Notes under the pieces: generated by a model
Database searches by the model: none
What the model saw: the letters and a program-made list of their open reading frames with translations, nothing else
Told to the model about the DNA's origin: nothing
Made by a program: the position numbers and the translations under genes
In this document: positions 1 to 64,000 of the stretch, in pieces
Position numbering within the stretch: the stretch's first letter is position 1
How the letters are laid out: each line of letters starts with the position of its first letter
Assembly (NCBI GenBank): GCA_018650795.1
Contig: JABIFG010000100.1
Span: forward strand, 1 to 64,000
DNA length: 64,000 nucleotides
Direction of reading: 5' to 3'
Origin: Fidelibacterota bacterium
GTDB lineage: Bacteria > Fidelibacterota > UBA8477 > JABMPR01

Positions 1-554
1 AAGAGTTTTTTGCTATCAAACACATAGATGCCTGAATTTATTTCAGCGATGTTAAGCTGCTCTTCAGTAGCATCCTTATGTTCCACGACCTGATCGAAGT
101 AATCTTCCCGGGTTCGGACGACCCGTCCATATCCCGTTGGATTTTCAGCCAGAGCAGTCAGGACTGTCGCTACAAAATTGCCAGTGTGATGTTTAGCCAA
201 CAGAGCTCGGAGTGTACTCTCTTTCAAGAGGGGAACATCTCCAGATAAAACGATGACATCTCCATCAAAATCTTTCAGAAGATCAGCAGTTTGAAGTACG
301 GCATGACCAGTTCCCAGTTGCTCCAATTGTTCAGCAAAAAGGACAGGTTCATTTTTCAATGCTTCCCGTACGATTTCCTGTTTATGTCCAACGATACAGA
401 TAATTTTTGTTGCTGATAAACTTTTAGCCTGATCCACAACATACTGGATCAATGGTTTCCCTAAAATGGGGTTACATACTTTGGGGATGTCATCGCGCTT
501 CATCCGGGTGCCTTTACCCGCGGCCATGATAACTACTGCTAATTGTTGAGACAT
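1..554 (-). CDS. glmU: GlmU-type N-acetylglucosamine-1-phosphate uridyltransferase, N-terminal part (cut by window edge)
   Basis: The reverse strand from 554 encodes a nucleotidyltransferase N-terminus of about 184 residues that runs off the window. It begins with the sugar-nucleotide Rossmann signature MAAGKGTRM, followed by IPKVCNPILGKPLI, then LGTGHAV, LSGDVPLL and NSGIYVFD, in the order found in the GlmU uridyltransferase domain. GlmU makes UDP-GlcNAc for peptidoglycan and LPS in the cytoplasm. Three in-frame ATGs lie at 566, 560 and 554; I chose 554 because a GGA lies 7 bases before it. It lies 71 bp downstream of mnmA on the same strand. The C-terminal acetyltransferase beta-helix is outside the window, so a monofunctional uridylyltransferase is not excluded. 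Confidence 0.8.
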   Translation of the reverse strand, partial: MSQQLAVVIMAAGKGTRMKRDDIPKVCNPILGKPLIQYVVDQAKSLSATKIICIVGHKQEIVREALKNEPVLFAEQLEQLGTGHAVLQTADLLKDFDGDVIVLSGDVPLLKESTLRALLAKHHTGNFVATVLTALAENPTGYGRVVRTREDYFDQVVEHKDATEEQLNIAEINSGIYVFDSKKL

Positions 555-625
555 TTTCATTTCCATCCAAGTTTGGCTTGCTTCAATTTAAAAGACTTAT
601 ACTGAAGTGGTACGAATTTCAATCT

Positions 626-1729
626 TTAAATTGATTTTATGATGCCGCCACCGACCACAGCTTCACCGTGGAAAAAGACAGCAGATTGTCCAGGAGTAAT
701 GGCGTTTTCCGGTGTTTCAAAGACGACCTGCACTTCATCTTCTGAAATACGAGAAACCGTAGCTGGTTTGGCTGCATGATTATAGCGAATTTGGACATCC
801 AGCTTCTGATCAAAAATGAACGCTTCAGGGACGAGCCAGTTACATGAGTTTACCGTAAAATTGGTTGATTCAGCATCCGCTTTGCTCCCCACGTGAACCG
901 TGTTGGTATCAACATCGATCTTGTTAACAAAAATGCGCTCGCCAGTAGCCAGGCCTAAGCCTTTGCGTTGACCAACAGTGTAATTATGAATCCCCAGGTG
1001 CTCACCAATGATTTCACCGCTGGAGTTGACAAAATTCCCCTTTGGGGCTGCCTCAATTACTCCTGGATACTGGTCTGAAAGGAAATGTCTATAGTCATTG
1101 TCAGGGACAAAACAGATTTCCATGCTTTCCGGCGTATCTGCAGTTCTCATGTCTGCTTTGGCTGCCTGTTCTCGAACTTCCTGCTTCGAAAGATCACCCA
1201 ATGGAAAAAGGGTTCGGTCTAGTTCCTCGGGACGGATGCCCCAGAGCACATAGGATTGATCTTTATTTTTATCCTTACCCCGTCCAACTACCCATTTTCC
1301 GGAGGCTGAATGCTTAACTTTTCTGGCATAATGTCCCGTGGCCAGGTATTGAACACCCAGGTCATCCAGCTTATTCAAAAGGGCGTGCCACTTGATTTCA
1401 GTATTACAAATAATACAGGGATTTGGTGTTCTGCCGGCTTTGTACTCAGATACAAAATTCTGAATCACAATCTCTTTGAATTCTGCTGACATATCCAGCG
1501 TATAATGGGGGATACCCAAAGATGCACATTCAGCTTTGGCATTGTTAATATCATCGAGAGAACAGCAATTGCTATCATGGGTAGGACGACCACCTGAATC
1601 GACATATCCCCACAGTTTCATGGTGACACCCATGACATCGTAACCCTGATCCACCAGCAGTCTGGCCGCCAGGGAGCTGTCCACGCCACCACTCATGGCG
1701 ATAACGACTTTTTTGTCTTTTGAACCCAT
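626..1729 (-). CDS. mnmA: tRNA-specific 2-thiouridylase MnmA
   Basis: The 367-residue protein fits the MnmA family, which adds sulfur to U34 of Lys, Glu and Gln tRNAs in an ATP-dependent reaction. The PP-loop SGGVDSS lies at residues 13-19. The catalytic Cys is in NPCIICNTEIKW (Cys108 by alignment with the family; Cys105 is nearby), and the partner Cys is Cys206 in SMEICFVPDNDYRHFL. YTVGQRKGLG, a family hallmark, is also present. The start codon overlaps the stop of the upstream cysteine desulfurase by one base (TAATG), so translation is probably coupled. That fits the chemistry, because the desulfurase supplies the persulfide sulfur. Start and length are ordinary for the family. Confidence 0.97.
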   Translation of the reverse strand: MGSKDKKVVIAMSGGVDSSLAARLLVDQGYDVMGVTMKLWGYVDSGGRPTHDSNCCSLDDINNAKAECASLGIPHYTLDMSAEFKEIVIQNFVSEYKAGRTPNPCIICNTEIKWHALLNKLDDLGVQYLATGHYARKVKHSASGKWVVGRGKDKNKDQSYVLWGIRPEELDRTLFPLGDLSKQEVREQAAKADMRTADTPESMEICFVPDNDYRHFLSDQYPGVIEAAPKGNFVNSSGEIIGEHLGIHNYTVGQRKGLGLATGERIFVNKIDVDTNTVHVGSKADAESTNFTVNSCNWLVPEAFIFDQKLDVQIRYNHAAKPATVSRISEDEVQVVFETPENAITPGQSAVFFHGEAVVGGGIIKSI

Positions 1730-2883
1730 TAAGTTGTCTCTCTATGTATTGCGTGGACGATCTGCCTGAGTTCTCCGCAGAAGTCATCTATTTCTTGTTT
1801 TGTTGTTTCTATTCCCATTGAAATCCGTAGGCTTGCCTGGGCTAGATTTTCATCAAATCCCAGTGCCGTAAGTACATGTGATGGAGCCTGGGATCCGGAG
1901 CTGCAAGCTGCCCCATTTGATACAGCAATATTTTTCATATCCAATCTGATGAAAAGTGCTTCACCGTCAATGTTGTGAAACGAACAGTTCAATATATTGG
2001 GTGTGTACAGATTGCCATTTCGATTGATCTGTATGTCTGGCAGATCTTTCAGTTGATTTTGGAGCTGTGCATTAAGTTCAAAATATTTTTTCTCATTTAA
2101 TTTGAGATGCTCAGCATGGTATTCAATAGCTGTAGCGAGAGCTGTAGTACCAAGATGATTCTGTGTGCCTGCGCGTACATTTTGTTCCTGACTCCCACCG
2201 AAACTTTGATGGGAAATGGCGTGTCCTTTGCGCACAAATAGGGCACCAATACCAGCTGGTGTACCCAGTTTGTGACCTGAAAGCGCTAGCGAGTCTAGGG
2301 GAGAGTTTTGGAGGTCTATGGGGATATGACCAAAAGCCTGAACCGCATCGCAGTGAAGTCGAACGCCATACTCATGGGCAATTCTTGCGAGTTCTTCAAT
2401 GGGATGAATGAGCCCGGTTTCATTATTTACCCACATGAAACTGGCCAGGATAGTCTTCTCAGTGATGCTGGCTCTGAAATCCTCAGGGTCTATATCACCG
2501 TTTTCATCACAGTTGATGTAGGTGACTTGAAACCCATTTTTCTCCAGCGATTTGTAGCTCTCTATGACAGAGGGATGTTCAGTCTTATTGGTGATGACGT
2601 GACGACCTTTTGACTGAAGTGCTTCAGCAGCTCCCAGAATAGCCAGGTTATTGGCCTCAGTAGCCCCGGATGTAAACATGATTTCACTGGGTTTGCATCC
2701 CAAGACCTGAGCTATACTCAAGCGAGCATCATCAAGACCTGCTGCAGAACGGCGACCATCCTGATGTATGCTGGAAGGATTTGCCACACCTGAATCAAGC
2801 CAACCAGAAATACAACTTTTTACTTCCGGGAGCAGATTGGTTCCAGAGGCGTGATCAAGATATATGGTATCACTTCTTTTCAT
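1729..2883 (-). CDS. cysteine desulfurase (NifS/IscS family)
   Basis: This is a 384-residue pyridoxal-phosphate enzyme of fold type I that takes sulfur from cysteine and passes it on as a persulfide. The PLP lysine is Lys205 in LSGHKLGTPAGIGAL, the cofactor aspartate is in HCDAVQAFG (about 179), and the active-site Cys is Cys327 in SNGAACSSGSQ. The N-terminus IYLDHASGTN replaces the usual IYLDNAATT, a mild variation. The longer SSGSQ loop after the Cys suggests the class that serves tRNA thiolation or Fe-S assembly. It is coupled to mnmA by a one-base overlap, so its likely partner is MnmA. No scaffold gene (iscU or sufU) is nearby. No good Shine-Dalgarno is visible before the ATG. Confidence 0.93.
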   Translation of the reverse strand: MKRSDTIYLDHASGTNLLPEVKSCISGWLDSGVANPSSIHQDGRRSAAGLDDARLSIAQVLGCKPSEIMFTSGATEANNLAILGAAEALQSKGRHVITNKTEHPSVIESYKSLEKNGFQVTYINCDENGDIDPEDFRASITEKTILASFMWVNNETGLIHPIEELARIAHEYGVRLHCDAVQAFGHIPIDLQNSPLDSLALSGHKLGTPAGIGALFVRKGHAISHQSFGGSQEQNVRAGTQNHLGTTALATAIEYHAEHLKLNEKKYFELNAQLQNQLKDLPDIQINRNGNLYTPNILNCSFHNIDGEALFIRLDMKNIAVSNGAACSSGSQAPSHVLTALGFDENLAQASLRISMGIETTKQEIDDFCGELRQIVHAIHRETT

Positions 2884-2969
2884 CGTCTGAACATAGTTGA
2901 AAGGGGGGCTTGAGGGAATAAAGAATGAATGAGTCCTGAAAGAGCATTTGATAGATATAGAGTACTGTC

Positions 2970-2993
2970 CACGTGATGTTTTATTAGCACGTG
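2970..2993. promoter_or_regulatory. paired CACGTG palindromes between divergent genes
   Basis: Two identical CACGTG hexamers, each followed by A, start 18 bp apart (2970 and 2988) in the 198 bp between the divergently read desulfurase and mgtE genes. The spacing is near two helical turns, as in dimer-of-dimers operators. No regulator can be named from this alone, and six-base palindromes can occur by chance. Confidence 0.3.
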
Positions 2994-3081
2994 AAATGGG
3001 TAGGAAGATTTCATCAATCCCCGTTTTCTTCGTTTTCCTGCTTCTTTAAACTTCAATCACGCTTAATTTCAAGGCACTGAA

Positions 3082-4455
3082 ATGAAAGATCTACACCTCC
3101 ATATTGACACCGTAAGACGCCTGCTTCGCCGTCACGCCAAGAGCAATCTTGAGAACATGCTGGCCAAGATGCATGCCGCTGAGTTGGCCCTGATATTTCG
3201 CCATATCAGTCCAGAAGAGCGCATTGAGGCCTTTCTCACCATAGCCGATGTGGACCACGCAGCTGCAGTAATGTCTGAGATGGATGAGCACCTCATCGAG
3301 GAGCTGATTACAGAACTTCCCATCGAAAAAACCATGCTTCTCATGAAGGCCATGTCGCCTGATGATGAAGCCGATATTCTACAGATGCTCCCTGAAGAGT
3401 TAGCTGAAGATATTCTGAATCGTTTAAAGTCCAGTGAATCTGAAGAGATGGAAACGCTTATGGCGTATCCAGAGAATTCGGCTGGTGGTTTGATGATTCC
3501 AGATGTTTTTGCCCTCCATGAAGATATTACGGTAGTGGAGGCCATTGCTTCAATTCAGAATCAAGATGAGCAGGAGATGGTTTTTTATCTCTATGTAGTG
3601 GATGATCGTCAACATCTTGTTGGCGTTATATCCTTACGCGATTTGATTACGTCCAAACCAAAGCAGAAATTGGGCGAGATGATGCTTACCCGCGTCCACT
3701 CAGTAAATCCATTGACAGATCAAGAAGAAGTAGCCGCGATCGTGTCCCGATACAATATTTTGGCCGTTCCAGTTGTGGATGATGCGAATAAACTCATGGG
3801 TATTATTACCGTCGATGATGTTATTGATGTGATACGGGAAGAAGCCACTGAAGATTTTCTCCAGATGGCAGGTGCCGGTCGTGATCGCGATATCCTCATG
3901 AAGAGCGCTTTGTCCAATGCTAAAACTCGTGTTCCCTGGCTTTTTGCCAGCTGGATGGGTGGTATGCTGGTAGCCAGCATCATTACAACTTATGAGGAAA
4001 CACTGGGCCAGGTGTTAGCCCTGATGGCATTTCTACCTATAATTATCGGTATGGCCGGTAATGTGGGAACTCAGACAGCAACTATTATTGTCCGGGGAAT
4101 TGCCACAGGTCGTGTATCCACAGCCAACGCCTTAAAACTGGTTCTCAAAGAATTACAGGTGGGTTTTCTGTTGGGCGGACTATATGGCGTCTTGCTGGGC
4201 GGTGCTGGATATTTACTGGGTCTTGTGGGATACATGGATGTCGGAGTAATGACCTCGGTTGAGTTGGGAATTACCGTCGGCATAGGCATCATTCTAGCCA
4301 TGGCTACGGCAGCCTTTGTGGGCGCTCTGGTGCCTGTTCTATTACACCGTATCAATTTGGATCCAGCCGTGGCCACTGGTCCTTTTGTTACCACATCAGT
4401 TGATATTCTTGGTGTTGTCGTCTACTTCATCGTTGCTGGATTTTTTATACTCTAA
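3082..4455 (+). CDS. mgtE: magnesium transporter MgtE
   Basis: The 457-residue protein has the full MgtE architecture. An acidic helical N-domain (about 10-125, with EELAEDILNRL and SAGGLM) is followed by two CBS domains (about 130-250; NPLTDQEEVAAIVSRYNILAVPVVD is the second) and a C-terminal block of five membrane helices. That block contains PIIIGMAGNVGTQTATIIVRG, the pore signature. MgtE is a Mg2+-gated channel of the inner membrane, closed when the cytosolic N and CBS domains bind Mg2+. An AAGG sequence lies 8 bases before the ATG. I looked for an M-box riboswitch upstream and found none. The next gene follows after 5 bp, so co-transcription is likely. Confidence 0.96.
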   Translation: MKDLHLHIDTVRRLLRRHAKSNLENMLAKMHAAELALIFRHISPEERIEAFLTIADVDHAAAVMSEMDEHLIEELITELPIEKTMLLMKAMSPDDEADILQMLPEELAEDILNRLKSSESEEMETLMAYPENSAGGLMIPDVFALHEDITVVEAIASIQNQDEQEMVFYLYVVDDRQHLVGVISLRDLITSKPKQKLGEMMLTRVHSVNPLTDQEEVAAIVSRYNILAVPVVDDANKLMGIITVDDVIDVIREEATEDFLQMAGAGRDRDILMKSALSNAKTRVPWLFASWMGGMLVASIITTYEETLGQVLALMAFLPIIIGMAGNVGTQTATIIVRGIATGRVSTANALKLVLKELQVGFLLGGLYGVLLGGAGYLLGLVGYMDVGVMTSVELGITVGIGIILAMATAAFVGALVPVLLHRINLDPAVATGPFVTTSVDILGVVVYFIVAGFFIL

Positions 4456-4460
4456 TAACA

Positions 4461-5561
4461 ATGCTTGTCTTTATAGGTCTTCTGCTGGTTCTCGGCGCTA
4501 TTCCATACTTTACATTTGTGGCAATCATGATACTGGGGATTCGGAAGGCAAGGGTCACACCACCTTCTGACAACTTTCCCAAAGTCGCTGTTATTATTGC
4601 TGCCCGCGATGAAGCACATAATCTTCCCGACCTCCTTGATGACCTGCTTGCACAAAACTATGCCGGGGAGTATGCCTGCATTATCGCTGATGATCGTTCC
4701 ACGGATGACACCTGGAGTATTATTCACAAATTCAGCAAAACTCATCCTCAATTTAATGCAGTTCGTATTGTTGAAGAGTCTACTGAGATGACGGGCAAGA
4801 AAAATGCCCTGACTCAGTGCATCAAAAATACTACAGCATCCATTCTTATTGAGACAGATGCCGATTGTCGCATGGGGCCAGACTGGATCAGCTCCATGGT
4901 GTCGGAGTTCGATGAAGATACTGGAATCGTGGTTGGTTTCTCAAGCGTTAGAGAAAGATCCGTTTTTGCCATTTATCAAGCCTTAGACTTTTTAGGGATC
5001 ATGATGACCAATGCAGGTATGTTGCAATATGGAAAAGCCTGGAGCGGGTCAGGACAAAATCTGGCTTTCAGAAGAGTACACTTCACTTCAATTGGTGGCT
5101 TTACAGGAGACCCAAATCAGAGTATTGGCGATGACTTCTACCTCGTTCAGAAAATTGGGAAACTCAAAGGAGTGCAGGCTAAATTTTCGTGGAACCCGAA
5201 AAGCTTTGTGACAACTTCTTCGGCAGACTCCATTGATGGTTTTTACCGACAGAGAAGACGCTGGGCTTCTGATTCGAGGGGACTCCAACGCAAGGACCCG
5301 CTCTTCTTTGTATTTCTTGCGTCAGCTTTCCTGCTAAATACAGCAATTTTATTGCAGATATTGAGTCTCCAATTATCACCCCTATTCCACTGGATCATAG
5401 GGATAAAATTTTGCATAGAACTAATTGTCATATTGATGGGTCTACGGAAAATGGATCGTTTGAGAGATGTGTGGGTCTTTCCAATCTGGTTTTTATTGCA
5501 ACCTGTTTATATCCCCATCATGGGTATCTCTGGATTGATTGGCAAGGTGAACTGGAAATGA
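4461..5561 (+). CDS. membrane-anchored family 2 glycosyltransferase
   Basis: The 366-residue protein starts with a hydrophobic helix (about 1-25), then a GT-A family 2 domain: VAVIIAARDEAHNLPDLLDDL, DDRSTDDTW, ETDADCR for the metal-binding acidic motif, and RQRRRWASD (the QxxRW-like motif of processive or membrane GT2 enzymes) near residue 270. Two to three hydrophobic helices end the protein. Such enzymes use nucleotide sugars at the cytoplasmic face of the inner membrane; the acceptor is not predictable. It lies 5 bp after mgtE and its stop overlaps the next start (ATGA at 5558-5561), so it is coupled to the DUF3108 gene, which may point to an envelope role. Confidence 0.85.
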   Translation: MLVFIGLLLVLGAIPYFTFVAIMILGIRKARVTPPSDNFPKVAVIIAARDEAHNLPDLLDDLLAQNYAGEYACIIADDRSTDDTWSIIHKFSKTHPQFNAVRIVEESTEMTGKKNALTQCIKNTTASILIETDADCRMGPDWISSMVSEFDEDTGIVVGFSSVRERSVFAIYQALDFLGIMMTNAGMLQYGKAWSGSGQNLAFRRVHFTSIGGFTGDPNQSIGDDFYLVQKIGKLKGVQAKFSWNPKSFVTTSSADSIDGFYRQRRRWASDSRGLQRKDPLFFVFLASAFLLNTAILLQILSLQLSPLFHWIIGIKFCIELIVILMGLRKMDRLRDVWVFPIWFLLQPVYIPIMGISGLIGKVNWK

Positions 5562-6313
5562 TAGGCAGTCGACTCGTAAGTGGATATAAAAGCTATCTAA
5601 TCACTCTCCTGATAGGGCTAGGCACGTACGATAGCGCCTTCGCCGGTGATACGACTGTCATTCCATACGAGGCCTCTTACATGGGTATTCCTCTATTGAA
5701 TATGACACTGACCTGGGAAGAATTAGACAGTACAATTCAAATTACCTACGACAATCAACTCAAGCCGTTTATTGCTTACTTCCATTCTATTCATAATATT
5801 TATCGGGTTAATTTTGATAAACAAAGCTATGCACCCCTGAGCTGGTCAAAAAAAGTTTCTGAGGGATCCATGAATTTCTTTCTGGAAGCCACCCTTTCTC
5901 CTGGTGGTGCAAGTGTGAAGTATTCGAATGGATCTATCAGACCCTTTCCCCATGATGCTTTAACTGTTTTCTCTGCCACACATTTCTTGGCATCCAAAGC
6001 AACTGACCCTGGATTTTTCCCCAGGGAATTGAAGGTTTTTATTGATGGTGAAATTTGGAATGCCAGGGCAACACGTTATACTTCGGATTATCCGCATCCG
6101 GAAATAAAACTGTCCGGCTCACAAGTATTGATCCAGACTGATCTCCACTTTGTAGGGGGAGCCAGAGTCATGGATCAAAATGATATCCTCATGGATGTGA
6201 TTGCCAGCGAGGGAACGCGTTTCTTACTGTGGGTAGAGCGTGATGGTAGTTATAGTAAAGCCCAGTTTGGCAAATTTCCCAGGGCTGTGGTTTTGGAGCG
6301 CCTTTATAAATAG
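5558..6313 (+). CDS. DUF3108-type exported protein
   Basis: The 251-residue protein begins MIGSRLVSGYKSYL with a hydrophobic stretch LITLLIGLGTYDSAFAG that reads as a signal peptide cut near AFA-G. The mature part has the DUF3108 pattern: IPYEASYMGIPLLNMTL, a Y-FHSIHNIYRVNF segment and alternating beta strands to the end. The family is periplasmic or outer-membrane associated with unknown function. I start it at the ATG overlapping the upstream stop (ATGA); an upstream in-frame ATG at 5411 lies deep inside the glycosyltransferase gene and would add an implausible tail. The coupling suggests the two proteins act together. Confidence 0.75.
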   Translation: MIGSRLVSGYKSYLITLLIGLGTYDSAFAGDTTVIPYEASYMGIPLLNMTLTWEELDSTIQITYDNQLKPFIAYFHSIHNIYRVNFDKQSYAPLSWSKKVSEGSMNFFLEATLSPGGASVKYSNGSIRPFPHDALTVFSATHFLASKATDPGFFPRELKVFIDGEIWNARATRYTSDYPHPEIKLSGSQVLIQTDLHFVGGARVMDQNDILMDVIASEGTRFLLWVERDGSYSKAQFGKFPRAVVLERLYK

Positions 6314-6353
6314 CTCATCTTTACCCCAAGGGAAATACTTGAGTCATTTTAAT

Positions 6354-6381
6354 TTGAAAAATTCTGTAAGGCCTTTATAAT
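6354..6381 (+). promoter_or_regulatory. sigma70-like promoter upstream of the metalloprotease gene
   Basis: TTGAAA (6354-6359) and TATAAT (6376-6381) are separated by 16 bp, about 97 bp before the ATG at 6479. The -10 is a perfect consensus. The match is by eye only. Confidence 0.45.
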
Positions 6382-6478
6382 GAAAGGTCGTCAATCTTTC
6401 GTAATCTCAAACATTTTGACTTCACTGCAGGGCAGGTTATCTTGCGTTTCTAATTTGAAAATTACTTAGGAGCTCTCA

Positions 6479-8158
6479 ATGTTAAATAGATTGTTAATTA
6501 CTCTCTCATTACTAGTCACAGGGAATCTTCTGGCCTCAACCACTTTGACTGCTATTGATGCAGCATTTGAACGAGGTGAGCTGAGCCAGGATGAGAGCAT
6601 TTTAAATAAAGTTTATTTATTTCTAGAGCCAGAACTCCTCGATGACCGCTTTCAGGAATTTGAACCCGAAATCATCAAGTGTGGAACCCCGATTTTGATA
6701 GAGTATGAAGCACTTCAACCCGTGTTGACTGAAACCACGATCAATATCATCGAAGATCTGCTGCTTCCTAGCTCCAGTGGTTTAAGAGAGATATTTTTCA
6801 GTCCAGGCGGACACTTTTCTTTTAATTATTCCACTACAGGAATCGACGCTGTCCCCGCAGCAGATACGGATGCTAGTGGTGTCCCAGATTATGTAGAGTG
6901 GGCAGCAGAATATCTTGATTACACCTGGGCTCAAGAAGTTGATAGTGCTGAATTCGCTGGACCAAATCATGTCGGTGGTGATGGGTTCTACAATGTCTCC
7001 TTTGAAGATATGGGTGCCTACGGGTATTGTACAACCAGTAGTGTTGATGGCTCAGAGCTCACTCGCTTGGTGCTCAACAACAACTTTATTGGCTTTGGAG
7101 CAAACCAGGATCCTGACGGGAATGTCAAAGGCGCTATGAAAGTTACCTGCGCCCACGAATTTAAACATGCCAGCCAGCGAGCAGAATCCTACTGGTCTGA
7201 AGGTGGCTGGGTGGAACTGGATGCCACCTGGGCTGAAGAGTTTGTCTACGACTATGTCAATGACTCCATGCTCAATATTTTGGGCTATGGCGATCCCTAT
7301 TCACACCCCCACTGGGGGCTTGATCATGGAACCACTGGAACGGGTTCGTATGAAGATTATGCCTGGGAAGATTTTATGCATCAGAAGTTTGATGCTAACT
7401 CCTATACCACAGCTCCTATTCTAGAGGATTTTTGGAACTGGCGCCAAAACCATACGACCCAGGATGTCATGAATAGTTACGCCCAGGCAATATCCCACGC
7501 AGGTAGCTCCTTCATAGAGGCATTTGAGGAATATGTCGTGTGGAACTTTTTCACGGGTTCGCGTGCTGTTACCACTGGGGACGTCAGCCAATTTGGTTAT
7601 GATGATGCTGGAATATATGGGTATCCAACTGCCGCTCTGGCTGTCATACACAATAGTTACCCTGCATCAGCCAGCGTATCCGGAATAGAAAATCTGGCCT
7701 GCAAAATGATCCGCTTGAGCACCTTAAATCAAGTCGGCTTGGAAATTGATTTTGATGGTCAGGATGGTGTCGAGATGTCTGCCATGTGGGCGATTCGACA
7801 GGATGATAACACCGTAGATTGGGGCTCCATTGAGCTTGATGCTAATAACAATGGCTCAGTTGTGCTGGATGTTAGGGATGCATCAATGGCCGCTTTGATT
7901 CCTGTTGTAACCCAACTGACAGGTAGTAGCTACGGTGCCAGCTATACTATTGAACAAAATTCGCTGGCTGAATGTGATCCAGGTAATGTTAATGATGATG
8001 ATTATATTGACGTCTCAGACCTGGTCCGTCTGGTAGCTATTATTCTTGGGAACGGTGCAGCTCCTAACGATATTGAACTTTGTGCTGCTGATGTAAATAA
8101 TGATGATCAAATAAATGTTCAGGATGTGGTTAGCCTCGTTGATCTTATCCTTCAATAA
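6479..8158 (+). CDS. secreted zinc metalloprotease of MXAN_6640-like type with C-terminal dockerin-like module
   Basis: The 559-residue protein has an N-terminal signal peptide (LLITLSLLVTGNLLASTT). The sequence HEFKH at 226-230 is an HExxH zinc motif, followed by WVELDATWAEEF about 20 residues later, which supplies likely third-ligand acids. This arrangement, with the preceding DTDASGVPDYVEW stretch, resembles the MXAN_6640 family of putative metalloproteases. Residues 498-559 carry two dockerin type I-like calcium loops (DPGNVNDDDYIDVSDLVRLV and AADVNNDDQINVQDVVSLV). Dockerins bind cohesins; in non-cellulosomal FCB bacteria such tails often end secreted proteins without a known cohesin. No cohesin or protease inhibitor is nearby. 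An AGGAG lies 6 bases upstream of the ATG. Substrate unknown. Confidence 0.75.
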   Translation: MLNRLLITLSLLVTGNLLASTTLTAIDAAFERGELSQDESILNKVYLFLEPELLDDRFQEFEPEIIKCGTPILIEYEALQPVLTETTINIIEDLLLPSSSGLREIFFSPGGHFSFNYSTTGIDAVPAADTDASGVPDYVEWAAEYLDYTWAQEVDSAEFAGPNHVGGDGFYNVSFEDMGAYGYCTTSSVDGSELTRLVLNNNFIGFGANQDPDGNVKGAMKVTCAHEFKHASQRAESYWSEGGWVELDATWAEEFVYDYVNDSMLNILGYGDPYSHPHWGLDHGTTGTGSYEDYAWEDFMHQKFDANSYTTAPILEDFWNWRQNHTTQDVMNSYAQAISHAGSSFIEAFEEYVVWNFFTGSRAVTTGDVSQFGYDDAGIYGYPTAALAVIHNSYPASASVSGIENLACKMIRLSTLNQVGLEIDFDGQDGVEMSAMWAIRQDDNTVDWGSIELDANNNGSVVLDVRDASMAALIPVVTQLTGSSYGASYTIEQNSLAECDPGNVNDDDYIDVSDLVRLVAIILGNGAAPNDIELCAADVNNDDQINVQDVVSLVDLILQ

Positions 8159-8187
8159 AATGGCGGAGTGACTGTCGGAAGGCGTTT

Positions 8188-8742
8188 ATGAAAGAGAAAC
8201 CAATTACCTCCTATCCACTATTTGAGAGCTTCAAGGACAAATTGAAGCCAAACCGAAGCCAGGCCCAGATGACACTTTCTCAGGTCAACGTGTTTAGCCG
8301 TCTATCGTGGCAGGAAATTAAAATTATTGAAAATGCTGTACATATTCGCAACTATGGTCCAGGTGAACCGGTTTTTAAGCAAGGTGATCCCGGCAGCGGA
8401 ATGTATATCATCATAGAAGGCTCGGTTGGTATTTTTCTGGACATTCCTCAACAAACACCAAAGCAACTCTCAAAACTGGGTGATGGCGACTTCTTTGGTG
8501 AGATAGCATTGCTTGATGAATCTCCCAGAACAGCTTCCGCCACAGCTTTGGAGAACAGCACAATTATTGGGTTTTATCGTCCAGACCTCATGGATATTCT
8601 AAAGACAAAACCAGCTCTTGGCGCAAAAATATTATTGGCTCTTTCCGAGGTATTGGCAGTTCGGCTGAGGAGTACCAACGGCGAGCTTGTCAAAGTATCA
8701 AGAAAGTTGGAGACAGTTACAGAGACTGAGGCAAATGAGTAA
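8188..8742 (+). CDS. stand-alone cyclic-nucleotide-binding (CNBD) protein
   Basis: The 184-residue soluble protein holds one cNMP-binding fold at about 28-150: FSRLSWQEIKIIENAV, then GEPVFKQGDPGSGMYIIIEGSV, then FFGEIALLDESPRTASATA. The last segment contains the Glu and Arg (PRTA) that hold the ribose and phosphate in cAMP/cGMP receptors, so real nucleotide binding is plausible. There is no DNA-binding, kinase or channel domain. AAGG lies 6 bases before the start. Its 3' end overlaps the next gene by 8 bases, so it may control the adjacent AI-2E-type membrane protein. This is the first of four cNMP-fold proteins in the window. Confidence 0.85.
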   Translation: MKEKPITSYPLFESFKDKLKPNRSQAQMTLSQVNVFSRLSWQEIKIIENAVHIRNYGPGEPVFKQGDPGSGMYIIIEGSVGIFLDIPQQTPKQLSKLGDGDFFGEIALLDESPRTASATALENSTIIGFYRPDLMDILKTKPALGAKILLALSEVLAVRLRSTNGELVKVSRKLETVTETEANE

Positions 8743-9859
8743 TCAGGATTCTGTTGTCATTGCACCGCAATCGGTGCGCTTATTTCACCAGAGCCTCTTC
8801 AAGACCCTGGTCTATTTCTTTTTCCTGATCCTGGTTCTGGCCGGTGCTTTTAAGGCGTTCCCTCTCGTGGTCGATGCTCTTTTTCTCATTGTCATTGCGG
8901 CCATACTTACAACAGTATTCAATCCGCTTGTGGATCGCCTGGAATCTTCAGGATTAAGGCGTATCTATGGTACCTTGCTTATGTTTGGCGGAATAATTGG
9001 CATGGTGGCGCTGGGAGTAATTAAAGGCATTCCTACCTTACTCTCTGAAATTAGTCGCATCAAACATGTTATCCAGCAGAACGCAGCTACCGATTCCCTC
9101 GATTCAATTATGGCTGATATTAATTCCAGGATTGCTGAATATATCCCGGGCTTTCAACTGGATTTAGATCTTATTTCCAGTCTTTCTTCCCAATTCTTCA
9201 GTCAACTGGGTTCTGTTCTCGCAGGGGCTCTGGATACGCTGGCTACTGTCATATTTATTCTGATTATTACCATGTTTTTTCTCGTGGATGGGAAGCGGAT
9301 GACTAAACAACTGATTGGAATGGTACCCAATCGATATTTTGAGATGTCATTGAATATTACCTATAAAACAAAACAGCAGTTGACCAATTTTCTACGTGGA
9401 CAATTATTGGCAGCCTTAGGTGTAGCCATACAGTCCTTTATTGGTCTTACTTTGTTAAACTGGCTTTTTGATACCAATATTTCCGGAGTTTTACTCATCA
9501 GTAGTATTGCCGGCATGGCCAATATGATTCCGTTTGTGGGACCATTTATGGGAATGGTACCTGCCATCATTGTTAGTTTATTTAATAACCTTGGTGATCC
9601 AGTTGCTGTTTCAAATTTTTACTATATCCTGCATATCATTGGCATGTTTCTCATCGTTCAAATGATCGACAACAACATCATCTCACCTATCGTTGTCTCT
9701 GGATCCATGGAAATGCATCCACTCACGGTGATTTTGCTTATTTTGGTTGGATCACAATTGGGGGTGCTGGGGATGTTTTTGGCAGTTCCTGCCTGGGGTA
9801 TTTCAAAGGTTGTGATTCAAGAAGTTTACCAGGGTTTAAAGGGTCACCACTTGATCTAA
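8735..9859 (+). CDS. AI-2E family transporter (PerM/TqsA-like)
   Basis: The 374-residue protein has about seven or eight membrane helices and a central soluble stretch (about 95-155, with QLDLDLISSLSSQF). The conserved features of the AI-2E exporter family are present: the first helix pair, FNPLVDRLESSGLRR, and the C-terminal NMIPFVGPFMGMVPA and VQMIDNNIISPIVVSGSMEMHPLTV. Members export autoinducer or act as Na+/H+-linked or unknown permeases, so the substrate is not assigned. I use the ATG at 8735 because GAGG lies 5 bases before it and it overlaps the previous stop; a start at 8687 would add 16 residues read from the CNBD gene. It ends back to back with the convergent gene at 9860, leaving no intergenic base. 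Confidence 0.88.
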   Translation: MSNQDSVVIAPQSVRLFHQSLFKTLVYFFFLILVLAGAFKAFPLVVDALFLIVIAAILTTVFNPLVDRLESSGLRRIYGTLLMFGGIIGMVALGVIKGIPTLLSEISRIKHVIQQNAATDSLDSIMADINSRIAEYIPGFQLDLDLISSLSSQFFSQLGSVLAGALDTLATVIFILIITMFFLVDGKRMTKQLIGMVPNRYFEMSLNITYKTKQQLTNFLRGQLLAALGVAIQSFIGLTLLNWLFDTNISGVLLISSIAGMANMIPFVGPFMGMVPAIIVSLFNNLGDPVAVSNFYYILHIIGMFLIVQMIDNNIISPIVVSGSMEMHPLTVILLILVGSQLGVLGMFLAVPAWGISKVVIQEVYQGLKGHHLI

Positions 9860-12319
9860 CTACTTTCTCTGTTTATTCTGATATTCTATTTTTTCAATCG
9901 TCCCATCGCGTAAATATAGCCAGAGCTCAACCGTTTCAGATTTTGGATACACGTAAAGTTCGTATTCGCCCTCTTTAAATTTTCGTTCAGGAGGTCCTAT
10001 GTATCGGACAATGATGGATCCCTTCATGCCCAGCTTGGGAACAAAGTTTTCAGGATTTAAATTTTCAACATCATCCATCAGATTATCCAAAGCCATGCGC
10101 TTCATGGGAGCTATCTTTTGCTCATCGGCGTATCTAATGGCCTGATCCAGGTCTTTCAAATGTCCATCGACTAAATTCGAAAGGATTGGATTCAGGTTCT
10201 TGGCATCCTTCATAGACTCATAAACCATTTGACGATCCTCCTTTAAGATACCCTGGTTGGCATCATCCAGTCGACCATCACCAATTTTCTTGCGGAGATC
10301 ATCAGTAACCATATGATAGCGATCGGTAAGTCCATCAGCCTGTTTAAGCCAAAATAGACTTCGACCAAAAACCCCGGATTGGTACAATACGGTGGCTCGA
10401 ATAATATAGGATCGTGCTAAAAGTACCTTCGCAATAGCGTAAACGGAAGGATCGCTCCTCAGTGCCAACAGGATCAGATCCTCTGCTCGTTCATAGTCCA
10501 GCATTTTAAGTGCTTCGGCCACACCCTCCAGTGCTCGGTCGGCAATCTCCATTTCCATCTTGTGAACCGCATTTTCAGCTGCAGCTCCGGGTGGCTTTTC
10601 ACCTTGCTGTATCAGAGCATGCGCATCTCCAAGTTTGCCCTGTGATAAAATTGTACGTACATCCCGATAGTACCTGATCACCAACGAATCCTCCACCATT
10701 TGCTTTTGAATAAGCACGGCTTGTTTGTTATGGTGATTAGGCGTGAACTGCAAGAGCTCCTGTTGAATTTCCAGAGCCCTCGTATAGTGCTTGTCCTTAA
10801 ACGCTTCGAAGGCCTTCATGGCAGCGTTAGGGTATCCTCCAAAAATCAGTCCAATATTCAATGAAAGGACGGGTTGGCTCAAATCAATATACTTGATGGG
10901 GGTGATTTCATCTGGATTCACGGATGTGAGGTTTGAACTGGACATATCAATCTCAAAGGCTTGATGGAAATAATCCAGATTCAGTCCTAATGAGACCCTT
11001 GAACTTCCATCCCCCTTGATATTGTACCCAATTCCGGTTCCAATATGCCAGGTGAAGCCATTCGCATCAATTAATCTGTCCAACACTTTATTTTCATATA
11101 AAGTCATTGATCCGAAGCCCGTACCGCCACGTATTTTTGAGAATAACTTGGGTCCCAATGGATAAATAATTTCATGATCAAGGTAGATATCAAGGATCCT
11201 GGGCGAGAATGTCAGGTTATTAAAGGTAGTGGATCCATCGGTTAAGCTTCGAGCCCATCCATTGGGCAGGGAGATTGGTAAAGCCATTTTCCAGAGACGT
11301 ACACCCACACCGCTAAAGACATCAATATTGGCTTGACGGATAAAATGAAAGGGCCAGTTGTATTTGATTATCTGAAGATCATAATTTTGGCTAATAGAGG
11401 ATGTAAAAGGAATACTCAATGCCGTTCCAACAGAATCATACTGGATTGAGACACCCGTCTTGTAGGTGAGAATACCAGCTCCTGCGCTAATGTTAAGCAA
11501 CCCTAATCTATAGGGATCGCGGAAGGGCGTGTAAGCTCCAAATAGTGCTTCCCCAAATTCCAGGGTTACACTCAAATCAGGTGTATTTAATTGGAGTGAT
11601 TGAATTGGTGAAACAGACCCTGCAGAGCCGCCTGGTAACATCAATTCGTCCCCTTGATCAGCAAGGTCAAAACCTTGCAGTGAATATCCTAGGTCTACGC
11701 CTATACGAAGCCGTTTACCCACACGCCCAAATAGAGTAGCTTTCCATCCTAGTCCAAAGCTTATACTGTAGCCATTTGATTCCAGGATTCGTACTCCACC
11801 AGAGCTTTTGTAGAAACTCAAATGAGAAAACCCCAATCCAAGCTGAGTATAAATACTCCCTCGATGGCTGTAATCGTAGACAAAATAATTGTCCAGTGTA
11901 AACCCACGAATCAGCATATTCATACTAAATCCAGATAAGTCCGTACCATTAACCGTAAAAGCGGAGGGGTATCCAGAGGGAAGCGTATAATTGCCAATCT
12001 GATTATGTATGGAGTAACTCAGACTGGAATAGGCATCATACTTTGAAGGAGCCTGGAAGTGATCCCACCAGTGGTAGCGTAAAATCTCAATATCCATGGA
12101 CGCGAGTACACCCGCTAGGGTATCCTGAATGGACCAACCACCAGGTACGGATGTGACCTCAAGGTTTTTGGTGGGTATAATGGAGAAGTAAGACAGCCCG
12201 CTGCTGACACCCGGGAAGGGCAGTAAATGCGGAGCGGTGATGGGGATATCTTGACTAAAACCCAAAACAGTGACTAGAAGTCCTGCTTGAGAAATTTTCC
12301 TGAGTAATTCTCGAATCAT
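9860..12319 (-). CDS. large outer-membrane beta-barrel/helical-repeat hybrid protein, unknown function
   Basis: The 819-residue protein starts with a hydrophobic leader (about 1-22). Residues about 30-500 are rich in alternating aromatic and small residues (YTQLGLGFSHLSF, SYSISFGLGWKATLFGRVG, SRVSLGLNLDYFHQAFEID) as in outer-membrane barrels. Residues about 505-740 then switch to charged helical repeats (MKAFEAFKDKHYTRALEIQQELLQFTP is TPR-like), and the last 70 form a small strand-rich domain (KGSIIVRYIGPPERKFKEGEYELYVYP). I recognise no family for the whole. An inference is that it presents helical repeats from a barrel in the periplasm as an assembly or secretion platform. It is monocistronic: a terminator lies upstream at 12351-12378 and it converges head-on with the AI-2E gene. 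Confidence 0.6.
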   Translation of the reverse strand: MIRELLRKISQAGLLVTVLGFSQDIPITAPHLLPFPGVSSGLSYFSIIPTKNLEVTSVPGGWSIQDTLAGVLASMDIEILRYHWWDHFQAPSKYDAYSSLSYSIHNQIGNYTLPSGYPSAFTVNGTDLSGFSMNMLIRGFTLDNYFVYDYSHRGSIYTQLGLGFSHLSFYKSSGGVRILESNGYSISFGLGWKATLFGRVGKRLRIGVDLGYSLQGFDLADQGDELMLPGGSAGSVSPIQSLQLNTPDLSVTLEFGEALFGAYTPFRDPYRLGLLNISAGAGILTYKTGVSIQYDSVGTALSIPFTSSISQNYDLQIIKYNWPFHFIRQANIDVFSGVGVRLWKMALPISLPNGWARSLTDGSTTFNNLTFSPRILDIYLDHEIIYPLGPKLFSKIRGGTGFGSMTLYENKVLDRLIDANGFTWHIGTGIGYNIKGDGSSRVSLGLNLDYFHQAFEIDMSSSNLTSVNPDEITPIKYIDLSQPVLSLNIGLIFGGYPNAAMKAFEAFKDKHYTRALEIQQELLQFTPNHHNKQAVLIQKQMVEDSLVIRYYRDVRTILSQGKLGDAHALIQQGEKPPGAAAENAVHKMEMEIADRALEGVAEALKMLDYERAEDLILLALRSDPSVYAIAKVLLARSYIIRATVLYQSGVFGRSLFWLKQADGLTDRYHMVTDDLRKKIGDGRLDDANQGILKEDRQMVYESMKDAKNLNPILSNLVDGHLKDLDQAIRYADEQKIAPMKRMALDNLMDDVENLNPENFVPKLGMKGSIIVRYIGPPERKFKEGEYELYVYPKSETVELWLYLRDGTIEKIEYQNKQRK

Positions 12320-12350
12320 GTCGTTGAAATTAGCTTTGATGAAGAAATAA

Positions 12351-12378
12351 AAAAGCCGAATCCTCGGATTCGGCTTTT
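12351..12378 (-). terminator. rho-independent terminator after the Reeler-like gene
   Basis: A perfect 13-bp inverted repeat (arms AAAAGCCGAATCC / GGATTCGGCTTTT) with a two-base loop is followed on the minus strand by a T-rich run. It lies 17 bp after the stop of the gene ending at 12395 and insulates it from the barrel gene. Confidence 0.85.
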
Positions 12379-12394
12379 ACAAAATAAGTCAGAA

Positions 12395-12967
12395 TTATTT
12401 TTTTTCAGCTGCTACTGTTACAGAGCGGGTATAAATATAATCACCGGTTTTTTTCTTGTTCCCATTACCAGCGTTAAATGCAAAATAAAAGGATGAGCTT
12501 GAGGAAGCTGAATCAGGTGCTTGCCACTGGAACTTCCAGGTAGGGGATTTACCCTTCTTGGGACCCTTGATACCAGCTAGCGTATGCGTGAGATACTGGC
12601 GATCCGTTTTGGATTTATAACGAGCTTGATCATGAAGTTTAATATGCTCACCCTTGATAGGTATGAGTGAACCCATCGCGTGACCTTCCTCATCCGCAAC
12701 TGTCGCTTGAAACCCCCAGGTTTTTGCACCGGCTTGTTCAAGTTTAAGTGTGATTTCATAAATCTCATTGGGTGTGTAAACTTCTGGAACTCCTTCGATA
12801 CTAATGGTTGCTTTATCAGTGTTCAGGTCATTACCAGCGTGACATTTACTTGTAAGGCAAGTCCGGTCATTGGGTGCTCCTGCAGCCATAGCTGGTGCGC
12901 CCTTCTTTTTGGCCGAAAGACTTACTGACATTAGCATGATAATTATGAATATGAGAATACGGTGCAT
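12395..12967 (-). CDS. exported Reeler / choice-of-anchor V-like protein with a CX4CH motif
   Basis: The 190-residue protein begins MHRILIFIIIMLMSVSLSA, a clear signal peptide. Near residue 38 it has CLTSKCHAG, and the remainder resembles the Reeler-type beta domain of choice-of-anchor V proteins (VPEVYTPNEIYEITLKLEQ, AKTWGFQATVADEEGHAMGSL, FQWQAPDS, SFYFAFNAGNG). Relatives usually carry CxxCH, a c-type haem site; here it is CX4CH, a wider spacing known from some multihaem cytochromes. Whether haem is bound is open. I use the ATG at 12967 because AGAAAGGA lies 7 bases upstream; a longer reading to 13147 would run through a terminator and the end of the neighbouring gene. Function unknown, perhaps an extracytoplasmic electron-carrier or adhesion module. 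Confidence 0.7.
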   Translation of the reverse strand: MHRILIFIIIMLMSVSLSAKKKGAPAMAAGAPNDRTCLTSKCHAGNDLNTDKATISIEGVPEVYTPNEIYEITLKLEQAGAKTWGFQATVADEEGHAMGSLIPIKGEHIKLHDQARYKSKTDRQYLTHTLAGIKGPKKGKSPTWKFQWQAPDSASSSSSFYFAFNAGNGNKKKTGDYIYTRSVTVAAEKK

Positions 12968-13035
12968 GTATAAATCCTTTCTAATGGTTGATGTTGTTTG
13001 CGAAAATAGATTTAATGAGGCGAGATAAAATAAAA

Positions 13036-13063
13036 AAAACCCCGCCCAATCAGGCGGGGTTTT
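13036..13063 (-). terminator. bidirectional-looking rho-independent terminator
   Basis: An 11-bp perfect stem (AAAACCCCGCC / GGCGGGGTTTT) with a six-base loop, flanked by A and T runs on both sides. It lies 26 bp past the stop of the TPR lipoprotein gene and serves it on the minus strand. Confidence 0.88.
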
Positions 13064-13088
13064 AAAAAAATACTGAAGAGATGGAAAG

Positions 13089-14138
13089 CTATTTAAGACT
13101 TTTCTCCAGCATATCCATCTCTTTGAACTTTTTAGATTTCGTTCCATAGAGATGGTAATATGCCATTTTCAATTCATGAACTACATCCAGACTCTCAGGA
13201 GTTAGCTCATAAGCGAGCACAAGATACTTTTCAGCTTCCTCATGGTTTTTCATGCGGCCAAATGCAAGACCAGCATTGAATAGCCCATCAACTTCTGTAG
13301 GAGCAATTTCAGCAACCTTGATGAAGGAATCAGCGGCTTCTTGCCACTTTTCCTGCTGGAAATAAAGCACACCAAGATTGTAGTGCAGATCAGAACTGTT
13401 GGGATCCACTTCAATTGCGCTGAGGTAGGCCTGAGCAGCCGTTTCTTTCTCACCCTGAGCATCATAAACAAAAGCGATTTGTTTGATTGCGTTCAGATTG
13501 GAAGGATCGACTTCAAGAGCTCTCTGCATGTAAATCAGAGCATTGTCATAATCTTTTTCACGGAAATAGACCAGACCCAGATTAACTAACGAGGTAATGT
13601 CTTCAGGGTTTTTCTCTACAGAAAGAACCATGTACTCCTTACCTTTTTCAAATTCTTCTTTAAATAGGTAAACTTGAGCGAGTGTGCTATATGCTTCAGG
13701 TTTTTCAGGGTCCAACGTGATACAATCGAGGAAAGATTTTACCGTTGCAGCATAAAGCTTTGCTTCATCTTTGGCTTCACCCTTGATTAACACATTGTAG
13801 CTTTTGGCTCCAAAGTTAAAATTATCAATCCAATACTTTTCACGTGCAAGTTTAATTTTTTCAGCAAATTTGGCATCAATTGAGGCGGACTTGGTCAGGA
13901 ACTCAGATACCTTATCCCATTTTTTACCACGGGCATAAATCTCTGTAGCCAGCAGGTAAGATGGCTCAGAATTCATCGATTCCTTGTCAGCGGCAGCCAG
14001 CAGCATTTCTTCTGCTTTTTCATAGTTCTTTTGTTGTAGGTAAACTTTGGCTGAGGTCATATCTGTGGAATCACACCCCAGAATTGTCAGCAGCAAGAGC
14101 CCCACAACCCAGATCATTAGGTTTCTAGATTGTTTCAT
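13089..14138 (-). CDS. TPR-repeat lipoprotein
   Basis: The 349-residue protein begins MKQSRNLMIWVVGLLLLTILGC, a lipoprotein signal with lipobox LGC (Cys22). The rest is tetratricopeptide repeats: at least six units are visible, for example AYSTLAQVYLFKEEFEKGKE, SLVNLGLVYFREKDYDNAL and LHYNLGVLYFQQEKWQEAAD. TPR lipoproteins usually act as scaffolds for periplasmic or outer-membrane complexes; no partner can be named. AAGGAGA lies 5-6 bases before the chosen ATG; the longer frame to 14231 has no ribosome site. A Bacteroidota-type promoter lies upstream and a strong terminator downstream, so this is probably a single-gene unit. Confidence 0.85.
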   Translation of the reverse strand: MKQSRNLMIWVVGLLLLTILGCDSTDMTSAKVYLQQKNYEKAEEMLLAAADKESMNSEPSYLLATEIYARGKKWDKVSEFLTKSASIDAKFAEKIKLAREKYWIDNFNFGAKSYNVLIKGEAKDEAKLYAATVKSFLDCITLDPEKPEAYSTLAQVYLFKEEFEKGKEYMVLSVEKNPEDITSLVNLGLVYFREKDYDNALIYMQRALEVDPSNLNAIKQIAFVYDAQGEKETAAQAYLSAIEVDPNSSDLHYNLGVLYFQQEKWQEAADSFIKVAEIAPTEVDGLFNAGLAFGRMKNHEEAEKYLVLAYELTPESLDVVHELKMAYYHLYGTKSKKFKEMDMLEKSLK

Positions 14139-14196
14139 TGAATCTCCTTGTATAGATATATAGTACTTGTTTTTGGCTGTCGGTTTCATGCAGGCG

Positions 14197-14227
14197 CAAA
14201 TATATTCGCATGTTTCACCGAAGGCAA
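14197..14227 (-). promoter_or_regulatory. Bacteroidota-type promoter (TTG-N20-TATATTTG)
   Basis: On the minus strand TATATTTG (14204-14197) matches the TAnnTTTG -7 element of Bacteroidota primary sigma factor promoters. A TTG (14227-14225) lies 20 bp upstream, the expected place of the -33 element. It is about 59 bp before the TPR lipoprotein start. Confidence 0.5.
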
Positions 14228-14381
14228 CCATTACAAAAGGTCAGAATCAAGATTTTGATATATATCCCATCTATTTAAAAGCAGTTGGATTTTGATACAC
14301 TCAGAGAGATATTTATCCCTCGATATTTAGGAGATGCCACGCACTACAAATTTTATCATACACGATTTGGGGGTCTGATTC

Positions 14382-15179
14382 ATGCCTGATGTCGATGGCA
14401 AAGCAACCTCATTTGCCATAATTACTGATATTCATGGGAATATTCATGCTTTGAATGAAGCGATTCGCCTTATCGAGGAACGCCATGATATTGATAATAT
14501 TATCTGCCTGGGTGACAATTTTTCACTCGGGTCCGCACCTGAGGAGGTGCTCCATAAACTCCAATCCCTGCCCAATACCATTTTTATTCGTGGTAATCAC
14601 GATCGCTATCTGGTGGAGCGAATTTGGGAATATGAGCGACCAACAATCGAAGGAATGGATCCTGATGATCCAGTCTGCATTGACATCGTGGCCAATGAAA
14701 AATGGACAGCCGAGCAAATAGGGGATGAGGGCAAAAATTTTATCCGCAATATGAAAATGTCCCATTTTGTAAACACAAATGGGGTATATGTGGAATTCAC
14801 CCACGCCTGGTTTGGTCGAGACGATTCACCACCAAGTCTTGAAGAGGCCAAAAAGTGGCGTGATCATGAGCAATTAAAACATGTCAAGGCAAAAACCTTT
14901 GTGTTTACACATGGGCATACTCACATCCCTCGCCATGATCACTTTGGCAACTTGAGCGTATTTTGTCCCGGTTCGACAGGTCTCCCCTTTGATGAAGATA
15001 AACGCGGTGTGGTAGCCTTTTTAAAATTAGAAAATGGTACTGCTCAGTGGGATGTTGAACGCTATGATTACGATTTTGATGCTGCTATTGAACACTTGAG
15101 CAAGGTGCAACCCCCCTTTTACAGGAATCTTCACTCAACTCTGAAGTATGCCAGCATCCGCAACGATCTGGTAGAATAA
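14382..15179 (+). CDS. calcineurin-like metallophosphoesterase
   Basis: The 265-residue cytosolic protein carries the metallophosphoesterase motifs in order: DIHGNIHAL (about residue 13), GDNFSLG, GNHDRYL (about 70), a metal-binding His in THAW and HGHTHIP (about 179). This two-metal fold hydrolyses phosphoesters; close relatives act on Ap4A, cyclic nucleotides or protein phosphates. GNIHALNEAI resembles the YfcE/ApaH-like and PrpE groups more than DNA nucleases. GGGGG lies 8 bases before the ATG. It is convergent with the glycosyltransferase that follows. Substrate not predictable. Confidence 0.85.
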   Translation: MPDVDGKATSFAIITDIHGNIHALNEAIRLIEERHDIDNIICLGDNFSLGSAPEEVLHKLQSLPNTIFIRGNHDRYLVERIWEYERPTIEGMDPDDPVCIDIVANEKWTAEQIGDEGKNFIRNMKMSHFVNTNGVYVEFTHAWFGRDDSPPSLEEAKKWRDHEQLKHVKAKTFVFTHGHTHIPRHDHFGNLSVFCPGSTGLPFDEDKRGVVAFLKLENGTAQWDVERYDYDFDAAIEHLSKVQPPFYRNLHSTLKYASIRNDLVE

Positions 15180-15199
15180 TAATTTAACCAATTCGAAGA

Positions 15200-16051
15200 T
15201 TAACGTTTTCCAGAATTTAATATTTTCTGAAAGCTTTGTTGTTTTTCAAAATAAAGCGTGGCTGTTTCCAGCTTGTTGCGCTTTTTTGCCCCTGCAGCTA
15301 CAACCCCACACTTGAATTCGAGTTCTTCTAATAATGTTTTCTTCCAGGCTGCGTCCATTTCACTGGCCACATGTTTCTCCATGGCAGTGATCCTGAATCT
15401 GTCCATGCCCCAGTATTTTCTGCTTAACTGATCCTCATGACCACCAAAACGGGTCACCAATTTGTCTGCGAGAAGGCCAATCTCATAATGAGGAGCGATT
15501 CTCAGCCACAGATCATAATCTTCACAGGCTAAAAAATTGACATCAAACAAACCGATATGCTTAAAAATTTGTTTATGGATGATCACTGCACTGGGACTCA
15601 CAATACATATTGGGACGCAAGCTTCAAATATCCAACCACCGCGTTTTGCATGTTTGTCCATGGGGTTAACCCTGACACCATTTCGAATCCAGATTTCATC
15701 ACACTGGCTAATCATCAGTTCTGGGTGGTCTGCATGAAATTGCTTCTGTTTTTCCAGTTTCTCTGATTCCCATTGATCATCAGAGTCCAGAAAGGCAATC
15801 CACTCATTCATGGCTGCCTGAATGCCGGCATTTCTGGAAAAGGACACACCACGATTCTCAAGGTTAGTGGTGATCCTGATTTTCCCCGAATATTTTTCCA
15901 GAATTTCTGCCGTGTTATCAGTTGAGGCATCATCGACTACGATAATTTCTTGAGCCTGAGAAGATTGCAACAGAACCGATTCAAGCGCTCTCTCAATTAT
16001 TGAGGCTCTGTTATAGGTGGGAATGATGACAGAAATATTCACGGGGATCAA
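15200..16051 (-). CDS. family 2 glycosyltransferase
   Basis: The 283-residue protein opens with ISVIIPTYNRASIIERALESVL and continues with DDASTDNT, NAGIQAAMNEWIAFLDSDDQW (the DxD metal motif) and GLFDVNFLACEDYDLWLRIAPHYE, a textbook GT2 (GT-A) layout without membrane helices. It probably adds a sugar to a cell-surface glycan, but donor and acceptor cannot be told. Its ATG overlaps the upstream nucleosidase-like gene by four bases (16048-16051, ATGA), so the two are translationally coupled although their functions look unrelated. Confidence 0.88.
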   Translation of the reverse strand: MIPVNISVIIPTYNRASIIERALESVLLQSSQAQEIIVVDDASTDNTAEILEKYSGKIRITTNLENRGVSFSRNAGIQAAMNEWIAFLDSDDQWESEKLEKQKQFHADHPELMISQCDEIWIRNGVRVNPMDKHAKRGGWIFEACVPICIVSPSAVIIHKQIFKHIGLFDVNFLACEDYDLWLRIAPHYEIGLLADKLVTRFGGHEDQLSRKYWGMDRFRITAMEKHVASEMDAAWKKTLLEELEFKCGVVAAGAKKRNKLETATLYFEKQQSFQKILNSGKR

Positions 16052-16692
16052 CGCAAAGGGTTCAGGATGTTTTTCAGGAGAAATTTCTGTAGCACCTCGG
16101 AGGCCCGGGAGTAATTCTTTCTAAAATCGTCTGGCGTGGAAGCACCAGCGCGATCTGAGATACAGCGAATTGCCAGGAGAGGGATCTGCCACGCCTGACA
16201 AAATTGGGCTACTGAGTATGATTCCATATCCACGGCTTTTGCACCGGTGGCACTGGCTGAATCTCTACCGCTTTCATCTAAGATGGCTTCGGGGCTTGAA
16301 TAAAATGACACTGCTGGAATACTTATATCGGCCAATAGCTCAGGGGGCTTAATACTCAAATCAAGCTCACCAGGGCATGAAAAACGTATTCCCTGGACGA
16401 TGTGCATAACCGGGAGATGGTTAGTTAAGGAACCACTGACCCCAAAATGAATGATCAAATCTAATTTTTCAGGATTCACATGGTCACGCATAGCAGTACG
16501 ACTGGCTTCCAGACCTATTCCAGTTCTCAATAGATGTAGATTCGAATCCAGTTGGGTCAATACCTGACCATGTTCACGAATGATGGTCTTGGCCAGGGGA
16601 TAGTGCTGTCTGATCGATCCTGATTCTGATTTCAGCGCATGGGCTAATAAGATTCGCATGCCGAAATCTAGTTTCCAGTCCTTTGAATCCAT
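16048..16692 (-). CDS. nucleoside phosphorylase/MTAN-like protein
   Basis: The 214-residue protein resembles the PNP/UDP phosphorylase superfamily. TGIGLEASRTAM is the N-terminal loop, IIHFGVSGSLTNHL matches the GxAG-like base region, GAKAVDMESYSVAQFC is the nucleoside-binding MESxA segment (about 150-165), and IRCISDRAG is the terminal motif. Members cleave 5'-methylthioadenosine/S-adenosylhomocysteine or related nucleosides (also futalosine in menaquinone synthesis). At 214 residues it is slightly shorter than MTAN (about 230). GGGA lies 8 bases before the chosen ATG. An S-adenosylhomocysteine role would be redundant with ahcY at 36-37 kb, so another nucleoside is possible. Confidence 0.7.
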   Translation of the reverse strand: MDSKDWKLDFGMRILLAHALKSESGSIRQHYPLAKTIIREHGQVLTQLDSNLHLLRTGIGLEASRTAMRDHVNPEKLDLIIHFGVSGSLTNHLPVMHIVQGIRFSCPGELDLSIKPPELLADISIPAVSFYSSPEAILDESGRDSASATGAKAVDMESYSVAQFCQAWQIPLLAIRCISDRAGASTPDDFRKNYSRASEVLQKFLLKNILNPLR

Positions 16693-16905
16693 GAATTAAT
16701 TCCCATAGATCAAAGAATTTTATTGAAAAGGCCGTATGGATTGGGAACTGAGAATATAGGCCAATTCATTTTTGCGATTGAAAATTGTAGCAAATTGAAG
16801 GGAAATGGGTTTAATTCGGCGCATGGCAACACGTCACTCTGACCTGAGACACGATTCAACTTTTACACTATTATACATATATTGATTTGAAAGGATGATT
16901 TATTC

Positions 16906-19614
16906 ATGACTAAACGCGTTTACACATTTGGAGGCGGAAAAGCTGAAGGAGATGCTTCATATAGAAATCTGCTTGGAGGCAAGGGAGCAAACCTGGCTGA
17001 GATGAGTGGTTTGGGTATCCCTGTTCCTGCTGGATTCACCATCACCACAGAAGTTTGTACAGAGTATAATAAGGTGGGTCACGACAGGACGGTAGAGTTA
17101 ATCAAGGCTGAAGTTGAAGCCGCAGTTAAAGAAGTTGAAGCGGTCATGGGCGCTCAGTTTTGCGATGAAGACAACCCACTACTTCTCTCTGTTCGCTCTG
17201 GAGCCCGCGTTTCCATGCCCGGAATGATGGACACAGTTCTGAATCTGGGTCTGAATGACAGTGCTGTTGAGGCTCTAGCCAAAAAATCTGGTAATGAGCG
17301 TTTCGCCTGGGATTCATACCGACGTTTCGTGCAGATGTATGGTGATGTTGTGCTAGGCATGAAACCAGAATCCAAAGAAGATATTGATCCCTTTGAAAAG
17401 ATTATGGAAGACTTGAAAGAATCCCGGGGATATGAGCTTGATACAGAGTTTACTGTTGAAGATTTGAAAACACTTGTTTCACAATTTAAAGCTGCTGTCA
17501 CTAAGAAGACCGGTCACAGTTTTCCTGACAATCCCTGGGATCAGCTCTGGGGTTCTGTCATGGCTGTGTTTGATTCATGGGAAACCCCCCGTGCAGTTTA
17601 CTACCGCATGTTGAATAAAATTCCAGGTGATTGGGGAACAGCCGTAAATGTCCAGGCCATGGTTTTTGGAAATATGGGTGACAATTCTGGTACTGGTGTG
17701 GCTTTTACCCGGGATGCTGGAACCGGCGAGAACATCTTCAATGGAGAATATCTCATCAATGCTCAGGGTGAAGATGTTGTGGCGGGTACTCGTACACCCC
17801 AGCAGATTACCAAGATTGGTTCCGAACGCTGGGCAGTTCTGGCGGATGTCTCAGAAACAGAACGCGCTAAAGATTACCCGTCACTGGAAGAGTTGATGCC
17901 TGAGATATATACTGAGTTGGACGCTATCCAGCACAAGCTGGAAGATCATTACAAAGATATGCAAGACGTTGAGTTCACCATGCAGGATGGCAAATTGTGG
18001 ATGCTCCAAACACGTAGTGGAAAACGTACTGGTGCTGCCATGGTGAGAATTGCCATGGAGCAGTTGGAAGCTGGAGAAATTGATGATAAAGAAGCTCTCA
18101 TGCGCGTGGAACCCAATAAATTGGATGAATTGCTTCACCCCGTATTTGATAAAGAAGCCATGGCTTCGGCACGCGTTCTGACCAAGGGTCTACCAGCTTC
18201 TCCAGGAGCTGCCACAGGACAACTGGTCTTTCATGCTGATGAAGCCAGTAAATATAAAAATTCAATCCTGGCCAGAATTGAGACATCACCTGAAGACCTT
18301 GAAGGCATGAATATCGCCAATGGTATTCTTACTGCACGCGGTGGTATGACTTCACACGCCGCTGTTGTAGCTCGAGGCATGGGTAAATGTTGTGTCTCAG
18401 GCGCTGGTGAGATCAAGATTAATTACAAAGCCAGAACCCTGACGGTTCAGGGCGATGTCTTCCAGGAAGGTGACTGGGTATCCTTGAATGGGTCTACCGG
18501 TGAGATCTTTGAAGATAAGATCAAAACCATTGATCCTGAAGTAAGCGGTGACTTTGGTGAGCTGATGGAGCTGACCAACAAATTTACCAGAATGTATGTG
18601 CGTACTAATGCTGACACACCTCGTGAGAGCAAAATCGCCAGAGAATTTGGTGCCAAAGGTATCGGCCTCTGTCGTACCGAGCACATGTTTTTTGAGGGTG
18701 ACAAGATTGTTGCCATGCGCGAAATGATTCTGGCTGAGGATCAGGCTGGTCGTGAAGCTGCTCTGGAAAGACTTCTGCCGATCCAGCAGAAAGATTTCGA
18801 AGGTATATTTGAAGCCATGCAGGATCTTCCTGTAACAGTTCGACTCCTGGATCCACCATTACACGAGTTCGTACCCCATGATGATAAAGGTCAGCAGGAA
18901 ATGGCTGATGTTATGGGTGTTGATGTGAAGGTGATTGCTGATAAAGTTGAAGACCTGGCTGAGTTCAACCCCATGCTTGGACATCGTGGTTGTCGTCTGG
19001 GAAACACCTATCCTGAAATCACTGTGATGCAGACCAAGGCCATTATGGGTGCTGCGCTTGCCCTCAAAGCAAAGGGAATCGTTGCCAAACCGGAGATTAT
19101 GATCCCACTTACTGGAACCTTAGCTGAGATGGAACTTCAAGAGAAGATTGTTCGTGAAACGATTAAGGGCTTGTTTGCAAAGGTTGGAGATTCAGTAGAT
19201 CATCTTGTTGGAACCATGATTGAGATTCCCCGTGCGGCATTGATTGCTGACAAAATTGCTACCAGTGCAGAATTCTTCTCATTTGGTACTAATGATTTGA
19301 CTCAGATGACTTTCGGTTACTCCCGAGATGATGCTGGTAAGTTCTTACCTGTATATCTGGAAAAGGGTCTGCTGAAGAATGATCCTTTCGAAGTACTTGA
19401 TCAGGAAGGTGTTGGTCAACTGGTTGAAATGGCCTGTCGATTGGGAAAAGAGACGCGTCCTGATATCAAACTGGGAATCTGTGGGGAGCACGGCGGTGAG
19501 CCAAGCTCAGTAGAATTCTGCCATAGAGTCGGCCTGGAATATGTAAGCTGTTCACCTTTCCGCGTGCCTATCGCAAGATTGGCAGCCGCACAGGCAGCCG
19601 CACGCGAATTGTAA
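16906..19614 (+). CDS. ppdK: pyruvate, phosphate dikinase
   Basis: The 902-residue protein spans the complete PPDK. The N-terminal ATP-grasp domain has YRNLLGGKGANLAEM and RSGARVSMPGMMDTVLN. The swivelling domain has the phosphorylated His in GGMTSHAAVVARGMGKCCVSG (His484). The C-terminal TIM barrel has RTEHMFFE, GTNDLTQMTFGYSRDD and GICGEHGGEPSS with the catalytic Cys. It interconverts pyruvate and PEP with ATP/AMP/PPi, serving glycolysis or gluconeogenesis. No PPDK regulatory protein (DUF299) is nearby. It is flanked by a 213-bp leader and a strong terminator, so it is a single transcription unit. Confidence 0.98.
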   Translation: MTKRVYTFGGGKAEGDASYRNLLGGKGANLAEMSGLGIPVPAGFTITTEVCTEYNKVGHDRTVELIKAEVEAAVKEVEAVMGAQFCDEDNPLLLSVRSGARVSMPGMMDTVLNLGLNDSAVEALAKKSGNERFAWDSYRRFVQMYGDVVLGMKPESKEDIDPFEKIMEDLKESRGYELDTEFTVEDLKTLVSQFKAAVTKKTGHSFPDNPWDQLWGSVMAVFDSWETPRAVYYRMLNKIPGDWGTAVNVQAMVFGNMGDNSGTGVAFTRDAGTGENIFNGEYLINAQGEDVVAGTRTPQQITKIGSERWAVLADVSETERAKDYPSLEELMPEIYTELDAIQHKLEDHYKDMQDVEFTMQDGKLWMLQTRSGKRTGAAMVRIAMEQLEAGEIDDKEALMRVEPNKLDELLHPVFDKEAMASARVLTKGLPASPGAATGQLVFHADEASKYKNSILARIETSPEDLEGMNIANGILTARGGMTSHAAVVARGMGKCCVSGAGEIKINYKARTLTVQGDVFQEGDWVSLNGSTGEIFEDKIKTIDPEVSGDFGELMELTNKFTRMYVRTNADTPRESKIAREFGAKGIGLCRTEHMFFEGDKIVAMREMILAEDQAGREAALERLLPIQQKDFEGIFEAMQDLPVTVRLLDPPLHEFVPHDDKGQQEMADVMGVDVKVIADKVEDLAEFNPMLGHRGCRLGNTYPEITVMQTKAIMGAALALKAKGIVAKPEIMIPLTGTLAEMELQEKIVRETIKGLFAKVGDSVDHLVGTMIEIPRAALIADKIATSAEFFSFGTNDLTQMTFGYSRDDAGKFLPVYLEKGLLKNDPFEVLDQEGVGQLVEMACRLGKETRPDIKLGICGEHGGEPSSVEFCHRVGLEYVSCSPFRVPIARLAAAQAAAREL

Positions 19615-19640
19615 AGGTATCGATGATATTGTATTAAAAA

Positions 19641-19671
19641 ACTGCCCTCTCGGAGTTTCTGAGAGGGCAGT
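19641..19671 (+). terminator. rho-independent terminator of ppdK
   Basis: A perfect 11-bp stem (ACTGCCCTCTC / GAGAGGGCAGT) with a nine-base loop starts 27 bp after the ppdK stop and is followed by CCCTTTTTA. Confidence 0.88.
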
Positions 19672-19680
19672 CCCTTTTTA

Positions 19681-19987
19681 ATGCAATTTTGCGAAGCCTA
19701 GCAAACTCTACGCTACAGCTTTAGATTTGCTACAGGCACTATGTGTCAAGGGATATAGGCTGATTCGAGGTTTGAAATATGGCAATCGGGATTACTTTAA
19801 AAGATTGAGTGATTATTAGCTGTACATTCCCTGGGAGTAGACTTAAAATATTCGCTCGGTCGGGCTTCATTGTGAAAGCATACATGTTTGAAGTCCATAT
19901 TAGTTTAAATACATCAATTGCTTTTGTTGCTGACTATTAGGTAAATAAAGTAGACTATGAATGACTTCTCAATAGCGCAGGTTGCTT
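19681..19987 (+). other. noncoding stretch upstream of the tandem histidine kinases
   Basis: About 300 bp between the ppdK terminator and the first kinase gene hold no convincing reading frame, RNA fold or repeat that I can see. It presumably carries the promoter of the two kinase genes. The AGG six bases before the ATG at 19988 is the only recognisable signal. Confidence 0.4.
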
Positions 19988-21226
19988 ATGAAACTGATTA
20001 AAAAGCCCAGCCTGGACTCACTGAAAAAATGGAAAATTTTTGAGCATATTCCAGATGCTGAATTAAAGCAAATTCACTCAAAAATTGAATTTTGTCACTA
20101 TGACCATGAAGAATCCATAATTCATGAAAATTCGATCGGTGATCACATCTTTATTTTGGCATCCGGTAAAGTGCGAATTGAGAAACAAGTCGGCGAGAAT
20201 GAATCTGAAGTTTTGGGTTTTTATGATGAGGTAGGAGGTCTCTTTGGTGAGATGGCCCTGCTTGAAGATAAACCGCGTAGTGCAGGAATGATTGCAGAGA
20301 GCGATTGTGAAGTCCTGGCGGTCTCGAAGGAAGATTTCCTCGAGCTCGTTCATTCAGTACCTTTATTTACACTTTCCGTCGCAAAAAATATTTCTCAGTT
20401 TCTGAGAGAAACCGATGAACGCCTTATCAATAAATTAAGAAAAGAAAATGATGAGTTGCGTCACATGAATTATCGCCTTCAGGAAACACAGGAAGAACTC
20501 ATCGGTAAAGAACGTCTGTCACTGATCGGACGGATGGCCTCAACCATATTACATGACATGAAAAACCCCATGTCTACCATTGGTGGCTATGCTCAATTGA
20601 TTAAGATGAAAAAGCATAGTAGTGCCCAGCTTGCAAAATACGCCGATATTATTGCCAAGCAGGTCATCCAGTTTACGACGATGACGCAGGATCTCCTCTC
20701 TTTTGCACAAGGTGGAGAACAGATGCGTTTGCGATCGGTTCAAATGGCTGGCTATCTTCAGGAATGTTGCGATTCTCTTATCTTGAAATTTGAAGAACGC
20801 AATATCTCCTTCGTTAGAGATTTGCATTTTGATGGAGAAGTTAGAATTGATAATGGTCGCTTTTTCAGGGTCATGGAAAACATAGCCAATAATGCCCTGG
20901 ATGTACTTGATTCAGAGGGGACCTTTTCGGTTCATAGCATGGAAGTAGAGACAGGTATCCGTATCATTCTGGAAGATAATGGTCACGGTATGTCTGATGA
21001 AGTTAGAGATAATGCTTTTAAGGAATTCTATACCCACGGGAAACGCAAGGGGACCGGACTGGGATTAGCCATAGTTAAACGCATTGTCGACGAACATGAT
21101 GGGTTGATCAATATTGAAAGTGAAGAGGGGGAAGGTACCAAATTTGTGATTGATCTCCCGGCCGTAGGATACAACCTGTTACCCAAAACGAAACACCAGA
21201 TTCCCATTCCATTTGATGGCAGCTAG
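19988..21226 (+). CDS. soluble histidine kinase with N-terminal cyclic-nucleotide-binding domain (copy 1)
   Basis: The 412-residue protein has no membrane helix. Residues about 15-140 are a cNMP-binding fold with LFGEMALLEDKPRSAG, which keeps the Glu and Arg that contact the nucleotide. A coiled coil (about 140-175) leads to the HisKA helix with RMASTILHDMKNPMSTIGGYAQL (phospho-His189), then a HATPase: ENIANNALDVL (N box), LEDNGHGM (G1) and GKRKGTGLGLAIVKRI (G2). It should autophosphorylate in response to a nucleotide or another ligand of the CNBD. No response regulator is adjacent. I use the ATG at 19988 rather than the TTG two codons earlier. Its tandem paralogue begins 15 bp after its stop. 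Confidence 0.9.
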   Translation: MKLIKKPSLDSLKKWKIFEHIPDAELKQIHSKIEFCHYDHEESIIHENSIGDHIFILASGKVRIEKQVGENESEVLGFYDEVGGLFGEMALLEDKPRSAGMIAESDCEVLAVSKEDFLELVHSVPLFTLSVAKNISQFLRETDERLINKLRKENDELRHMNYRLQETQEELIGKERLSLIGRMASTILHDMKNPMSTIGGYAQLIKMKKHSSAQLAKYADIIAKQVIQFTTMTQDLLSFAQGGEQMRLRSVQMAGYLQECCDSLILKFEERNISFVRDLHFDGEVRIDNGRFFRVMENIANNALDVLDSEGTFSVHSMEVETGIRIILEDNGHGMSDEVRDNAFKEFYTHGKRKGTGLGLAIVKRIVDEHDGLINIESEEGEGTKFVIDLPAVGYNLLPKTKHQIPIPFDGS

Positions 21227-21240
21227 GCATAAATTTGCCT

Positions 21241-22428
21241 ATGCGAATTCTTGATCCCCCCCCCATACCACTTTTACAAGAATTGGAACCCTTTTCAGGA
21301 ATTCATCCCCAGGAACTGGAAAGAATTAGCAATCTGATGCAACGCCAACTTTTCGCTTCAGGAGAAGTACTCATTGAAGAAGGTGCCGTAGCAACCAAGT
21401 TCTTTGTGCTGATAAAAGGGCGGTTGGAAGTGGTCAAATCCACTGAGGGCAATGACCAGGAAGTGCTTAATACCATCAATCAATCCGGTGAGCTCTTTGG
21501 TGAAATGGCTCTGGTGGAAGACAAACTCCGCAGTGCGGGTATTGTTGCCAAGGTCGAAAGTGAAGTTCTGGTCGTCCAGAAAGAGGGTTTCCTGGAGTTG
21601 GTCAACCATTTTCCTCAATTCACACTGGAAGTTGCCAGGAGCATATCTCACTATCTCCGCAAAACTGATGCGACGCTCATCGGTACACTTGAAGTAAAAA
21701 ATAGAGAACTTAACAGTACCATTGAGGAACTCAATGCCACACGAGAGGCGCTTGTGGATAATGAGCGCTTATCTATCGTTGGGCGGATGGCTTCAACGAT
21801 TCTACATGATTTGAAGAACCCAATGACAACCATTGCTGGATTTGCACAACTCATCGGTTTAAAAGAAATGCCCTACGAGGATGTGGTTAAATACACCAAG
21901 ATCATTTCACAGCAGGTTAATCAGTTCAATACCCTGGCTCAGGAGCTTCTCGCCTTCGCTCAGGGCAGCTCAACTCTGCAATTACAGGAATTGGAATTTC
22001 CTGCCTGCATTGAAGATTCACTCGCTAGTATTAACCATAATCTGGTGCAGCATAGTATGAAGCTTGTGACTGATTTTAACGGTGAAGCACGTATCCATAT
22101 TGATCCAAGTCGATTCTATCGAGTTTATGAAAATCTCGTGAACAACGCCATAGAGGCTATGAATTCTGGCGATACTCTCAGTATTTCCAGCCGACTAGAA
22201 GATGATCACCTTATAATGACCATAGCAGATACAGGTCACGGGATGGAAGCAGAAGTGCTTTCAAAAGTTTTTGATGAATTCTTTACTCATAAAAAACACA
22301 AGGGCACCGGGTTAGGTCTGGCAATCGTAAAAAGTATCATCTCTGATCACAATGGTGAAATCTCAGTGGAAAGTGTCCTGGATCAGGGAACAACCTTCAC
22401 CATCACTCTGCCTGTTCTGAAAACCTGA
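21241..22428 (+). CDS. soluble histidine kinase with N-terminal cyclic-nucleotide-binding domain (copy 2)
   Basis: The 395-residue paralogue of the preceding gene has the same order. CNBD about 12-140 (LFGEMALVEDKLRSAG), coiled coil, HisKA with RMASTILHDLKNPMTTIAGFAQL (phospho-His189, same position), and HATPase with ENLVNNAIEAM, IADTGHGM and HKGTGLGLAIVKSI. The phosphoacceptor regions are nearly identical and the CNBDs differ more, suggesting duplication with diverged sensing. Codons 5-8 contain a run of nine C (Asp-Pro-Pro-Pro), a possible slippage switch. A TTG two codons upstream is an alternative start; no strong ribosome site is visible. It converges on yaaA 9 bp away. Confidence 0.9.
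   Translation: MRILDPPPIPLLQELEPFSGIHPQELERISNLMQRQLFASGEVLIEEGAVATKFFVLIKGRLEVVKSTEGNDQEVLNTINQSGELFGEMALVEDKLRSAGIVAKVESEVLVVQKEGFLELVNHFPQFTLEVARSISHYLRKTDATLIGTLEVKNRELNSTIEELNATREALVDNERLSIVGRMASTILHDLKNPMTTIAGFAQLIGLKEMPYEDVVKYTKIISQQVNQFNTLAQELLAFAQGSSTLQLQELEFPACIEDSLASINHNLVQHSMKLVTDFNGEARIHIDPSRFYRVYENLVNNAIEAMNSGDTLSISSRLEDDHLIMTIADTGHGMEAEVLSKVFDEFFTHKKHKGTGLGLAIVKSIISDHNGEISVESVLDQGTTFTITLPVLKT
21256..21264 (+). repeat. C9 homopolymer within the start of the second histidine kinase gene
   Basis: Nine consecutive C occupy 21256-21264, within codons 5-8 after the ATG. Other C or G runs I noticed in the window, apart from the G10 at 39750, are six or shorter. A change of one base would shift the frame at once and silence the protein. 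Confidence 0.8.
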
Positions 22429-22436
22429 TTTTTCTG

Positions 22437-23213
22437 TTAATCGGGGCGGGGCCGGGTGAACACCCAGTTTGAATCCCCCGAATCATTTCTCGAATATTTA
22501 TACTCAGAAAGATTGAACGACTTGAGCTGTTCCGGTTCATTCAATCCATTTTGAATAGTATAGTCAGCCATCATTCCCCGGGCCCATTTTGCAAAAATGG
22601 CGATGACTTTGGCCTTACCACTCTCAACTTCCTTAAATTCAATATGGACCACGGGAGCTTTGATAGTTTTGAAATCAACAACCTTGGCATACTCCTTTGA
22701 CGCCAGATTGATCACAGCAGGGAATGCATCTGTTTGTAACTCTTTTTTTATTGCCCGAGTTATCTGCGTACCCCAAAACTGATACAAATTGTCTCCACGC
22801 TTGGTTTTGAGTGGTGTTTTCATCTCTAGACGGTAGGGCTGAATCAAATCCAGGGGTCGTAAATAGCCATAAAGTCCAGAAAGAATTCTCAAGTGATTCT
22901 GAGCAAATTGTAGTTTCTCGGTATCATAGGTATTCATGCGCATGTGTCGATAAACATCACCGGTAAAGGCGTAGAGTGCCTGCTTGGCATTTCCAAGATC
23001 AAAAGGCGGTTTGAAGGCTTTATAGCGCGGAAGATTGAGATCCGCAAGATTCTCACTGATTGACATCAACTCCATCAGCTCTGTTTTATTAAAACGCTTC
23101 AACTGTGTGATAAGCTGTTTGCTCTGACCTAACAAGTCTGGTGAGGTAAAAAGTTCAGTAGGCGCCGGTTCCTTGAAATTGACACTTTTAGCAGGTGAAA
23201 TAAGAGTAATCAT
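22437..23213 (-). CDS. yaaA: peroxide stress protein YaaA (DUF328)
   Basis: The 258-residue protein matches YaaA along its length: ISPAKSVNFKEPAPT at the start, KAFKPPFDLGNAKQALYAFTGDVY, LRILSGLYGYLRPLDLIQPYRLEMKT, NLASKEYAKVV and FAKWARGMMADYTIQNG. In E. coli YaaA is induced by OxyR and limits free iron and oxidative DNA damage; the fold contains a helix-hairpin-helix-like DNA-binding element. Length and motifs are complete. GGA precedes the ATG by about 8 bases. It is followed upstream by the corrinoid gene on the same strand (40 bp away), which may be co-transcribed. Confidence 0.95.
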   Translation of the reverse strand: MITLISPAKSVNFKEPAPTELFTSPDLLGQSKQLITQLKRFNKTELMELMSISENLADLNLPRYKAFKPPFDLGNAKQALYAFTGDVYRHMRMNTYDTEKLQFAQNHLRILSGLYGYLRPLDLIQPYRLEMKTPLKTKRGDNLYQFWGTQITRAIKKELQTDAFPAVINLASKEYAKVVDFKTIKAPVVHIEFKEVESGKAKVIAIFAKWARGMMADYTIQNGLNEPEQLKSFNLSEYKYSRNDSGDSNWVFTRPRPD

Positions 23214-23252
23214 ATATATTCCAGTTAAGTAATTGTTTGAAAGGTAAAGAGG

Positions 23253-23888
23253 CTACTGACCACAGAGTTGCTGAACCCGCTCAACTGCCGCAGGGGCCGT
23301 AGGGGCATACCCATCTGCTCCGATGTTTTGCGAAAATTCATGGCTAACAGGTGCTCCACCGATAAGAATTTTTGTGTCCTTCAGATCTGAATGATTCCGA
23401 AAAGTTGCAACAACGTCTTTCATATTATTCATGGTAGATGATAGTAACGCAGAGAGACAGACTACGGCTGCCTGATGTTGTGTTGTCGCTTCCAGAAAGC
23501 GTTGCGTTGGTACATTTACACCCAGGTCGATGACCTCAAAACCAGCTCCAATGAGCATGATCCGAACCAGGTTTTTACCAATATCATGCATATCACCCTT
23601 CACGGTACCAATAATAACGGTCTGGCGCTGGCGAGCTTCTGAATTTCCAGCCAGATGTGGCTTCAGGATATCGATGGCAGTCTGCATGGCCTGGGCTGAC
23701 ATAAGAACCTGGGGCAAAAACATTTCATTGCGCTTGAATCGATCGCCAACAATAGCCATCCCGGGGAGGAGTTGTTCATCCAGAATATTTTGACTGTTGA
23801 CCCCTTCATTAAGTAGCTGATTTACATCGGTAGAAATTGAGGCAACGTTACCCATAATGATGGCTTGCTGAATGGAATCAGATGACAT
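23253..23888 (-). CDS. corrinoid (B12-binding) methyltransferase protein, MtaC/MtbC type
   Basis: The 211-residue protein has the two-part layout of methyltransferase corrinoid proteins. A helical cap lies at about 1-85 (NILDEQLLPGMAIVGDRFKRNEMFLPQVLMSAQAM), then a Rossmann B12 domain with GTVKGDMHDIGKNLV, whose His is the lower axial ligand to cobalt (DxHxxG), and the GVNVPTQRFLE and LIGGAPVS nucleotide-loop motifs. Such proteins shuttle a methyl group between two methyltransferases. It starts directly after the stop of the upstream MtaA/URO-D-like gene (no gap) and has GGAG 9 bases before the ATG. The cognate substrate methyltransferase is not in the window. Confidence 0.9.
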   Translation of the reverse strand: MSSDSIQQAIIMGNVASISTDVNQLLNEGVNSQNILDEQLLPGMAIVGDRFKRNEMFLPQVLMSAQAMQTAIDILKPHLAGNSEARQRQTVIIGTVKGDMHDIGKNLVRIMLIGAGFEVIDLGVNVPTQRFLEATTQHQAAVVCLSALLSSTMNNMKDVVATFRNHSDLKDTKILIGGAPVSHEFSQNIGADGYAPTAPAAVERVQQLCGQ

Positions 23889-24944
23889 TTACTTCAACTC
23901 CTTATGGGCGACAGCATACATCGCTTTCAAATTTTCAGGCTTGCAGTACGAGGCAACCACATTGCTGGTACCCAGTATAAAACCGCCTCCGCTCCTGGCG
24001 TCATGGATCAAGGTCCTGGTTGTATTCTCAACTTCGTTCACGGTGCCGTTGGCAAGTAAATCCACATCAATGTTACCCATAAAAGCGAGATCCTGACCGT
24101 ATTCACTTTTGAGTGTCGGGATATCCATATTTGCATTGGGATCGCATGACTGCAAAGCATCGATGCCACAATCAATGAGATCGGGAATAATAGTTCTTAA
24201 ATCTCCATCAGAATGGAAGAAAACAGGTAAACCATGTTTTTTAATTTCCATCACCATCGTCTTAAGTATAGGGAAGTAGTCACTCCGCAAATATTCCGGA
24301 TCAACAAAAGTACCGGTGTTAAAAGCCAGATCATCAGCAATCAGTATAGCATCAGCTCCAGCTTCTACGCTCATCAATGCAAGCGATAGATTCGTCTGAA
24401 TGAGTTTTTCATAATACTGTTTCATAATATCGCGAGCCTCAATGGTCCACATCATAAAGCGCTCAAACCCCAGTAGTTCATAACCGAGATCAAAACCGGC
24501 ATTCAAAGTTGCCAGCACAAAGAAGTCGGTGGTGTTCTTCCATCTGCTAAGCTGAGAAGAGTCAAAATTACTGACATCCGGGGGTCTCCAGGATTCTAGC
24601 TCTGCAGGGCTATGGGCAATGGGATCAACGAGTTGAACGGTAGCATCAGGGGGTTGTGTGTGAGTGGCACCCCAAAAGTCTCTAAAGATTTCTGTGCCCC
24701 AATCCTCATGGATTCCCACTACTTCAACAGCAGGACCTGTGATGCGGGCACCTACGATATCAGCACCCAGGAGTTCACGCATGCTTTGATGATTCAAAAA
24801 AGAGGCATCCGATCCCTGATTATATTGATCACCTAAAATAGCCTTAATAATGACATCGGTATATCCACCACCAATCTCGCCAATGGGGACTCTGGATGTC
24901 TCAATCCTTTTTAACGCGGATAAAACTCTTTCTCTTCCTGTCAT
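23889..24944 (-). CDS. uroporphyrinogen decarboxylase-family protein, MtaA-like methylcobamide methyltransferase
   Basis: The 351-residue TIM-barrel protein begins MTGRERVLSALKR, typical of the URO-D family. It contains LIADDLAFNTGTFVDPEYLRSDYFP, FFHSDGDLRTIIPDLIDCGIDALQ (a His that can be a zinc ligand in the methyltransferase subgroup), NIDVDLLANGT and GGGFILGTSNVVASYCKPENLKAMY. Subgroups are haem-path decarboxylases or methylcobamide:thiol methyltransferases. The adjacent corrinoid gene and absence of other haem genes favour the methyltransferase role; the methyl donor is unknown. No cobalamin riboswitch is visible upstream. Confidence 0.8.
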   Translation of the reverse strand: MTGRERVLSALKRIETSRVPIGEIGGGYTDVIIKAILGDQYNQGSDASFLNHQSMRELLGADIVGARITGPAVEVVGIHEDWGTEIFRDFWGATHTQPPDATVQLVDPIAHSPAELESWRPPDVSNFDSSQLSRWKNTTDFFVLATLNAGFDLGYELLGFERFMMWTIEARDIMKQYYEKLIQTNLSLALMSVEAGADAILIADDLAFNTGTFVDPEYLRSDYFPILKTMVMEIKKHGLPVFFHSDGDLRTIIPDLIDCGIDALQSCDPNANMDIPTLKSEYGQDLAFMGNIDVDLLANGTVNEVENTTRTLIHDARSGGGFILGTSNVVASYCKPENLKAMYAVAHKELK

Positions 24945-25204
24945 GCGGTCAAACTAATTAAAAAGAATAAGTGGGGATAGTAGATAGTTAGCTCAAGAAT
25001 TACTGATCTGAGAACGAGGCGGGATATTATTCTATTCTGTAGCTATATATTCCAGCAAAGCTAGTTTATAAAATTAGGCGCACTCTCATAATATTTAATT
25101 GATAGATTTCAATATTATGCTGACGTAGTGAGTCAAAATTAAAATTATATGAAACCTTTCAATTCATCCGGCATAAAAAGCTTTGTCAAATAAATGGAGA
25201 CCAC

Positions 25205-26641
25205 ATGAAAAAACATATGCTACTAATTACACCATTAATTTTAATCGCTCTCTTAATCCCCACAGATTTGAATGCATCGGATATTGGGGTAGCAAAAGCC
25301 TTGAGTAACGCCTTTGCAGATATAGCTGAAGAGGTCTCTCCTTCAGTTGTGACCATCACCAGTGAGCATGTATATAAACATCCCGCCATGGATCAGTACA
25401 AAGGTTTTCAGGATATGCTTCCCAAACAACTCTGGCCCTTTCTACCTGATGGCGACCGTGAAATGAAAAGCACCTCTCTGGGCTCAGGAATAATTATTAG
25501 CAAGGATGGCTATATCCTGACCAACAATCATGTTGTTGAGAAGGGTGAAAACATTAAAGTCAAAATCGCGGACAATAAAGAATATGACGCAGAAATAATT
25601 GGGGCTGACCCCAAAACAGATGTAGCCCTTATAAAAGTCAATGCAAAAAATCTCAAACCTATAAAACTGGGGGACTCCGACAAAATCAGAGTCGGCGAAT
25701 GGGTGCTTGCTGTGGGTAGTCCCTTTTCTGGCAGCTTGTCCCAGACCGTTACCCAGGGCATTGTCAGTGCTACTGGCCGCTCTTCTGTAGGTCTCAATGA
25801 CTACGAGAATTTCATTCAAACAGATGCAGCCATCAATCCCGGTAACTCTGGCGGTGCTCTGGTAAATCTGGATGGTGAACTGGTAGGTATGAATTCAGCC
25901 ATTGCCTCACGTAGTGGTGGGTATCAAGGAATCGGTTTTGCCATTCCTGTTAATCTTGTTAATCGTATTGTAGAAGATCTACGAGCCAATGGGCGCGTGA
26001 CACGGGCCTGGCTGGGCGTTTACGTTCAACCCGTCGATGCAGCCATGGCGAAAACACTGGGTATGGATATCGCCAAAGGAGCCCTTATTCAGCAGGTCGT
26101 AGATGGGAGTCCGGCAGATGATGCAGATCTAAAACAACTTGATGTCATTATTGAATTTGATGGTCATGATGTAGAAAACTCTCGAAAATTGCCTATCCTG
26201 GTCTCCACTCAACGACCCAATGAAAAGAAGAAACTAAAAGTCTTACGAGATGGAAAGGTCAAAACAATCACTGTGAAATTGGGTGAATTGCCTGATGAAG
26301 TGACTGCAGCCGGACCTCTTGAAGCAGAAGAATCTGATATTGGTTTGACTGTGGAAACAGCGAGCGCAGAGCGGTTGCGGTTCTACAATCTATCACCAGG
26401 GAGTCAGGGAGTCCTGATTACATCTGTTGATAGAAATAGTGAGGCGTATAAGAAAAATCTCCGGACAGGTCATCTTATTCAAAAGATGGGTCCCAATGTG
26501 AGAAACCTTTCGAAAGTTAGCACCTTCGGAGCCTTTGAGAAAAATCTCCGAGACTATAATCCCGGTGACACGATATTACTTCTGGTGAGACGAGACAATT
26601 CTAACACCTTTTTTGTAGCTCTGACTATCCCAGAATCGTAG
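25205..26641 (+). CDS. HtrA/DegP-type periplasmic serine protease (Do family)
   Basis: The 478-residue protein starts with a signal peptide (MKKHMLLITPLILIALLIPT). The trypsin-like domain has the catalytic triad His109 (ILTNNHVV), Asp139 (TDVALIKV) and Ser215 (NPGNSGGAL). Two PDZ domains follow: about 250-345 (LGVYVQPVDAAMAKTLG) and about 375-478 (SPGSQGVLITSVDRNSEAYKKNLRTG). It degrades or refolds misfolded envelope proteins. GGAG is 5 bases before the ATG. It is a single gene with a terminator about 50 bp downstream. DegP and DegQ cannot be told apart here. Confidence 0.95.
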   Translation: MKKHMLLITPLILIALLIPTDLNASDIGVAKALSNAFADIAEEVSPSVVTITSEHVYKHPAMDQYKGFQDMLPKQLWPFLPDGDREMKSTSLGSGIIISKDGYILTNNHVVEKGENIKVKIADNKEYDAEIIGADPKTDVALIKVNAKNLKPIKLGDSDKIRVGEWVLAVGSPFSGSLSQTVTQGIVSATGRSSVGLNDYENFIQTDAAINPGNSGGALVNLDGELVGMNSAIASRSGGYQGIGFAIPVNLVNRIVEDLRANGRVTRAWLGVYVQPVDAAMAKTLGMDIAKGALIQQVVDGSPADDADLKQLDVIIEFDGHDVENSRKLPILVSTQRPNEKKKLKVLRDGKVKTITVKLGELPDEVTAAGPLEAEESDIGLTVETASAERLRFYNLSPGSQGVLITSVDRNSEAYKKNLRTGHLIQKMGPNVRNLSKVSTFGAFEKNLRDYNPGDTILLLVRRDNSNTFFVALTIPES

Positions 26642-26690
26642 GGGACAAATATAGCGCTCCCACAACTCAATCATTTTCCTCCAAACCCCC

Positions 26691-26726
26691 GAGACCCCAG
26701 ATGCTGCATAAGCATTTTGGGGTCTC
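26691..26726 (+). terminator. stem-loop terminator after htrA
   Basis: GAGACCCC pairs with GGGGTCTC around an inner ATGCT/AGCAT stem, followed by TCTTGTT. It starts 50 bp after the htrA stop. The T-run is weak, so strength is uncertain. Confidence 0.65.
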
Positions 26727-26809
26727 TCTTGTTAGCTGGCCCTTGAAATTCACCAGGATTATCTACACGATTTCAAATAAAACAAGCTGTCAGAAAGATA
26801 TGGATAAAG

Positions 26810-26846
26810 TTGACTTGGGGAAAATGCCGCGATTATATTGCGCGGC
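26810..26846 (+). promoter_or_regulatory. sigma70-like promoter of ileS with a palindrome over the -10
   Basis: TTGACT (26810-26815) and TATATT (26834-26839) are 18 bp apart, about 71 bp before the ileS start. A perfect six-base dyad, GCCGCG (26826-26831) and CGCGGC (26841-26846), brackets the -10 exactly with a nine-base centre, a position where a bound repressor would block polymerase. No T-box-like structure is visible. Confidence 0.4.
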
Positions 26847-26909
26847 TAAAAAAGAACGAACTGTTGATGGCGAACGCAATGGGAAATGAAGATGGGAATA
26901 GACTGAACA

Positions 26910-29900
26910 ATGATGAAGGAAGTATCTAGCAAAGTAGATTTTATCGCCCTGGAACACGACATGCTCAAATTCTGGGAAGAGGAAGGTATTTTCAACAAAC
27001 TTAGGGCTCAAAACGCTGGAAAACCACGTTGGTCATTTCTTGATGGTCCCATTACTGCCAATAATCCCATGGGTGTTCACCACGCCTGGGGTCGTACTTA
27101 CAAAGATCTCTACCAACGCTATCATGCCATGCTGGGAATGGAACTTCGCTATCAGAATGGCTTCGATTGTCAGGGCTTGTGGGTCGAAGTTGAAGTTGAA
27201 AAAGAACTGGGATTTAAATCCAAAACAGACATTGAGGAATACGGAGTAGAAGCCTTTGTAAATAAATGCAAAGAGCGTGTCCGGAAATTTTCAGCTGTTC
27301 AGACCGAACAGTCCAAGCGTATGGGCTACTGGATGGATTGGGATAATTCCTATTATACCATGTCTGATGAGAATAATTATACCATCTGGGCTTTTTTGAA
27401 AAAATGTTTTGACCGTGGATTTATCTATAAGGGTTACGATGTTATGCCCTGGTGTACTCGTTGCGGATCAGCTCTTTCTGAGCACGAAATCGCTACGGAA
27501 GGCTATAAAGAATTAACCCATACATCAATTTATTTAAAATTTCCCCTCAAAGATCGTAAGCATGAATCTTTGCTGGTTTGGACAACCACACCCTGGACGC
27601 TTTCCTCTAATATTATGGCTGCAGTTCACCCCGATCTTGATTATGTAAAAGTGAAACAAGCTGATGATATTTATTACCTCGCACAGGGTCGCCTCTCCAT
27701 TCTGCAGGGAGATTATGAAATCCTTGAAACCATCAAGGGAAAAGATATGCTGGGTTGGGAATATCATGGACCTTATGATGAATTACCTGTTCAGCAAGAT
27801 ATCCATCATGCCATTATTTTTTGGGATGAGATTTCTGAAAATGATGGTACAGGAATCGTCCACATCGCCCCGGGTTGCGGTAAAGAAGATAATGCTTTGG
27901 CAAAAGAACTTGGCTTCCAGGTTATCAAGCCCATTGACGAATTTGGCGCCTATTTAGATGGCTTCGGTGAGTGGACAGGTAAAAATGTCATGGAAATCGG
28001 TGATGCTATCATTGATGATCTATCCCACAAGGGATTGCGTTACAAGCGTGAGCCCATCACTCACCGTTATCCCTGTTGCTGGCGTCATGGCACTGAGCTG
28101 GTGTTTCGCCCTGTAGATGAGTGGTTTATCCGCATGGATGAGCTGAGAGGGGAAATCGCTGAAGTAACCAAAAAAGTAGAGTGGATTCCATCCTACGGCA
28201 AAGAACGCGAGCTGGATTGGCTCAAGAACATGCATGACTGGATGATTTCCAAGAAACGCTATTGGGGTCTTGCGCTTCCAATCTGGACCTTTGAAGATGG
28301 TTCTTTTTATGTCGTAGGTTCTGAAACTGAATTAAAAGAATTGGCTGTTGAAGGTTGGGATAAATTTGAGGGCAGCAGTCCCCATAAGCCCTGGATTGAT
28401 CTAGTAAAAATCAAGCACCCTGAGACGGGACTCATTGGAACCCGTGTTCCTGATGTAGGCAACCCCTGGCTAGATGCTGGCATTGTACCTTACTCCACCC
28501 TGGAATATCGGAACGATCCTGATTATTGGAAAAAATGGTTTCCTGCAGATTTTATCGTGGAATCTCTCCCCGGACAATTCCGAAATTGGTTTTATGCCAT
28601 TCTCGCTATGAGCACAGTGATGGAAAACAAACCCCCCATTAAAACCATTATGGGTCATGCCCTTGTCAAAGACGAACATGGGGATGATATGCACAAATCG
28701 GCTGGTAATGCCATCTGGTTTGAAGATGCAGCGGAAAAAATGGGTGTAGATGTCATGCGATGGATGTATGCCTCCCAGGTACCCGTAAACAATTTAAATT
28801 TTGGATACCATGCTGCAGATGAAGTGCGTCGCAAAGTACTCACCTTATGGAATACCTATTCCTTCTTTGTGACCTATGCACGTCTCGACAAGTTTGATCC
28901 TATGTCAGAACTGGATGAATCAACACTTACTGAATTGGACCGATGGATTCTGGCTCGTATGAACCAATTGATTGCGCAGTCTCGTAAAGACTACGATAGC
29001 TACCAGGCTGACAAACTCATGCTCAAAATCACCCAATTTATAGATGAATTGTCCAATTGGTATGTTCGCAGGTCCAGACGTCGCTTTTGGAAAAGTGAAA
29101 ATGATACTGACAAATGGGCTGCCTACCATACGCTTTACAATGCTCTGGTTACCCTTACAAAATTAATTGCACCGGTCTCGCCATTCTTCACGGAAGCCCT
29201 CTATCAAAATCTCGTGGTAGCACTAGATCCTGAGGCACCCATGAGTATTCATCTTTGTAGCTTCCCAGAGGTTGATGAGCGCTGGTTGGATAATGAGCTG
29301 CTGCGCCGTGTCGATGTGGTTATTAAAACCGTAGAGTTAGGAAGAGCCGCCCGGAATAAGGCCAACCTCAAGGTCCGTCAGCCCCTGGCCAATATCTCAG
29401 TATATTTCCCAGGAGAACAAGACAGGGCTTATGCCAGCGATCTTAAAGATCAGATTCTGGAAGAATTGAATATCAAAGCTTTGACCGTGGTTGAGAATGC
29501 TGATGCTCTGGTTAAGTATGTTGTCAAACCAAACTTGGGTCTTCTAGGACCAAAATATGGTAAAGATATGGGTTTGATTAGAAACCTGGTCGAATCTACT
29601 GACCCTCAAAAACTGCTCAAATTATCAAAAGCGACTGGTACCATTCACATGAGCGATGGAGTGAACTCATTTGAGATTCTTCCAGAAGAGTTGCTTGTTT
29701 CGACCATTGAACCGGAAGGTCAGGCTGTCATTGAAGAGGCTGGTGTTGTTGTAGCGGTAGAAACAGAACTCTCAGAAGCCTTGATCAGTGAGGGGATGGC
29801 CAGGGATTTTATTCGCAATGTTCAGAACATGCGTAAAGATGCTGAATTTGATGTGTCTGACAGAATCAGTATTTTTGTTGAAACAGATGAAACGATTAAA

Positions 29901-30041
29901 AATATGATTACCGAGCATAAAGAATATATAGCCAATGAAACACTGGCAGAGGAAATCAATTTTACTTCCCAGGCAGGCATCTTTGAGGCTCAATTCAAGA
30001 TCGCTGGGAGCACCTTTACTGTAGGAATTAAGCGCTATTAA
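26910..30041 (+). CDS. ileS: isoleucine--tRNA ligase
   Basis: The 1043-residue protein is a full IleRS. The Rossmann signature is PMGVHHAWGR in place of HIGH; the CP1 editing domain has WTTTPWTLSSNIMAAVHP. A zinc-type cluster WCTRCG lies near residue 188. The adenylate loop reads DDMHKSAGN in place of KMSKS, with the preceding Lys absent. C-terminal anticodon-binding and long extension domains follow (VSDRISIFVETDE). Related IleRS with HxxH and MHKS motifs exist in other phyla, so this is probably a lineage type and not damage. Two consecutive ATGs (26910, 26913) are possible starts. It is followed 4 bp later by lspA, a gene order common in bacteria. Confidence 0.97.
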   Translation: MMKEVSSKVDFIALEHDMLKFWEEEGIFNKLRAQNAGKPRWSFLDGPITANNPMGVHHAWGRTYKDLYQRYHAMLGMELRYQNGFDCQGLWVEVEVEKELGFKSKTDIEEYGVEAFVNKCKERVRKFSAVQTEQSKRMGYWMDWDNSYYTMSDENNYTIWAFLKKCFDRGFIYKGYDVMPWCTRCGSALSEHEIATEGYKELTHTSIYLKFPLKDRKHESLLVWTTTPWTLSSNIMAAVHPDLDYVKVKQADDIYYLAQGRLSILQGDYEILETIKGKDMLGWEYHGPYDELPVQQDIHHAIIFWDEISENDGTGIVHIAPGCGKEDNALAKELGFQVIKPIDEFGAYLDGFGEWTGKNVMEIGDAIIDDLSHKGLRYKREPITHRYPCCWRHGTELVFRPVDEWFIRMDELRGEIAEVTKKVEWIPSYGKERELDWLKNMHDWMISKKRYWGLALPIWTFEDGSFYVVGSETELKELAVEGWDKFEGSSPHKPWIDLVKIKHPETGLIGTRVPDVGNPWLDAGIVPYSTLEYRNDPDYWKKWFPADFIVESLPGQFRNWFYAILAMSTVMENKPPIKTIMGHALVKDEHGDDMHKSAGNAIWFEDAAEKMGVDVMRWMYASQVPVNNLNFGYHAADEVRRKVLTLWNTYSFFVTYARLDKFDPMSELDESTLTELDRWILARMNQLIAQSRKDYDSYQADKLMLKITQFIDELSNWYVRRSRRRFWKSENDTDKWAAYHTLYNALVTLTKLIAPVSPFFTEALYQNLVVALDPEAPMSIHLCSFPEVDERWLDNELLRRVDVVIKTVELGRAARNKANLKVRQPLANISVYFPGEQDRAYASDLKDQILEELNIKALTVVENADALVKYVVKPNLGLLGPKYGKDMGLIRNLVESTDPQKLLKLSKATGTIHMSDGVNSFEILPEELLVSTIEPEGQAVIEEAGVVVAVETELSEALISEGMARDFIRNVQNMRKDAEFDVSDRISIFVETDETIKNMITEHKEYIANETLAEEINFTSQAGIFEAQFKIAGSTFTVGIKRY

Positions 30042-30045
30042 ACAG

Positions 30046-30567
30046 ATGCTAAAATTTCTGAGTATTAGCGCGATCCTTGTTGTGCTGGATCATGCTACGA
30101 AATACTGGGCCATTGTTGCTTTAAAGGGTAAGCACTATTGGCCTGCCAATGGCGACTTATTCCGATTGGATTATGCTGAAAACTACAATATGATTTTCAG
30201 CCTCTCGTTTATCCCAATGCCACTGGTAAATATGATGGCAATTGGCGCTATGGGACTTCTCTTTTATCTCCTATATCAGTACAAAGATAAACATGTGTTA
30301 CCCAGTGTGGGTCTGGCATTTATTCTGGGCGGAGCTTTCGGGAATATCCCGGAACGCTTGATCAGAGGATATGTGGTGGATTTTATCAGTTTTGACTGGC
30401 CTGATTGGCTCTTTTTTACTCGCTGGCCAACCTTCAACGTTGCCGATAGTGCCGTAAATGTTGGGATGATTCTCTACCTGGGATATGTTTTTTTTATTGA
30501 AGGGAAAGAAGAGAGTTCTGAGCAAGCCAGCATAGTAATTGACGCTGAAGAATCTTCCACTTCCTGA
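30046..30567 (+). CDS. lspA: lipoprotein signal peptidase (signal peptidase II)
   Basis: The 173-residue protein has four membrane helices and the catalytic aspartates of LspA. One is in the segment GNIPERLIRGYVVDFISF and one in NVADSAVNVGM; the Asp near the N-terminus (VVLDHATKYWA) is also conserved. It cleaves prolipoproteins at the lipobox after diacylglyceryl attachment, in the inner membrane, and should process the several lipoproteins in this window. The classical ileS-lspA order is kept, 4 bp apart. It has an unusually long charged C-terminus (EGKEESSEQASIVIDAEESS). T8 lies in its sequence at about 30488. Confidence 0.95.
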   Translation: MLKFLSISAILVVLDHATKYWAIVALKGKHYWPANGDLFRLDYAENYNMIFSLSFIPMPLVNMMAIGAMGLLFYLLYQYKDKHVLPSVGLAFILGGAFGNIPERLIRGYVVDFISFDWPDWLFFTRWPTFNVADSAVNVGMILYLGYVFFIEGKEESSEQASIVIDAEESSTS

Positions 30568-30625
30568 CCTGAGATCATATAAAAAGAATTCGTTCAATAA
30601 TCTTTCTATTCTGAAGCCTTAGCGC

Positions 30626-30633
30626 TATATTTG
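30626..30633 (+). promoter_or_regulatory. possible -7 element upstream of rluD
   Basis: TATATTTG fits TAnnTTTG as at 14197-14204, 90-170 bp before the rluD start. No TTG is present 20 bp upstream (TTT instead), so the case is weak. Confidence 0.25.
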
Positions 30634-30722
30634 CCACAGCAATTTCTAAGTGCAAATATTGAAAAAATCCACCTTCATAATACCCACTCAATTTCAAAAC
30701 TAGTTAGGAATGAGTAAATCTG

Positions 30723-31727
30723 ATTAATCAGACTGATCAACACAGTTCGACCCATGAGACTTTTGAAGTAACTATAGACCACTTCCAAAGACCCGTGCGC
30801 ATTGATAAATTTTTGTCAAGCCGCTTGCCTACGCACATTACTCGGAACCAGGTTCAGAAATTGTTAAAATCTGGCAAGATTCAAGTTGATGGGAAACCAG
30901 TTAAAGCCAGTCATCTCGTAGACTCTGGTGAGCACGTTACTGTAGAATATGATCTACAGTATGCGCCCACACTTTTCGCAGAAAACATTGCTTTAGATAT
31001 CGTATATGAGGATGACTATCTCATCGTTGTGAATAAACAACCCGGACTCATTGTACACCCCGGTGCTGGCAATGCAACCGGTACATTAGTTAATGCCCTG
31101 ATTTACCATTGTGAACATCTCTCCAACGACAACGGACTGCTCCGTCCCGGAATCGTCCATCGTCTGGATAAGGATACCTCCGGTTTGCTTATTTCAGCCA
31201 AAGACAATAGCATTCATGGTAATCTCCGATCTCAGTTTTCAAAACGGACCATCGAAAAATATTACTATGCACTTGTCTGGGGCCGATTTGATGATGACCA
31301 CGGTGAAATCGATGCACCCATCGGCCGCTCTCCAAAGAATCGTAAAAAGTTTACCGTGATTGAGACGGGCAAGCCTGCTTTATCACGCTATGAAGTCATC
31401 GAACGATTCGAATTCCTGACTCTGGTGAGGGTTAAACTCGAAACAGGTCGTACACACCAGATCAGAGTGCATATGACTCATGTTAACCACCCCATTTTTG
31501 GAGATCCATATTATGGTGGGCGTAATTCAAAAATTATCACTTTGAATATGCGTAATAGACAATTAGCAGCTCAACTTCTCGGAATGCTCAATCGTCAGGC
31601 TCTGCACGCTCGGCGCTTGATATTTAATCATCCAATTACTGATGAGACCATGGATTTGCGCGCCCCTATGCATGATGACTTTGAGCAGGTCTTAAGCGTT
31701 CTGAGAGAAGAAAGTCAGTACGCATGA
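30723..31727 (+). CDS. rluD: RluD-type 23S rRNA pseudouridine synthase
   Basis: The enzyme has an N-terminal S4 domain (RIDKFLSSRLPTHITRNQVQKLLKSG) and a catalytic domain with GIVHRLDKDTSGLLISAKD, in which Asp of the RLDKDTSG motif is catalytic, and LETGRTHQIRVHM. It modifies uridines in 23S rRNA helix 69 (RluD) or related sites. The start is unclear. The frame continues upstream of the GTG at 30795 as ETFEVTIDHFQRPV, a normal RluD lead-in, with no ATG, GTG or TTG until the TGA at 30711. Candidates are ATT at 30723 (used here, giving 334 residues), or an ATG at 30710 joined by one lost T near 30724. Its stop overlaps xerC (ATGA at 31724). Confidence 0.8.
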   Translation: MNQTDQHSSTHETFEVTIDHFQRPVRIDKFLSSRLPTHITRNQVQKLLKSGKIQVDGKPVKASHLVDSGEHVTVEYDLQYAPTLFAENIALDIVYEDDYLIVVNKQPGLIVHPGAGNATGTLVNALIYHCEHLSNDNGLLRPGIVHRLDKDTSGLLISAKDNSIHGNLRSQFSKRTIEKYYYALVWGRFDDDHGEIDAPIGRSPKNRKKFTVIETGKPALSRYEVIERFEFLTLVRVKLETGRTHQIRVHMTHVNHPIFGDPYYGGRNSKIITLNMRNRQLAAQLLGMLNRQALHARRLIFNHPITDETMDLRAPMHDDFEQVLSVLREESQYA

Positions 31728-32647
31728 GTTCAGTATTGACAACCCAAATTGATCATTTTTTAGCCTGGATTGAGGTTGAGAAACGGTATTCTCCAGAGAC
31801 ACTGAGAGGATATCAGATTGATCTCACCCAATTTTGTCAGTTTCTGCAAGATTATGATGTGGAATGCCTGAACCAGCCGGATCAGATAAATCGAGGTGTT
31901 CTGCGTAGTTTCTTAGGCTATCTATCAGGGGAGTTGAACCAGCAACCACGCTCAGTTGCCCGGAAATTGGCTGCGCTCAAATCATTTTTTAAGTATATGC
32001 ATCGCGAGGGTGTTGTGACATTGAACATTGCAGCTTATGTGCATACACCCAAACTTCCAGGAGTTATTCCCAGTTATTTGTCAGAGACTCAAATCGTGGC
32101 TGTATTGGACAGGCTGGGGGAATCAGATAGCTGGATGGGTAGACGCGATCTGGCAATCGTGGAATTGTTTTACTCAACAGGGATGCGCATCTCCGAATTG
32201 GCTGGCCTCAAAACCAGCGATTTGAACATCCAGAAGAGTACGGTCATTGTACTTGGAAAAGGGTCAAAGCAAAGAGTGATTCCCGTCGGCCAATATGCCT
32301 GGGAGGCTATAGAAAACTATCAACACGCCACTAAACATAAATTTGGAGTGAGGGAGAGAGATGAAGCTCTGTTTTTGGGTAAGAATGGGACCCCGTTGGG
32401 TACCAATGGAATTCGCCAGAGGGTCAAAAAGGCCATTCAGGCAATTGCCGAACTCAAAAAAATGAGCCCCCATGTTCTGCGTCATACCTTTGCAACCCAT
32501 CTTTTGAATGCGGGGGCAGACTTAATGGCATTAAAAGATTTGCTCGGTCACGCGAACTTGTCCACCACTCAGGTGTATACACATGTGCAAGTCGATAAGC
32601 TGAAGAAAGCATTCCAAATGGCCCATCCCAGGGCAGGGAAAAAATAG
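31724..32647 (+). CDS. XerC/XerD tyrosine recombinase
   Basis: The 307-residue protein has the SAM-like N-terminal domain (about 1-100: FLAWIEVEKRYSPETLRGYQIDL) and the catalytic domain with Arg155 (STGMRISEL), Lys179 (LGKGSKQR), His250/Arg253 (HVLRHTFATHL), His276 (LLGHANLSTTQ) and Tyr285 (VYTHV). All are present and in order. It probably resolves chromosome dimers at dif; without its partner in the window, XerC and XerD cannot be told apart. The gene overlaps rluD by four bases. There is no sign of integrase context such as att repeats, so a core housekeeping role is preferred. Confidence 0.93.
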   Translation: MSSVLTTQIDHFLAWIEVEKRYSPETLRGYQIDLTQFCQFLQDYDVECLNQPDQINRGVLRSFLGYLSGELNQQPRSVARKLAALKSFFKYMHREGVVTLNIAAYVHTPKLPGVIPSYLSETQIVAVLDRLGESDSWMGRRDLAIVELFYSTGMRISELAGLKTSDLNIQKSTVIVLGKGSKQRVIPVGQYAWEAIENYQHATKHKFGVRERDEALFLGKNGTPLGTNGIRQRVKKAIQAIAELKKMSPHVLRHTFATHLLNAGADLMALKDLLGHANLSTTQVYTHVQVDKLKKAFQMAHPRAGKK

Positions 32648-32682
32648 TATGTTAACAACACACCATAAAGCAGGAGGAGCTA

Positions 32683-33015
32683 ATGAAGGTAAACATCGTC
32701 GCTCGGCATTTTGACATTTCGGATAAAACTCGGGAATATATACAGAATGAAATAGACCATCGTCTAGATTCTGTATACGATCGAACTGTTAATTGCAAGA
32801 TGATCGTTGATAAGGTAAAAAATGATTATATTGCTGAGGTGATTTTGAATGTACCAGGTGAAACGTTAACGGCCAAAGAAACATCAAATGACCTGACAAA
32901 ATCAGTGGATTTTGTTGTGAAAAAGATGAGAAAACAACTTACTAAGCACAAAACTAAATGGAAACGCCCCATAGATCCAGATAAACAGTTTGTAGAATCC
33001 TTCGAAGAAGAGTAA
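32683..33015 (+). CDS. hpf: ribosome hibernation-promoting factor, short form
   Basis: The 110-residue protein matches HPF/RaiA: MKVNIVARHFDISDKTREYIQNEIDHRLDSVYDR, VDKVKNDYIAEVILNVPGETLTAKETSND and VDFVVKKMRKQLTKHK. The short form has no C-terminal dimer domain. It binds the 30S decoding centre in stationary phase. A strong AGGAGG lies 4 bases before the ATG. It follows xerC by 35 bp. Confidence 0.93.
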   Translation: MKVNIVARHFDISDKTREYIQNEIDHRLDSVYDRTVNCKMIVDKVKNDYIAEVILNVPGETLTAKETSNDLTKSVDFVVKKMRKQLTKHKTKWKRPIDPDKQFVESFEEE

Positions 33016-33040
33016 ATGAGACCAGAAAGTAATTAATGAA

Positions 33041-34000
33041 ATGAGACCTGAGGAAAAAAGACAAGAGATAATCGTTGGTGTTGTCGTTCTGATAATCCTG
33101 GTGGCTACGGTCATGGGAATTATGTGGGGAAATAAGGCAGACATCTTTTCCTCAAGGAGTTATTATACGGTTCGGGTCGCTCGTGCCAGTGGACTGGAAG
33201 AGGGCGACCCGGTCACCGTATCCGGTGTGCCTAAGGGAATTGTTGATGACTTTATTGTCAAAAAGGATTCCGTTGATATCATCATTGGCGTTGATAAAGA
33301 CATCACACTATACAGCGATGCCTTCGCTATTATTTCAAATCAAGAACTATTGGGTTCCAAAAAGGTAGAAGTAAGCCCGGGAAGCTCAGGAATACGTCTG
33401 GGTGAACATGGTGTATTCAGGGGTACCTTTGCAGGTGGGCTGGAAGACATCTTTGAGACCACCGGTGCTATTTCAACTGATTTTCAAACCCTGTTGGGAA
33501 ACTTCAACAAGACGCTGCTCTTATTAAATCAGGCTATGGAGGAGGATGTACAGGCCAGTCTCCACAGCATCCATAACACCTCAAAATTAATTGATTCTCT
33601 TATGGTGGCAGATATTCAGCCTGGACTTTTGGCCATGAAAGGTGCATTGCAACAAGCCGAAATCATGGTAGACACGAAACGCGAAGATATCGATACCATT
33701 GTGACCAATTTAAAAACTGTATCCTTTACTCTAAATCAGGTTGTGGATGACAATAAGAGTAAGTTAAACAGCTCTCTTGCCAGCCTGGATAAAATTGGTA
33801 AGGATTTGAGTCTTCTAAGTAAGCGGCTTAATGACCCCGAATCAAGCCTCGGTAAGTTGACACGCTCTGATTCATTGTATCAAAGGTTGGACAGTATCTC
33901 CTATAATATCAATGCTCTTGTAAAAGAGATTAAGGATGATCCCAAAAAGTATCTTGAGCATGTCAATGTCAATGTGGACATGTTTGGCGGAGGGAAGTAA
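33041..34000 (+). CDS. MlaD/MCE-domain protein
   Basis: The 319-residue protein has one N-terminal membrane helix (EIIVGVVVLIILVATVMGIMW) and an MCE domain at about 40-120 (YYTVRVARASGLEEGDPVTVSGVPKGIVDDF). A long coiled-coil tail follows (about 150-300). MCE proteins form hexameric periplasmic rings that carry lipids between membranes. The long coiled tail resembles PqiB/YebT or LetB-like needle extensions more than short MlaD. No permease (MlaE), ATPase (MlaF) or lipoprotein partner is in the window. It is followed by the nucleotidyltransferase 3 bp later, so they may share a transcript. Confidence 0.88.
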   Translation: MRPEEKRQEIIVGVVVLIILVATVMGIMWGNKADIFSSRSYYTVRVARASGLEEGDPVTVSGVPKGIVDDFIVKKDSVDIIIGVDKDITLYSDAFAIISNQELLGSKKVEVSPGSSGIRLGEHGVFRGTFAGGLEDIFETTGAISTDFQTLLGNFNKTLLLLNQAMEEDVQASLHSIHNTSKLIDSLMVADIQPGLLAMKGALQQAEIMVDTKREDIDTIVTNLKTVSFTLNQVVDDNKSKLNSSLASLDKIGKDLSLLSKRLNDPESSLGKLTRSDSLYQRLDSISYNINALVKEIKDDPKKYLEHVNVNVDMFGGGK

Positions 34001-34003
34001 GCA

Positions 34004-34981
34004 ATGCGAGCAGTTATCCCCGCGGCAGGTATCGGAAAACGACTCCGGCCGCACACTTTAAATGTTCCCAAAGTCATGATCAACCTTGCCGGCCGCCGCT
34101 TGATTGGGCACGTACTTGAAGCTGTCGAGTCAGCCGGAGTGGACTCTGTTTCCATCATTGTGGGATACAAGGGTGAACAGGTTGAAGAATATGTAAATAG
34201 ATTTTATTCACACTTGAGACTGGATTTTCCATATCAAGCTGAACGAAAAGGTTTGGGTCATGCCGTATTGGAGGGCCTTGAGGATAAGGAAGATGGCGTC
34301 CTCATCATACTTGGAGATACTGTTTTCGATGTGGATTTCAAACAGTTCGTGGGAAATAAAAACAATGCTATTGCCGTGGTCAAAGTTGATGATCCACGTC
34401 GATTTGGTGTTGCTGAAATAGATGCGAACCACAGAATCAGCAAATTGGTCGAAAAGCCGGAAAAGCCGAAATCAGACCTGGCCCTGGCAGGGATGTACTA
34501 TATCCAAGACCAGCGGGTCTTAAAATCTGCTATTGAAAAGCTCATCGCTGACGATGTTAAAACCCGTGGGGAATATCAATTAACAGATGCTTTACAGTTG
34601 ATGATTGAAAATGGCGAACACATTCAGGCTGTTGAAATCAATGGTTGGTATGATTGCGGAACCAAGGAAACTCTGCTAGATTCTCACCGCTTTTTGCTCA
34701 AGCACCATTTGTCAACTGAACACAGTAATGGGTCTATTATTCACCCACCTGTTTTCATTCATGAAGAAGCAAAGGTGAGTGACTCGGTAATTGGTCCAAA
34801 TGTCACCATTGATAAAGGTGCTGAGATAAGTGGTGCCATTTTGACAGAAACAATTGTAGGTAAAGGAGCTGTTATAAAGAACATGATCCTGAGCCATTCT
34901 CTTATTGGAGATCATGCACTGGTTGAAAGCCAGAAGAGAGTTGTCAACGTTGGTGACTACTCAGAATTGAAATTGAATTAA
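34004..34981 (+). CDS. sugar-phosphate nucleotidyltransferase with left-handed beta-helix
   Basis: The 325-residue protein starts MRAVIPAAGIGKRLRPHTLNVPK, the nucleotidyltransferase signature, and has GLGHAVLEGL, ILGDTVFDVDF (metal Asp), NGWYDCGTKETLLD, then a C-terminal hexapeptide beta-helix (VIGPNVTIDKGAEISGAILTETIVGKGAVI). It resembles RmlA-long or archaeal glucose-1-phosphate thymidylyltransferases. The product NDP-sugar is not defined by sequence. A second family member, glmU, lies at 1-554. GGAGG lies 9 bases before the ATG. Confidence 0.85.
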   Translation: MRAVIPAAGIGKRLRPHTLNVPKVMINLAGRRLIGHVLEAVESAGVDSVSIIVGYKGEQVEEYVNRFYSHLRLDFPYQAERKGLGHAVLEGLEDKEDGVLIILGDTVFDVDFKQFVGNKNNAIAVVKVDDPRRFGVAEIDANHRISKLVEKPEKPKSDLALAGMYYIQDQRVLKSAIEKLIADDVKTRGEYQLTDALQLMIENGEHIQAVEINGWYDCGTKETLLDSHRFLLKHHLSTEHSNGSIIHPPVFIHEEAKVSDSVIGPNVTIDKGAEISGAILTETIVGKGAVIKNMILSHSLIGDHALVESQKRVVNVGDYSELKLN

Positions 34982-35044
34982 TCATTAATACTATCAAAGG
35001 CCCGGCTTGGGTGTGCGATAAATAGTAAAGTTGGAGATAAGCAC

Positions 35045-36202
35045 ATGTCATATTTGTTTTCATCAGAATCAGTAACGGAAGGTCATCCGGATAAAATAGC
35101 TGACCAGATATCGGATGCGATTCTTGATGCCATATTAGAAAAAGATCCTCAGGGTCGCGTAGCCTGCGAGACCTTTGTAACCACTGGCCTGGTCATGGTG
35201 GGTGGTGAGATAACCACCTCAGCCTACGTTGATATCCAGCGTATCGTCAGGGGCACGATTAAACGCATCGGCTATACAGATTCCATGATGGGATTTGACT
35301 ACAAGACCTGCGCAGTTCTGGTAAGTATTGATAAACAGTCCGCAGATATCTCTCAGGGTGTTGATGATGAGACTCACGAGCAGGGTGCTGGTGACCAGGG
35401 GATGATGTTTGGCTATGCCACAGATGAAACCGACGCCTTTATGCCCATGCCGATCTATATCGCCCATGAACTGACTAAAAGACTGGCTGAAGTTCGTAAG
35501 AACGGTAAGCTACCATATCTCCGTCCCGATGGTAAATCCCAAGTGACAGTACAGTACAACTCCGAGACCCATTTACCTGAAGCCATCACCGCAGTAGTGA
35601 TTTCTAATCAGCATGAAGACGGTGTGGATGTCAAGGGTGAGATGTATGAGGATATCCTGGAGCATGTCATCAAACCGGTCCTGCCGGCAAAACTGGTGGA
35701 CTATACCACTCTTAAAACTTTTGTGAACCCCACAGGTCGTTTTGTGGTAGGTGGACCCCAGGGAGATGCTGGTCTTACTGGACGTAAGATTATTGTGGAC
35801 ACCTATGGTGGTTACGCTCCCCATGGTGGTGGTGCCTTCTCTGGCAAAGATCCAAGTAAGGTTGATAGATCAGCTGCATATATGACAAGATACATTGCCA
35901 AGAACATTGTAGCTGCCAAAGCTGCCCAGCGCTGTACAGTCCAATTGGCCTATGCCATTGGTGTGGCCGAGCCTATCTCTATCCTGGTTGACTCACATGG
36001 TACCTCAGAGCATAGCAATAGTGAATTGGAAGCCATGGTACGGGAAGTCTTCCCACTTAAACCTGCTGCCATTATCAGCCATCTCAATCTAAAACGACCA
36101 CTGTATCAGAAAACGGCCTCATATGGCCACTTCGGAAGAGATGAGTTCCCCTGGGAAAAAACCAACCTGATGTCGGAAGTCAGTAAAGCATTAAGCAAAT
36201 AG
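35045..36202 (+). CDS. metK: S-adenosylmethionine synthetase
   Basis: The 385-residue enzyme carries the three MAT domains, with [39 protein letters not shown] and [26 protein letters not shown]. It makes SAM from methionine and ATP in the cytosol. GGAG lies 8 bases before the ATG. No SAM riboswitch is seen in the short 63-bp leader. The next gene is ahcY, and together they cover the entry and exit of the methyl cycle, which also fits the corrinoid methyltransferase pair at 23-25 kb. Confidence 0.97.
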
Positions 36203-36218
36203 ATAAAACAAAAAAGCA

Positions 36219-36284
36219 TTAACCACAGAGAGCGCAAAGCGATGTATTGAGCTTGTCGAAATGCGCGCAAAGAATAAAAAGGTT
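36219..36284 (+). repeat. REP-like intergenic repeat remnant between metK and ahcY
   Basis: The interval begins TTAACCACAGAGAGCGCAAAG, contains TTGAGCTTGTCGAAAT (36247-36262) and a second GCGCAAAG, and ends in AAAAAGGTT. The core resembles the widespread TTCGACAAGCTCAA intergenic words of some FCB and proteobacterial genomes. A weaker relative (TTCGACAGGTGCTTGC) lies at 42638-42653. Its nature is not proven from one window. Confidence 0.35.
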
Positions 36285-36296
36285 CTAAACAAATAA

Positions 36297-37595
36297 ATGG
36301 AAACAAACAAGATAGATTACAAAGTTGCTGATATAAACCAAGCTGCCTTTGGCCAGGAAGAGATGCTTCTGGCTGAAAAAGAGATGCCAGGCCTCATGGA
36401 GCTAAGGAAACGCTATGGAGATACTAAGCCACTTGCTGGTGCCCGTATCGCAGGTTGTATCCATATGACCATCCAGACCGCTGTCTTAATCGAGACGCTT
36501 ACTGAGCTAGGTGCTGAAGTCCGCTGGTCCAGCTGTAATATTTACTCAACCCAGGATCATGCCGCCGCAGCCATTGCTGACTCTGGTGTGCCTGTCTTTG
36601 CCTGGAAGGGTGAGACAGAAGAGGAATACTGGTGGTGTATTGATCAGACCCTGGACTTTGATGGTAAAGGTCCCAACTTACTCTTAGATGATGGTGGCGA
36701 TCTGACCCAGGTCATCCTGGAACAGCATCCTGAGATGCATGCTGAGATTAAAGGTGTCTCTGAAGAGACCACTACAGGTGTTCATCGTCTTTATCAGTTG
36801 GTGGAAGAGGGTGGCTTACCTTTCCCTGCTATCAATGTGAATGACTCTGTCACAAAATCCAAATTTGATAATAAGTATGGCTGTAGAGAATCTCTGGCTG
36901 ATGGTATCAAACGTGGTACCGATATCATGCTGGCTGGTAAAAAGATCGTAGTTGCTGGTTATGGTGATGTAGGTAAGGGCTCTGCCCAGTCCATGGCTGG
37001 ATATGGGGCACAGGTATTCGTGACCGAAATCGACCCAATCTGTGCCTTACAGGCCGCTATGGAAGGCTTCTCTGTGGTTACCATGGAAGAGGCTGCCAGC
37101 TTCGGTGATATCTTTGTAACCACCACGGGCTGTAAGGATGTGATCCGCGGTGAGCACATGGAAAAAATGAAGGACAATGCTATCCTGGCCAATATTGGTC
37201 ACTTTGATCATGAGATTGATGTGAACTGGCTGGAGACCACCTCTGGCATCACTGAAACCAATATCAAACCCCAGGTTGATAAATTCGAATTTCCTGATGG
37301 TAAGAGTATTGTATTGCTTTCCAGAGGTCGCCTGGTGAATCTTGGTAATGCCACGGGTCACTCATCCTTTGTGATGTCCACATCATTTACCAATCAGGTC
37401 TTGGCTCAGATGGCGCTTTATGAGGGCAGCGTAGCCGATGGCGTTCAGGTACTTTCCAAGGAGCTTGATGAAGAAGTAGCCAGACTGCACCTCGCTCATC
37501 TTGATGTCAAACTGACGAAGCTTTCTGATGATCAGGCAGATTATCTGGGTATCTCTGCCAAAGGTCCTTTCAAACCGGAACATTACAGGTATTAG
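36297..37595 (+). CDS. ahcY: adenosylhomocysteinase
   Basis: The 432-residue protein is a complete SAH hydrolase: [72 protein letters not shown], the NAD-binding [13 protein letters not shown] and the terminal [29 protein letters not shown]. It cleaves SAH to adenosine and homocysteine, closing the methyl cycle. It is a housekeeping gene of bacterial type. It lies 94 bp after metK, with a repeat remnant between, and 15 bp before the probable start of the lipoprotein gene. Confidence 0.97.
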
Positions 37596-37610
37596 AGAAG
37601 GATTAAGCCT

Positions 37611-40580
37611 ATTAATTTTCAGAAAATCAAAGGCAGGTCAGCAGGAATAGTACTGACCATATTGTGGGGTATTCTTGTCCTGCAATGTGATTTTGGACTC
37701 CCTACCAAAGTGGTGTTGCCAACCTGGCAAATGACCCTGACCATTCCCTTAGTTTCTGAAAATTATCCCTTTGATGGACTCCTTGCGTCTGATACAACTG
37801 GGACCATCCAGGTTTATGGTGACTCAGTAGACACAGACGGTGATGGGATCATGGATATCTTGTTGCCCGATACACTGGCTGACTATCCTGGTGGTCTCTA
37901 TATCACCCTGGAGAATGACTTGCCGCCGATCACACTTCCAGAAGATATGTTTGTGATTCCTGGCCAGGATCCCATGGCCCTGGGAGTTGGCCCCATCGAT
38001 ATAGGATCACTCCTCCCGGCGGTTCTAGATACAGGGATTCACATAGGACCAGTGGAAACAGTTATAAATATGACTGATATGGGATTTGACTATCCCCCCT
38101 ACACGAATGATACAATTCCTGCATCAAGATGTGATGATCTAAATGCAAGACGATCTGTGACGGTGAACTTTACTTTTGGTGATGCTGATTCAAATATGAA
38201 TGCTGATCAAGATGTATTGCTACCTGGCTATGTTCATGAAATTGAAGTGAGTGTAGCCAGTACAGAGGATCTGGGTGGATGTACCCCCTGTGGAACTATC
38301 CCCGAAACATATATATGTGATGATACTCTTTTCGTTCCAGCAATTCCAAGTGGTGCAGAAATCACTATTCCTGAGACAATCCTACCAGGAATCAGGGAAG
38401 CTTATGCATTGCTTCCAGATCCTGCAACCCTAGCGCCAGACGTCCCCATCGAAAGTTTTGAATCAGTTAAGATTCTTACTGGATCAATCTCTTCGACGAT
38501 CAACAGTCAATTGCCTTTAACCTCTTCTGATTTAGGACTGCTTGTCTACACAAAAAGTGCTGATGGTAGGCTTGACACACTTCATGATCACCTCTTCGAT
38601 AGCATTTCCGAGTATATGAGAGATGGCGAAGATAGTGTTAAAGTATCCTCACTTGATGGTATAACTCTATTTGACAGTCTCATTTTTGAATTTGGTGGCA
38701 CCATTAATGGCAATAATGGTGATACATTGGAATTCCCGATGGGTGTGAATCCCTTCTTCCACTATAATTTTTCCCTGGATATAGATGGTTTCGAGAGTTT
38801 TCAGATAAATATGCGCGATACCTCCATGTCCATCTATCAGGACATGAATACCACCTCACCAGATGCTGCCTTTAGTGTTCAGATCGTCAAGGCCAAGTTC
38901 AAGGACAATGTGGATGACCCGGATACCAATCGTTTGAGTATCGCTCTTGAAAACCAAATGGGTCTCGATATCGACGTTTTACGCATCAAGCTCAGAAATT
39001 TTTACGCGGATGATGATAGCCTGGCAGCCGGGAGCTATGAAGTATTAGCATTTACACTGCCAGATGGACAGGCTGCTGATACTGTGGTTGTCCTGGATGG
39101 TCATATACTTAGTAACCTCACTGGCGATGATACCCCTCTGGATTCACTCCTCATCGAGACTGAAATCCAATTTAGCTCAGATGGGGGACCAACGACCATC
39201 CCATATCCACCACCAGATGAAATGGCAATCGATGTAAATGTTTTGATGACCTCTCTGAGGATTGCAGATTTGACTGGACTCTTTGATATCAATTTCGGGC
39301 TAAGTAATCAGGAACAACCTCTGAGTTTACCAGGTCTCGTGGGTGGGGTCACATTTGGTGAGGCTATCCTTGCCATCACCATGGAGAATGAGTTTGGGGT
39401 TTCACCAGGCTTAGGTCTTGCGGTGAAAGGCTACAGAGATGGTGACAGCATAGTGGTAGCCCTTGATCCAGATTCGGTAAATTTTCAAGCTGGGGCACCG
39501 GGTGCTCCGGTATCAACTGAGATTCGAATTAGTCGAGATTATGTGAGACGAACCGTTGATGGAGATGCCAGCATTGTCCAGCACTTCCCGGCGGATGACA
39601 ATATTGTCAATCTCATGGCAATGATGCCTGATATCGTTGCTGTAGGTGGGGATGCTCAAATATCGCCTGATGGGCTGACCTCAATCTCAGCTGGAGCCGA
39701 AATTTCAGGAACCTGGCGTTTTGAAATTCCCTTTTATCTAAGCATTGCCGGGGGGGGGGTGGAATTCATGCCTCCAACATTTTCAAAAATGGCTGCTCTG
39801 GATTCCAGCACAATCAAGCAATTGGTGGGTAGCAATGGCATTCCCGATGAATCTGATATGCTTATAAGTTCCACTATCAACACCATCATATTTAGTGATA
39901 TTGGACTTGGTTTTGGACTAGAAATACTGGTTTCAGACTTGCAATATTTCCCATTCTACAGCTCCCTTGAAAACCGTGTGTTGGTGTCTGCTGATCTCGA
40001 TGACGATGGCTCAGCTGATACACTTGATCTGAATCTGGATACACTTATTCTGCATCCCATGGTCAAGACACTTCAGCTTGAGATTCCAGCTGGCACTGTG
40101 GATCCCAGTACAGGTATTGTGATACCTGGGATGGAAGGCTCGGGTCAATTTAGTTATTCTGCAGATTTCAATTTGAACGATGTCATGGGTGACTCCACCT
40201 ACGGTACACTGAAACACAAGCAATATGCCTTTCTGGATACCTTCATGTTGGCCCGTTCTGATTCTGGGTTCGCGGATGTGGCTTCAGCACTCGCCTTTGT
40301 GGAGCTGGATGCACCCACCGTGGCTGATTCACTTTACAATTTGACTCTGAACAGTAGTGGCACAGAATTGTTGCTCATTCAGGATGTTACTGCTTATGGT
40401 GAACTGGGTTGGTTAGTAGAGCCAAAAGATCATTATATAGCCACTAAATTTATTCTCGATGAGACTCCCAACCCTGCCTTGTTACCATTCTCTGCCGGAA
40501 TTGATGTGACCGCCTTTATGCAATTTATTCTGAATTCAGGACCCATGTTCAGCAGCACTGAGGAAGACACTACTCAATGA
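37611..40580 (+). CDS. large exported lipoprotein with probable AUU start and internal G10 tract
   Basis: The 989-residue product has no recognised family. Its body is beta-rich and repetitive in style, with many acidic stretches (DSVDTDGDGIMDI, ILSNLTGDDTPLDSLL). From ATT at 37611 the N-terminus reads MNFQKIKGRSAGIVLTILWGILVLQC: positive n-region, hydrophobic core and lipobox LVLQC (Cys26). GAAGGA lies 8 bases upstream of the ATT. The alternatives, CTG at 37653 and TTG at 37662, leave 11 or 8 residues before Cys with no positive charge, and no ATG, GTG or TTG occurs before the TAG at 37593. The stop overlaps the DUF5723 start (ATGA), suggesting a paired surface system. G10 at 39750-39759 codes for residues around 714-717. 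Confidence 0.7.
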   Translation: MNFQKIKGRSAGIVLTILWGILVLQCDFGLPTKVVLPTWQMTLTIPLVSENYPFDGLLASDTTGTIQVYGDSVDTDGDGIMDILLPDTLADYPGGLYITLENDLPPITLPEDMFVIPGQDPMALGVGPIDIGSLLPAVLDTGIHIGPVETVINMTDMGFDYPPYTNDTIPASRCDDLNARRSVTVNFTFGDADSNMNADQDVLLPGYVHEIEVSVASTEDLGGCTPCGTIPETYICDDTLFVPAIPSGAEITIPETILPGIREAYALLPDPATLAPDVPIESFESVKILTGSISSTINSQLPLTSSDLGLLVYTKSADGRLDTLHDHLFDSISEYMRDGEDSVKVSSLDGITLFDSLIFEFGGTINGNNGDTLEFPMGVNPFFHYNFSLDIDGFESFQINMRDTSMSIYQDMNTTSPDAAFSVQIVKAKFKDNVDDPDTNRLSIALENQMGLDIDVLRIKLRNFYADDDSLAAGSYEVLAFTLPDGQAADTVVVLDGHILSNLTGDDTPLDSLLIETEIQFSSDGGPTTIPYPPPDEMAIDVNVLMTSLRIADLTGLFDINFGLSNQEQPLSLPGLVGGVTFGEAILAITMENEFGVSPGLGLAVKGYRDGDSIVVALDPDSVNFQAGAPGAPVSTEIRISRDYVRRTVDGDASIVQHFPADDNIVNLMAMMPDIVAVGGDAQISPDGLTSISAGAEISGTWRFEIPFYLSIAGGGVEFMPPTFSKMAALDSSTIKQLVGSNGIPDESDMLISSTINTIIFSDIGLGFGLEILVSDLQYFPFYSSLENRVLVSADLDDDGSADTLDLNLDTLILHPMVKTLQLEIPAGTVDPSTGIVIPGMEGSGQFSYSADFNLNDVMGDSTYGTLKHKQYAFLDTFMLARSDSGFADVASALAFVELDAPTVADSLYNLTLNSSGTELLLIQDVTAYGELGWLVEPKDHYIATKFILDETPNPALLPFSAGIDVTAFMQFILNSGPMFSSTEEDTTQ
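39750..39759 (+). repeat. G10 homopolymer within the large lipoprotein gene
   Basis: Ten consecutive G occupy 39750-39759 in the reading frame Ala-Gly-Gly-Gly-Val, about 72% of the way through the gene. It is the longest G or C run I noticed in the window. Poly-G runs of 8-12 are the classic slippage switches of surface-protein genes. Confidence 0.85.
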
Positions 40581-41950
40581 GACGGTCAATCTCAATATTT
40601 GTTGTCTCGCTGTTTCTGGTAGTATCCGGATTTGGACAGGCGCATATCGATGCGAGAGGCCTTGGTCTATGTAATGCCTATACCGTGACCTCCAGGGGTA
40701 TCTCTGCGGTTGGATATAACCCGGCCAACCTGGGATATACTGAGGATCTCACATTTAGCGCTGATTTCTTTGATTTCAAAGTTACAGCTTTCAACAATTT
40801 CATGTCCCTCGCTCTGTTTAATCAATATTTCTCTGGGGATAAGGATGGAAATCCTTTTGATCTTGAAAAGGAGATGCTGGGCAGCGAGCAAACACACAAG
40901 GAATTCCTTCTCTCAGAAATCTCGGAAGAAGGTTTATCTGTGGGTTTGGGAGTAAGTGTTCCAATCCCATTATTGAATGTCTCAATAGGGAATTATGCAT
41001 TCACTTCGGGTGTTGAGTATTACATGCAGAATTCTTTGCCAGTTGGTCTGTTTGAAATTGTCATGGAGGGGAATCAGTTGGGTCGATCCTTTGACCTGTC
41101 AGTGACCCAGGATGTTCTTATGGTGACTAATTTTGGTTTCTCTTTTGCTGTACCATTTGAAAAGTACAATGTGGGAGCCACTTTCAAATATCTGGCTGGG
41201 ATCGGCTTTGCTGGTGTGGACTCTTCAGGTGGTGCTTTCAGTACTCGAGCCACTGGTCTCGAATCTGATGGTTTTTACCGATACACCCGAGCGATTGGTG
41301 GTAACGGTCTGGCAGTTGACATTGGATTTAATACACGCAAAATTGATAACTGGCAATTTGGCGTTGCCATTAACAATGTGATTGGCTTCATCAATTGGGG
41401 TAATGATAACAATTTTATAGCCAGAAATATTGGAATTATCGAAGCAATTGTACCCATCCGTGATCTACTACAGATTTCTAGCGATAGTACGACCTTCTCG
41501 GCCAGCACCTTATACTCTATGGAAATAGAAGGTGTTAACGTGACGGGTGCTCTGGCAAACACCGACAGCCTTTTCAAACTTGATGAGACCAATGTACCAA
41601 GACCTGATAGTCTGCGCATGAATTATCCAGCCGTGTTTCGTCTTGGTGGAAGTTATCAATACAAAAATGACTTTATCATCATGGCTGATCTGTCTGCTGG
41701 CTTAGATGACTATTATTTTGCCAGTCGATCCTGGAGATTGGCTCTGGCAGCGGAGTGGATCCGATTTGGTATGGTTCCAATCAGGTCTGGGATGGCCTTT
41801 GGAGGTCCCTATGGAAGCGAAGCATCCATTGGAGCAGGAGTTCATCTCATTTGGTTCGATGCTGACCTGGCCCTCAAACTCTTAGGGGGCATGTCCTTTG
41901 CCAATGCCGAGGGTATTGAATTTGGAATCAGCTTTCAATTTAAGCGCTAG
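40577..41950 (+). CDS. outer-membrane beta-barrel protein, DUF5723/PorV-FadL-like
   Basis: The 457-residue protein has a signal peptide (MRRSISIFVVSLFLVVSGFGQA) and then GLGLCNAYTVTSRGISAVGYNPANLGY, the N-terminal element of DUF5723 and PorV-like barrels, followed by alternating strands to the end (EFGISFQFKR, a barrel-type C-terminal strand with a final aromatic region). It starts within the stop of the lipoprotein gene (ATGA), so stoichiometric production is likely. The pair may form an outer-membrane complex; no secretion genes are adjacent. Confidence 0.75.
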   Translation: MRRSISIFVVSLFLVVSGFGQAHIDARGLGLCNAYTVTSRGISAVGYNPANLGYTEDLTFSADFFDFKVTAFNNFMSLALFNQYFSGDKDGNPFDLEKEMLGSEQTHKEFLLSEISEEGLSVGLGVSVPIPLLNVSIGNYAFTSGVEYYMQNSLPVGLFEIVMEGNQLGRSFDLSVTQDVLMVTNFGFSFAVPFEKYNVGATFKYLAGIGFAGVDSSGGAFSTRATGLESDGFYRYTRAIGGNGLAVDIGFNTRKIDNWQFGVAINNVIGFINWGNDNNFIARNIGIIEAIVPIRDLLQISSDSTTFSASTLYSMEIEGVNVTGALANTDSLFKLDETNVPRPDSLRMNYPAVFRLGGSYQYKNDFIIMADLSAGLDDYYFASRSWRLALAAEWIRFGMVPIRSGMAFGGPYGSEASIGAGVHLIWFDADLALKLLGGMSFANAEGIEFGISFQFKR

Positions 41951-41967
41951 GTAAAATCGCTTACCAT

Positions 41968-42630
41968 ATGTTGGATAATCCCACCGCAGAAGGGCAACGC
42001 TTGGAAATACTTCAGTTATTTCCTTTCTTTCAAGATTTATCAGATTCTTTTCAACAACAAATGATTAAGACTGCAGAACTTGCGTCCCTGCCTCGAGGTG
42101 CTTTTTATTTTGAGGAAGGACATAGCTGTAGTCGGATCGCTCTAGTTGGTGGAGGGGATATTCGTGTTTTTAAAAGAGGGGAGACAGGCAGAGAGATCAC
42201 CCTCTATCATGTGGAGCGTGGACAAACATGTATATTGACCGCTTCATGTGTTCTGGCCCACACCCCTTACCCTGCCACGGCTATTGTGGATACTGATGCA
42301 TTGGCTGTTCTATTCCCAGCCGATATTTTTAGAGATTGGGTTGCCAGAAATGAAATCATCCGCCGCTTTGTTTTCTCTTCGTTGGCCAATCGTATGGAAG
42401 GGGTTCTGAGTCTCATCGAAGAAATCACTTTTGGCAAATTGGATGAGCGCCTCCTCAAGTTTCTAGAAGAAAGATCTCTGGCGTTTCCAGGCAAGCAGGG
42501 TATTCAAATGACTCATGAGGAGATTGCTACCGAATTAGGGTCCGTGAGAGAAGTCATTAGCCGGATATTGAAAGATTTCGAACGCAGGGGTCTACTTCAG
42601 CAAAGCCGAGGTAAAATCCTGCTCAAGTAA
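41968..42630 (+). CDS. Crp/Fnr-family transcription regulator
   Basis: The 220-residue protein has an N-terminal effector domain (about 10-125) and a C-terminal winged helix (MTHEEIATELGSVREVISRILKDFERRGLLQQSRGKILL). The cNMP phosphate-binding FGE...RTA motif is absent (QTCILTASCVLAHTPYPATAIV), and the Fnr-type N-terminal Cys cluster is also absent, although several Cys sit near residues 53, 90 and 95. The signal is therefore neither classical cAMP nor Fe-S by motif; haem or redox is an open option. Recognition helix residues GSVREVISR resemble Fnr-like members. An operator-like dyad lies downstream at 42708, before a DUF2892 gene. Confidence 0.87.
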   Translation: MLDNPTAEGQRLEILQLFPFFQDLSDSFQQQMIKTAELASLPRGAFYFEEGHSCSRIALVGGGDIRVFKRGETGREITLYHVERGQTCILTASCVLAHTPYPATAIVDTDALAVLFPADIFRDWVARNEIIRRFVFSSLANRMEGVLSLIEEITFGKLDERLLKFLEERSLAFPGKQGIQMTHEEIATELGSVREVISRILKDFERRGLLQQSRGKILLK

Positions 42631-42707
42631 ATGCTTCTTCGACAGGTGCTTGCTTCGCTAGTAAAATTGGTCATCATTACAAAAAAAATCTGAAAAAATT
42701 CAAGTAA

Positions 42708-42722
42708 TGTGATATTGTCACA
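42708..42722 (+). promoter_or_regulatory. Crp/Fnr-type operator dyad upstream of the DUF2892 gene
   Basis: TGTGATATTGTCACA is a perfect five-base dyad (TGTGA/TCACA) with a 5-bp centre, one shorter than the 6-bp centre of Crp or HcpR sites. It lies between the regulator gene and the DUF2892 gene, 72 bp before the latter's ATG. Binding by the neighbouring regulator is inferred. Confidence 0.5.
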
Positions 42723-42793
42723 GATGTACATGCCAATTTATTTCATATTGTGGGTAGAAATGAAAATTGCTACTTATCAATAGGAGATAAAAC

Positions 42794-42997
42794 ATGAAAA
42801 AAAACATTGGTTCCATTGACAAAATTATACGCTTAGTCTTGGCTGTTGGCCTTTTTAGCCTTTTCTTTGTTCTTGAAGGAAATGCTCGTTACTGGGCGCT
42901 AACTGGTCTCATACCACTGGTTACAGGTCTTATTAATTTCTGTCCCATTTGGGCTATTTTTGGGGTGAATACTTGTCCGCTTAAAACCGAGGCATAA
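42794..42997 (+). CDS. small DUF2892 membrane protein
   Basis: The 67-residue protein MKKNIGSIDKIIRLVLAVGLF...WALTGLIPLVTGLINFCPIW matches DUF2892, with two membrane helices and the NFCPIWAIFGVNTCP end with paired Cys. The domain is also fused to rhodanese in YgaP. It is often controlled by redox or NO-responsive Crp/Fnr regulators, which fits the dyad 72 bp upstream and the neighbouring regulator. GGAG lies 8 bases before the ATG. A8 follows the ATG. A hairpin terminator follows. Confidence 0.85.
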   Translation: MKKNIGSIDKIIRLVLAVGLFSLFFVLEGNARYWALTGLIPLVTGLINFCPIWAIFGVNTCPLKTEA

Positions 42998-43013
42998 ATC
43001 ACAAACTAGAGTG

Positions 43014-43051
43014 CACTCAGCTGATGCTGTACCAGTTGAGTGTTACTTTTT
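43014..43051 (+). terminator. terminator after the DUF2892 gene
   Basis: CACTCAGCTG (43014-43023) pairs with CAGTTGAGTG (43033-43042) with one G-U wobble and a nine-base loop, then TTACTTTTT. It overlaps the end of the convergent lptG-like gene. Confidence 0.7.
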
Positions 43052-44128
43052 AGCTGTTTGAAAGAACAGCCATCCGCCTGCAATGAAAAGCACTACATCT
43101 CCAAACCAGACCGCAAATGCCGGATGAATTGAGCTGTTATAGCCTATTTTTTGTCCACCAATAAGCAGGATATAGTAAACGAAAAGAGCAATCACACTCT
43201 TTCCCACACCTACAGCTAGATTTTCCCTGGTGCCTTGGAGAGCAAAGCTGATCCCCAGAAAAATCACTATAAAACCGGTCATAACAAACGCCAATTTGAA
43301 ATGGAAATCTACTACCCACCGATGGGGATTGAGACCAAGTAGCTTTTTCTTTTCAATAAAGTCTACTAACTGAAAAACATTCATTTCGTTGGGTCTGATC
43401 TGCTCCTTAACGATATCAGCTGGAGTCAGCGTAATTGGCAGTTCATCGCTAAGGTTCATCTCTGAGAACAATAACTTTCCGGTAGCATCAAAGCGGCGAT
43501 TCAATCCTTCTGATTTATCCCAGGCCTGGAGAGAATCAATCCACTCCAGACTTGCATAATCCCATCGCTCGGTGATTCCAGAATCCTGATAAGCCAGGAT
43601 GGAAACATCCTTACCCTTATTGTTTGGAACATCGTAGGATTTAATCACCATGATATTGCCATTGACATCCTGCCGGACAACTTCCTTCATTTTCCGTGGA
43701 CTTTTCTTCGGTTTCAAAATATTCCGTGTGATTTCTTTCTGCTGATGATTGAAAGGCATAACAACGAGATTTTGAAAGATGAATTGGAATAGAGTAAAAA
43801 ATAAACCCAGAATAAGCAGGGGACGTGCAATGCGGAGCATGCTGATACCCGAAGCGCGCATCGCTGCAATTTCATAGTTCTTATTAAGTGTTCCTAGAGA
43901 GAAAACAGTAGCCAGCAGCATGCTCATGGGGAGGGCCATGTCAATAAAGTAGGGTAGGCTATAACCATAATATACTAGCATCAGGTTTAGGCCAGCCCCG
44001 GCATCAACAAAATTGTCAATTTTCTCTACAAAATCAGCAATGGTAAAGATCCCAACCAGCCCGATGAGGACAGTCCACATGGTTGAAAAAAAGGCTCGGA
44101 ACAGATATCGATCTATGAGAGAGAACAT
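43043..44128 (-). CDS. LptF/LptG-family permease
   Basis: The 361-residue protein has six predicted membrane helices, three at each end, around a large periplasmic domain (about 110-280), as in the LPS exporter permeases LptF/LptG (YjgP/YjgQ). MFSLIDRYLFRAFFSTMWTVLIGL and ALPMSMLLATVFSLGTLNKNYEIAAMRASGISMLRI are typical, the latter being the coupling-helix region for LptB. It helps lift LPS from the inner membrane. The partner permease and LptB are not nearby. It lies 19 bp downstream of the CNNM gene on the same strand. Confidence 0.88.
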   Translation of the reverse strand: MFSLIDRYLFRAFFSTMWTVLIGLVGIFTIADFVEKIDNFVDAGAGLNLMLVYYGYSLPYFIDMALPMSMLLATVFSLGTLNKNYEIAAMRASGISMLRIARPLLILGLFFTLFQFIFQNLVVMPFNHQQKEITRNILKPKKSPRKMKEVVRQDVNGNIMVIKSYDVPNNKGKDVSILAYQDSGITERWDYASLEWIDSLQAWDKSEGLNRRFDATGKLLFSEMNLSDELPITLTPADIVKEQIRPNEMNVFQLVDFIEKKKLLGLNPHRWVVDFHFKLAFVMTGFIVIFLGISFALQGTRENLAVGVGKSVIALFVYYILLIGGQKIGYNSSIHPAFAVWFGDVVLFIAGGWLFFQTAKK

Positions 44129-44147
44129 GCCCTGAAGTGATCGCTAA

Positions 44148-45347
44148 TCAGCGTTCCTGAACAAATATGGTTTCAATACGTGTGGCTGTTGAAGATGAGA
44201 TAACATAACGATGTGTCTCTGTGAGGAACTGTTCATTTTTCTGAGGGATGTGTCCCAGGCTTTCAATGAGGAATCCCGCCAGTGTCTCGTATTCACCTGG
44301 AGGAATGGCAAAATCATGTTGTTCGTTTAGTTGATCGACCTCAGCATTACCGCGGATGAGCAGCCCCTTTTCAAGCTGCTGAACCGCTGAATCTTCTTCA
44401 TCAAAGGCATCTGTGAATTCGCCAAACAACTCCTCAGACAAATCTTCCATGGTAACCAGTCCTGCTGTTCCACCGTATTCATCGATAACGATGGCAATGG
44501 ATAGACTTTTGGTCTGCATCTCACCTAATAATTCATCAGCAGCTTTGGTCTCCGGTACGAAATATACCTCCCGCATTACCTCACGGAGCTCAGTGGCTCC
44601 CCTGAAAACATCATGCAGGAAAACGATACCTTTGATGTCATCTGTGGTTTCTTCATAAACCGGAAGTTTTGAATACCCCGATTCCATAAAGGCAGTTTCA
44701 ACCTCCCCCATACTGGTATCGATGGATACCGAGGTCATGTCGGGGCGGGGGGTCATTACCTCACCGATGGAGGTATTTTTAAAAGTAAATATACGGGCAA
44801 TGGTTTGACGCTCATGCACATCCACGCCACTTTCTTCCCTGGGGTCATTGAAGAGTAGATGCAACTCCTCAGAGTCAAGGTTGGTTTGACTCTCCACGTT
44901 ATCACTCCTAAGAATTTTCCTCCTATAAAGACCAAGCAGGATGGTAATGGGATATAAAATCACTTCGAAAATTTTCACAAAGCGTCCAAAAAACAACATG
45001 GAAGCGTTGGGAAATTCACGAAAGAGTGTTTTGGGTATAATTTCACCAAAGATCAGTACACTTACGGAAATGATCAACAAAATGAGCCATTCGTTGGGAA
45101 TGACTTGGATGAGCATCACGGTTGCGAATGAAGTTGTCATAATATTGGCTATGTTATTTCCAACCAATGTGGCTGTGAGGAATTGTTCCGGGTTCTGGCT
45201 AGCCTTCATGGCTGATTTAGCGCCACGTACCTCACGTCGCTGCCAGACCTCAAGCTGAAGTCGGTTTGATGAGAGCAATGCAATTTCTGCTCCGGCAAAA
45301 ATGAAACTAAGAATCAGACCAATGACGGCGAGAATGATCTCGATCAT
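44148..45347 (-). CDS. CNNM/CorC-type hemolysin family protein
   Basis: The 399-residue protein has a DUF21 membrane domain (about 1-190; FAGAEIALLSSNRLQLEVW, LVGNNIANIMTTSFATVMLI, IFGEIIPKTLFREFPN), a CBS pair (about 205-320; MTPRPDMTSVSID and EYGGTAGLVTMEDLSEELFGE) and a CorC/HlyC terminal domain (about 325-399). These proteins act in Mg2+ or Co2+ efflux, or related transport; the old name hemolysin C is misleading. mgtE at 3 kb gives the cell a separate Mg uptake path. It is followed by the lptG-like gene 19 bp downstream. Confidence 0.9.
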   Translation of the reverse strand: MIEIILAVIGLILSFIFAGAEIALLSSNRLQLEVWQRREVRGAKSAMKASQNPEQFLTATLVGNNIANIMTTSFATVMLIQVIPNEWLILLIISVSVLIFGEIIPKTLFREFPNASMLFFGRFVKIFEVILYPITILLGLYRRKILRSDNVESQTNLDSEELHLLFNDPREESGVDVHERQTIARIFTFKNTSIGEVMTPRPDMTSVSIDTSMGEVETAFMESGYSKLPVYEETTDDIKGIVFLHDVFRGATELREVMREVYFVPETKAADELLGEMQTKSLSIAIVIDEYGGTAGLVTMEDLSEELFGEFTDAFDEEDSAVQQLEKGLLIRGNAEVDQLNEQHDFAIPPGEYETLAGFLIESLGHIPQKNEQFLTETHRYVISSSTATRIETIFVQER

Positions 45348-45575
45348 TGAGGGGCGCTATTGTTTGGAAGATTGCTAGTCATTTTCTCGTTCAACATACA
45401 AACAATATAATTCGATTCAAGCTTGAACCATAGGGTGGTCTTAGGCTTTCCCAACAACTTCAAAATGAAGAATTGTGGAAAATCAGTCATTTGGCTGTCG
45501 TTTCATTGTCCATTATTTGCAGGATGTTTAAAATTCGAGTTTTATCAGCCCCGATGACGATTATTCTATAAGCCT

Positions 45576-46232
45576 ATGGTATTCTCCACTAGATATTCTG
45601 CCTGCGAATTTCAACTTACTCAATCCTGGAACGAGCTTCAGAACTCTGAGCAGCAGAAAATGTTTCTCCTGGGGGTTCTGGTCATCGCCACGACACTCAA
45701 CGATCAGGACATGTTAAATACCTGGATACCCCAATGCTCAGGTATTCTGGATGAAGAGGCTATGGAAGAAGTCATCCTTCAGACACTCCTCTTTGCAGGG
45801 TTCCCCAGAACCATCGAGGCCCTTAAACAATTGAGGACGCATTTTCCAGTAAAACGTGGTACCAAACACGTGAGTGATCACAAACAAGCCGGTGAAGCAA
45901 CTAGTCAGATCATTTATGGTAAATATCATTCAAAGCTGAAACAGGTCATGGATGCATTGCACCCCGATTTAACAAGATGGATGATTGAGGATGGCTATGG
46001 ACGCATTCTGTCCCGTCCCGGCCTCACGCTTCAAGAGAGGGAAATATCGGTTATTGCTTCTCTAATAAGTTCTGGAATGATCAATCAGTACCGAGCCCAT
46101 CTTCGAGGTGCCTTACTAGCAGGTGTATCCAGGGTTGATATCATTTGGTTTACGAACACCTTCCAATGTATAATTGCCGCCGACTTGAGAGCCGACTTTA
46201 ATAGTGTAACTCAAGAGATGCTAAAGTCATGA
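45576..46232 (+). CDS. carboxymuconolactone decarboxylase-like protein
   Basis: The 218-residue protein has two similar helical halves like the CMD/AhpD superfamily. The C-terminal half reads LTLQEREISVIASLISSGMINQYRAHLRGALLAGVSRVDII, close to CMD proteins, where AhpD has a CxxC; there is no Cys pair here, so peroxide reduction is unlikely. The reaction is unknown. The start is set by a TGA just upstream, though no ribosome site is visible. It precedes murQ by 70 bp but shares no clear function. Confidence 0.72.
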   Translation: MVFSTRYSACEFQLTQSWNELQNSEQQKMFLLGVLVIATTLNDQDMLNTWIPQCSGILDEEAMEEVILQTLLFAGFPRTIEALKQLRTHFPVKRGTKHVSDHKQAGEATSQIIYGKYHSKLKQVMDALHPDLTRWMIEDGYGRILSRPGLTLQEREISVIASLISSGMINQYRAHLRGALLAGVSRVDIIWFTNTFQCIIAADLRADFNSVTQEMLKS

Positions 46233-46302
46233 TTAATGAGGATGAGGCTGAAAAGGCAAGAAATTTTAGAAGTAAGTATTATGTGGTGGGAGCTATAAGA
46301 AA

Positions 46303-47229
46303 ATGACATCGAAATTAGGCAAACTTTTAACCGAACAACGCAATCCGGAAAGCCTGAAACTGGATTCGTCTTCAATTCGTGAAATCCTTGAAATCATAAA
46401 CAGGGAAGACCATGTCATCGCTGGCAGAGTTGCCGAACAAATGGATCATATCACAAAAGCCACAGAACTGGTGGATCAAGCTTTTCAGCGTGATGGCCGC
46501 TTGATCTATGTGGGAGCCGGGACTTCCGGAAGGCTGGGTGTCTTGGATGCTTCTGAAATACCACCGACTTTTAACGCCAGCCCCGACAGAGTTCAAGGCT
46601 TCATCGCTGGTGGTGATACAGCCTTGCGAACCGCAGTTGAGGGCGCTGAAGATTTCCCAGATGATGGCCGTAAGCTTATCGATGATATCGGTGTAGCTGA
46701 AAATGATGTCGTCATGGGCATCGCCACCAGTGGAGTTACTCCTTATGTGTTGGGTGCACTGGAACGTGGGCGAGAATTGGGAGCGGCTACCGTATTTTTC
46801 ACCTGTGCCGATAGAAATCACATTGATATCAATGTGGATGTACTGATCTCCGTGCCTGTGGGACCTGAAGTAATTACAGGCTCAACCCGTATGAAATCTG
46901 GAACGGCTACCAAACTGGTTCTCAATATGATTACTACAACAGCCATGGTTAAACGAGGTAAGGTCTACGAAAACCTGATGGTAGATTTGAAGGCTACCAA
47001 TATCAAACTGGAAGATAGAGCCCGTCGAATTGTTTCCACGATAACTAGCTGCAGTTATGAGGAAGCAACCGAGTTACTCGTGCAATCTGATAACTATGTT
47101 AAGGTGGCCCTGGTCATGCATAAAAGCCATGCTTCGGCGACAGAAAGTCGACTATATTTGGATCGATTTGATGGTAATGTTCGCCAGGCTGTTGATGAAC
47201 TTGAAAAAACCCAGACCCCTAAGAAATAG
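46303..47229 (+). CDS. murQ: N-acetylmuramic acid 6-phosphate etherase
   Basis: The 308-residue protein matches MurQ: TEQRNPESLKLDSSS at the N-terminus, the SIS domain with YVGAGTSGRLGVLDASEIPPTF, GEDFPDDG-type loop, TSGVTPYVLGALERGRE, TGSTRMKSGTATKLVLNMITT and MVDLKATNIKLEDRARRIV. It splits MurNAc-6-phosphate into GlcNAc-6-phosphate and lactate during peptidoglycan recycling. GGAG is 9 bases before the ATG. It is followed 21 bp later by the phosphomannomutase gene. A MurP transporter and an anhydro-MurNAc kinase are not in the window. Confidence 0.96.
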   Translation: MTSKLGKLLTEQRNPESLKLDSSSIREILEIINREDHVIAGRVAEQMDHITKATELVDQAFQRDGRLIYVGAGTSGRLGVLDASEIPPTFNASPDRVQGFIAGGDTALRTAVEGAEDFPDDGRKLIDDIGVAENDVVMGIATSGVTPYVLGALERGRELGAATVFFTCADRNHIDINVDVLISVPVGPEVITGSTRMKSGTATKLVLNMITTTAMVKRGKVYENLMVDLKATNIKLEDRARRIVSTITSCSYEEATELLVQSDNYVKVALVMHKSHASATESRLYLDRFDGNVRQAVDELEKTQTPKK

Positions 47230-47250
47230 AGGTCGCAGGAGAATTATTAG

Positions 47251-48621
47251 ATGAATGTAAATGATTTTATTTTTAGAGAGTATGATATTCGTGGGGAAGT
47301 TGCAGTAGATTTTCCTGAAGAGGTCGTGGTTGCGCTGGGGCGTGCCTTTGCGTCAATTGTAAAACGTCGTGGCGGGAAGAAGATTACGCTATCTGGTGAT
47401 GTGAGACTCACAACTCCTCAGCTAAAAGAGTATTTTAAAGCCGGCGCATTGTCTACAGGAATTGATGTCATGGATATCGGTATCCTACCTACACCAGGAA
47501 ACTATTTTAGCGTCTTCCATTTTGAAGATGTGGACGGTGCCTGTCAGATCACAGGCTCCCACAATCCACCAGAGTTTAATGGATTCAAACTGACCTATGA
47601 TCAACTCGCCTTTTTTGGTCAGGATATCCAGGACATGCTCGCACTCATCAAAAAGGATGATTATGAAGTGGGCAACGGTACTGCCTCAGACTATGACCTG
47701 TTGCCAGAGTATATGGATAATGTAGTCAAGGGCATTGATCTCAAACGACCTATGCGAATTGTAGTTGATGCTGGAAATGCCGCAGGAGCACTCTGTGCCC
47801 CGGAAGTATATGAAAGAATGGGTTGTGAAGTCACCGCACTGTATTGTGATGTTGATGGAACCTTCCCCAATCACCATCCCGATCCGACTGTGCCAGCCAA
47901 TTTGAAGGATATCCAGGACGAAGTAAAACGTGGTGGATATGATGTCGGGATCGCTTTTGATGGTGACGCTGATCGTCTGGGCATCATCGATGAAAAAGGT
48001 CAAGTCGTCTGGGCAGACTATCAGATGATCCTGTTTGCACAGGATGTGATCAAATCCAAAGATGATAAAATTATTTTTGATGTAAAATGCTCGCAGGCAC
48101 TTGAGGAAAAAATCCTGGAATTTGGCGGAACTCCCGTCATGTACAAAACAGGTCATTCCCACATCAAATCTCATATGAAAACACTCAAATCACCCTTTTC
48201 AGGGGAAATGAGCGGCCACCTTTTCTTCGCAGATAGATATTTTGGTTTTGATGATGCCATCTACAACGGCGGTCGTATGCTGGAATTGCTTTCCAAATCC
48301 AATCGCCCACTTTCAGAGATGGTTGATGAACTACCCAAGTACTATTCAACACCAGAGATCAGACTAACCTGTAACTCAGACTCCGAGAAATTTGAGATCG
48401 CTGAAAAAGCGGCCATTTATTTCAAAGAAAACTATGATTGCATCGATGTAGATGGTGTACGTATTCGGTTTGGAGATGGATGGGGTCTGGTGAGAGCATC
48501 AAACACTCAACCTGTACTGGTTGTAAGATTTGAAGCGAAAACGGCTGAGCGGATGGAAGAAATTCAAACTTTAGTTATGAACAAAATTGGGGAGTTTGGC
48601 GAGGTCCGCCTTGACGACTGA
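47251..48621 (+). CDS. phosphomannomutase/phosphoglucomutase
   Basis: The 456-residue protein follows the alpha-D-phosphohexomutase plan: FREYDIRGE, active-site Ser in ITGSHNPPEFNGFK (about 108), metal loop DGDADRLGI (about 235), sugar-specificity loop GEMSGHLFFADRYFGFDDAIYNG (the GEMSGH variety typical of PMM/PGM) and terminal phosphate-binding RASNTQPVLVVRFEA. It makes mannose-1-P or glucose-1-P and would feed the sugar nucleotidyltransferases and manA (58 kb) of this window. Its 3' end overlaps fni by 11 bases. Confidence 0.95.
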   Translation: MNVNDFIFREYDIRGEVAVDFPEEVVVALGRAFASIVKRRGGKKITLSGDVRLTTPQLKEYFKAGALSTGIDVMDIGILPTPGNYFSVFHFEDVDGACQITGSHNPPEFNGFKLTYDQLAFFGQDIQDMLALIKKDDYEVGNGTASDYDLLPEYMDNVVKGIDLKRPMRIVVDAGNAAGALCAPEVYERMGCEVTALYCDVDGTFPNHHPDPTVPANLKDIQDEVKRGGYDVGIAFDGDADRLGIIDEKGQVVWADYQMILFAQDVIKSKDDKIIFDVKCSQALEEKILEFGGTPVMYKTGHSHIKSHMKTLKSPFSGEMSGHLFFADRYFGFDDAIYNGGRMLELLSKSNRPLSEMVDELPKYYSTPEIRLTCNSDSEKFEIAEKAAIYFKENYDCIDVDGVRIRFGDGWGLVRASNTQPVLVVRFEAKTAERMEEIQTLVMNKIGEFGEVRLDD

Positions 48622-49645
48622 CATTGAACAACGTAAGCGAGATCATCTGAATCTCGCTCAGGATGAGGCTTTAAACTTTTCGATCTCTGCTGGATTTGAT
48701 CGCTGGAGATTCATCCATAACGCACTCCCTGAATTAAACCTCAGCGATGTTGATACCCGCACGATATTCTTAGGAAAAGAGTTGCAGTTTCCCCTACTCA
48801 TCAGCTCGATGAGTGGCGGGGTTAAGGAGAGCTTCAATTTCAATGCAACGCTTGCTTCGGCTGCTGAGGAAGTGGGCTGTGCCTTGGCTCTGGGAAGCAT
48901 TCGGGTTGCCCTGGAAAATGAAAGCGTCCGTGACAGTTTTTTGATAGCCAGAGAAAAGGCACCAACAGCCATCATCATGGCAAATCTGGGTATTGCACAG
49001 ATTATGAGTTCTCAATCTATTGACAGGGTAGCGACCTTCTGCGATGATCTAAAGGCAAATGCGCTGATCATTCATTTGAATTCCCTGCAGGAGGCGTTTC
49101 AACCTGAAGGAGATACCCAATTCGAGGGAGCCTTGAAAGCCATCGAGACGTGGGTGTGTGAATTCCCTCTACCTGTTGTTATCAAAGAGGTAGGTCAAGG
49201 TCTTTCTCTTGGAGTGATTGCAAGACTTAAGGATGTAGGCGTTGAAATTATCGATATTGCAGGTGCCGGAGGTAGTAATTGGATTTCAATCGAACGCGAA
49301 CGTCTATCAGATGATCAGGTCATTCTGAAACAAACGGCCGAGGAGTTTGCTAATTGGGGTGAACCAACTGCTGAGATTTTGGAAAACCTGGCAACAGATC
49401 AGTTTGTCATTGCCAGCGGTGGGCTAAAACAATCACTTGATCTAGCCAAAGCGATCGCTTTGGGTGCCAATATGGGTGGGGTTGCAGGGGTATTGCTGAG
49501 GCAGGCCTTAAAAGCTGATACTGCTGGACTGAGTGAAGTTTTGCTAGTATGGAAGAGAACTCTGGAAATGGCCATGTTTGGTGTTGGAGTGCGTACGATT
49601 GATGAATTGAAGGGGAATCGCAGTCTCTTACATAAAATTGGCTGA
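48611..49645 (+). CDS. fni: type 2 isopentenyl-diphosphate delta-isomerase
   Basis: The 344-residue protein is the FMN-dependent type 2 IPP isomerase. N-terminal RKRDHLNLAQDEALNF, SSMSGGVKESF, VKEVGQGLSLGVIARLKDVGVEIIDIAGAGGSNWISIE and the C-terminal ASGGLKQSLDLAKAIALGANMGGVAGVLLRQALK flavin-phosphate region are all present. It interconverts IPP and DMAPP. The start is a TTG at 48611, because GAGG lies 6 bases before it; the earlier TTG at 48587 lacks one. It overlaps the mutase gene by 11 bases, and the next gene is a prenyl synthase, a good functional fit. Confidence 0.93.
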   Translation: MTTDIEQRKRDHLNLAQDEALNFSISAGFDRWRFIHNALPELNLSDVDTRTIFLGKELQFPLLISSMSGGVKESFNFNATLASAAEEVGCALALGSIRVALENESVRDSFLIAREKAPTAIIMANLGIAQIMSSQSIDRVATFCDDLKANALIIHLNSLQEAFQPEGDTQFEGALKAIETWVCEFPLPVVIKEVGQGLSLGVIARLKDVGVEIIDIAGAGGSNWISIERERLSDDQVILKQTAEEFANWGEPTAEILENLATDQFVIASGGLKQSLDLAKAIALGANMGGVAGVLLRQALKADTAGLSEVLLVWKRTLEMAMFGVGVRTIDELKGNRSLLHKIG

Positions 49646-49680
49646 CGAATCTGTTGAAGGAAGGTATCAAGAAAGAATAT

Positions 49681-50661
49681 ATGGATATTGATGTAAGAAA
49701 TAGAATTCAGGAATGGCGCTCAGCCATATCGCAACATCTCCACAATCCGAGCTTTGATGCTGAACCTGCTTATCTCTCAGAACCAATGAATTATGCTCTA
49801 CAGGCAGAAGGCAAGATGCTGCGACCAGCACTGTGCCTGGCTGCTGCAGAAGCAGTCGGGGGTGACTGGCGTGATGCAGTTACGGTGGGAACAGCATTGG
49901 AAATCTTTCATACCTTCACGCTTGTTCACGATGATATCATGGATGGTGATGAGCTCAGACGAGGGATCCCATCCCTCCATAAAGCATTTGGAGACAATCG
50001 TGCTCTGTTGAGTGGGGACACTCTACTTTTATATGTTTATCAACTTCTTTCAAATGTTGATGAATCCAAATTCCTCAGGGTATTCCGTGTCTTTAATGAT
50101 GGCGCTATGGATGTGTGCAAGGGCCAGGGCTGGGATATGGAATTTGAAAATAATGACCAGGTCGAGCCCCAGCAATATGAGATGATGATTGACCTAAAAA
50201 CCGGAGCCCTCATCAAACTTGCCTGCCATCTCGGTGGGATTGTAGGAGGGGGCAGTGATGCTGCCATCGAAGCTTTGTCTCGCTTTGGATTACTTTTGGG
50301 AAGAGCATTTCAGATGCAGGATGACCTGCTTGAAGTGACATCTTCATCAGCCACTATGGGCAAGAGTCTCGGAAGCGATGTACTTAATGAGAAAAAGACT
50401 TGGATCTGGATCGACTTGAAAAGCAGGTTGAGTGAAGCCGAACTAGATGAGTGGCAATCCATTCAGAAAGGTGGTCAGTTGGAAGATCATCATCGTGTTC
50501 AGGTCGAACAATGGATGATAGATCATGGCACCATTAAACGGGCTCAAGAGTTGATCAACTCCTGGATTTCTGAGGCGGACGCTTTGATAAGTTCATCTTT
50601 ATTCAAAAATGCTGACATGCTCAAAGCTTTATCAGATATTATCCTCAATCGACAAAATTGA
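49681..50661 (+). CDS. polyprenyl synthetase (FPP/GGPP synthase-like)
   Basis: The 326-residue protein is of the all-helical isoprenyl diphosphate synthase type. The first Asp-rich motif is DDIMDGDELRRG (about 87, with HTFTLVHDD before), KTGALIKLACHLGG follows, and the second motif is FQMQDDLLEVTSS (about 214), which ends in E in place of the usual third Asp. It condenses IPP from the adjacent fni path into C15-C20 or longer chains. A TTG at 49654 is an alternative start with no ribosome site; AAGAAAGA is near the chosen ATG. Confidence 0.9.
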   Translation: MDIDVRNRIQEWRSAISQHLHNPSFDAEPAYLSEPMNYALQAEGKMLRPALCLAAAEAVGGDWRDAVTVGTALEIFHTFTLVHDDIMDGDELRRGIPSLHKAFGDNRALLSGDTLLLYVYQLLSNVDESKFLRVFRVFNDGAMDVCKGQGWDMEFENNDQVEPQQYEMMIDLKTGALIKLACHLGGIVGGGSDAAIEALSRFGLLLGRAFQMQDDLLEVTSSSATMGKSLGSDVLNEKKTWIWIDLKSRLSEAELDEWQSIQKGGQLEDHHRVQVEQWMIDHGTIKRAQELINSWISEADALISSSLFKNADMLKALSDIILNRQN

Positions 50662-50792
50662 CATAATCATTCCGCTTATACCCTGTCTCCCCAGAAGTGT
50701 TAAAGATCACAAGTTTACCACAATCCTGCTATTTTTGCTGTGAGTGTTTGACATTTGACTGTTTTTAGAACTAAGTTTAGCCTGGTGATGAA

Positions 50793-51380
50793 ATGATTGA
50801 AGTTATTGTCAAAAACATTCTCTTTTTTGCCCAGGCTGCAGCCCCGGGTTATACCCTGTTCCTTCAGATGAAGGATGATGATGAGCGTAGTCTGCCAATT
50901 GTAGTTGGTCAATTCGAAGCCCAGGCGATTGCACTAGCCCTGGAACAGATTCATTTAGATCGTCCCATGACACATGATCTTCTATCCCAGGTCATTACCA
51001 ATATGACTGAAGGCTTAGAAAGTGTGTCTATTCAGAAACTAAAAGAAGGTACCTTTTACGCCGAATTAAACGTAAGAAATGAAAATGGGATTGAAAAAAT
51101 TGATGCCCGCCCCAGTGATGCCATTGCATTGGCCCTACGTGCCAGAGTTCCTATAAAGGTATCGAGGGAGATCTTTGATGAGGCTTCCATTCCCATGCCA
51201 ATTACCAATGAAGGAGAGCAAAAGTCAGAGCCATCTCTAGCTGACAATGTAGGCGAAATTACTCGCCGGGCAGAATTGCGCTTTGACTTGGAACGTGATC
51301 TTAGAGAGGCTGTTTCTACAGAAGAATACGAAAAAGCTGCCTTAATCAGGGACAGATTAAACGCCTTATCCGTCTCTTGA
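50793..51380 (+). CDS. bifunctional nuclease domain protein (DUF151) with C-terminal UVR motif
   Basis: The 195-residue protein has a BFN/DUF151 domain at about 1-130 (LPIVVGQFEAQAIALALEQ, RPMTHDLL, IDARPSDAIALALRARVPIKVS) and a UvrB/UvrC helical motif at the end (LRFDLERDLREAVSTEEYEKAALIRDRLNAL). The combination is common in FCB and other phyla. The domain is linked to nuclease activity in plants, but bacterial function is not settled; the UVR tail suggests contact with protein-quality (Clp-like) or DNA repair partners. It is convergent with the CcmH-like gene 14 bp away. Confidence 0.88.
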   Translation: MIEVIVKNILFFAQAAAPGYTLFLQMKDDDERSLPIVVGQFEAQAIALALEQIHLDRPMTHDLLSQVITNMTEGLESVSIQKLKEGTFYAELNVRNENGIEKIDARPSDAIALALRARVPIKVSREIFDEASIPMPITNEGEQKSEPSLADNVGEITRRAELRFDLERDLREAVSTEEYEKAALIRDRLNALSVS

Positions 51381-51394
51381 ATACCTGGCTACAA

Positions 51395-51898
51395 TTAGTC
51401 TAAATCTGAAAGCTCAGACTCAATTTTGTTAAGGGTCTCATCTGACAATTGACCCTTGGGGGCAGAGACCTGTTTGCTAGCCTGTAATTTTTTCAGCGCA
51501 TATCCGAGTATGATCAATCCAACAAGACTAAACAGAACCACCATCCAATAAGAGACCTTGCCAACAGTTTCACTGGCTTTTGGTGATGCCAAGATGCGAT
51601 TCCCGTAGGGCTGCTTGGTTCGAGGATCAATGGAATTTCTGAAATGATCCAAAACTTCATCGGTACTTTTTCCCTCAATCAGCAAGCGGCGAATCGTGAT
51701 TTTGGCTTCTTCCGTCATCTGGTTTTTACCATGCATATAAACTGGACCACCAAAGCAACAGGTTGCCATGAGGTTCTTTTCCAGGTAAATCGCCTGCTCA
51801 TTTTGCTTGTCGGTCAGTTTCTGATTGTAGAATTCATAATCTTGAGCACTCAGCGTACTCACTAGGGCTATCAATAGGATAAGTATCTTCATTTTCAT
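51395..51898 (-). CDS. CcmH-like cytochrome c maturation protein with CC motif
   Basis: The 167-residue protein has a signal peptide (MKMKILILLIALVSTLSA), a CcmH/NrfF-like domain at about 25-110 and one membrane helix (VSYWMVVLFSLVGLIILGYAL) before a charged tail. The CcmH redox motif LRCxxC is replaced by LMATCCFGGPVYMH, with two adjacent Cys. A CC form is seen in some other phyla. RRLLIEGKSTDEVLDHFRNSIDPRTKQPYGNRILASP matches the family. It presumably acts in haem attachment to apocytochromes. No other ccm genes are in the window, so the c-type cytochrome here may be the CX4CH protein at 12.4 kb. Its ATG has no clear ribosome site. Confidence 0.75.
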   Translation of the reverse strand: MKMKILILLIALVSTLSAQDYEFYNQKLTDKQNEQAIYLEKNLMATCCFGGPVYMHGKNQMTEEAKITIRRLLIEGKSTDEVLDHFRNSIDPRTKQPYGNRILASPKASETVGKVSYWMVVLFSLVGLIILGYALKKLQASKQVSAPKGQLSDETLNKIESELSDLD

Positions 51899-52009
51899 GT
51901 GGAGAATCTAGCCGAGAAAATAGGGTTCTCAATGGAAATTCATTGTCGAGAGGGGGATTGCATAGCATTTTGCAGCCCTGTTAATTGAAGAGAAAAATAA
52001 GGAAATGTC

Positions 52010-52909
52010 ATGTCACTTATAATTGTTGGATCACTCGCCCTCGATACCATTGAAGCTCCTACAGGATCAGTCTCTGAAGTTCCTGGTGGATCCAGTAGCT
52101 ATTGTTCCCTGGCAGCCAGTTACTTTACCCATCCAAATATCGTAGGCGTGGTTGGGAATGATTTTCCGGACTCAGTCATCACTCTTTTTAAAGATCATCA
52201 CATAAATCTGGAAGGATTGGCAGTAGAAGAAGGGAAGACTTTCCGTTGGGGAGGGCGTTACGCTGAAAATTTTGATGATAGAACTACACTCTTCACCGAA
52301 TTGAATGTTTTCGAAACCTTCAATCCGGTCTTACCAGATATCTACAAAGATGCAGCCTATGTATTACTGGCAAATATCCACCCTGGTTTGCAACATAATG
52401 TGCTTGATCAATTGGAAGCTGACTCGTTCGTTGTGCTTGATACGATGAATCTATGGATTGATACAGCCCTCGAAGATTTGCTTACTCTGATAAAAAGGGT
52501 AAATATGATTGTGATCAATGATGAAGAAGCCCTCATGCTCACAAAAGAACGTAACTATAAAAAAGCCGCCAGAAAACTTCATACAATGGGACCTGAATGG
52601 GTCGTCATAAAAAAAGGTCAGCATGGCGCTCTTCTTTTTCATAATGACCAGATCTTTAGTGTCCCTGGTTTCCTGCTCGATGAAGTCAAAGATCCAACCG
52701 GTGCAGGAGATACCTTTGTGGGTGCACTCATAGGTTATCTTGATCAGTCCAAAGACCATTCCTTTGATAATATGAAACTGGCTGTGGTGTTTGGGTCCGT
52801 TCTCGCCTCTTTTTGCGTCCAGGATTTTTCAGTAGATGGAATTACCTATCTGGAGGAATCAGATCTAGAAGCACGCTATGATGAATTCGTAATTATGAGT
52901 CAATTCTAG
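52010..52909 (+). CDS. PfkB-family sugar kinase
   Basis: The 299-residue protein has the ribokinase/PfkB fold: GSLALDTIEAPTGSVSEVPGGSSSYCSLAASYF at the substrate lid, LDTMNLWID, INDEEALMLT (about 163), VVIKKGQHGALLF and DPTGAGDTFVGALIGYL (about 226, with the catalytic Asp). It phosphorylates a sugar or nucleoside; substrate is not evident. AAGGA lies 6 bases before the ATG. It is 10 bp upstream of the lipase gene. Confidence 0.87.
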   Translation: MSLIIVGSLALDTIEAPTGSVSEVPGGSSSYCSLAASYFTHPNIVGVVGNDFPDSVITLFKDHHINLEGLAVEEGKTFRWGGRYAENFDDRTTLFTELNVFETFNPVLPDIYKDAAYVLLANIHPGLQHNVLDQLEADSFVVLDTMNLWIDTALEDLLTLIKRVNMIVINDEEALMLTKERNYKKAARKLHTMGPEWVVIKKGQHGALLFHNDQIFSVPGFLLDEVKDPTGAGDTFVGALIGYLDQSKDHSFDNMKLAVVFGSVLASFCVQDFSVDGITYLEESDLEARYDEFVIMSQF

Positions 52910-52919
52910 GGAAAATACA

Positions 52920-54149
52920 ATGAACTCTAAACATACTATTAAAAGAATCTATAGAATTTTAAGTTTTGGTATAATGATGCTCAGCCTCAGCCTTTATACT
53001 GGCTGTGAACAAGAGGATGAGGTCGAGACCTGTAACACTGTTGATGAGGCAGGTGAATTGGTTGAAGCCACTTTCCAAATGACCCTCACCCCAACACAGG
53101 TTGAACCTTATCTAAGTCTGTTTGGAGCTCCAATTGGGTACACCTTGACCCACAGCGCAGATGCATATAAGATTCATTATAAGACCAGAGATAAGCATGG
53201 GGACCTTACCCTTGCCTCCGGTGTCATGTTTTTACCCCAGGCTGTTGAAACCATGGATCTGGTGAGTGTGCAGCATGGAACTGCCCTGAAAAGGGAAAAC
53301 ACTGGATCTGTGAATCCCCTTTATGCCATGGATGGCATCATGTTCGCCATGAGTGGATTTATGGCCGTTGCACCAGATTATATTGGTTTAGGTATTTCGG
53401 AAGATATGCATCCATATCTTCATGCTGAGCTAACAGCAAATGCCATCGTTGACATGCTACGTGCCGTTAGAATCTATGCTTGTGAGAATGATCTTGATAT
53501 AAGTGATGAACTCTTTCTGGCTGGCTATTCTGAAGGTGGATACGCTACTATGGCTGCCCAAAAATTTATTGAAACAGATTATTCAGATGAATTTCAATTG
53601 AGTGCTGTTGCCCCCATGTCTGGCCCCTATGACCTCATTGGATCCACTCGCGACCTCCTGAGTAGAGATGCTTATGATATTCCAGCCTTTCTCGTCTATG
53701 TTGTGGCAGCATATGATGATATCTACGGGTGGAATCGTCTCACTGAAATCTTTAACGAGCCTTATGCGTCTATGATTCCAGCTCTATATGATGGCACCCT
53801 GGAGTTGGGGGATGTGAATGGTCAGTTACCAACTGCCATAGATGCTCTATTCAAAGCAGATTTTACTGCGGCTTTCTTTGCAGAGCAAGAAGTAGCCATC
53901 CAACATGCCCTGGAAGAAAACACGCTATTGGATTGGGGACCGGTAGCTCCTGTCCGGTTATATCATGGAACTGCTGATAGCACAGTTTCAATCAATAATA
54001 CTTTAAGTGCCTATACCTCTTTGCAGGCTAATGGTGGAACGAGTGTAGAATTGGTGACCCTACTTGGTGCGGATCATGTCGGTGGATTTATTCCCTCAAT
54101 GATTCTAGCAGAAGCATGGTTTGATAGTATAAGAACAGCGAGTCAATAA
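52920..54149 (+). CDS. secreted lipase-type alpha/beta hydrolase lipoprotein
   Basis: The 409-residue protein has a lipoprotein signal with lipobox SLYTGC (Cys at about 29; ILSFGIMMLSLSLYTGC). The core is an alpha/beta hydrolase of the secretory lipase (LIP) type: nucleophile in AGYSEGGYATMA (about 207), Asp in HGTADSTVS (about 345) and His in GADHVGG (about 389). It probably cleaves acyl esters outside the cytoplasm. GGGA lies 8 bases before the ATG. It converges with the DJ-1 gene (1-bp gap). Confidence 0.85.
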   Translation: MNSKHTIKRIYRILSFGIMMLSLSLYTGCEQEDEVETCNTVDEAGELVEATFQMTLTPTQVEPYLSLFGAPIGYTLTHSADAYKIHYKTRDKHGDLTLASGVMFLPQAVETMDLVSVQHGTALKRENTGSVNPLYAMDGIMFAMSGFMAVAPDYIGLGISEDMHPYLHAELTANAIVDMLRAVRIYACENDLDISDELFLAGYSEGGYATMAAQKFIETDYSDEFQLSAVAPMSGPYDLIGSTRDLLSRDAYDIPAFLVYVVAAYDDIYGWNRLTEIFNEPYASMIPALYDGTLELGDVNGQLPTAIDALFKADFTAAFFAEQEVAIQHALEENTLLDWGPVAPVRLYHGTADSTVSINNTLSAYTSLQANGGTSVELVTLLGADHVGGFIPSMILAEAWFDSIRTASQ

Positions 54150-54150
54150 A

Positions 54151-54702
54151 TTATAATTTTGCCAGAACTCCAGCATTTACTTCGGTAACTTTTTCTTTTC
54201 CATAGAGTGCCTCTATCAACTTAAAGGAAAACTCCATAGCGCTGCCAGCCGCCTGACCTGTAATCAGGAGATCAGCCGTTTCCACACGTGCCCCAGTGTG
54301 AATAGCTGTTGTCATGCGATCAGCCCAAGCAGGGTGAGAGGTGATTCTCTTATCAATGGTGAGGCCAGCCTCTTCTAGAACTGCAGGTGCAGCACAAATG
54401 GCTGCTGACGTTTTATTTGCTGTTGCCTGATCCTTCAGGAGTTTGATAATTCGAGCATCGCCCATAAGGTTAGGGGCTCCAGGAACACCTCCAGGAAGTA
54501 CAATCATTTCAAAGTTATCGTCGAGAATCTCGTCTAATACAGTATCAGCAATGACTTTCAAGCCATGGGAACCCTGAACATTTCTCTTTTCCAGAGAAGC
54601 TACTACTACTTCAGCCCCAGCTCGACGGAGCAAATCAATAATGGTGATAGCCTCGATTTCTTCAAATCCTTCTGCCAGGGGTACCAATATCTTCTTCATC
54701 AT
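54151..54702 (-). CDS. DJ-1/PfpI-family protein
   Basis: The 183-residue protein matches the DJ-1 branch of the DJ-1/PfpI superfamily: KKILVPLAEGFEEIEAITIIDLLRRAGAEVVVASL, VLPGGVPGAPNLM and the nucleophile Cys in AAICAAPAVLEEAGL (about 105). Proposed roles include deglycase or redox chaperone activities; which applies is not known. AGGAG lies a few bases before the ATGATG. It is 7 bp downstream of the lipoprotein gene and may be co-transcribed with it. Confidence 0.92.
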   Translation of the reverse strand: MMKKILVPLAEGFEEIEAITIIDLLRRAGAEVVVASLEKRNVQGSHGLKVIADTVLDEILDDNFEMIVLPGGVPGAPNLMGDARIIKLLKDQATANKTSAAICAAPAVLEEAGLTIDKRITSHPAWADRMTTAIHTGARVETADLLITGQAAGSAMEFSFKLIEALYGKEKVTEVNAGVLAKL

Positions 54703-54709
54703 TAGGCTC

Positions 54710-55627
54710 CTATAGTCCCGGTGTGCGATAATTCTCCAGAATGAACGACTTCTTGTATTTTGAAGTCTTTACCAGCTTCCCGTCCTGGTTATAAATATGA
54801 ATAAATTTTGGTTGGTGTTTATCATTATACTCATAAACCGTTTTCTTAATCAGTTCGAGTTGTCGATCTTTTTCCACCTCGACAAGAAGATGTCCGTATT
54901 CGTCATATTTTCGAGAAATGAATACTCCACGATCTTCATCCAATATTTCTTCATGTTCGCGGTAACTTTTTACAGGGTGATAACTATATCTGTAAAAAGC
55001 GATGAGTGAATTGTCTGGTAGGTAGCGCTCCTCATTCACAATCTGGATTTCATCATTATACAAGGTTAACCAGTAATCTCTCAGTTCCCCACTGGGGAGA
55101 AAGAAATTGCGTCTTGATTTATCGAGACGATGTTTATAGTCGTAGTGATATTCAGTTGAGCTTTCAATCTTATGACCCAACCCCAGAGTTTCTTCAAGAT
55201 AAGCTTTTTGATTCGCATCGTAATAGATGATCATTTTCTTTTCCAGCGAGTGAGCCCGGGAGAACCACTGTTCTTCTCGTTTTATCACCCGACCTTTTTC
55301 GTAATGCCATTCTCGTGTGATTCTTGGCGAGCCACTGTCAAATAATTCGGTGCGTTTAAGTCGAAGCAACATTCCTTTTCGAGTGTAGGTATAACTGCTT
55401 TTTTCAACAAGCATTTTTCCGGTAGAGTAATATTTGGCTGCGGTAATCTGCCCCTTGTCATTGCGTTTCACTTCGAAATAATCACCTCGAATTGAGCTAC
55501 GATCCCGAATATGATTCAGAAATTGGGGGGTTTGAAGATCACCATTCTTGTAATAGGAAATTTTACCTCCGCTGCATGCGCTGATGAGCAGGGTAATTAA
55601 AACTATATTGGAAAGTTTGATGATCAC
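54710..55627 (-). CDS. lipoprotein with YwqK-like repeats, unknown function
   Basis: The 305-residue protein has a short lipoprotein signal (LSNIVLITLLISACSGG; lipobox ISAC, Cys at 18). Its mature part is made of repeated strand pairs of the form Y-x-G-x-h-x-h (KYYSTGKMLVEKSSYTYTRKGMLLRLKRT, YDEYGHLLVEVEKD, YNDKHQPKFIHIYNQDGKLV), resembling YwqK/toRAST-like beta repeats, a fold found in many outer-membrane lipoproteins. I assign no function. It is coupled by ATGA to the coiled-coil gene upstream. Confidence 0.7.
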   Translation of the reverse strand: MIIKLSNIVLITLLISACSGGKISYYKNGDLQTPQFLNHIRDRSSIRGDYFEVKRNDKGQITAAKYYSTGKMLVEKSSYTYTRKGMLLRLKRTELFDSGSPRITREWHYEKGRVIKREEQWFSRAHSLEKKMIIYYDANQKAYLEETLGLGHKIESSTEYHYDYKHRLDKSRRNFFLPSGELRDYWLTLYNDEIQIVNEERYLPDNSLIAFYRYSYHPVKSYREHEEILDEDRGVFISRKYDEYGHLLVEVEKDRQLELIKKTVYEYNDKHQPKFIHIYNQDGKLVKTSKYKKSFILENYRTPGL

Positions 55628-56304
55628 TTGGTGAACAGATAAAAGTAGATAGCTGATCGACGGGCATCCACGAGTTCAACCTTATCAGAGCTAACAATTT
55701 CGTCTGCGATATCATATAGCTCGTAACGAGAATCTTTTTCCAAACCCTGATAAAATCCAAGAACCTGTTCACTTGAAAGTGCATCAATGGTAATCAGACG
55801 GGCCTGGTCCAAAGACTTACCCTCACGAACCAACTTTACGGCTGATAAATCTATTGAGCGGGCACTTATCACTTGAGTCACATCAGTAGAATCAGACGAA
55901 GCTTCCTGGTTTACTGTTGGCTTCACTACCCTGGCTTGCTGCATTTTTTTGGCGAGGGCATAACGCTTACCGGGGTCCTCTAATTGTTTGCTGATCTCGA
56001 TAATATCTAATGTGATTTGATCAATTCTAGCCCGGGATTCGGCCTGTTTTTTGCGCAAGCGAATCAATCTCAAGCTATCACGCTTGTCAAAGTCAACATG
56101 GGGTGATTTCAATTCGGCTCCAAGCTGATATGAATGAGATTGCTCTGCCTTAAGTTTTGCCACCATCTCGCTGAGCTTGTCAATCTGTCGATGTAATGTT
56201 TTTACGTCAGAATCCTTCGGTTGTGACAAGGCAAACAACGGTGAAAGCATTATAATTACCAGTAAAATCGATTTGATGATATTACTCCTATTCATATTTA
56301 GCAT
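55624..56304 (-). CDS. exported coiled-coil protein, unknown function
   Basis: The 226-residue protein begins MLNMNRSNIIKSILLVIIMLSPLFALSQ, a signal peptide, then a long charged coiled coil (about 35-130: LHRQIDKLSEMVAKLKAEQ, RLRKKQAESRARIDQITLDIIEISKQL). The C-terminal 80 residues form a small folded unit (VKLVREGKSLDQARLITIDALSSEQVLGFYQGL). Its stop overlaps the downstream lipoprotein start by four bases (ATGA), so the pair is coupled and may interact. GAGGAG is 9 bases before the ATG. It matches no family I know. Confidence 0.7.
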   Translation of the reverse strand: MLNMNRSNIIKSILLVIIMLSPLFALSQPKDSDVKTLHRQIDKLSEMVAKLKAEQSHSYQLGAELKSPHVDFDKRDSLRLIRLRKKQAESRARIDQITLDIIEISKQLEDPGKRYALAKKMQQARVVKPTVNQEASSDSTDVTQVISARSIDLSAVKLVREGKSLDQARLITIDALSSEQVLGFYQGLEKDSRYELYDIADEIVSSDKVELVDARRSAIYFYLFTK

Positions 56305-56388
56305 AACCCAATTCTCCTCAATGCGATGCCTTTAAACTAACACAACACTAAAACTGAGAAAGAATGAAATGTACCCAGGGATTTTGAT

Positions 56389-56829
56389 TCAGAGGAGCTG
56401 CTTTTCATACCAGTATTTGACTTCACCCTGTTCAGGGGCAGTCTTTATTAGGGAATAATGGTTATTTTTCCCCAGATTTATCATAGCGGGGAATCGATTG
56501 AAGGTAGTGAAGTATATTTGTGTAATCCCCAGTGTTCTGACATGCTGCTCCTGCTTCTCAAGTAGCGCTTGTGCAATACCTTGCCGACGATAATCCTCGT
56601 GGACGCCACCCAACCAGGAAAAGAAGCTTTGCTTATTCTCAATGACATATCCCAGTTTAAAGCCGACTGGAACCACTCCATCATAGGCTATCAATAGGAG
56701 AGCTTGCTGTTTTCGAATTTGCTCCAGTTTTTGTTCAGTCGCTCGACTCTTCGCAAATATCATTTTTTCAAGCGAAACAACAGTATGGAGCTCAACATCA
56801 GCAGGGCGTATTTCAATCTGGATCGAAAT
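56389..56829 (-). CDS. GNAT-family N-acetyltransferase with probable AUU start
   Basis: The 146-residue protein has the GNAT core: acceptor region LLLIAYDGVVPVGFKLGYV, the acetyl-CoA loop VHEDYRRQGIAQALLEKQEQHV (R/QxxGxA form) and the terminal YWYEKQLL strand. The ATG at 56763 would delete the first beta strand, and no ribosome site precedes it. The frame runs upstream as IEIRPADVELHTVVSLEKMIF, a standard GNAT beginning, with no ATG, GTG or TTG back to the TAG at 56777's frame end near 56877. ATT at 56829 lies 8 bases after a strong AAAGGAG (56844-56838), giving MSIQIEIRPAD. The acetyl acceptor is unknown. It is 84 bp upstream of the coiled-coil gene. Confidence 0.75.
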   Translation of the reverse strand: MSIQIEIRPADVELHTVVSLEKMIFAKSRATEQKLEQIRKQQALLLIAYDGVVPVGFKLGYVIENKQSFFSWLGGVHEDYRRQGIAQALLEKQEQHVRTLGITQIYFTTFNRFPAMINLGKNNHYSLIKTAPEQGEVKYWYEKQLL

Positions 56830-56909
56830 TTGGTATACTCCTTTAATAATTGCTAATGTGAAAAAAGACTTACCCTATTCACATTTCCATCTAAATTTAG
56901 ACTTCAGTT

Positions 56910-57833
56910 ATGAATAAACAAAAGCCAAGAATCCCCTCAGGAACACAGTGCCTCAACTGCGGCTCATCTATCAGCGCTCAATTTTGCCCAGAATGCGGAC
57001 AAAAGAACAAAGATTATCGCCTTACTTTCAAAGATTTGTTTTCAGATTTTCTTGAAGAGCTCCTGGATGTTGATTCTCGTGTTCTCAGATCTCTAAGACT
57101 TTTATTCACGTCTCCTGGTTTTCTGACATCCGAGTATGTAAAAGGCCGTAGGGTGAGTTATCTACCACCTGTAAGACTCTATCTTGTAGCCAGTGTACTT
57201 TTCTTTCTGTCCCTGACCCTGAGCACATTGGTCCCAGACGTCCAGAACAATGAGTTTTTCAAAGAACTCTCGGAGACGGGAGATATTGATAACGCTTTAG
57301 AAAGCGCTCTAGAATCAAAGCAGAAATCACTAAGTAATGACGGGACAATTTCCGCTAACTCCGGTTTGGTACCAGTGGATCCTGATAGTTCCCAATCTGG
57401 AATGACCGTATCGTTTGGAGAAGGTCAATATGATGTAAATCAGAGTGATTTTCTGTCCACCTTTAGCGATAATTTTGCCAAGATGATGTTTTTGCTGCTG
57501 CCTGTGGCAGCCCTGCAACTCAAGGTGCTCTACTGGCGCAGAAAAAAACTCTATATTGAGCATCTTGTTTTCAGTTTGCATGTGCACGCCTTTATCTTCA
57601 GTATTCTCATTTTAACGGTTGTTCTGGATCATAAGTTCACCATGTGGCTTGTGATTTTCGCCAGCCTCATATATTTATTTTTGGCCATGAAGAATTTTTA
57701 TGCACAATCCTATTCCAAAACTACCTCGAAGATGATCTTACTCCTCATTAGCTATGGACTCACGATCCTACTTGTTATGACCCTGACTCTGGTTGTCACC
57801 GCAGTTGGACTCGTCATGGGCAATCCAGGATAA
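56910..57833 (+). CDS. DUF3667-type membrane protein with N-terminal zinc ribbon
   Basis: The 307-residue protein starts with a zinc ribbon CLNCGSSISAQFCPECGQKN (about 15-34), then the DUF3667 signature DYRLTFKDLFSDFLEELLDVDSRVLRSLRLLFTSPGFLTSEYVKGRRVSYLPPVRLYL. Membrane helices follow at about 95-115, and a group of four or five near the end (180-305), separated by a polar low-complexity loop (about 125-175, ESALESKQKSLSNDG). Function unknown. It begins a short plus-strand pair with the next gene (15 bp). No ribosome site is visible. Confidence 0.8.
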   Translation: MNKQKPRIPSGTQCLNCGSSISAQFCPECGQKNKDYRLTFKDLFSDFLEELLDVDSRVLRSLRLLFTSPGFLTSEYVKGRRVSYLPPVRLYLVASVLFFLSLTLSTLVPDVQNNEFFKELSETGDIDNALESALESKQKSLSNDGTISANSGLVPVDPDSSQSGMTVSFGEGQYDVNQSDFLSTFSDNFAKMMFLLLPVAALQLKVLYWRRKKLYIEHLVFSLHVHAFIFSILILTVVLDHKFTMWLVIFASLIYLFLAMKNFYAQSYSKTTSKMILLLISYGLTILLVMTLTLVVTAVGLVMGNPG

Positions 57834-57848
57834 ACCATTTCTTAAATT

Positions 57849-58427
57849 ATGATTGAATTTCTCACTCAAACCTTTAATGCCTCACTTATCGCTGTTACAC
57901 AATTGTTTCTGTCCTCTGTGGGTACTGCAAATCCCTGGTTTGAGGGACTCGATCTCCAGTACTCCGGTGTGAAGCATGAAATCATCTGTAGCACCAAATT
58001 GGCCGATTCATTTACTGAAACCCTTGATGATGTCCTGTTGTCGGGGGAGAATATTACACTTCATTTTCGTTTTGAACTCTATGCACCCGGCGAGGCGACA
58101 CCCATCCAGGTGAAAGAAGTTGTGAATGGCTTCCGTTTTGACAAAGAGTCAGATAGTTACTATCTACTCAACTCTGAGACAAAAGAGTTGGAGCGATTCT
58201 TTACCATCGAGGCGGCCAAAGACACTTATATTTCCGTTACTAACCTGGTTATTGTGAATACAGATATGTTGTCTGGTGAACAAGAATATTTTGTAAAAGT
58301 GACAGCCTTTCTTGATCCGATAAAGCTGGATAATATGAGTGAATCAGTAAATTTGATGTTACGCTGGGCCAGTGTCAAGCCAACGATTGTTTCAGATAAA
58401 TTTAGGGTTCAGGCCAAGGCTACCTAG
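57849..58427 (+). CDS. exported DUF4390-like protein
   Basis: The 192-residue protein begins with a hydrophobic leader (MIEFLTQTFNASLIAVTQLFLSSVGTA) and continues with a domain of the form GLDLQYSGVKHEIICSTKLADSFTETLDDVLLSGENITLHFRFELY. The alternating pattern and the LSSGxxLxF-like strand resemble DUF4390; the match is by eye and weak. A TAA codon lies two codons upstream of the start, which fixes the N-terminus. Its stop TAG and the stop of the opposite manA share the palindromic CTAG at 58424-58427. Confidence 0.6.
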   Translation: MIEFLTQTFNASLIAVTQLFLSSVGTANPWFEGLDLQYSGVKHEIICSTKLADSFTETLDDVLLSGENITLHFRFELYAPGEATPIQVKEVVNGFRFDKESDSYYLLNSETKELERFFTIEAAKDTYISVTNLVIVNTDMLSGEQEYFVKVTAFLDPIKLDNMSESVNLMLRWASVKPTIVSDKFRVQAKAT

Positions 58428-59650
58428 ATTTCCAAATCTGGTATCTCAACATAAAATAGTTTCGAACCATGACGTGCTCGAATTTTGAATTCGGGCAAGT
58501 TCGCCGGTGCTATAAATGAATGACCTCGCTTAAATACGCAGGTACAAGATTCGTTGTCACCTCCCCAATGCAGACTGATTTCACCCGCTATTACTATGAA
58601 CATGGACAGGCTTGTTCGTGAGGTGAATGATTCAGCCTCTCCTTCCGGCAAGTCGAGTAATTTTACTTTGAATTCTTTGGCTGGTGAGCCGTACTCACTC
58701 ACAAATCCTAGTTTATCTGGAACTATCCGATAGTCTGCTAACTCATCATAGACTAGAATGTCAGAAAGTGCATTTACATCACAAAATTTATTGGTTAAAC
58801 CCAACCTGACTACGTTATCAGAGTTAGCCATACATTCGATAATATTACCGCTCAAATAAGCATGTGGGACACCTGGCGCCAGAAAGACAGCATCGCCTGG
58901 TTCCAGGTGAACTCGCTGTAAGAAGAACAAAAATATAAGACCAATATCTTCGGGTCCGCGTTTGTCAAATTGCCGTAAAAAAAGTTGTTCTGTTTCATCT
59001 GGAATACTTTTTAGAGTGAGACGTTCATGGATCTTTCTGCTGGTATCTGCAAACGACTTTCTGTCAGTCTCCCAGAGATGAAATAGTTTTTGAACACCTT
59101 CTTGAAGATTGTTTGCAGGAATCTCAATATTTCTCACCAGTAGGTTGAGCTCAGGAGTGGTATCCAACAGTTCAGAGTATTCTTGGTTTGAGATAAAGCC
59201 AACTAGTGCATCTAAACTGTCAAGGGCAATAGCTATTTCAGGTTTATGATTGTCGTCGGGATAGTGTTCAGGATCGCTTTTATGCAAACTTTCAGCTTGC
59301 CGTTTGTTGGGATGCGCCTGAATACTAAGCGCTTCTCCAGCAGACAAAATTTTGAGCAGATATGGTAGGGTGGAAAATTTATCATGCTCTGAGAGATGTT
59401 TATGTGGATTATCTGAGATCCAATTGGAGAAATCGCAGGGACCATGTTCTGGATCTATGATTTGTGATGGTGCATTGGGATGAACTCCCATCCATAGTTC
59501 TGCAAAGGGTTGACCCGGCTCAGGGGTAACGCCCAGCAGGTCTGCGATATAAGCGTACTCATTTCGCGTACCCCATTCATAGTGTTGTATCGTGTTTATT
59601 AAACGATAGGGCCTTGAAGTCAAACAGTCTGAATTTCTTTCTTTTGACAT
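58424..59650 (-). CDS. manA: class I mannose-6-phosphate isomerase
   Basis: The 408-residue protein is a type I phosphomannose isomerase: YEWGTRNEYAYIADLLG, PFAELWMGVHPNAPSQI, zinc-binding SIQAHPNKRQAE (about 116), NHKPEIAIAL and LAPGVPHAYLSGNIIECMANSDNVVRLGLTNK (about 262). It links fructose-6-P to mannose-6-P, which the phosphohexomutase at 47 kb can turn into mannose-1-P for glycan synthesis. Its stop overlaps the convergent gene within CTAG. Confidence 0.95.
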   Translation of the reverse strand: MSKERNSDCLTSRPYRLINTIQHYEWGTRNEYAYIADLLGVTPEPGQPFAELWMGVHPNAPSQIIDPEHGPCDFSNWISDNPHKHLSEHDKFSTLPYLLKILSAGEALSIQAHPNKRQAESLHKSDPEHYPDDNHKPEIAIALDSLDALVGFISNQEYSELLDTTPELNLLVRNIEIPANNLQEGVQKLFHLWETDRKSFADTSRKIHERLTLKSIPDETEQLFLRQFDKRGPEDIGLIFLFFLQRVHLEPGDAVFLAPGVPHAYLSGNIIECMANSDNVVRLGLTNKFCDVNALSDILVYDELADYRIVPDKLGFVSEYGSPAKEFKVKLLDLPEGEAESFTSRTSLSMFIVIAGEISLHWGGDNESCTCVFKRGHSFIAPANLPEFKIRARHGSKLFYVEIPDLEI

Positions 59651-59860
59651 GATGAAAATTATTCAGTAGCCACACTGTCTACAATCACAATTCGTGTTCC
59701 TCTAGATTTATAAACGCTAAATATTTAATATTATATTAAAATATTCATAAATAGTCCTTGCCATGAACTACTTGTCCGGTTAATATTTATCAAATCAACA
59801 ATACAATTGACAACACCAATTGAAGCCCAGTTAAGAACTTACTAAACATGGGAAAGCAAT

Positions 59861-60769
59861 ATGATTCATACACAAAAATCCAAAGCCCGCTTATTTTTTA
59901 CTTATCTCAAGGATAAGACAGAACTCTTCCTTTTTGTGAAACCTCACGGAACCTCCGGAAGTGGGATGACATATAGGCGGGCTCCTGGAGATGCAGCCAT
60001 GAATTTACGTATCCAGGCTATTCTTGATCATGCGAAGGTGCAGACTGTTGATACCGAAATCTGGATACTATTGTATCCGCCAGAGATTTATACAACAACC
60101 ATGTACATCTCGTCTCATGCTTCCAGTAACGAGGTGAAGGCGATGATCCGTGAGCAAATATTTTCGACCTTACCATATTCAATCAACTATGATTGGGAAA
60201 ATTACACACTCACTTCGCATGAAAATGGACACGGTGAGAATATGGTAACAGTGACAATTCTAGGAAAAGATGTGCTTCCCAGGATCCAGGAGTTACTTAC
60301 TGATAATTTTGATAGAGTGAAATTTATTGGCGATGGATTACAGTTTTTAAATATCGAAGCTACATTTTTTCAACAATTAAGAGGACAAACCTATGAGATG
60401 ATACTTCCCTATGATGAGATGTTTTACACCGCAGCGTTTCGATCGGGTCTACACGTGGAGAGTTCCGTCCTCACTCATGCCTGCTCATCGTCATTTGGAG
60501 AATATAAATTGAGTCAACAACAGGTATATCTAGATATTCGTCAAGAGAAGAATTTGCTTCATCAGCCCAAAATACAACCAGTTGTACCCTGCTCAGAGTG
60601 GATGAGTGCACGTCTTACCTCGGCTGCTTTTCCAACCTGGTTTATTGCTAGAAATTGCATGCATCAGCATGAAAGAGTCAATTTTATCAAACAAGATTGC
60701 GAAAGTGAGGAACGATCGGAGAAGAAACGCTCAAGCACGAAATTGGAGCCTATCTATTTATTAGATTGA
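59861..60769 (+). CDS. PilM/GspL-like protein, orphan
   Basis: The 302-residue soluble protein resembles the actin-like PilM/GspL group more than anything else I recognise: EVKAMIREQIFSTLPYSINYDWENYTLTSHENG (compare the REALPWLLEEQL type region of GspL) followed by MVTVTILGKDVLPRIQELLTDNFDRVKFIGDGLQFL. The second half has no clear actin-fold ATP motifs. In Gram-negative bacteria such proteins sit in pilus or type II secretion platforms; no PilN, PilO or secretin gene is nearby. GGAA precedes the ATG by 7 bases. It converges with the next gene, overlapping by 9 bases. Confidence 0.4.
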   Translation: MIHTQKSKARLFFTYLKDKTELFLFVKPHGTSGSGMTYRRAPGDAAMNLRIQAILDHAKVQTVDTEIWILLYPPEIYTTTMYISSHASSNEVKAMIREQIFSTLPYSINYDWENYTLTSHENGHGENMVTVTILGKDVLPRIQELLTDNFDRVKFIGDGLQFLNIEATFFQQLRGQTYEMILPYDEMFYTAAFRSGLHVESSVLTHACSSSFGEYKLSQQQVYLDIRQEKNLLHQPKIQPVVPCSEWMSARLTSAAFPTWFIARNCMHQHERVNFIKQDCESEERSEKKRSSTKLEPIYLLD

Positions 60770-61516
60770 ATTTGACCTGGAGCGAAGTTTCATGATCAAA
60801 TCCTTCACGGCAAAGGGCGAGTAGTAAACATAGAAAGATATTATAGCCACCACTTCAAGTGATAGAATGTACCAGGGCCAGGGACCAAGGACATCAATAA
60901 GTGACCCGTTCACAGGTTTATGGCATATAAATAAGTAGTTCCCATCTGTTAAATAATTGAATCCTGCAATGAATACTAAGTAGATATTAGTGATCCCCAT
61001 GACCTTCCAGATGGAACGATGAGTAGGTCGCATTCCACCTATCCAGGTCATATACAGGCTAGCAAAAATCAGTGCGCCATGGGAAAGGAAAAATTGGAAA
61101 AATCGATAGTGGGGGTAACCATAAACCCCTATATCAGGGGTGAGTAGCGCTTGAATCGCACCTCCAAGCCCCCAGAAATAAACGAGTTCATATAACAAAT
61201 AGCTACGATTGATCACTAGAAAGGCTGCCAGCACAATTCCAACACCACATAAGTGTAAAGGCAACGTAGAACCCGCATCCCAGTCTCCAATACTGACATG
61301 CCAAATATTTAAACTCAATTCCTGACCCAGGAGCAGAATAGCAATGCTCCAGCGCGTACGCAGATCAATCTTTGGAGTAGAAAACCAGTCTCGTTTTAGC
61401 CATAAACCACCAAAAATAGCAAGTAGAAAGAGTAGCGCTATCCAATGGGGTGGTGAAAAAAAGACGAAGACATGCCCTGGATATTCCAGTGAAAACGGAT
61501 CAGCAGATGGCGTCAT
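60761..61516 (-). CDS. TIGR02206-like integral membrane protein (YwaF-type)
   Basis: The 251-residue protein has about six membrane helices and the YwaF/TIGR02206 motif pattern: FFSPPHWIALLFLL, LGQELSLNIWHVSIGDWDAGSTLPLHLCGVGI, LTPDIGVYGYPHYRFFQFFLSHGALIFASLYM and LTDGNYLFICHKPVNGSLIDVLGPWPWYILSLE. The function of the family is unknown. Its start overlaps the glpK stop (ATGA, 61513-61516), so it is co-translated with glycerol kinase. Confidence 0.87.
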   Translation of the reverse strand: MTPSADPFSLEYPGHVFVFFSPPHWIALLFLLAIFGGLWLKRDWFSTPKIDLRTRWSIAILLLGQELSLNIWHVSIGDWDAGSTLPLHLCGVGIVLAAFLVINRSYLLYELVYFWGLGGAIQALLTPDIGVYGYPHYRFFQFFLSHGALIFASLYMTWIGGMRPTHRSIWKVMGITNIYLVFIAGFNYLTDGNYLFICHKPVNGSLIDVLGPWPWYILSLEVVAIISFYVYYSPFAVKDLIMKLRSRSNSI

Positions 61517-62961
61517 TTTGTGAGAGCCTGTTTGATTGCTCTATTCCATCCCACAATCATGGAATCGCGTTGCTGGTTGGTAATTCCTGGTGCGAAAATG
61601 GTCTTGTGGGAGGCAAATGATTTCAATTTATTCTTATTCCATATCCCAATTCCCAGGCCTGCTAAATATGCTACCCCCAGCGCTGTCGTTTCAACATACT
61701 GAACCCTTTGAACCTCGATTTGCAGCATATCTGCCTGAAACTGCATTAAGAATTTATTCTCTGACGCTCCACCATCCACCGCCAATGAAGTGATCTTGGC
61801 TCCCGTTTCCTTTTGCAGGGTTTGAATGACATCATAGGTCTGATATGCCATAGCTTCTAAGCTGGCGCGAATAATATGATTTTTATTAGAACCACGGGTG
61901 AGTCCTGTGAGCAAGCCGCGGGCTTCCATGTTCCAATGTGGTGCACCCAGACCAGTAAAAGCTGGTACGAGATAAACACCATCATTGTCGGGAACTGACA
62001 AAGCTGCTGCCTCACTATCTGCTGCAGTTTTGAGGAGACCTAATTCATCTCTGAGCCATTGAATGGCGGCCCCGGCAATAAAAATTGATCCCTCAAGTGC
62101 ATAGCATGGTTTACCATCCGGGTCGGCTGCCAGAGTAGTGATCAATCCATATTCGGATTTGACAGCATCAGAACCCGTGTTCATCATGATGAAACAACCT
62201 GTTCCATAGGTGTTTTTAGTTTCTCCCTTTTGGAAGCACTGCTGTCCGAAGAGGGAGGCCTGTTGATCTCCTGCCACACCCCGAATGGGAATACCATCCA
62301 ATTCTGAGAGTGCAGAAACAACTCCGTAATCATCTGCTGAATTTTTCACTTCAGGTAGGATGTCCTCTGGGACATCCAGAAGTTGACAAAGCTCTGTATC
62401 CCAAACCCTGTTATGAATATTGAAAAGCATGGTTCGTGAGGCATTGGAGTAGTCTGTTGCGTGAACTTTTCCACCAGTGAGCTTCCAGATTAACCAGGTG
62501 TCGATGGTCCCAAATTTCAAATTCTGTTCAGGACGAATCGATGCATGATTCAAAATCCATTGAGCCTTTGTGCCGCTAAAGTAGGCATCCAATGGCAGGC
62601 CGGTCTTTGCCTTAATCAGGCTTCGATGAGGCTCTAATGTCTCACATATTGATGCTGTGCGCCGACATTGCCAGACGATAGCATTGTAAACAGGTATACC
62701 TGTATCAGCGTCCCATATGATGGTGGTTTCTCTTTGATTCGTGATACCGATTGCTTCAATGGGTTCTGACTGAGATGAACAAATTTCACCGACACATTCA
62801 ACTACTGTTTCCCAAATTTCCTCTGGGTCGTGCTCCACCCAGCCCCGTTGTGGGTAAAATTGCTGGAATTCGTGATAGGTTTTTGCCAGAACCTGACCCT
62901 CAGAACCCACCAGGATAACAGTGGTCCCAGTGGTCCCCTGATCTATGGAAAGAATGGCCAT
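61513..62961 (-). CDS. glpK: glycerol kinase
   Basis: The 482-residue protein is a FGGY-family kinase of GlpK type: ILSIDQGTTGTTVILV at the ATP site, YPQRGWVEHDPEEIWETV, NQRETTIIWD, LDAYFSGTKAQWIL, GDQQASLFGQQCFQKGETKNTYGTGCFIMMNTG and AFTGLGAPHWNMEARGLLTGLTRGSNKNHIIRASLEAMAYQT. It makes glycerol-3-phosphate from glycerol and ATP. It is next to a monoacylglycerol-lipase-like gene (0 bp upstream), whose product would release glycerol. The downstream membrane protein shares four bases with it. No glycerol facilitator or glycerol-3-phosphate dehydrogenase is present. Confidence 0.97.
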   Translation of the reverse strand: MAILSIDQGTTGTTVILVGSEGQVLAKTYHEFQQFYPQRGWVEHDPEEIWETVVECVGEICSSQSEPIEAIGITNQRETTIIWDADTGIPVYNAIVWQCRRTASICETLEPHRSLIKAKTGLPLDAYFSGTKAQWILNHASIRPEQNLKFGTIDTWLIWKLTGGKVHATDYSNASRTMLFNIHNRVWDTELCQLLDVPEDILPEVKNSADDYGVVSALSELDGIPIRGVAGDQQASLFGQQCFQKGETKNTYGTGCFIMMNTGSDAVKSEYGLITTLAADPDGKPCYALEGSIFIAGAAIQWLRDELGLLKTAADSEAAALSVPDNDGVYLVPAFTGLGAPHWNMEARGLLTGLTRGSNKNHIIRASLEAMAYQTYDVIQTLQKETGAKITSLAVDGGASENKFLMQFQADMLQIEVQRVQYVETTALGVAYLAGLGIGIWNKNKLKSFASHKTIFAPGITNQQRDSMIVGWNRAIKQALTK

Positions 62962-63804
62962 CTATATATGCTTATTTAACCAATTGATGATATCTGTTTT
63001 CACCTCATCCTGCTCCGGCTCATTCAGAATTTCATGGTATAGACCATCATAAATTTTAAGGGTTTTATCTTTTGAACTCACATTCGCATACAGCATTTCA
63101 CTTCCGCTCACATCTGCAAGCTTATCGGACGAACCATGCATGATCAGAATGGGCAAATCGATAACACCAGCTCTGGCAGTAATGGTTTTCGTGGCATTGA
63201 GTAATTCTGCCCCAGTTCTGGCAAGAATTCCACCACGATAGTTAAGGGGATCCTGATCATAAGCTCTGACTACCTCAGGATCCTTCGAAATATCGTCACT
63301 TTCCAATTTTATTACGGGTAGTTTGGGTAGTATAGCACTGATCAACCCAGAGATTTTTTGCAGGAATGGTGAAATATCATCGCTGACCTTAACCGATGGA
63401 CCACTCAAGAGAATTCCCTTTACCATAGGATTCCTTTCGATGGTAAATAGGGTAACAATGCCGCCACCCATGCTATGGCCAAAAAAGAAAAGGGGAAGAT
63501 CGGGATAGCTGTTGGTAGTTCGATCCATGACCTCCTGAAGATCATTTAGATAGTCCTGAAAAGAGTTGATGTAATTTCGTTTTCCTGAGGACTTTCCATG
63601 TCCTCTTAAGTCAAAGCCAACCACAGTATAACCGGCATCCACCAGGGATTGGGAAACATGCCCATAACGCCCTGAATGTTCAGCCACACCATGAGTGATT
63701 AGAACCACTCCCTTGGCTTCCTTGCAGGACCATGTTTGTTCAAAAATATCGAAATTATCTGCCGTTGAAAAAGTTGTCTCAGATGGAATCGCTAACACAG
63801 TCAT
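62962..63804 (-). CDS. monoacylglycerol lipase-like alpha/beta hydrolase
   Basis: The 280-residue soluble protein has the Hydrolase_4 (lysophospholipase) layout: VVLITHGVAEHSGRYGHVSQSLVDAGYTVVGFDLRGHGKSSGKR, nucleophile in FFFGHSMGGGIVTLF (Ser about 112), Asp in MHGSSDKLADVSG (about 228) and His in YDGLYHEILNEPE (about 258). These are the marks of monoacylglycerol lipases. GGGG lies 6 bases before the ATG. It ends exactly where glpK begins, which argues that the product glycerol is passed to GlpK. Confidence 0.9.
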   Translation of the reverse strand: MTVLAIPSETTFSTADNFDIFEQTWSCKEAKGVVLITHGVAEHSGRYGHVSQSLVDAGYTVVGFDLRGHGKSSGKRNYINSFQDYLNDLQEVMDRTTNSYPDLPLFFFGHSMGGGIVTLFTIERNPMVKGILLSGPSVKVSDDISPFLQKISGLISAILPKLPVIKLESDDISKDPEVVRAYDQDPLNYRGGILARTGAELLNATKTITARAGVIDLPILIMHGSSDKLADVSGSEMLYANVSSKDKTLKIYDGLYHEILNEPEQDEVKTDIINWLNKHI

Positions 63805-63883
63805 GATTTCCCCTTTATACCTGCCGGTATTGATTAAGCTGAATTTTTAGTGCAATTAGGTGATACCGCAAAAAAGTAAGCTG

Positions 63884-63995
63884 AGCACTGGAAAAAAATA
63901 ATTAAAAAATTTGAAGATGGGTCACAGTAATATTGTTAAGGAACAGAAGGTGTGTATTTCGGATAATATTTTTCCACTCTAAGCACTGGAAAAAA
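63884..63995. repeat. short direct repeat at the window edge
   Basis: AGCACTGGAAAAAA occurs at 63884-63897 and again at 63982-63995, 98 bp apart, in the 196 bp after the lipase start. No gene is visible here. It may continue past the window, so its role cannot be judged. Confidence 0.35.
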
Positions 63996-64000
63996 TCAAT

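What the first reader, a model, noticed from the sequence alone, without database searches (positions are those of the whole stretch)
56763..56844. GNAT gene appears to start at AUU behind a near-perfect ribosome site
On the minus strand AAAGGAG sits exactly 8 bases before ATT at 56829, and the frame from there supplies the first GNAT strand (IEIRPAD...) that the only ATG (56763) would remove. No ATG, GTG or TTG exists in between. This is an independent second case of the pattern at 37611.
Basis: partly seen in the sequence, partly recalled or inferred. Interest (0 to 1): 0.5.

Follow-up and report, generated by a model that had tools for sequence, protein, structure and literature searches.

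The report
Acetyltransferase gene starting at AUU
A bacterial acetyltransferase gene appears to begin at the unusual codon AUU instead of AUG, and the 19 species of its genus that were examined all keep AUU, AUA or AUC there, which suggests a weak start signal that keeps this protein scarce.

Summary
On the minus strand AAAGGAG (56844-56838) lies 8 nt before ATT 56829; the frame has no ATG, GTG or TTG before Met23 (56763). All 19 genomes of the genus (own included) encode the gene, with AUU (11), AUA (5) or AUC (3) at the corresponding codon and a Shine-Dalgarno tetramer 6-9 nt upstream; three are placed with a one-codon shift. None has AUG, GUG or UUG there. Four have an in-frame stop directly before AUU. 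In seven close species protein-type substitution begins right after it. A structure model puts the first GNAT strand and most of the first helix in the stretch an AUG start would remove.

The case is not isolated: in most or all genus members found, infC (AUC), ruvC (CUG), an RluA-family synthase (CUG) and the gene at 37611 (AUU/AUC/AUA) also have non-canonical starts.

Best mechanism (inferred): weak, SD-dependent initiation disfavoured by IF3, as known for infC, Streptomyces sigR and staphylococcal cvfC1/ccpN. This is a new member of a known kind. Low output and IF3 dependence are untested.

The parts
56392..56829 (-). GNAT N-acetyltransferase coding sequence, 146 codons, AUU start at 56829-56827 (stop TGA 56391-56389)
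   Evidence: Pfam GNAT families above gathering score; 19 of 19 genus members share the start position within one codon
56838..56844 (-). Shine-Dalgarno sequence AAAGGAG, 8 nt before AUU
   Evidence: an SD tetramer 6-9 nt before the codon in 19 of 19 genus members
56761..56763 (-). first in-frame ATG; read as an internal methionine (Met23 of ..LEKMIF..), not the start
   Evidence: a canonical codon at this column in 14 of 19 genomes, none with an SD tetramer 6-9 nt upstream
56890..56901 (.). palindrome TCTAAATTTAGA in the divergent intergenic region shared with the DUF3667 gene; exact in 15 of 19 genus members; probable operator or promoter element, role unknown
37611..40577 (+). second gene with an AUU start (989 codons from AUU, 994-codon open frame; lipoprotein-like N-terminus, no family found); AAGGA 37598-37602, 8 nt before ATT
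   Evidence: AUU/AUC/AUA in 16 of 18 genus members found; no family
30720..31724 (+). RluA-family pseudouridine synthase with an apparent CUG start (AGGA 30706-30709, 10 nt before CTG)
   Evidence: CTG in 17 of 17 genus members found, with an in-frame stop 3-5 codons upstream and varying neighbours; family

Best explanation
The GNAT gene is translated from AUU at 56829. A strong SD positions the 30S subunit and fMet-tRNA pairs imperfectly with AUU. IF3, which destabilises such complexes, keeps initiation weak, so the acetyltransferase is made at a low level that may rise when free IF3 falls. The non-canonical start is kept across the genus, moving among AUU, AUA and AUC. Shown here: start position, SD, conservation, coding boundary, consistency with the fold. 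Inferred from work on infC, sigR, cvfC1 and ccpN: low efficiency and IF3 control. The acetylated substrate is unknown; it is a generic GNAT, not RimI by score. The confidence given is for initiation at AUU with weak, SD-dependent output; selection for that weakness and IF3 control are less certain.
For: 19 of 19 genus genomes: AUU 11, AUA 5, AUC 3, each with an SD tetramer 6-9 nt upstream. In-frame stop directly before AUU in 4 (L005, L007, L008, L010); no canonical start upstream in frame in 10 of 19. Among 7 close species differences at codon positions 1/2/3 are 98/90/205 for codons 2-22 and 66/12/18 for the 66 nt before AUU. Parsimony needs at least 6 codon changes over 20 tips, the outgroup's AUG included. 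Structure model, mean pLDDT 78.4: strand 3-9, helix 14-25; the 50 Foldseek rows shown are acetyltransferases. Same genus: infC AUC in 15 of 15 found, ruvC CUG in 18 of 18 found, RluA-family gene CUG in 17 of 17 found. Precedents: PMC5472188 (passages) and PMC13009471 (passages; about 10% of AUG reporter output in poor medium).
Against: No transcript, ribosome-profiling or peptide data. In 9 of 19 genomes an in-frame ATG, GTG or TTG lies upstream, so in those species alone a canonical start is possible, though none has an SD. Many genes here seem to start without an SD (181 of 308 orthologue pairs showed no aligned codon with an SD in both genomes), so lack of an SD does not exclude a start. 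Ile is also frequent at codons +4 and +6 (AUH in 14 and 17 of 19), so part of the conservation could be of the residue; in the sister-genus genome G019 the aligned column also reads ATT, without an SD, with ATG two codons further on. The model rests on two sequences and has block pLDDT 65-67 over residues 11-40. The IF3 position aligned with the reference KLR arginine is not Arg in the genus but is also not Arg in 15 of 18 other phylum genomes aligned, and the initiator tRNA looks ordinary, so nothing singles out the genus's initiation machinery.
Confidence: 0.85

Rival explanations
1. AUU is the start, but only tolerated: near-cognate starts drift in because little product is needed, with no selection for regulation. 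(Shares the AUU start with the best explanation and disputes only the selection and IF3 part, so the two confidences overlap.)
For: Several unrelated genes have near-cognate starts (weaker case in 72); in a few species one of these genes has AUG (37611 gene in G003; signal-peptide gene in G006 and G005). With few inferred codon changes, absence of AUG alone is weak statistics.
Against: CUG of ruvC in 18 of 18 genus genomes found and in the sister-genus genome, CUG of the RluA-family gene in 17 of 17, AUH of GNAT in 19 of 19; drift would be expected to return to AUG often, and AUG-to-AUU switches are rare elsewhere (1 of 61,358 ancestral AUG starts, PMC5622118 passage).
Confidence: 0.35
2. Start at the internal ATG 56763; the upstream conservation is regulatory DNA or RNA.
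For: It is the first canonical start in the window's own frame; a canonical codon stands at this column in 14 of 19 genomes.
Against: No SD tetramer 6-9 nt before it in any of 19 (some have GGA at 4 nt); position-3-biased substitution upstream of it; loss of beta-1 and most of alpha-1.
Confidence: 0.03
3. Start at an upstream in-frame canonical codon, or an upstream mini-ORF with reinitiation or readthrough into the gene.
For: ATGGAG..TAA directly precedes ATT in four species; ATG or TTG at -5 in three others.
Against: That ATG overlaps the SD, has no SD of its own and is absent from most species, including the window's, whereas an SD and AUH are present in all 19.
Confidence: 0.05
4. Sequencing or assembly error, or a decayed pseudogene.
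Against: The same codon class in 19 genomes; no inner stops in any of the 45 listed matches.
Confidence: 0.01

Closest known systems
infC (IF3): ATT in E. coli, ATC in Streptomyces (PMC5472188 passage), AUA in S. aureus (PMC13009471 passage)
   Same: AUH start, SD close by; this genus's own infC has ATC at the place in 15 of 15 loci found
   Different: infC encodes IF3 itself, so autoregulation; the GNAT has no known link to initiation
sigR of Streptomyces (GTC start, IF3-repressed; PMC5472188, passages read)
   Same: non-infC gene with a conserved non-canonical start and an extensive SD, misannotated by gene finders
   Different: GTC/GTT rather than AUH; IF3 control was shown experimentally there
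cvfC1 (AUU) and ccpN (AUA) of Staphylococcus (PMC13009471, passages read)
   Same: conserved AUU/AUA starts with strong SD
   Different: initiation there was mapped by Ribo-Ret and reporters (about 10% of AUG in poor medium, up to 30% for ccpN in rich medium); a small protein and a repressor, not a GNAT
pcnB of E. coli (AUU; title of Binns and Masters seen in a reference list; content recalled)
   Same: AUU start said to limit expression
   Different: different enzyme; conservation not examined here

Membership tests
Genes with a conserved non-canonical (IF3-disfavoured) start codon | coding sequence begins at a codon other than AUG/GUG/UUG | tested here: met
   by comparative sequence only:
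Genes with a conserved non-canonical (IF3-disfavoured) start codon | the non-canonical codon is conserved between species | tested here: met
   AUU 11, AUA 5, AUC 3 of 19; in the one sister-genus genome and two f2 genomes an ATG is available nearby
Genes with a conserved non-canonical (IF3-disfavoured) start codon | strong, well-spaced SD | tested here: met
   SD tetramer 6-9 nt upstream in 19 of 19
Genes with a conserved non-canonical (IF3-disfavoured) start codon | lower output than with AUG | not testable with these tools
   needs reporters
Genes with a conserved non-canonical (IF3-disfavoured) start codon | repression by IF3 | not testable with these tools
   needs IF3 titration or fidelity mutants
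GNAT N-acetyltransferase superfamily | GNAT profile above curated cut-off | tested here: met
   PF00583 35.6 bits vs 20.7 and three other GNAT families above theirs
GNAT N-acetyltransferase superfamily | GNAT fold with beta-1/alpha-1 at the N-terminus | tested here: met
   model from two sequences, mean pLDDT 78.4, and Foldseek
RimI (S18-alanine acetyltransferase) | TIGR01575 cut-off 86.4 bits | tested here: not met
   29.8 bits
GNAT toxin of a toxin-antitoxin pair or defence system | defence model match or a partner antitoxin gene alongside | tested here: inconclusive
   no PADLOC match for the gene or its two neighbours; the neighbours are DUF3667 and a protein without a Pfam family; toxin-antitoxin profiles as such were not searched

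The most novel reading that the evidence does not exclude
In this order a scattered set of genes (infC, ruvC, an RluA-family synthase, this GNAT, the 989-codon gene at 37611, perhaps a signal-peptide protein) keeps non-canonical starts by selection and forms an IF3-governed translational regulon: a shift in free IF3 would change all of them together, tying RNA modification, Holliday-junction resolution and acetylation to initiation capacity.
Probability: 0.2. Interest if true: 0.75.

Novelty: new member of a known kind. Interest (0 to 1): 0.5.

Why it matters
Gene callers that allow only ATG, GTG and TTG would miss or misplace such starts; here that would cut the first strand and most of the first helix from a GNAT and misplace ruvC, infC and a pseudouridine synthase across a genus. 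Start codons that stay AUU/AUA/AUC or CUG across many species make it testable whether weak starts are selected for and whether IF3 controls a set of genes beyond its own.

Tried and rejected
A type-agnostic start tally with codon-usage scores on G012 stretches was too noisy and was dropped. The SD-plus-coding tally in G012 (397 of 841 ORFs gave a best SD site, of which 37 were ATT/ATC/ATA/CTG) was useful only for picking candidates; ordinary codons such as AAA also scored high.

An IF3 peculiarity as the cause: the position aligned with the KLR arginine (Arg112 by my recall of E. coli numbering) is N, S, T or G in the 14 genus members aligned, but is also not Arg in 15 of the 18 other phylum genomes aligned, so it is no explanation. 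A changed initiator tRNA: the tRNA-Met gene of G000 has GGG/CCC in the anticodon stem, and the 39-nt stretch searched is identical in the 7 genomes matched, of 9 searched. A known RNA element upstream: no Rfam match in 4 loci at gathering scores; single-sequence folds of 5 loci showed no shared structure by eye. TCTAAATTTAGA as a regulon motif: present at the GNAT/DUF3667 intergenic in the 5 genomes whose region was held as a stretch, and at one other place in 1.27 Mb of G012 plus 0.87 Mb of other stretches.

A SpoU-type methyltransferase candidate with AUC was rejected as a conserved case: of 17 loci read (19 rows returned, two pieces of G005 not read) 16 have ATG, GTG or TTG at or next to the place and only G012 lacks one. 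A PDB sequence search with the GNAT gave only weak hits (best E 0.03). infC starts outside the genus were printed for 30 loci but not tabulated.

Full report
OBSERVATION. The sequence is as described: AAAGGAG at 56844-56838 on the minus strand, 8 nt, then ATT 56829-56827 in frame with the GNAT; no ATG, GTG or TTG between the in-frame TAG (56877-56875) and ATG 56763, which is codon 23. Four Pfam GNAT families score above their cut-offs. Against NCBIfam the best is rimI, 29.8 bits against a cut-off of 86.4, so it is not RimI by that test. PADLOC gives no match for it or its two neighbours.

RELATIVES. Of 149 related genomes searched, 45 carry a match at E <= 1e-10, including all 19 of the window's genus, own genome included. 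I read the upstream DNA of the 19 genus loci, of one sister-genus genome (G019) and of two genomes of another family in the order (G020, G021). Eight more distant loci (L024-L031) were printed but not resolved for starts, and the remaining 15 matches, G022 among them, received no locus.

START CODON. Measured from the F of MIF, the codon at -24 (16 genomes), -23 (G011, G002) or -25 (G003) is AUU in 11, AUA in 5 and AUC in 3, always with GGAG, GAGG, AGGA or AAGG 6-9 nt upstream. The shifts in those three genomes were accepted because the SD-spaced AUH codon is there. No genome has AUG, GUG or UUG at the place. Over in-frame columns -8 to +22 no other column has a start-like codon with such an SD in more than 2 of 19. 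Upstream in-frame canonical codons exist in 9 of 19 (ATG in four, TTG in four, GTG in one), none with an SD found; 10 of 19 have none, and four (L005, L007, L008, L010) have TAA directly before ATT. Downstream, one TTG in G014 (at -8 from F) has AAGG at 5 nt, and several ATG at -2 have only GGA at 4 nt. So a canonical start upstream is impossible in 10 species and poorly supported in the rest. In the sister-genus genome G019 the aligned column also reads ATT, without an SD, and ATG follows two codons on; the two f2 genomes have ATG at -29/-25 and at -21.

CODING BOUNDARY. In seven close species the differences summed over species pairs at codon positions 1, 2, 3 are 98, 90, 205 for codons 2-22, and 66, 12, 18 for the 66 nt before AUU: protein-type change begins just after AUU. 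AlphaFold2 on the window protein plus L001 (two sequences) gave mean pLDDT 78.4, with 75 for residues 1-10 and 65-67 for the blocks over 11-40, strand 3-9 and helix 14-25; Foldseek's best hits are GNAT structures, RimI among them. Starting at Met23 would delete the strand and most of the helix.

EVOLUTION. On a tree from four proteins of 20 genomes, rooted on the sister genus and with weak support at some nodes, the codon needs at least 6 changes including the outgroup's AUG. With so few changes the absence of AUG in the genus is not strong statistics by itself. The wider point is that AUG starts are normally under purifying selection and AUG-to-AUU switches are rare: 1 of 61,358 ancestral AUG starts in PMC5622118 (passage).

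NOT ALONE. The same genus shows, by my reading of the printed codons: infC with ATC at the place in 15 of 15 loci found (19 genomes searched; G015 also has an in-frame GTG upstream); the gene at 37611 with AUU (6), AUC (9) or AUA (1) in 16 of 18 loci found (19 searched), AUG in G003, ambiguous AUG-AUC in G014, and canonical codons further upstream in frame in a few; an RluA-family synthase (window 30720; above the RluA-subfamily cut-off but below the RluD equivalog cut-off) with CTG in 17 of 17 loci found (19 searched), an in-frame stop a few codons upstream, varying neighbours and AGGA upstream, 10 nt away in the window, which is a long spacing; ruvC with CTG in 18 of 18 genus loci found (19 genus genomes searched over two calls), an in-frame stop two codons upstream, and CTG also in the sister-genus genome and in two of three f2 genomes (G021 gave no match; the f2 frames upstream were not fully checked). 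A weaker case is a signal-peptide protein with CTG at one place in 8 of 10 loci found (19 searched), GGAG 5 nt upstream in 6 of those 8, but with other canonical codons a few codons away in several and ATG instead in G006 and G005. Outside the genus the RluA-family gene has TTG available in the three f2 genomes and ATG in G019 near the place. In the window three of 57 comparative gene models are of this kind (a few of the 57 may not be genes). In a set of 173 G012 ORFs with an orthologue in other stretches, 52 were flagged by a loose filter and by my reading only these three are clear. A coding-potential scan of 840 G012 ORFs flagged 26: ruvC and infC were confirmed with relatives, the signal-peptide gene is the weaker case above, a SpoU gene was rejected as not conserved, and 22 were not followed; that scan missed the GNAT itself, so it undercounts.

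MECHANISM. SD-directed, imperfectly paired initiation limited by IF3 is the standard reading of such starts: E. coli and Streptomyces infC and the Streptomyces sigR GTC start (PMC5472188, passages); S. aureus infC AUA and the conserved cvfC1 AUU and ccpN AUA, with about 10% of the AUG reporter level in poor medium and up to 30% for ccpN in rich medium (PMC13009471, passages). I infer the same here. IF3 and initiator tRNA show no genus-specific oddity that I could tie to it. A rival that I cannot exclude is simple tolerance of weak starts for genes needing little product.

KNOWN OR NEW. The phenomenon is known; the GNAT case, and the set found in this genus, I did not find in print in the searches made, which cover open-licence papers only and of which I saw listings, plus passages of PMC5472188, PMC13009471, PMC5622118 and PMC11497404.

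Noticed in passing
window 30706-30722 (+): RluA-family pseudouridine synthase with an apparent CUG start, CTG in 17 of 17 genus loci found; in the window's genome an out-of-frame ATG mini-ORF (ATG AGT AAA TCT GAT TAA) overlaps it.
   Followed up: partly
G000:C98 (L241), L233-L246, L298-L302: ruvC starts at CTG two codons behind an in-frame stop in 18 of 18 genus loci found, and CTG is also present in the sister-genus genome: a deeply kept CUG start.
   Followed up: yes
window 37598-37613 (+): Second AUU-start gene (989 codons from AUU, lipoprotein-like N-terminus, no Pfam or NCBIfam family), 15 nt after the upstream gene's stop codon.
   Followed up: partly
window 56860-56905: Well conserved divergent intergenic stretch (AGTCTAAATTTAGATGGAAA ... 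GGGTAAGTCTTTTTTC) between the GNAT and the DUF3667 gene; its palindrome is almost unique in the stretches held.
   Followed up: partly
L272-L280, e.g. G012:C14 near 55559-55678: Signal-peptide protein with CTG at one conserved place in 8 of 10 genus loci found, GGAG 5 nt upstream in 6 of those 8; canonical codons nearby in several leave it open.
   Followed up: partly
G012 stretches L052-L071, L105-L110, L125-L164 against the other stretches: 181 of 308 orthologue pairs showed no aligned codon with an SD in both genomes, so many genes here may start without an SD, whereas the near-cognate genes seen here mostly have one.
   Followed up: no
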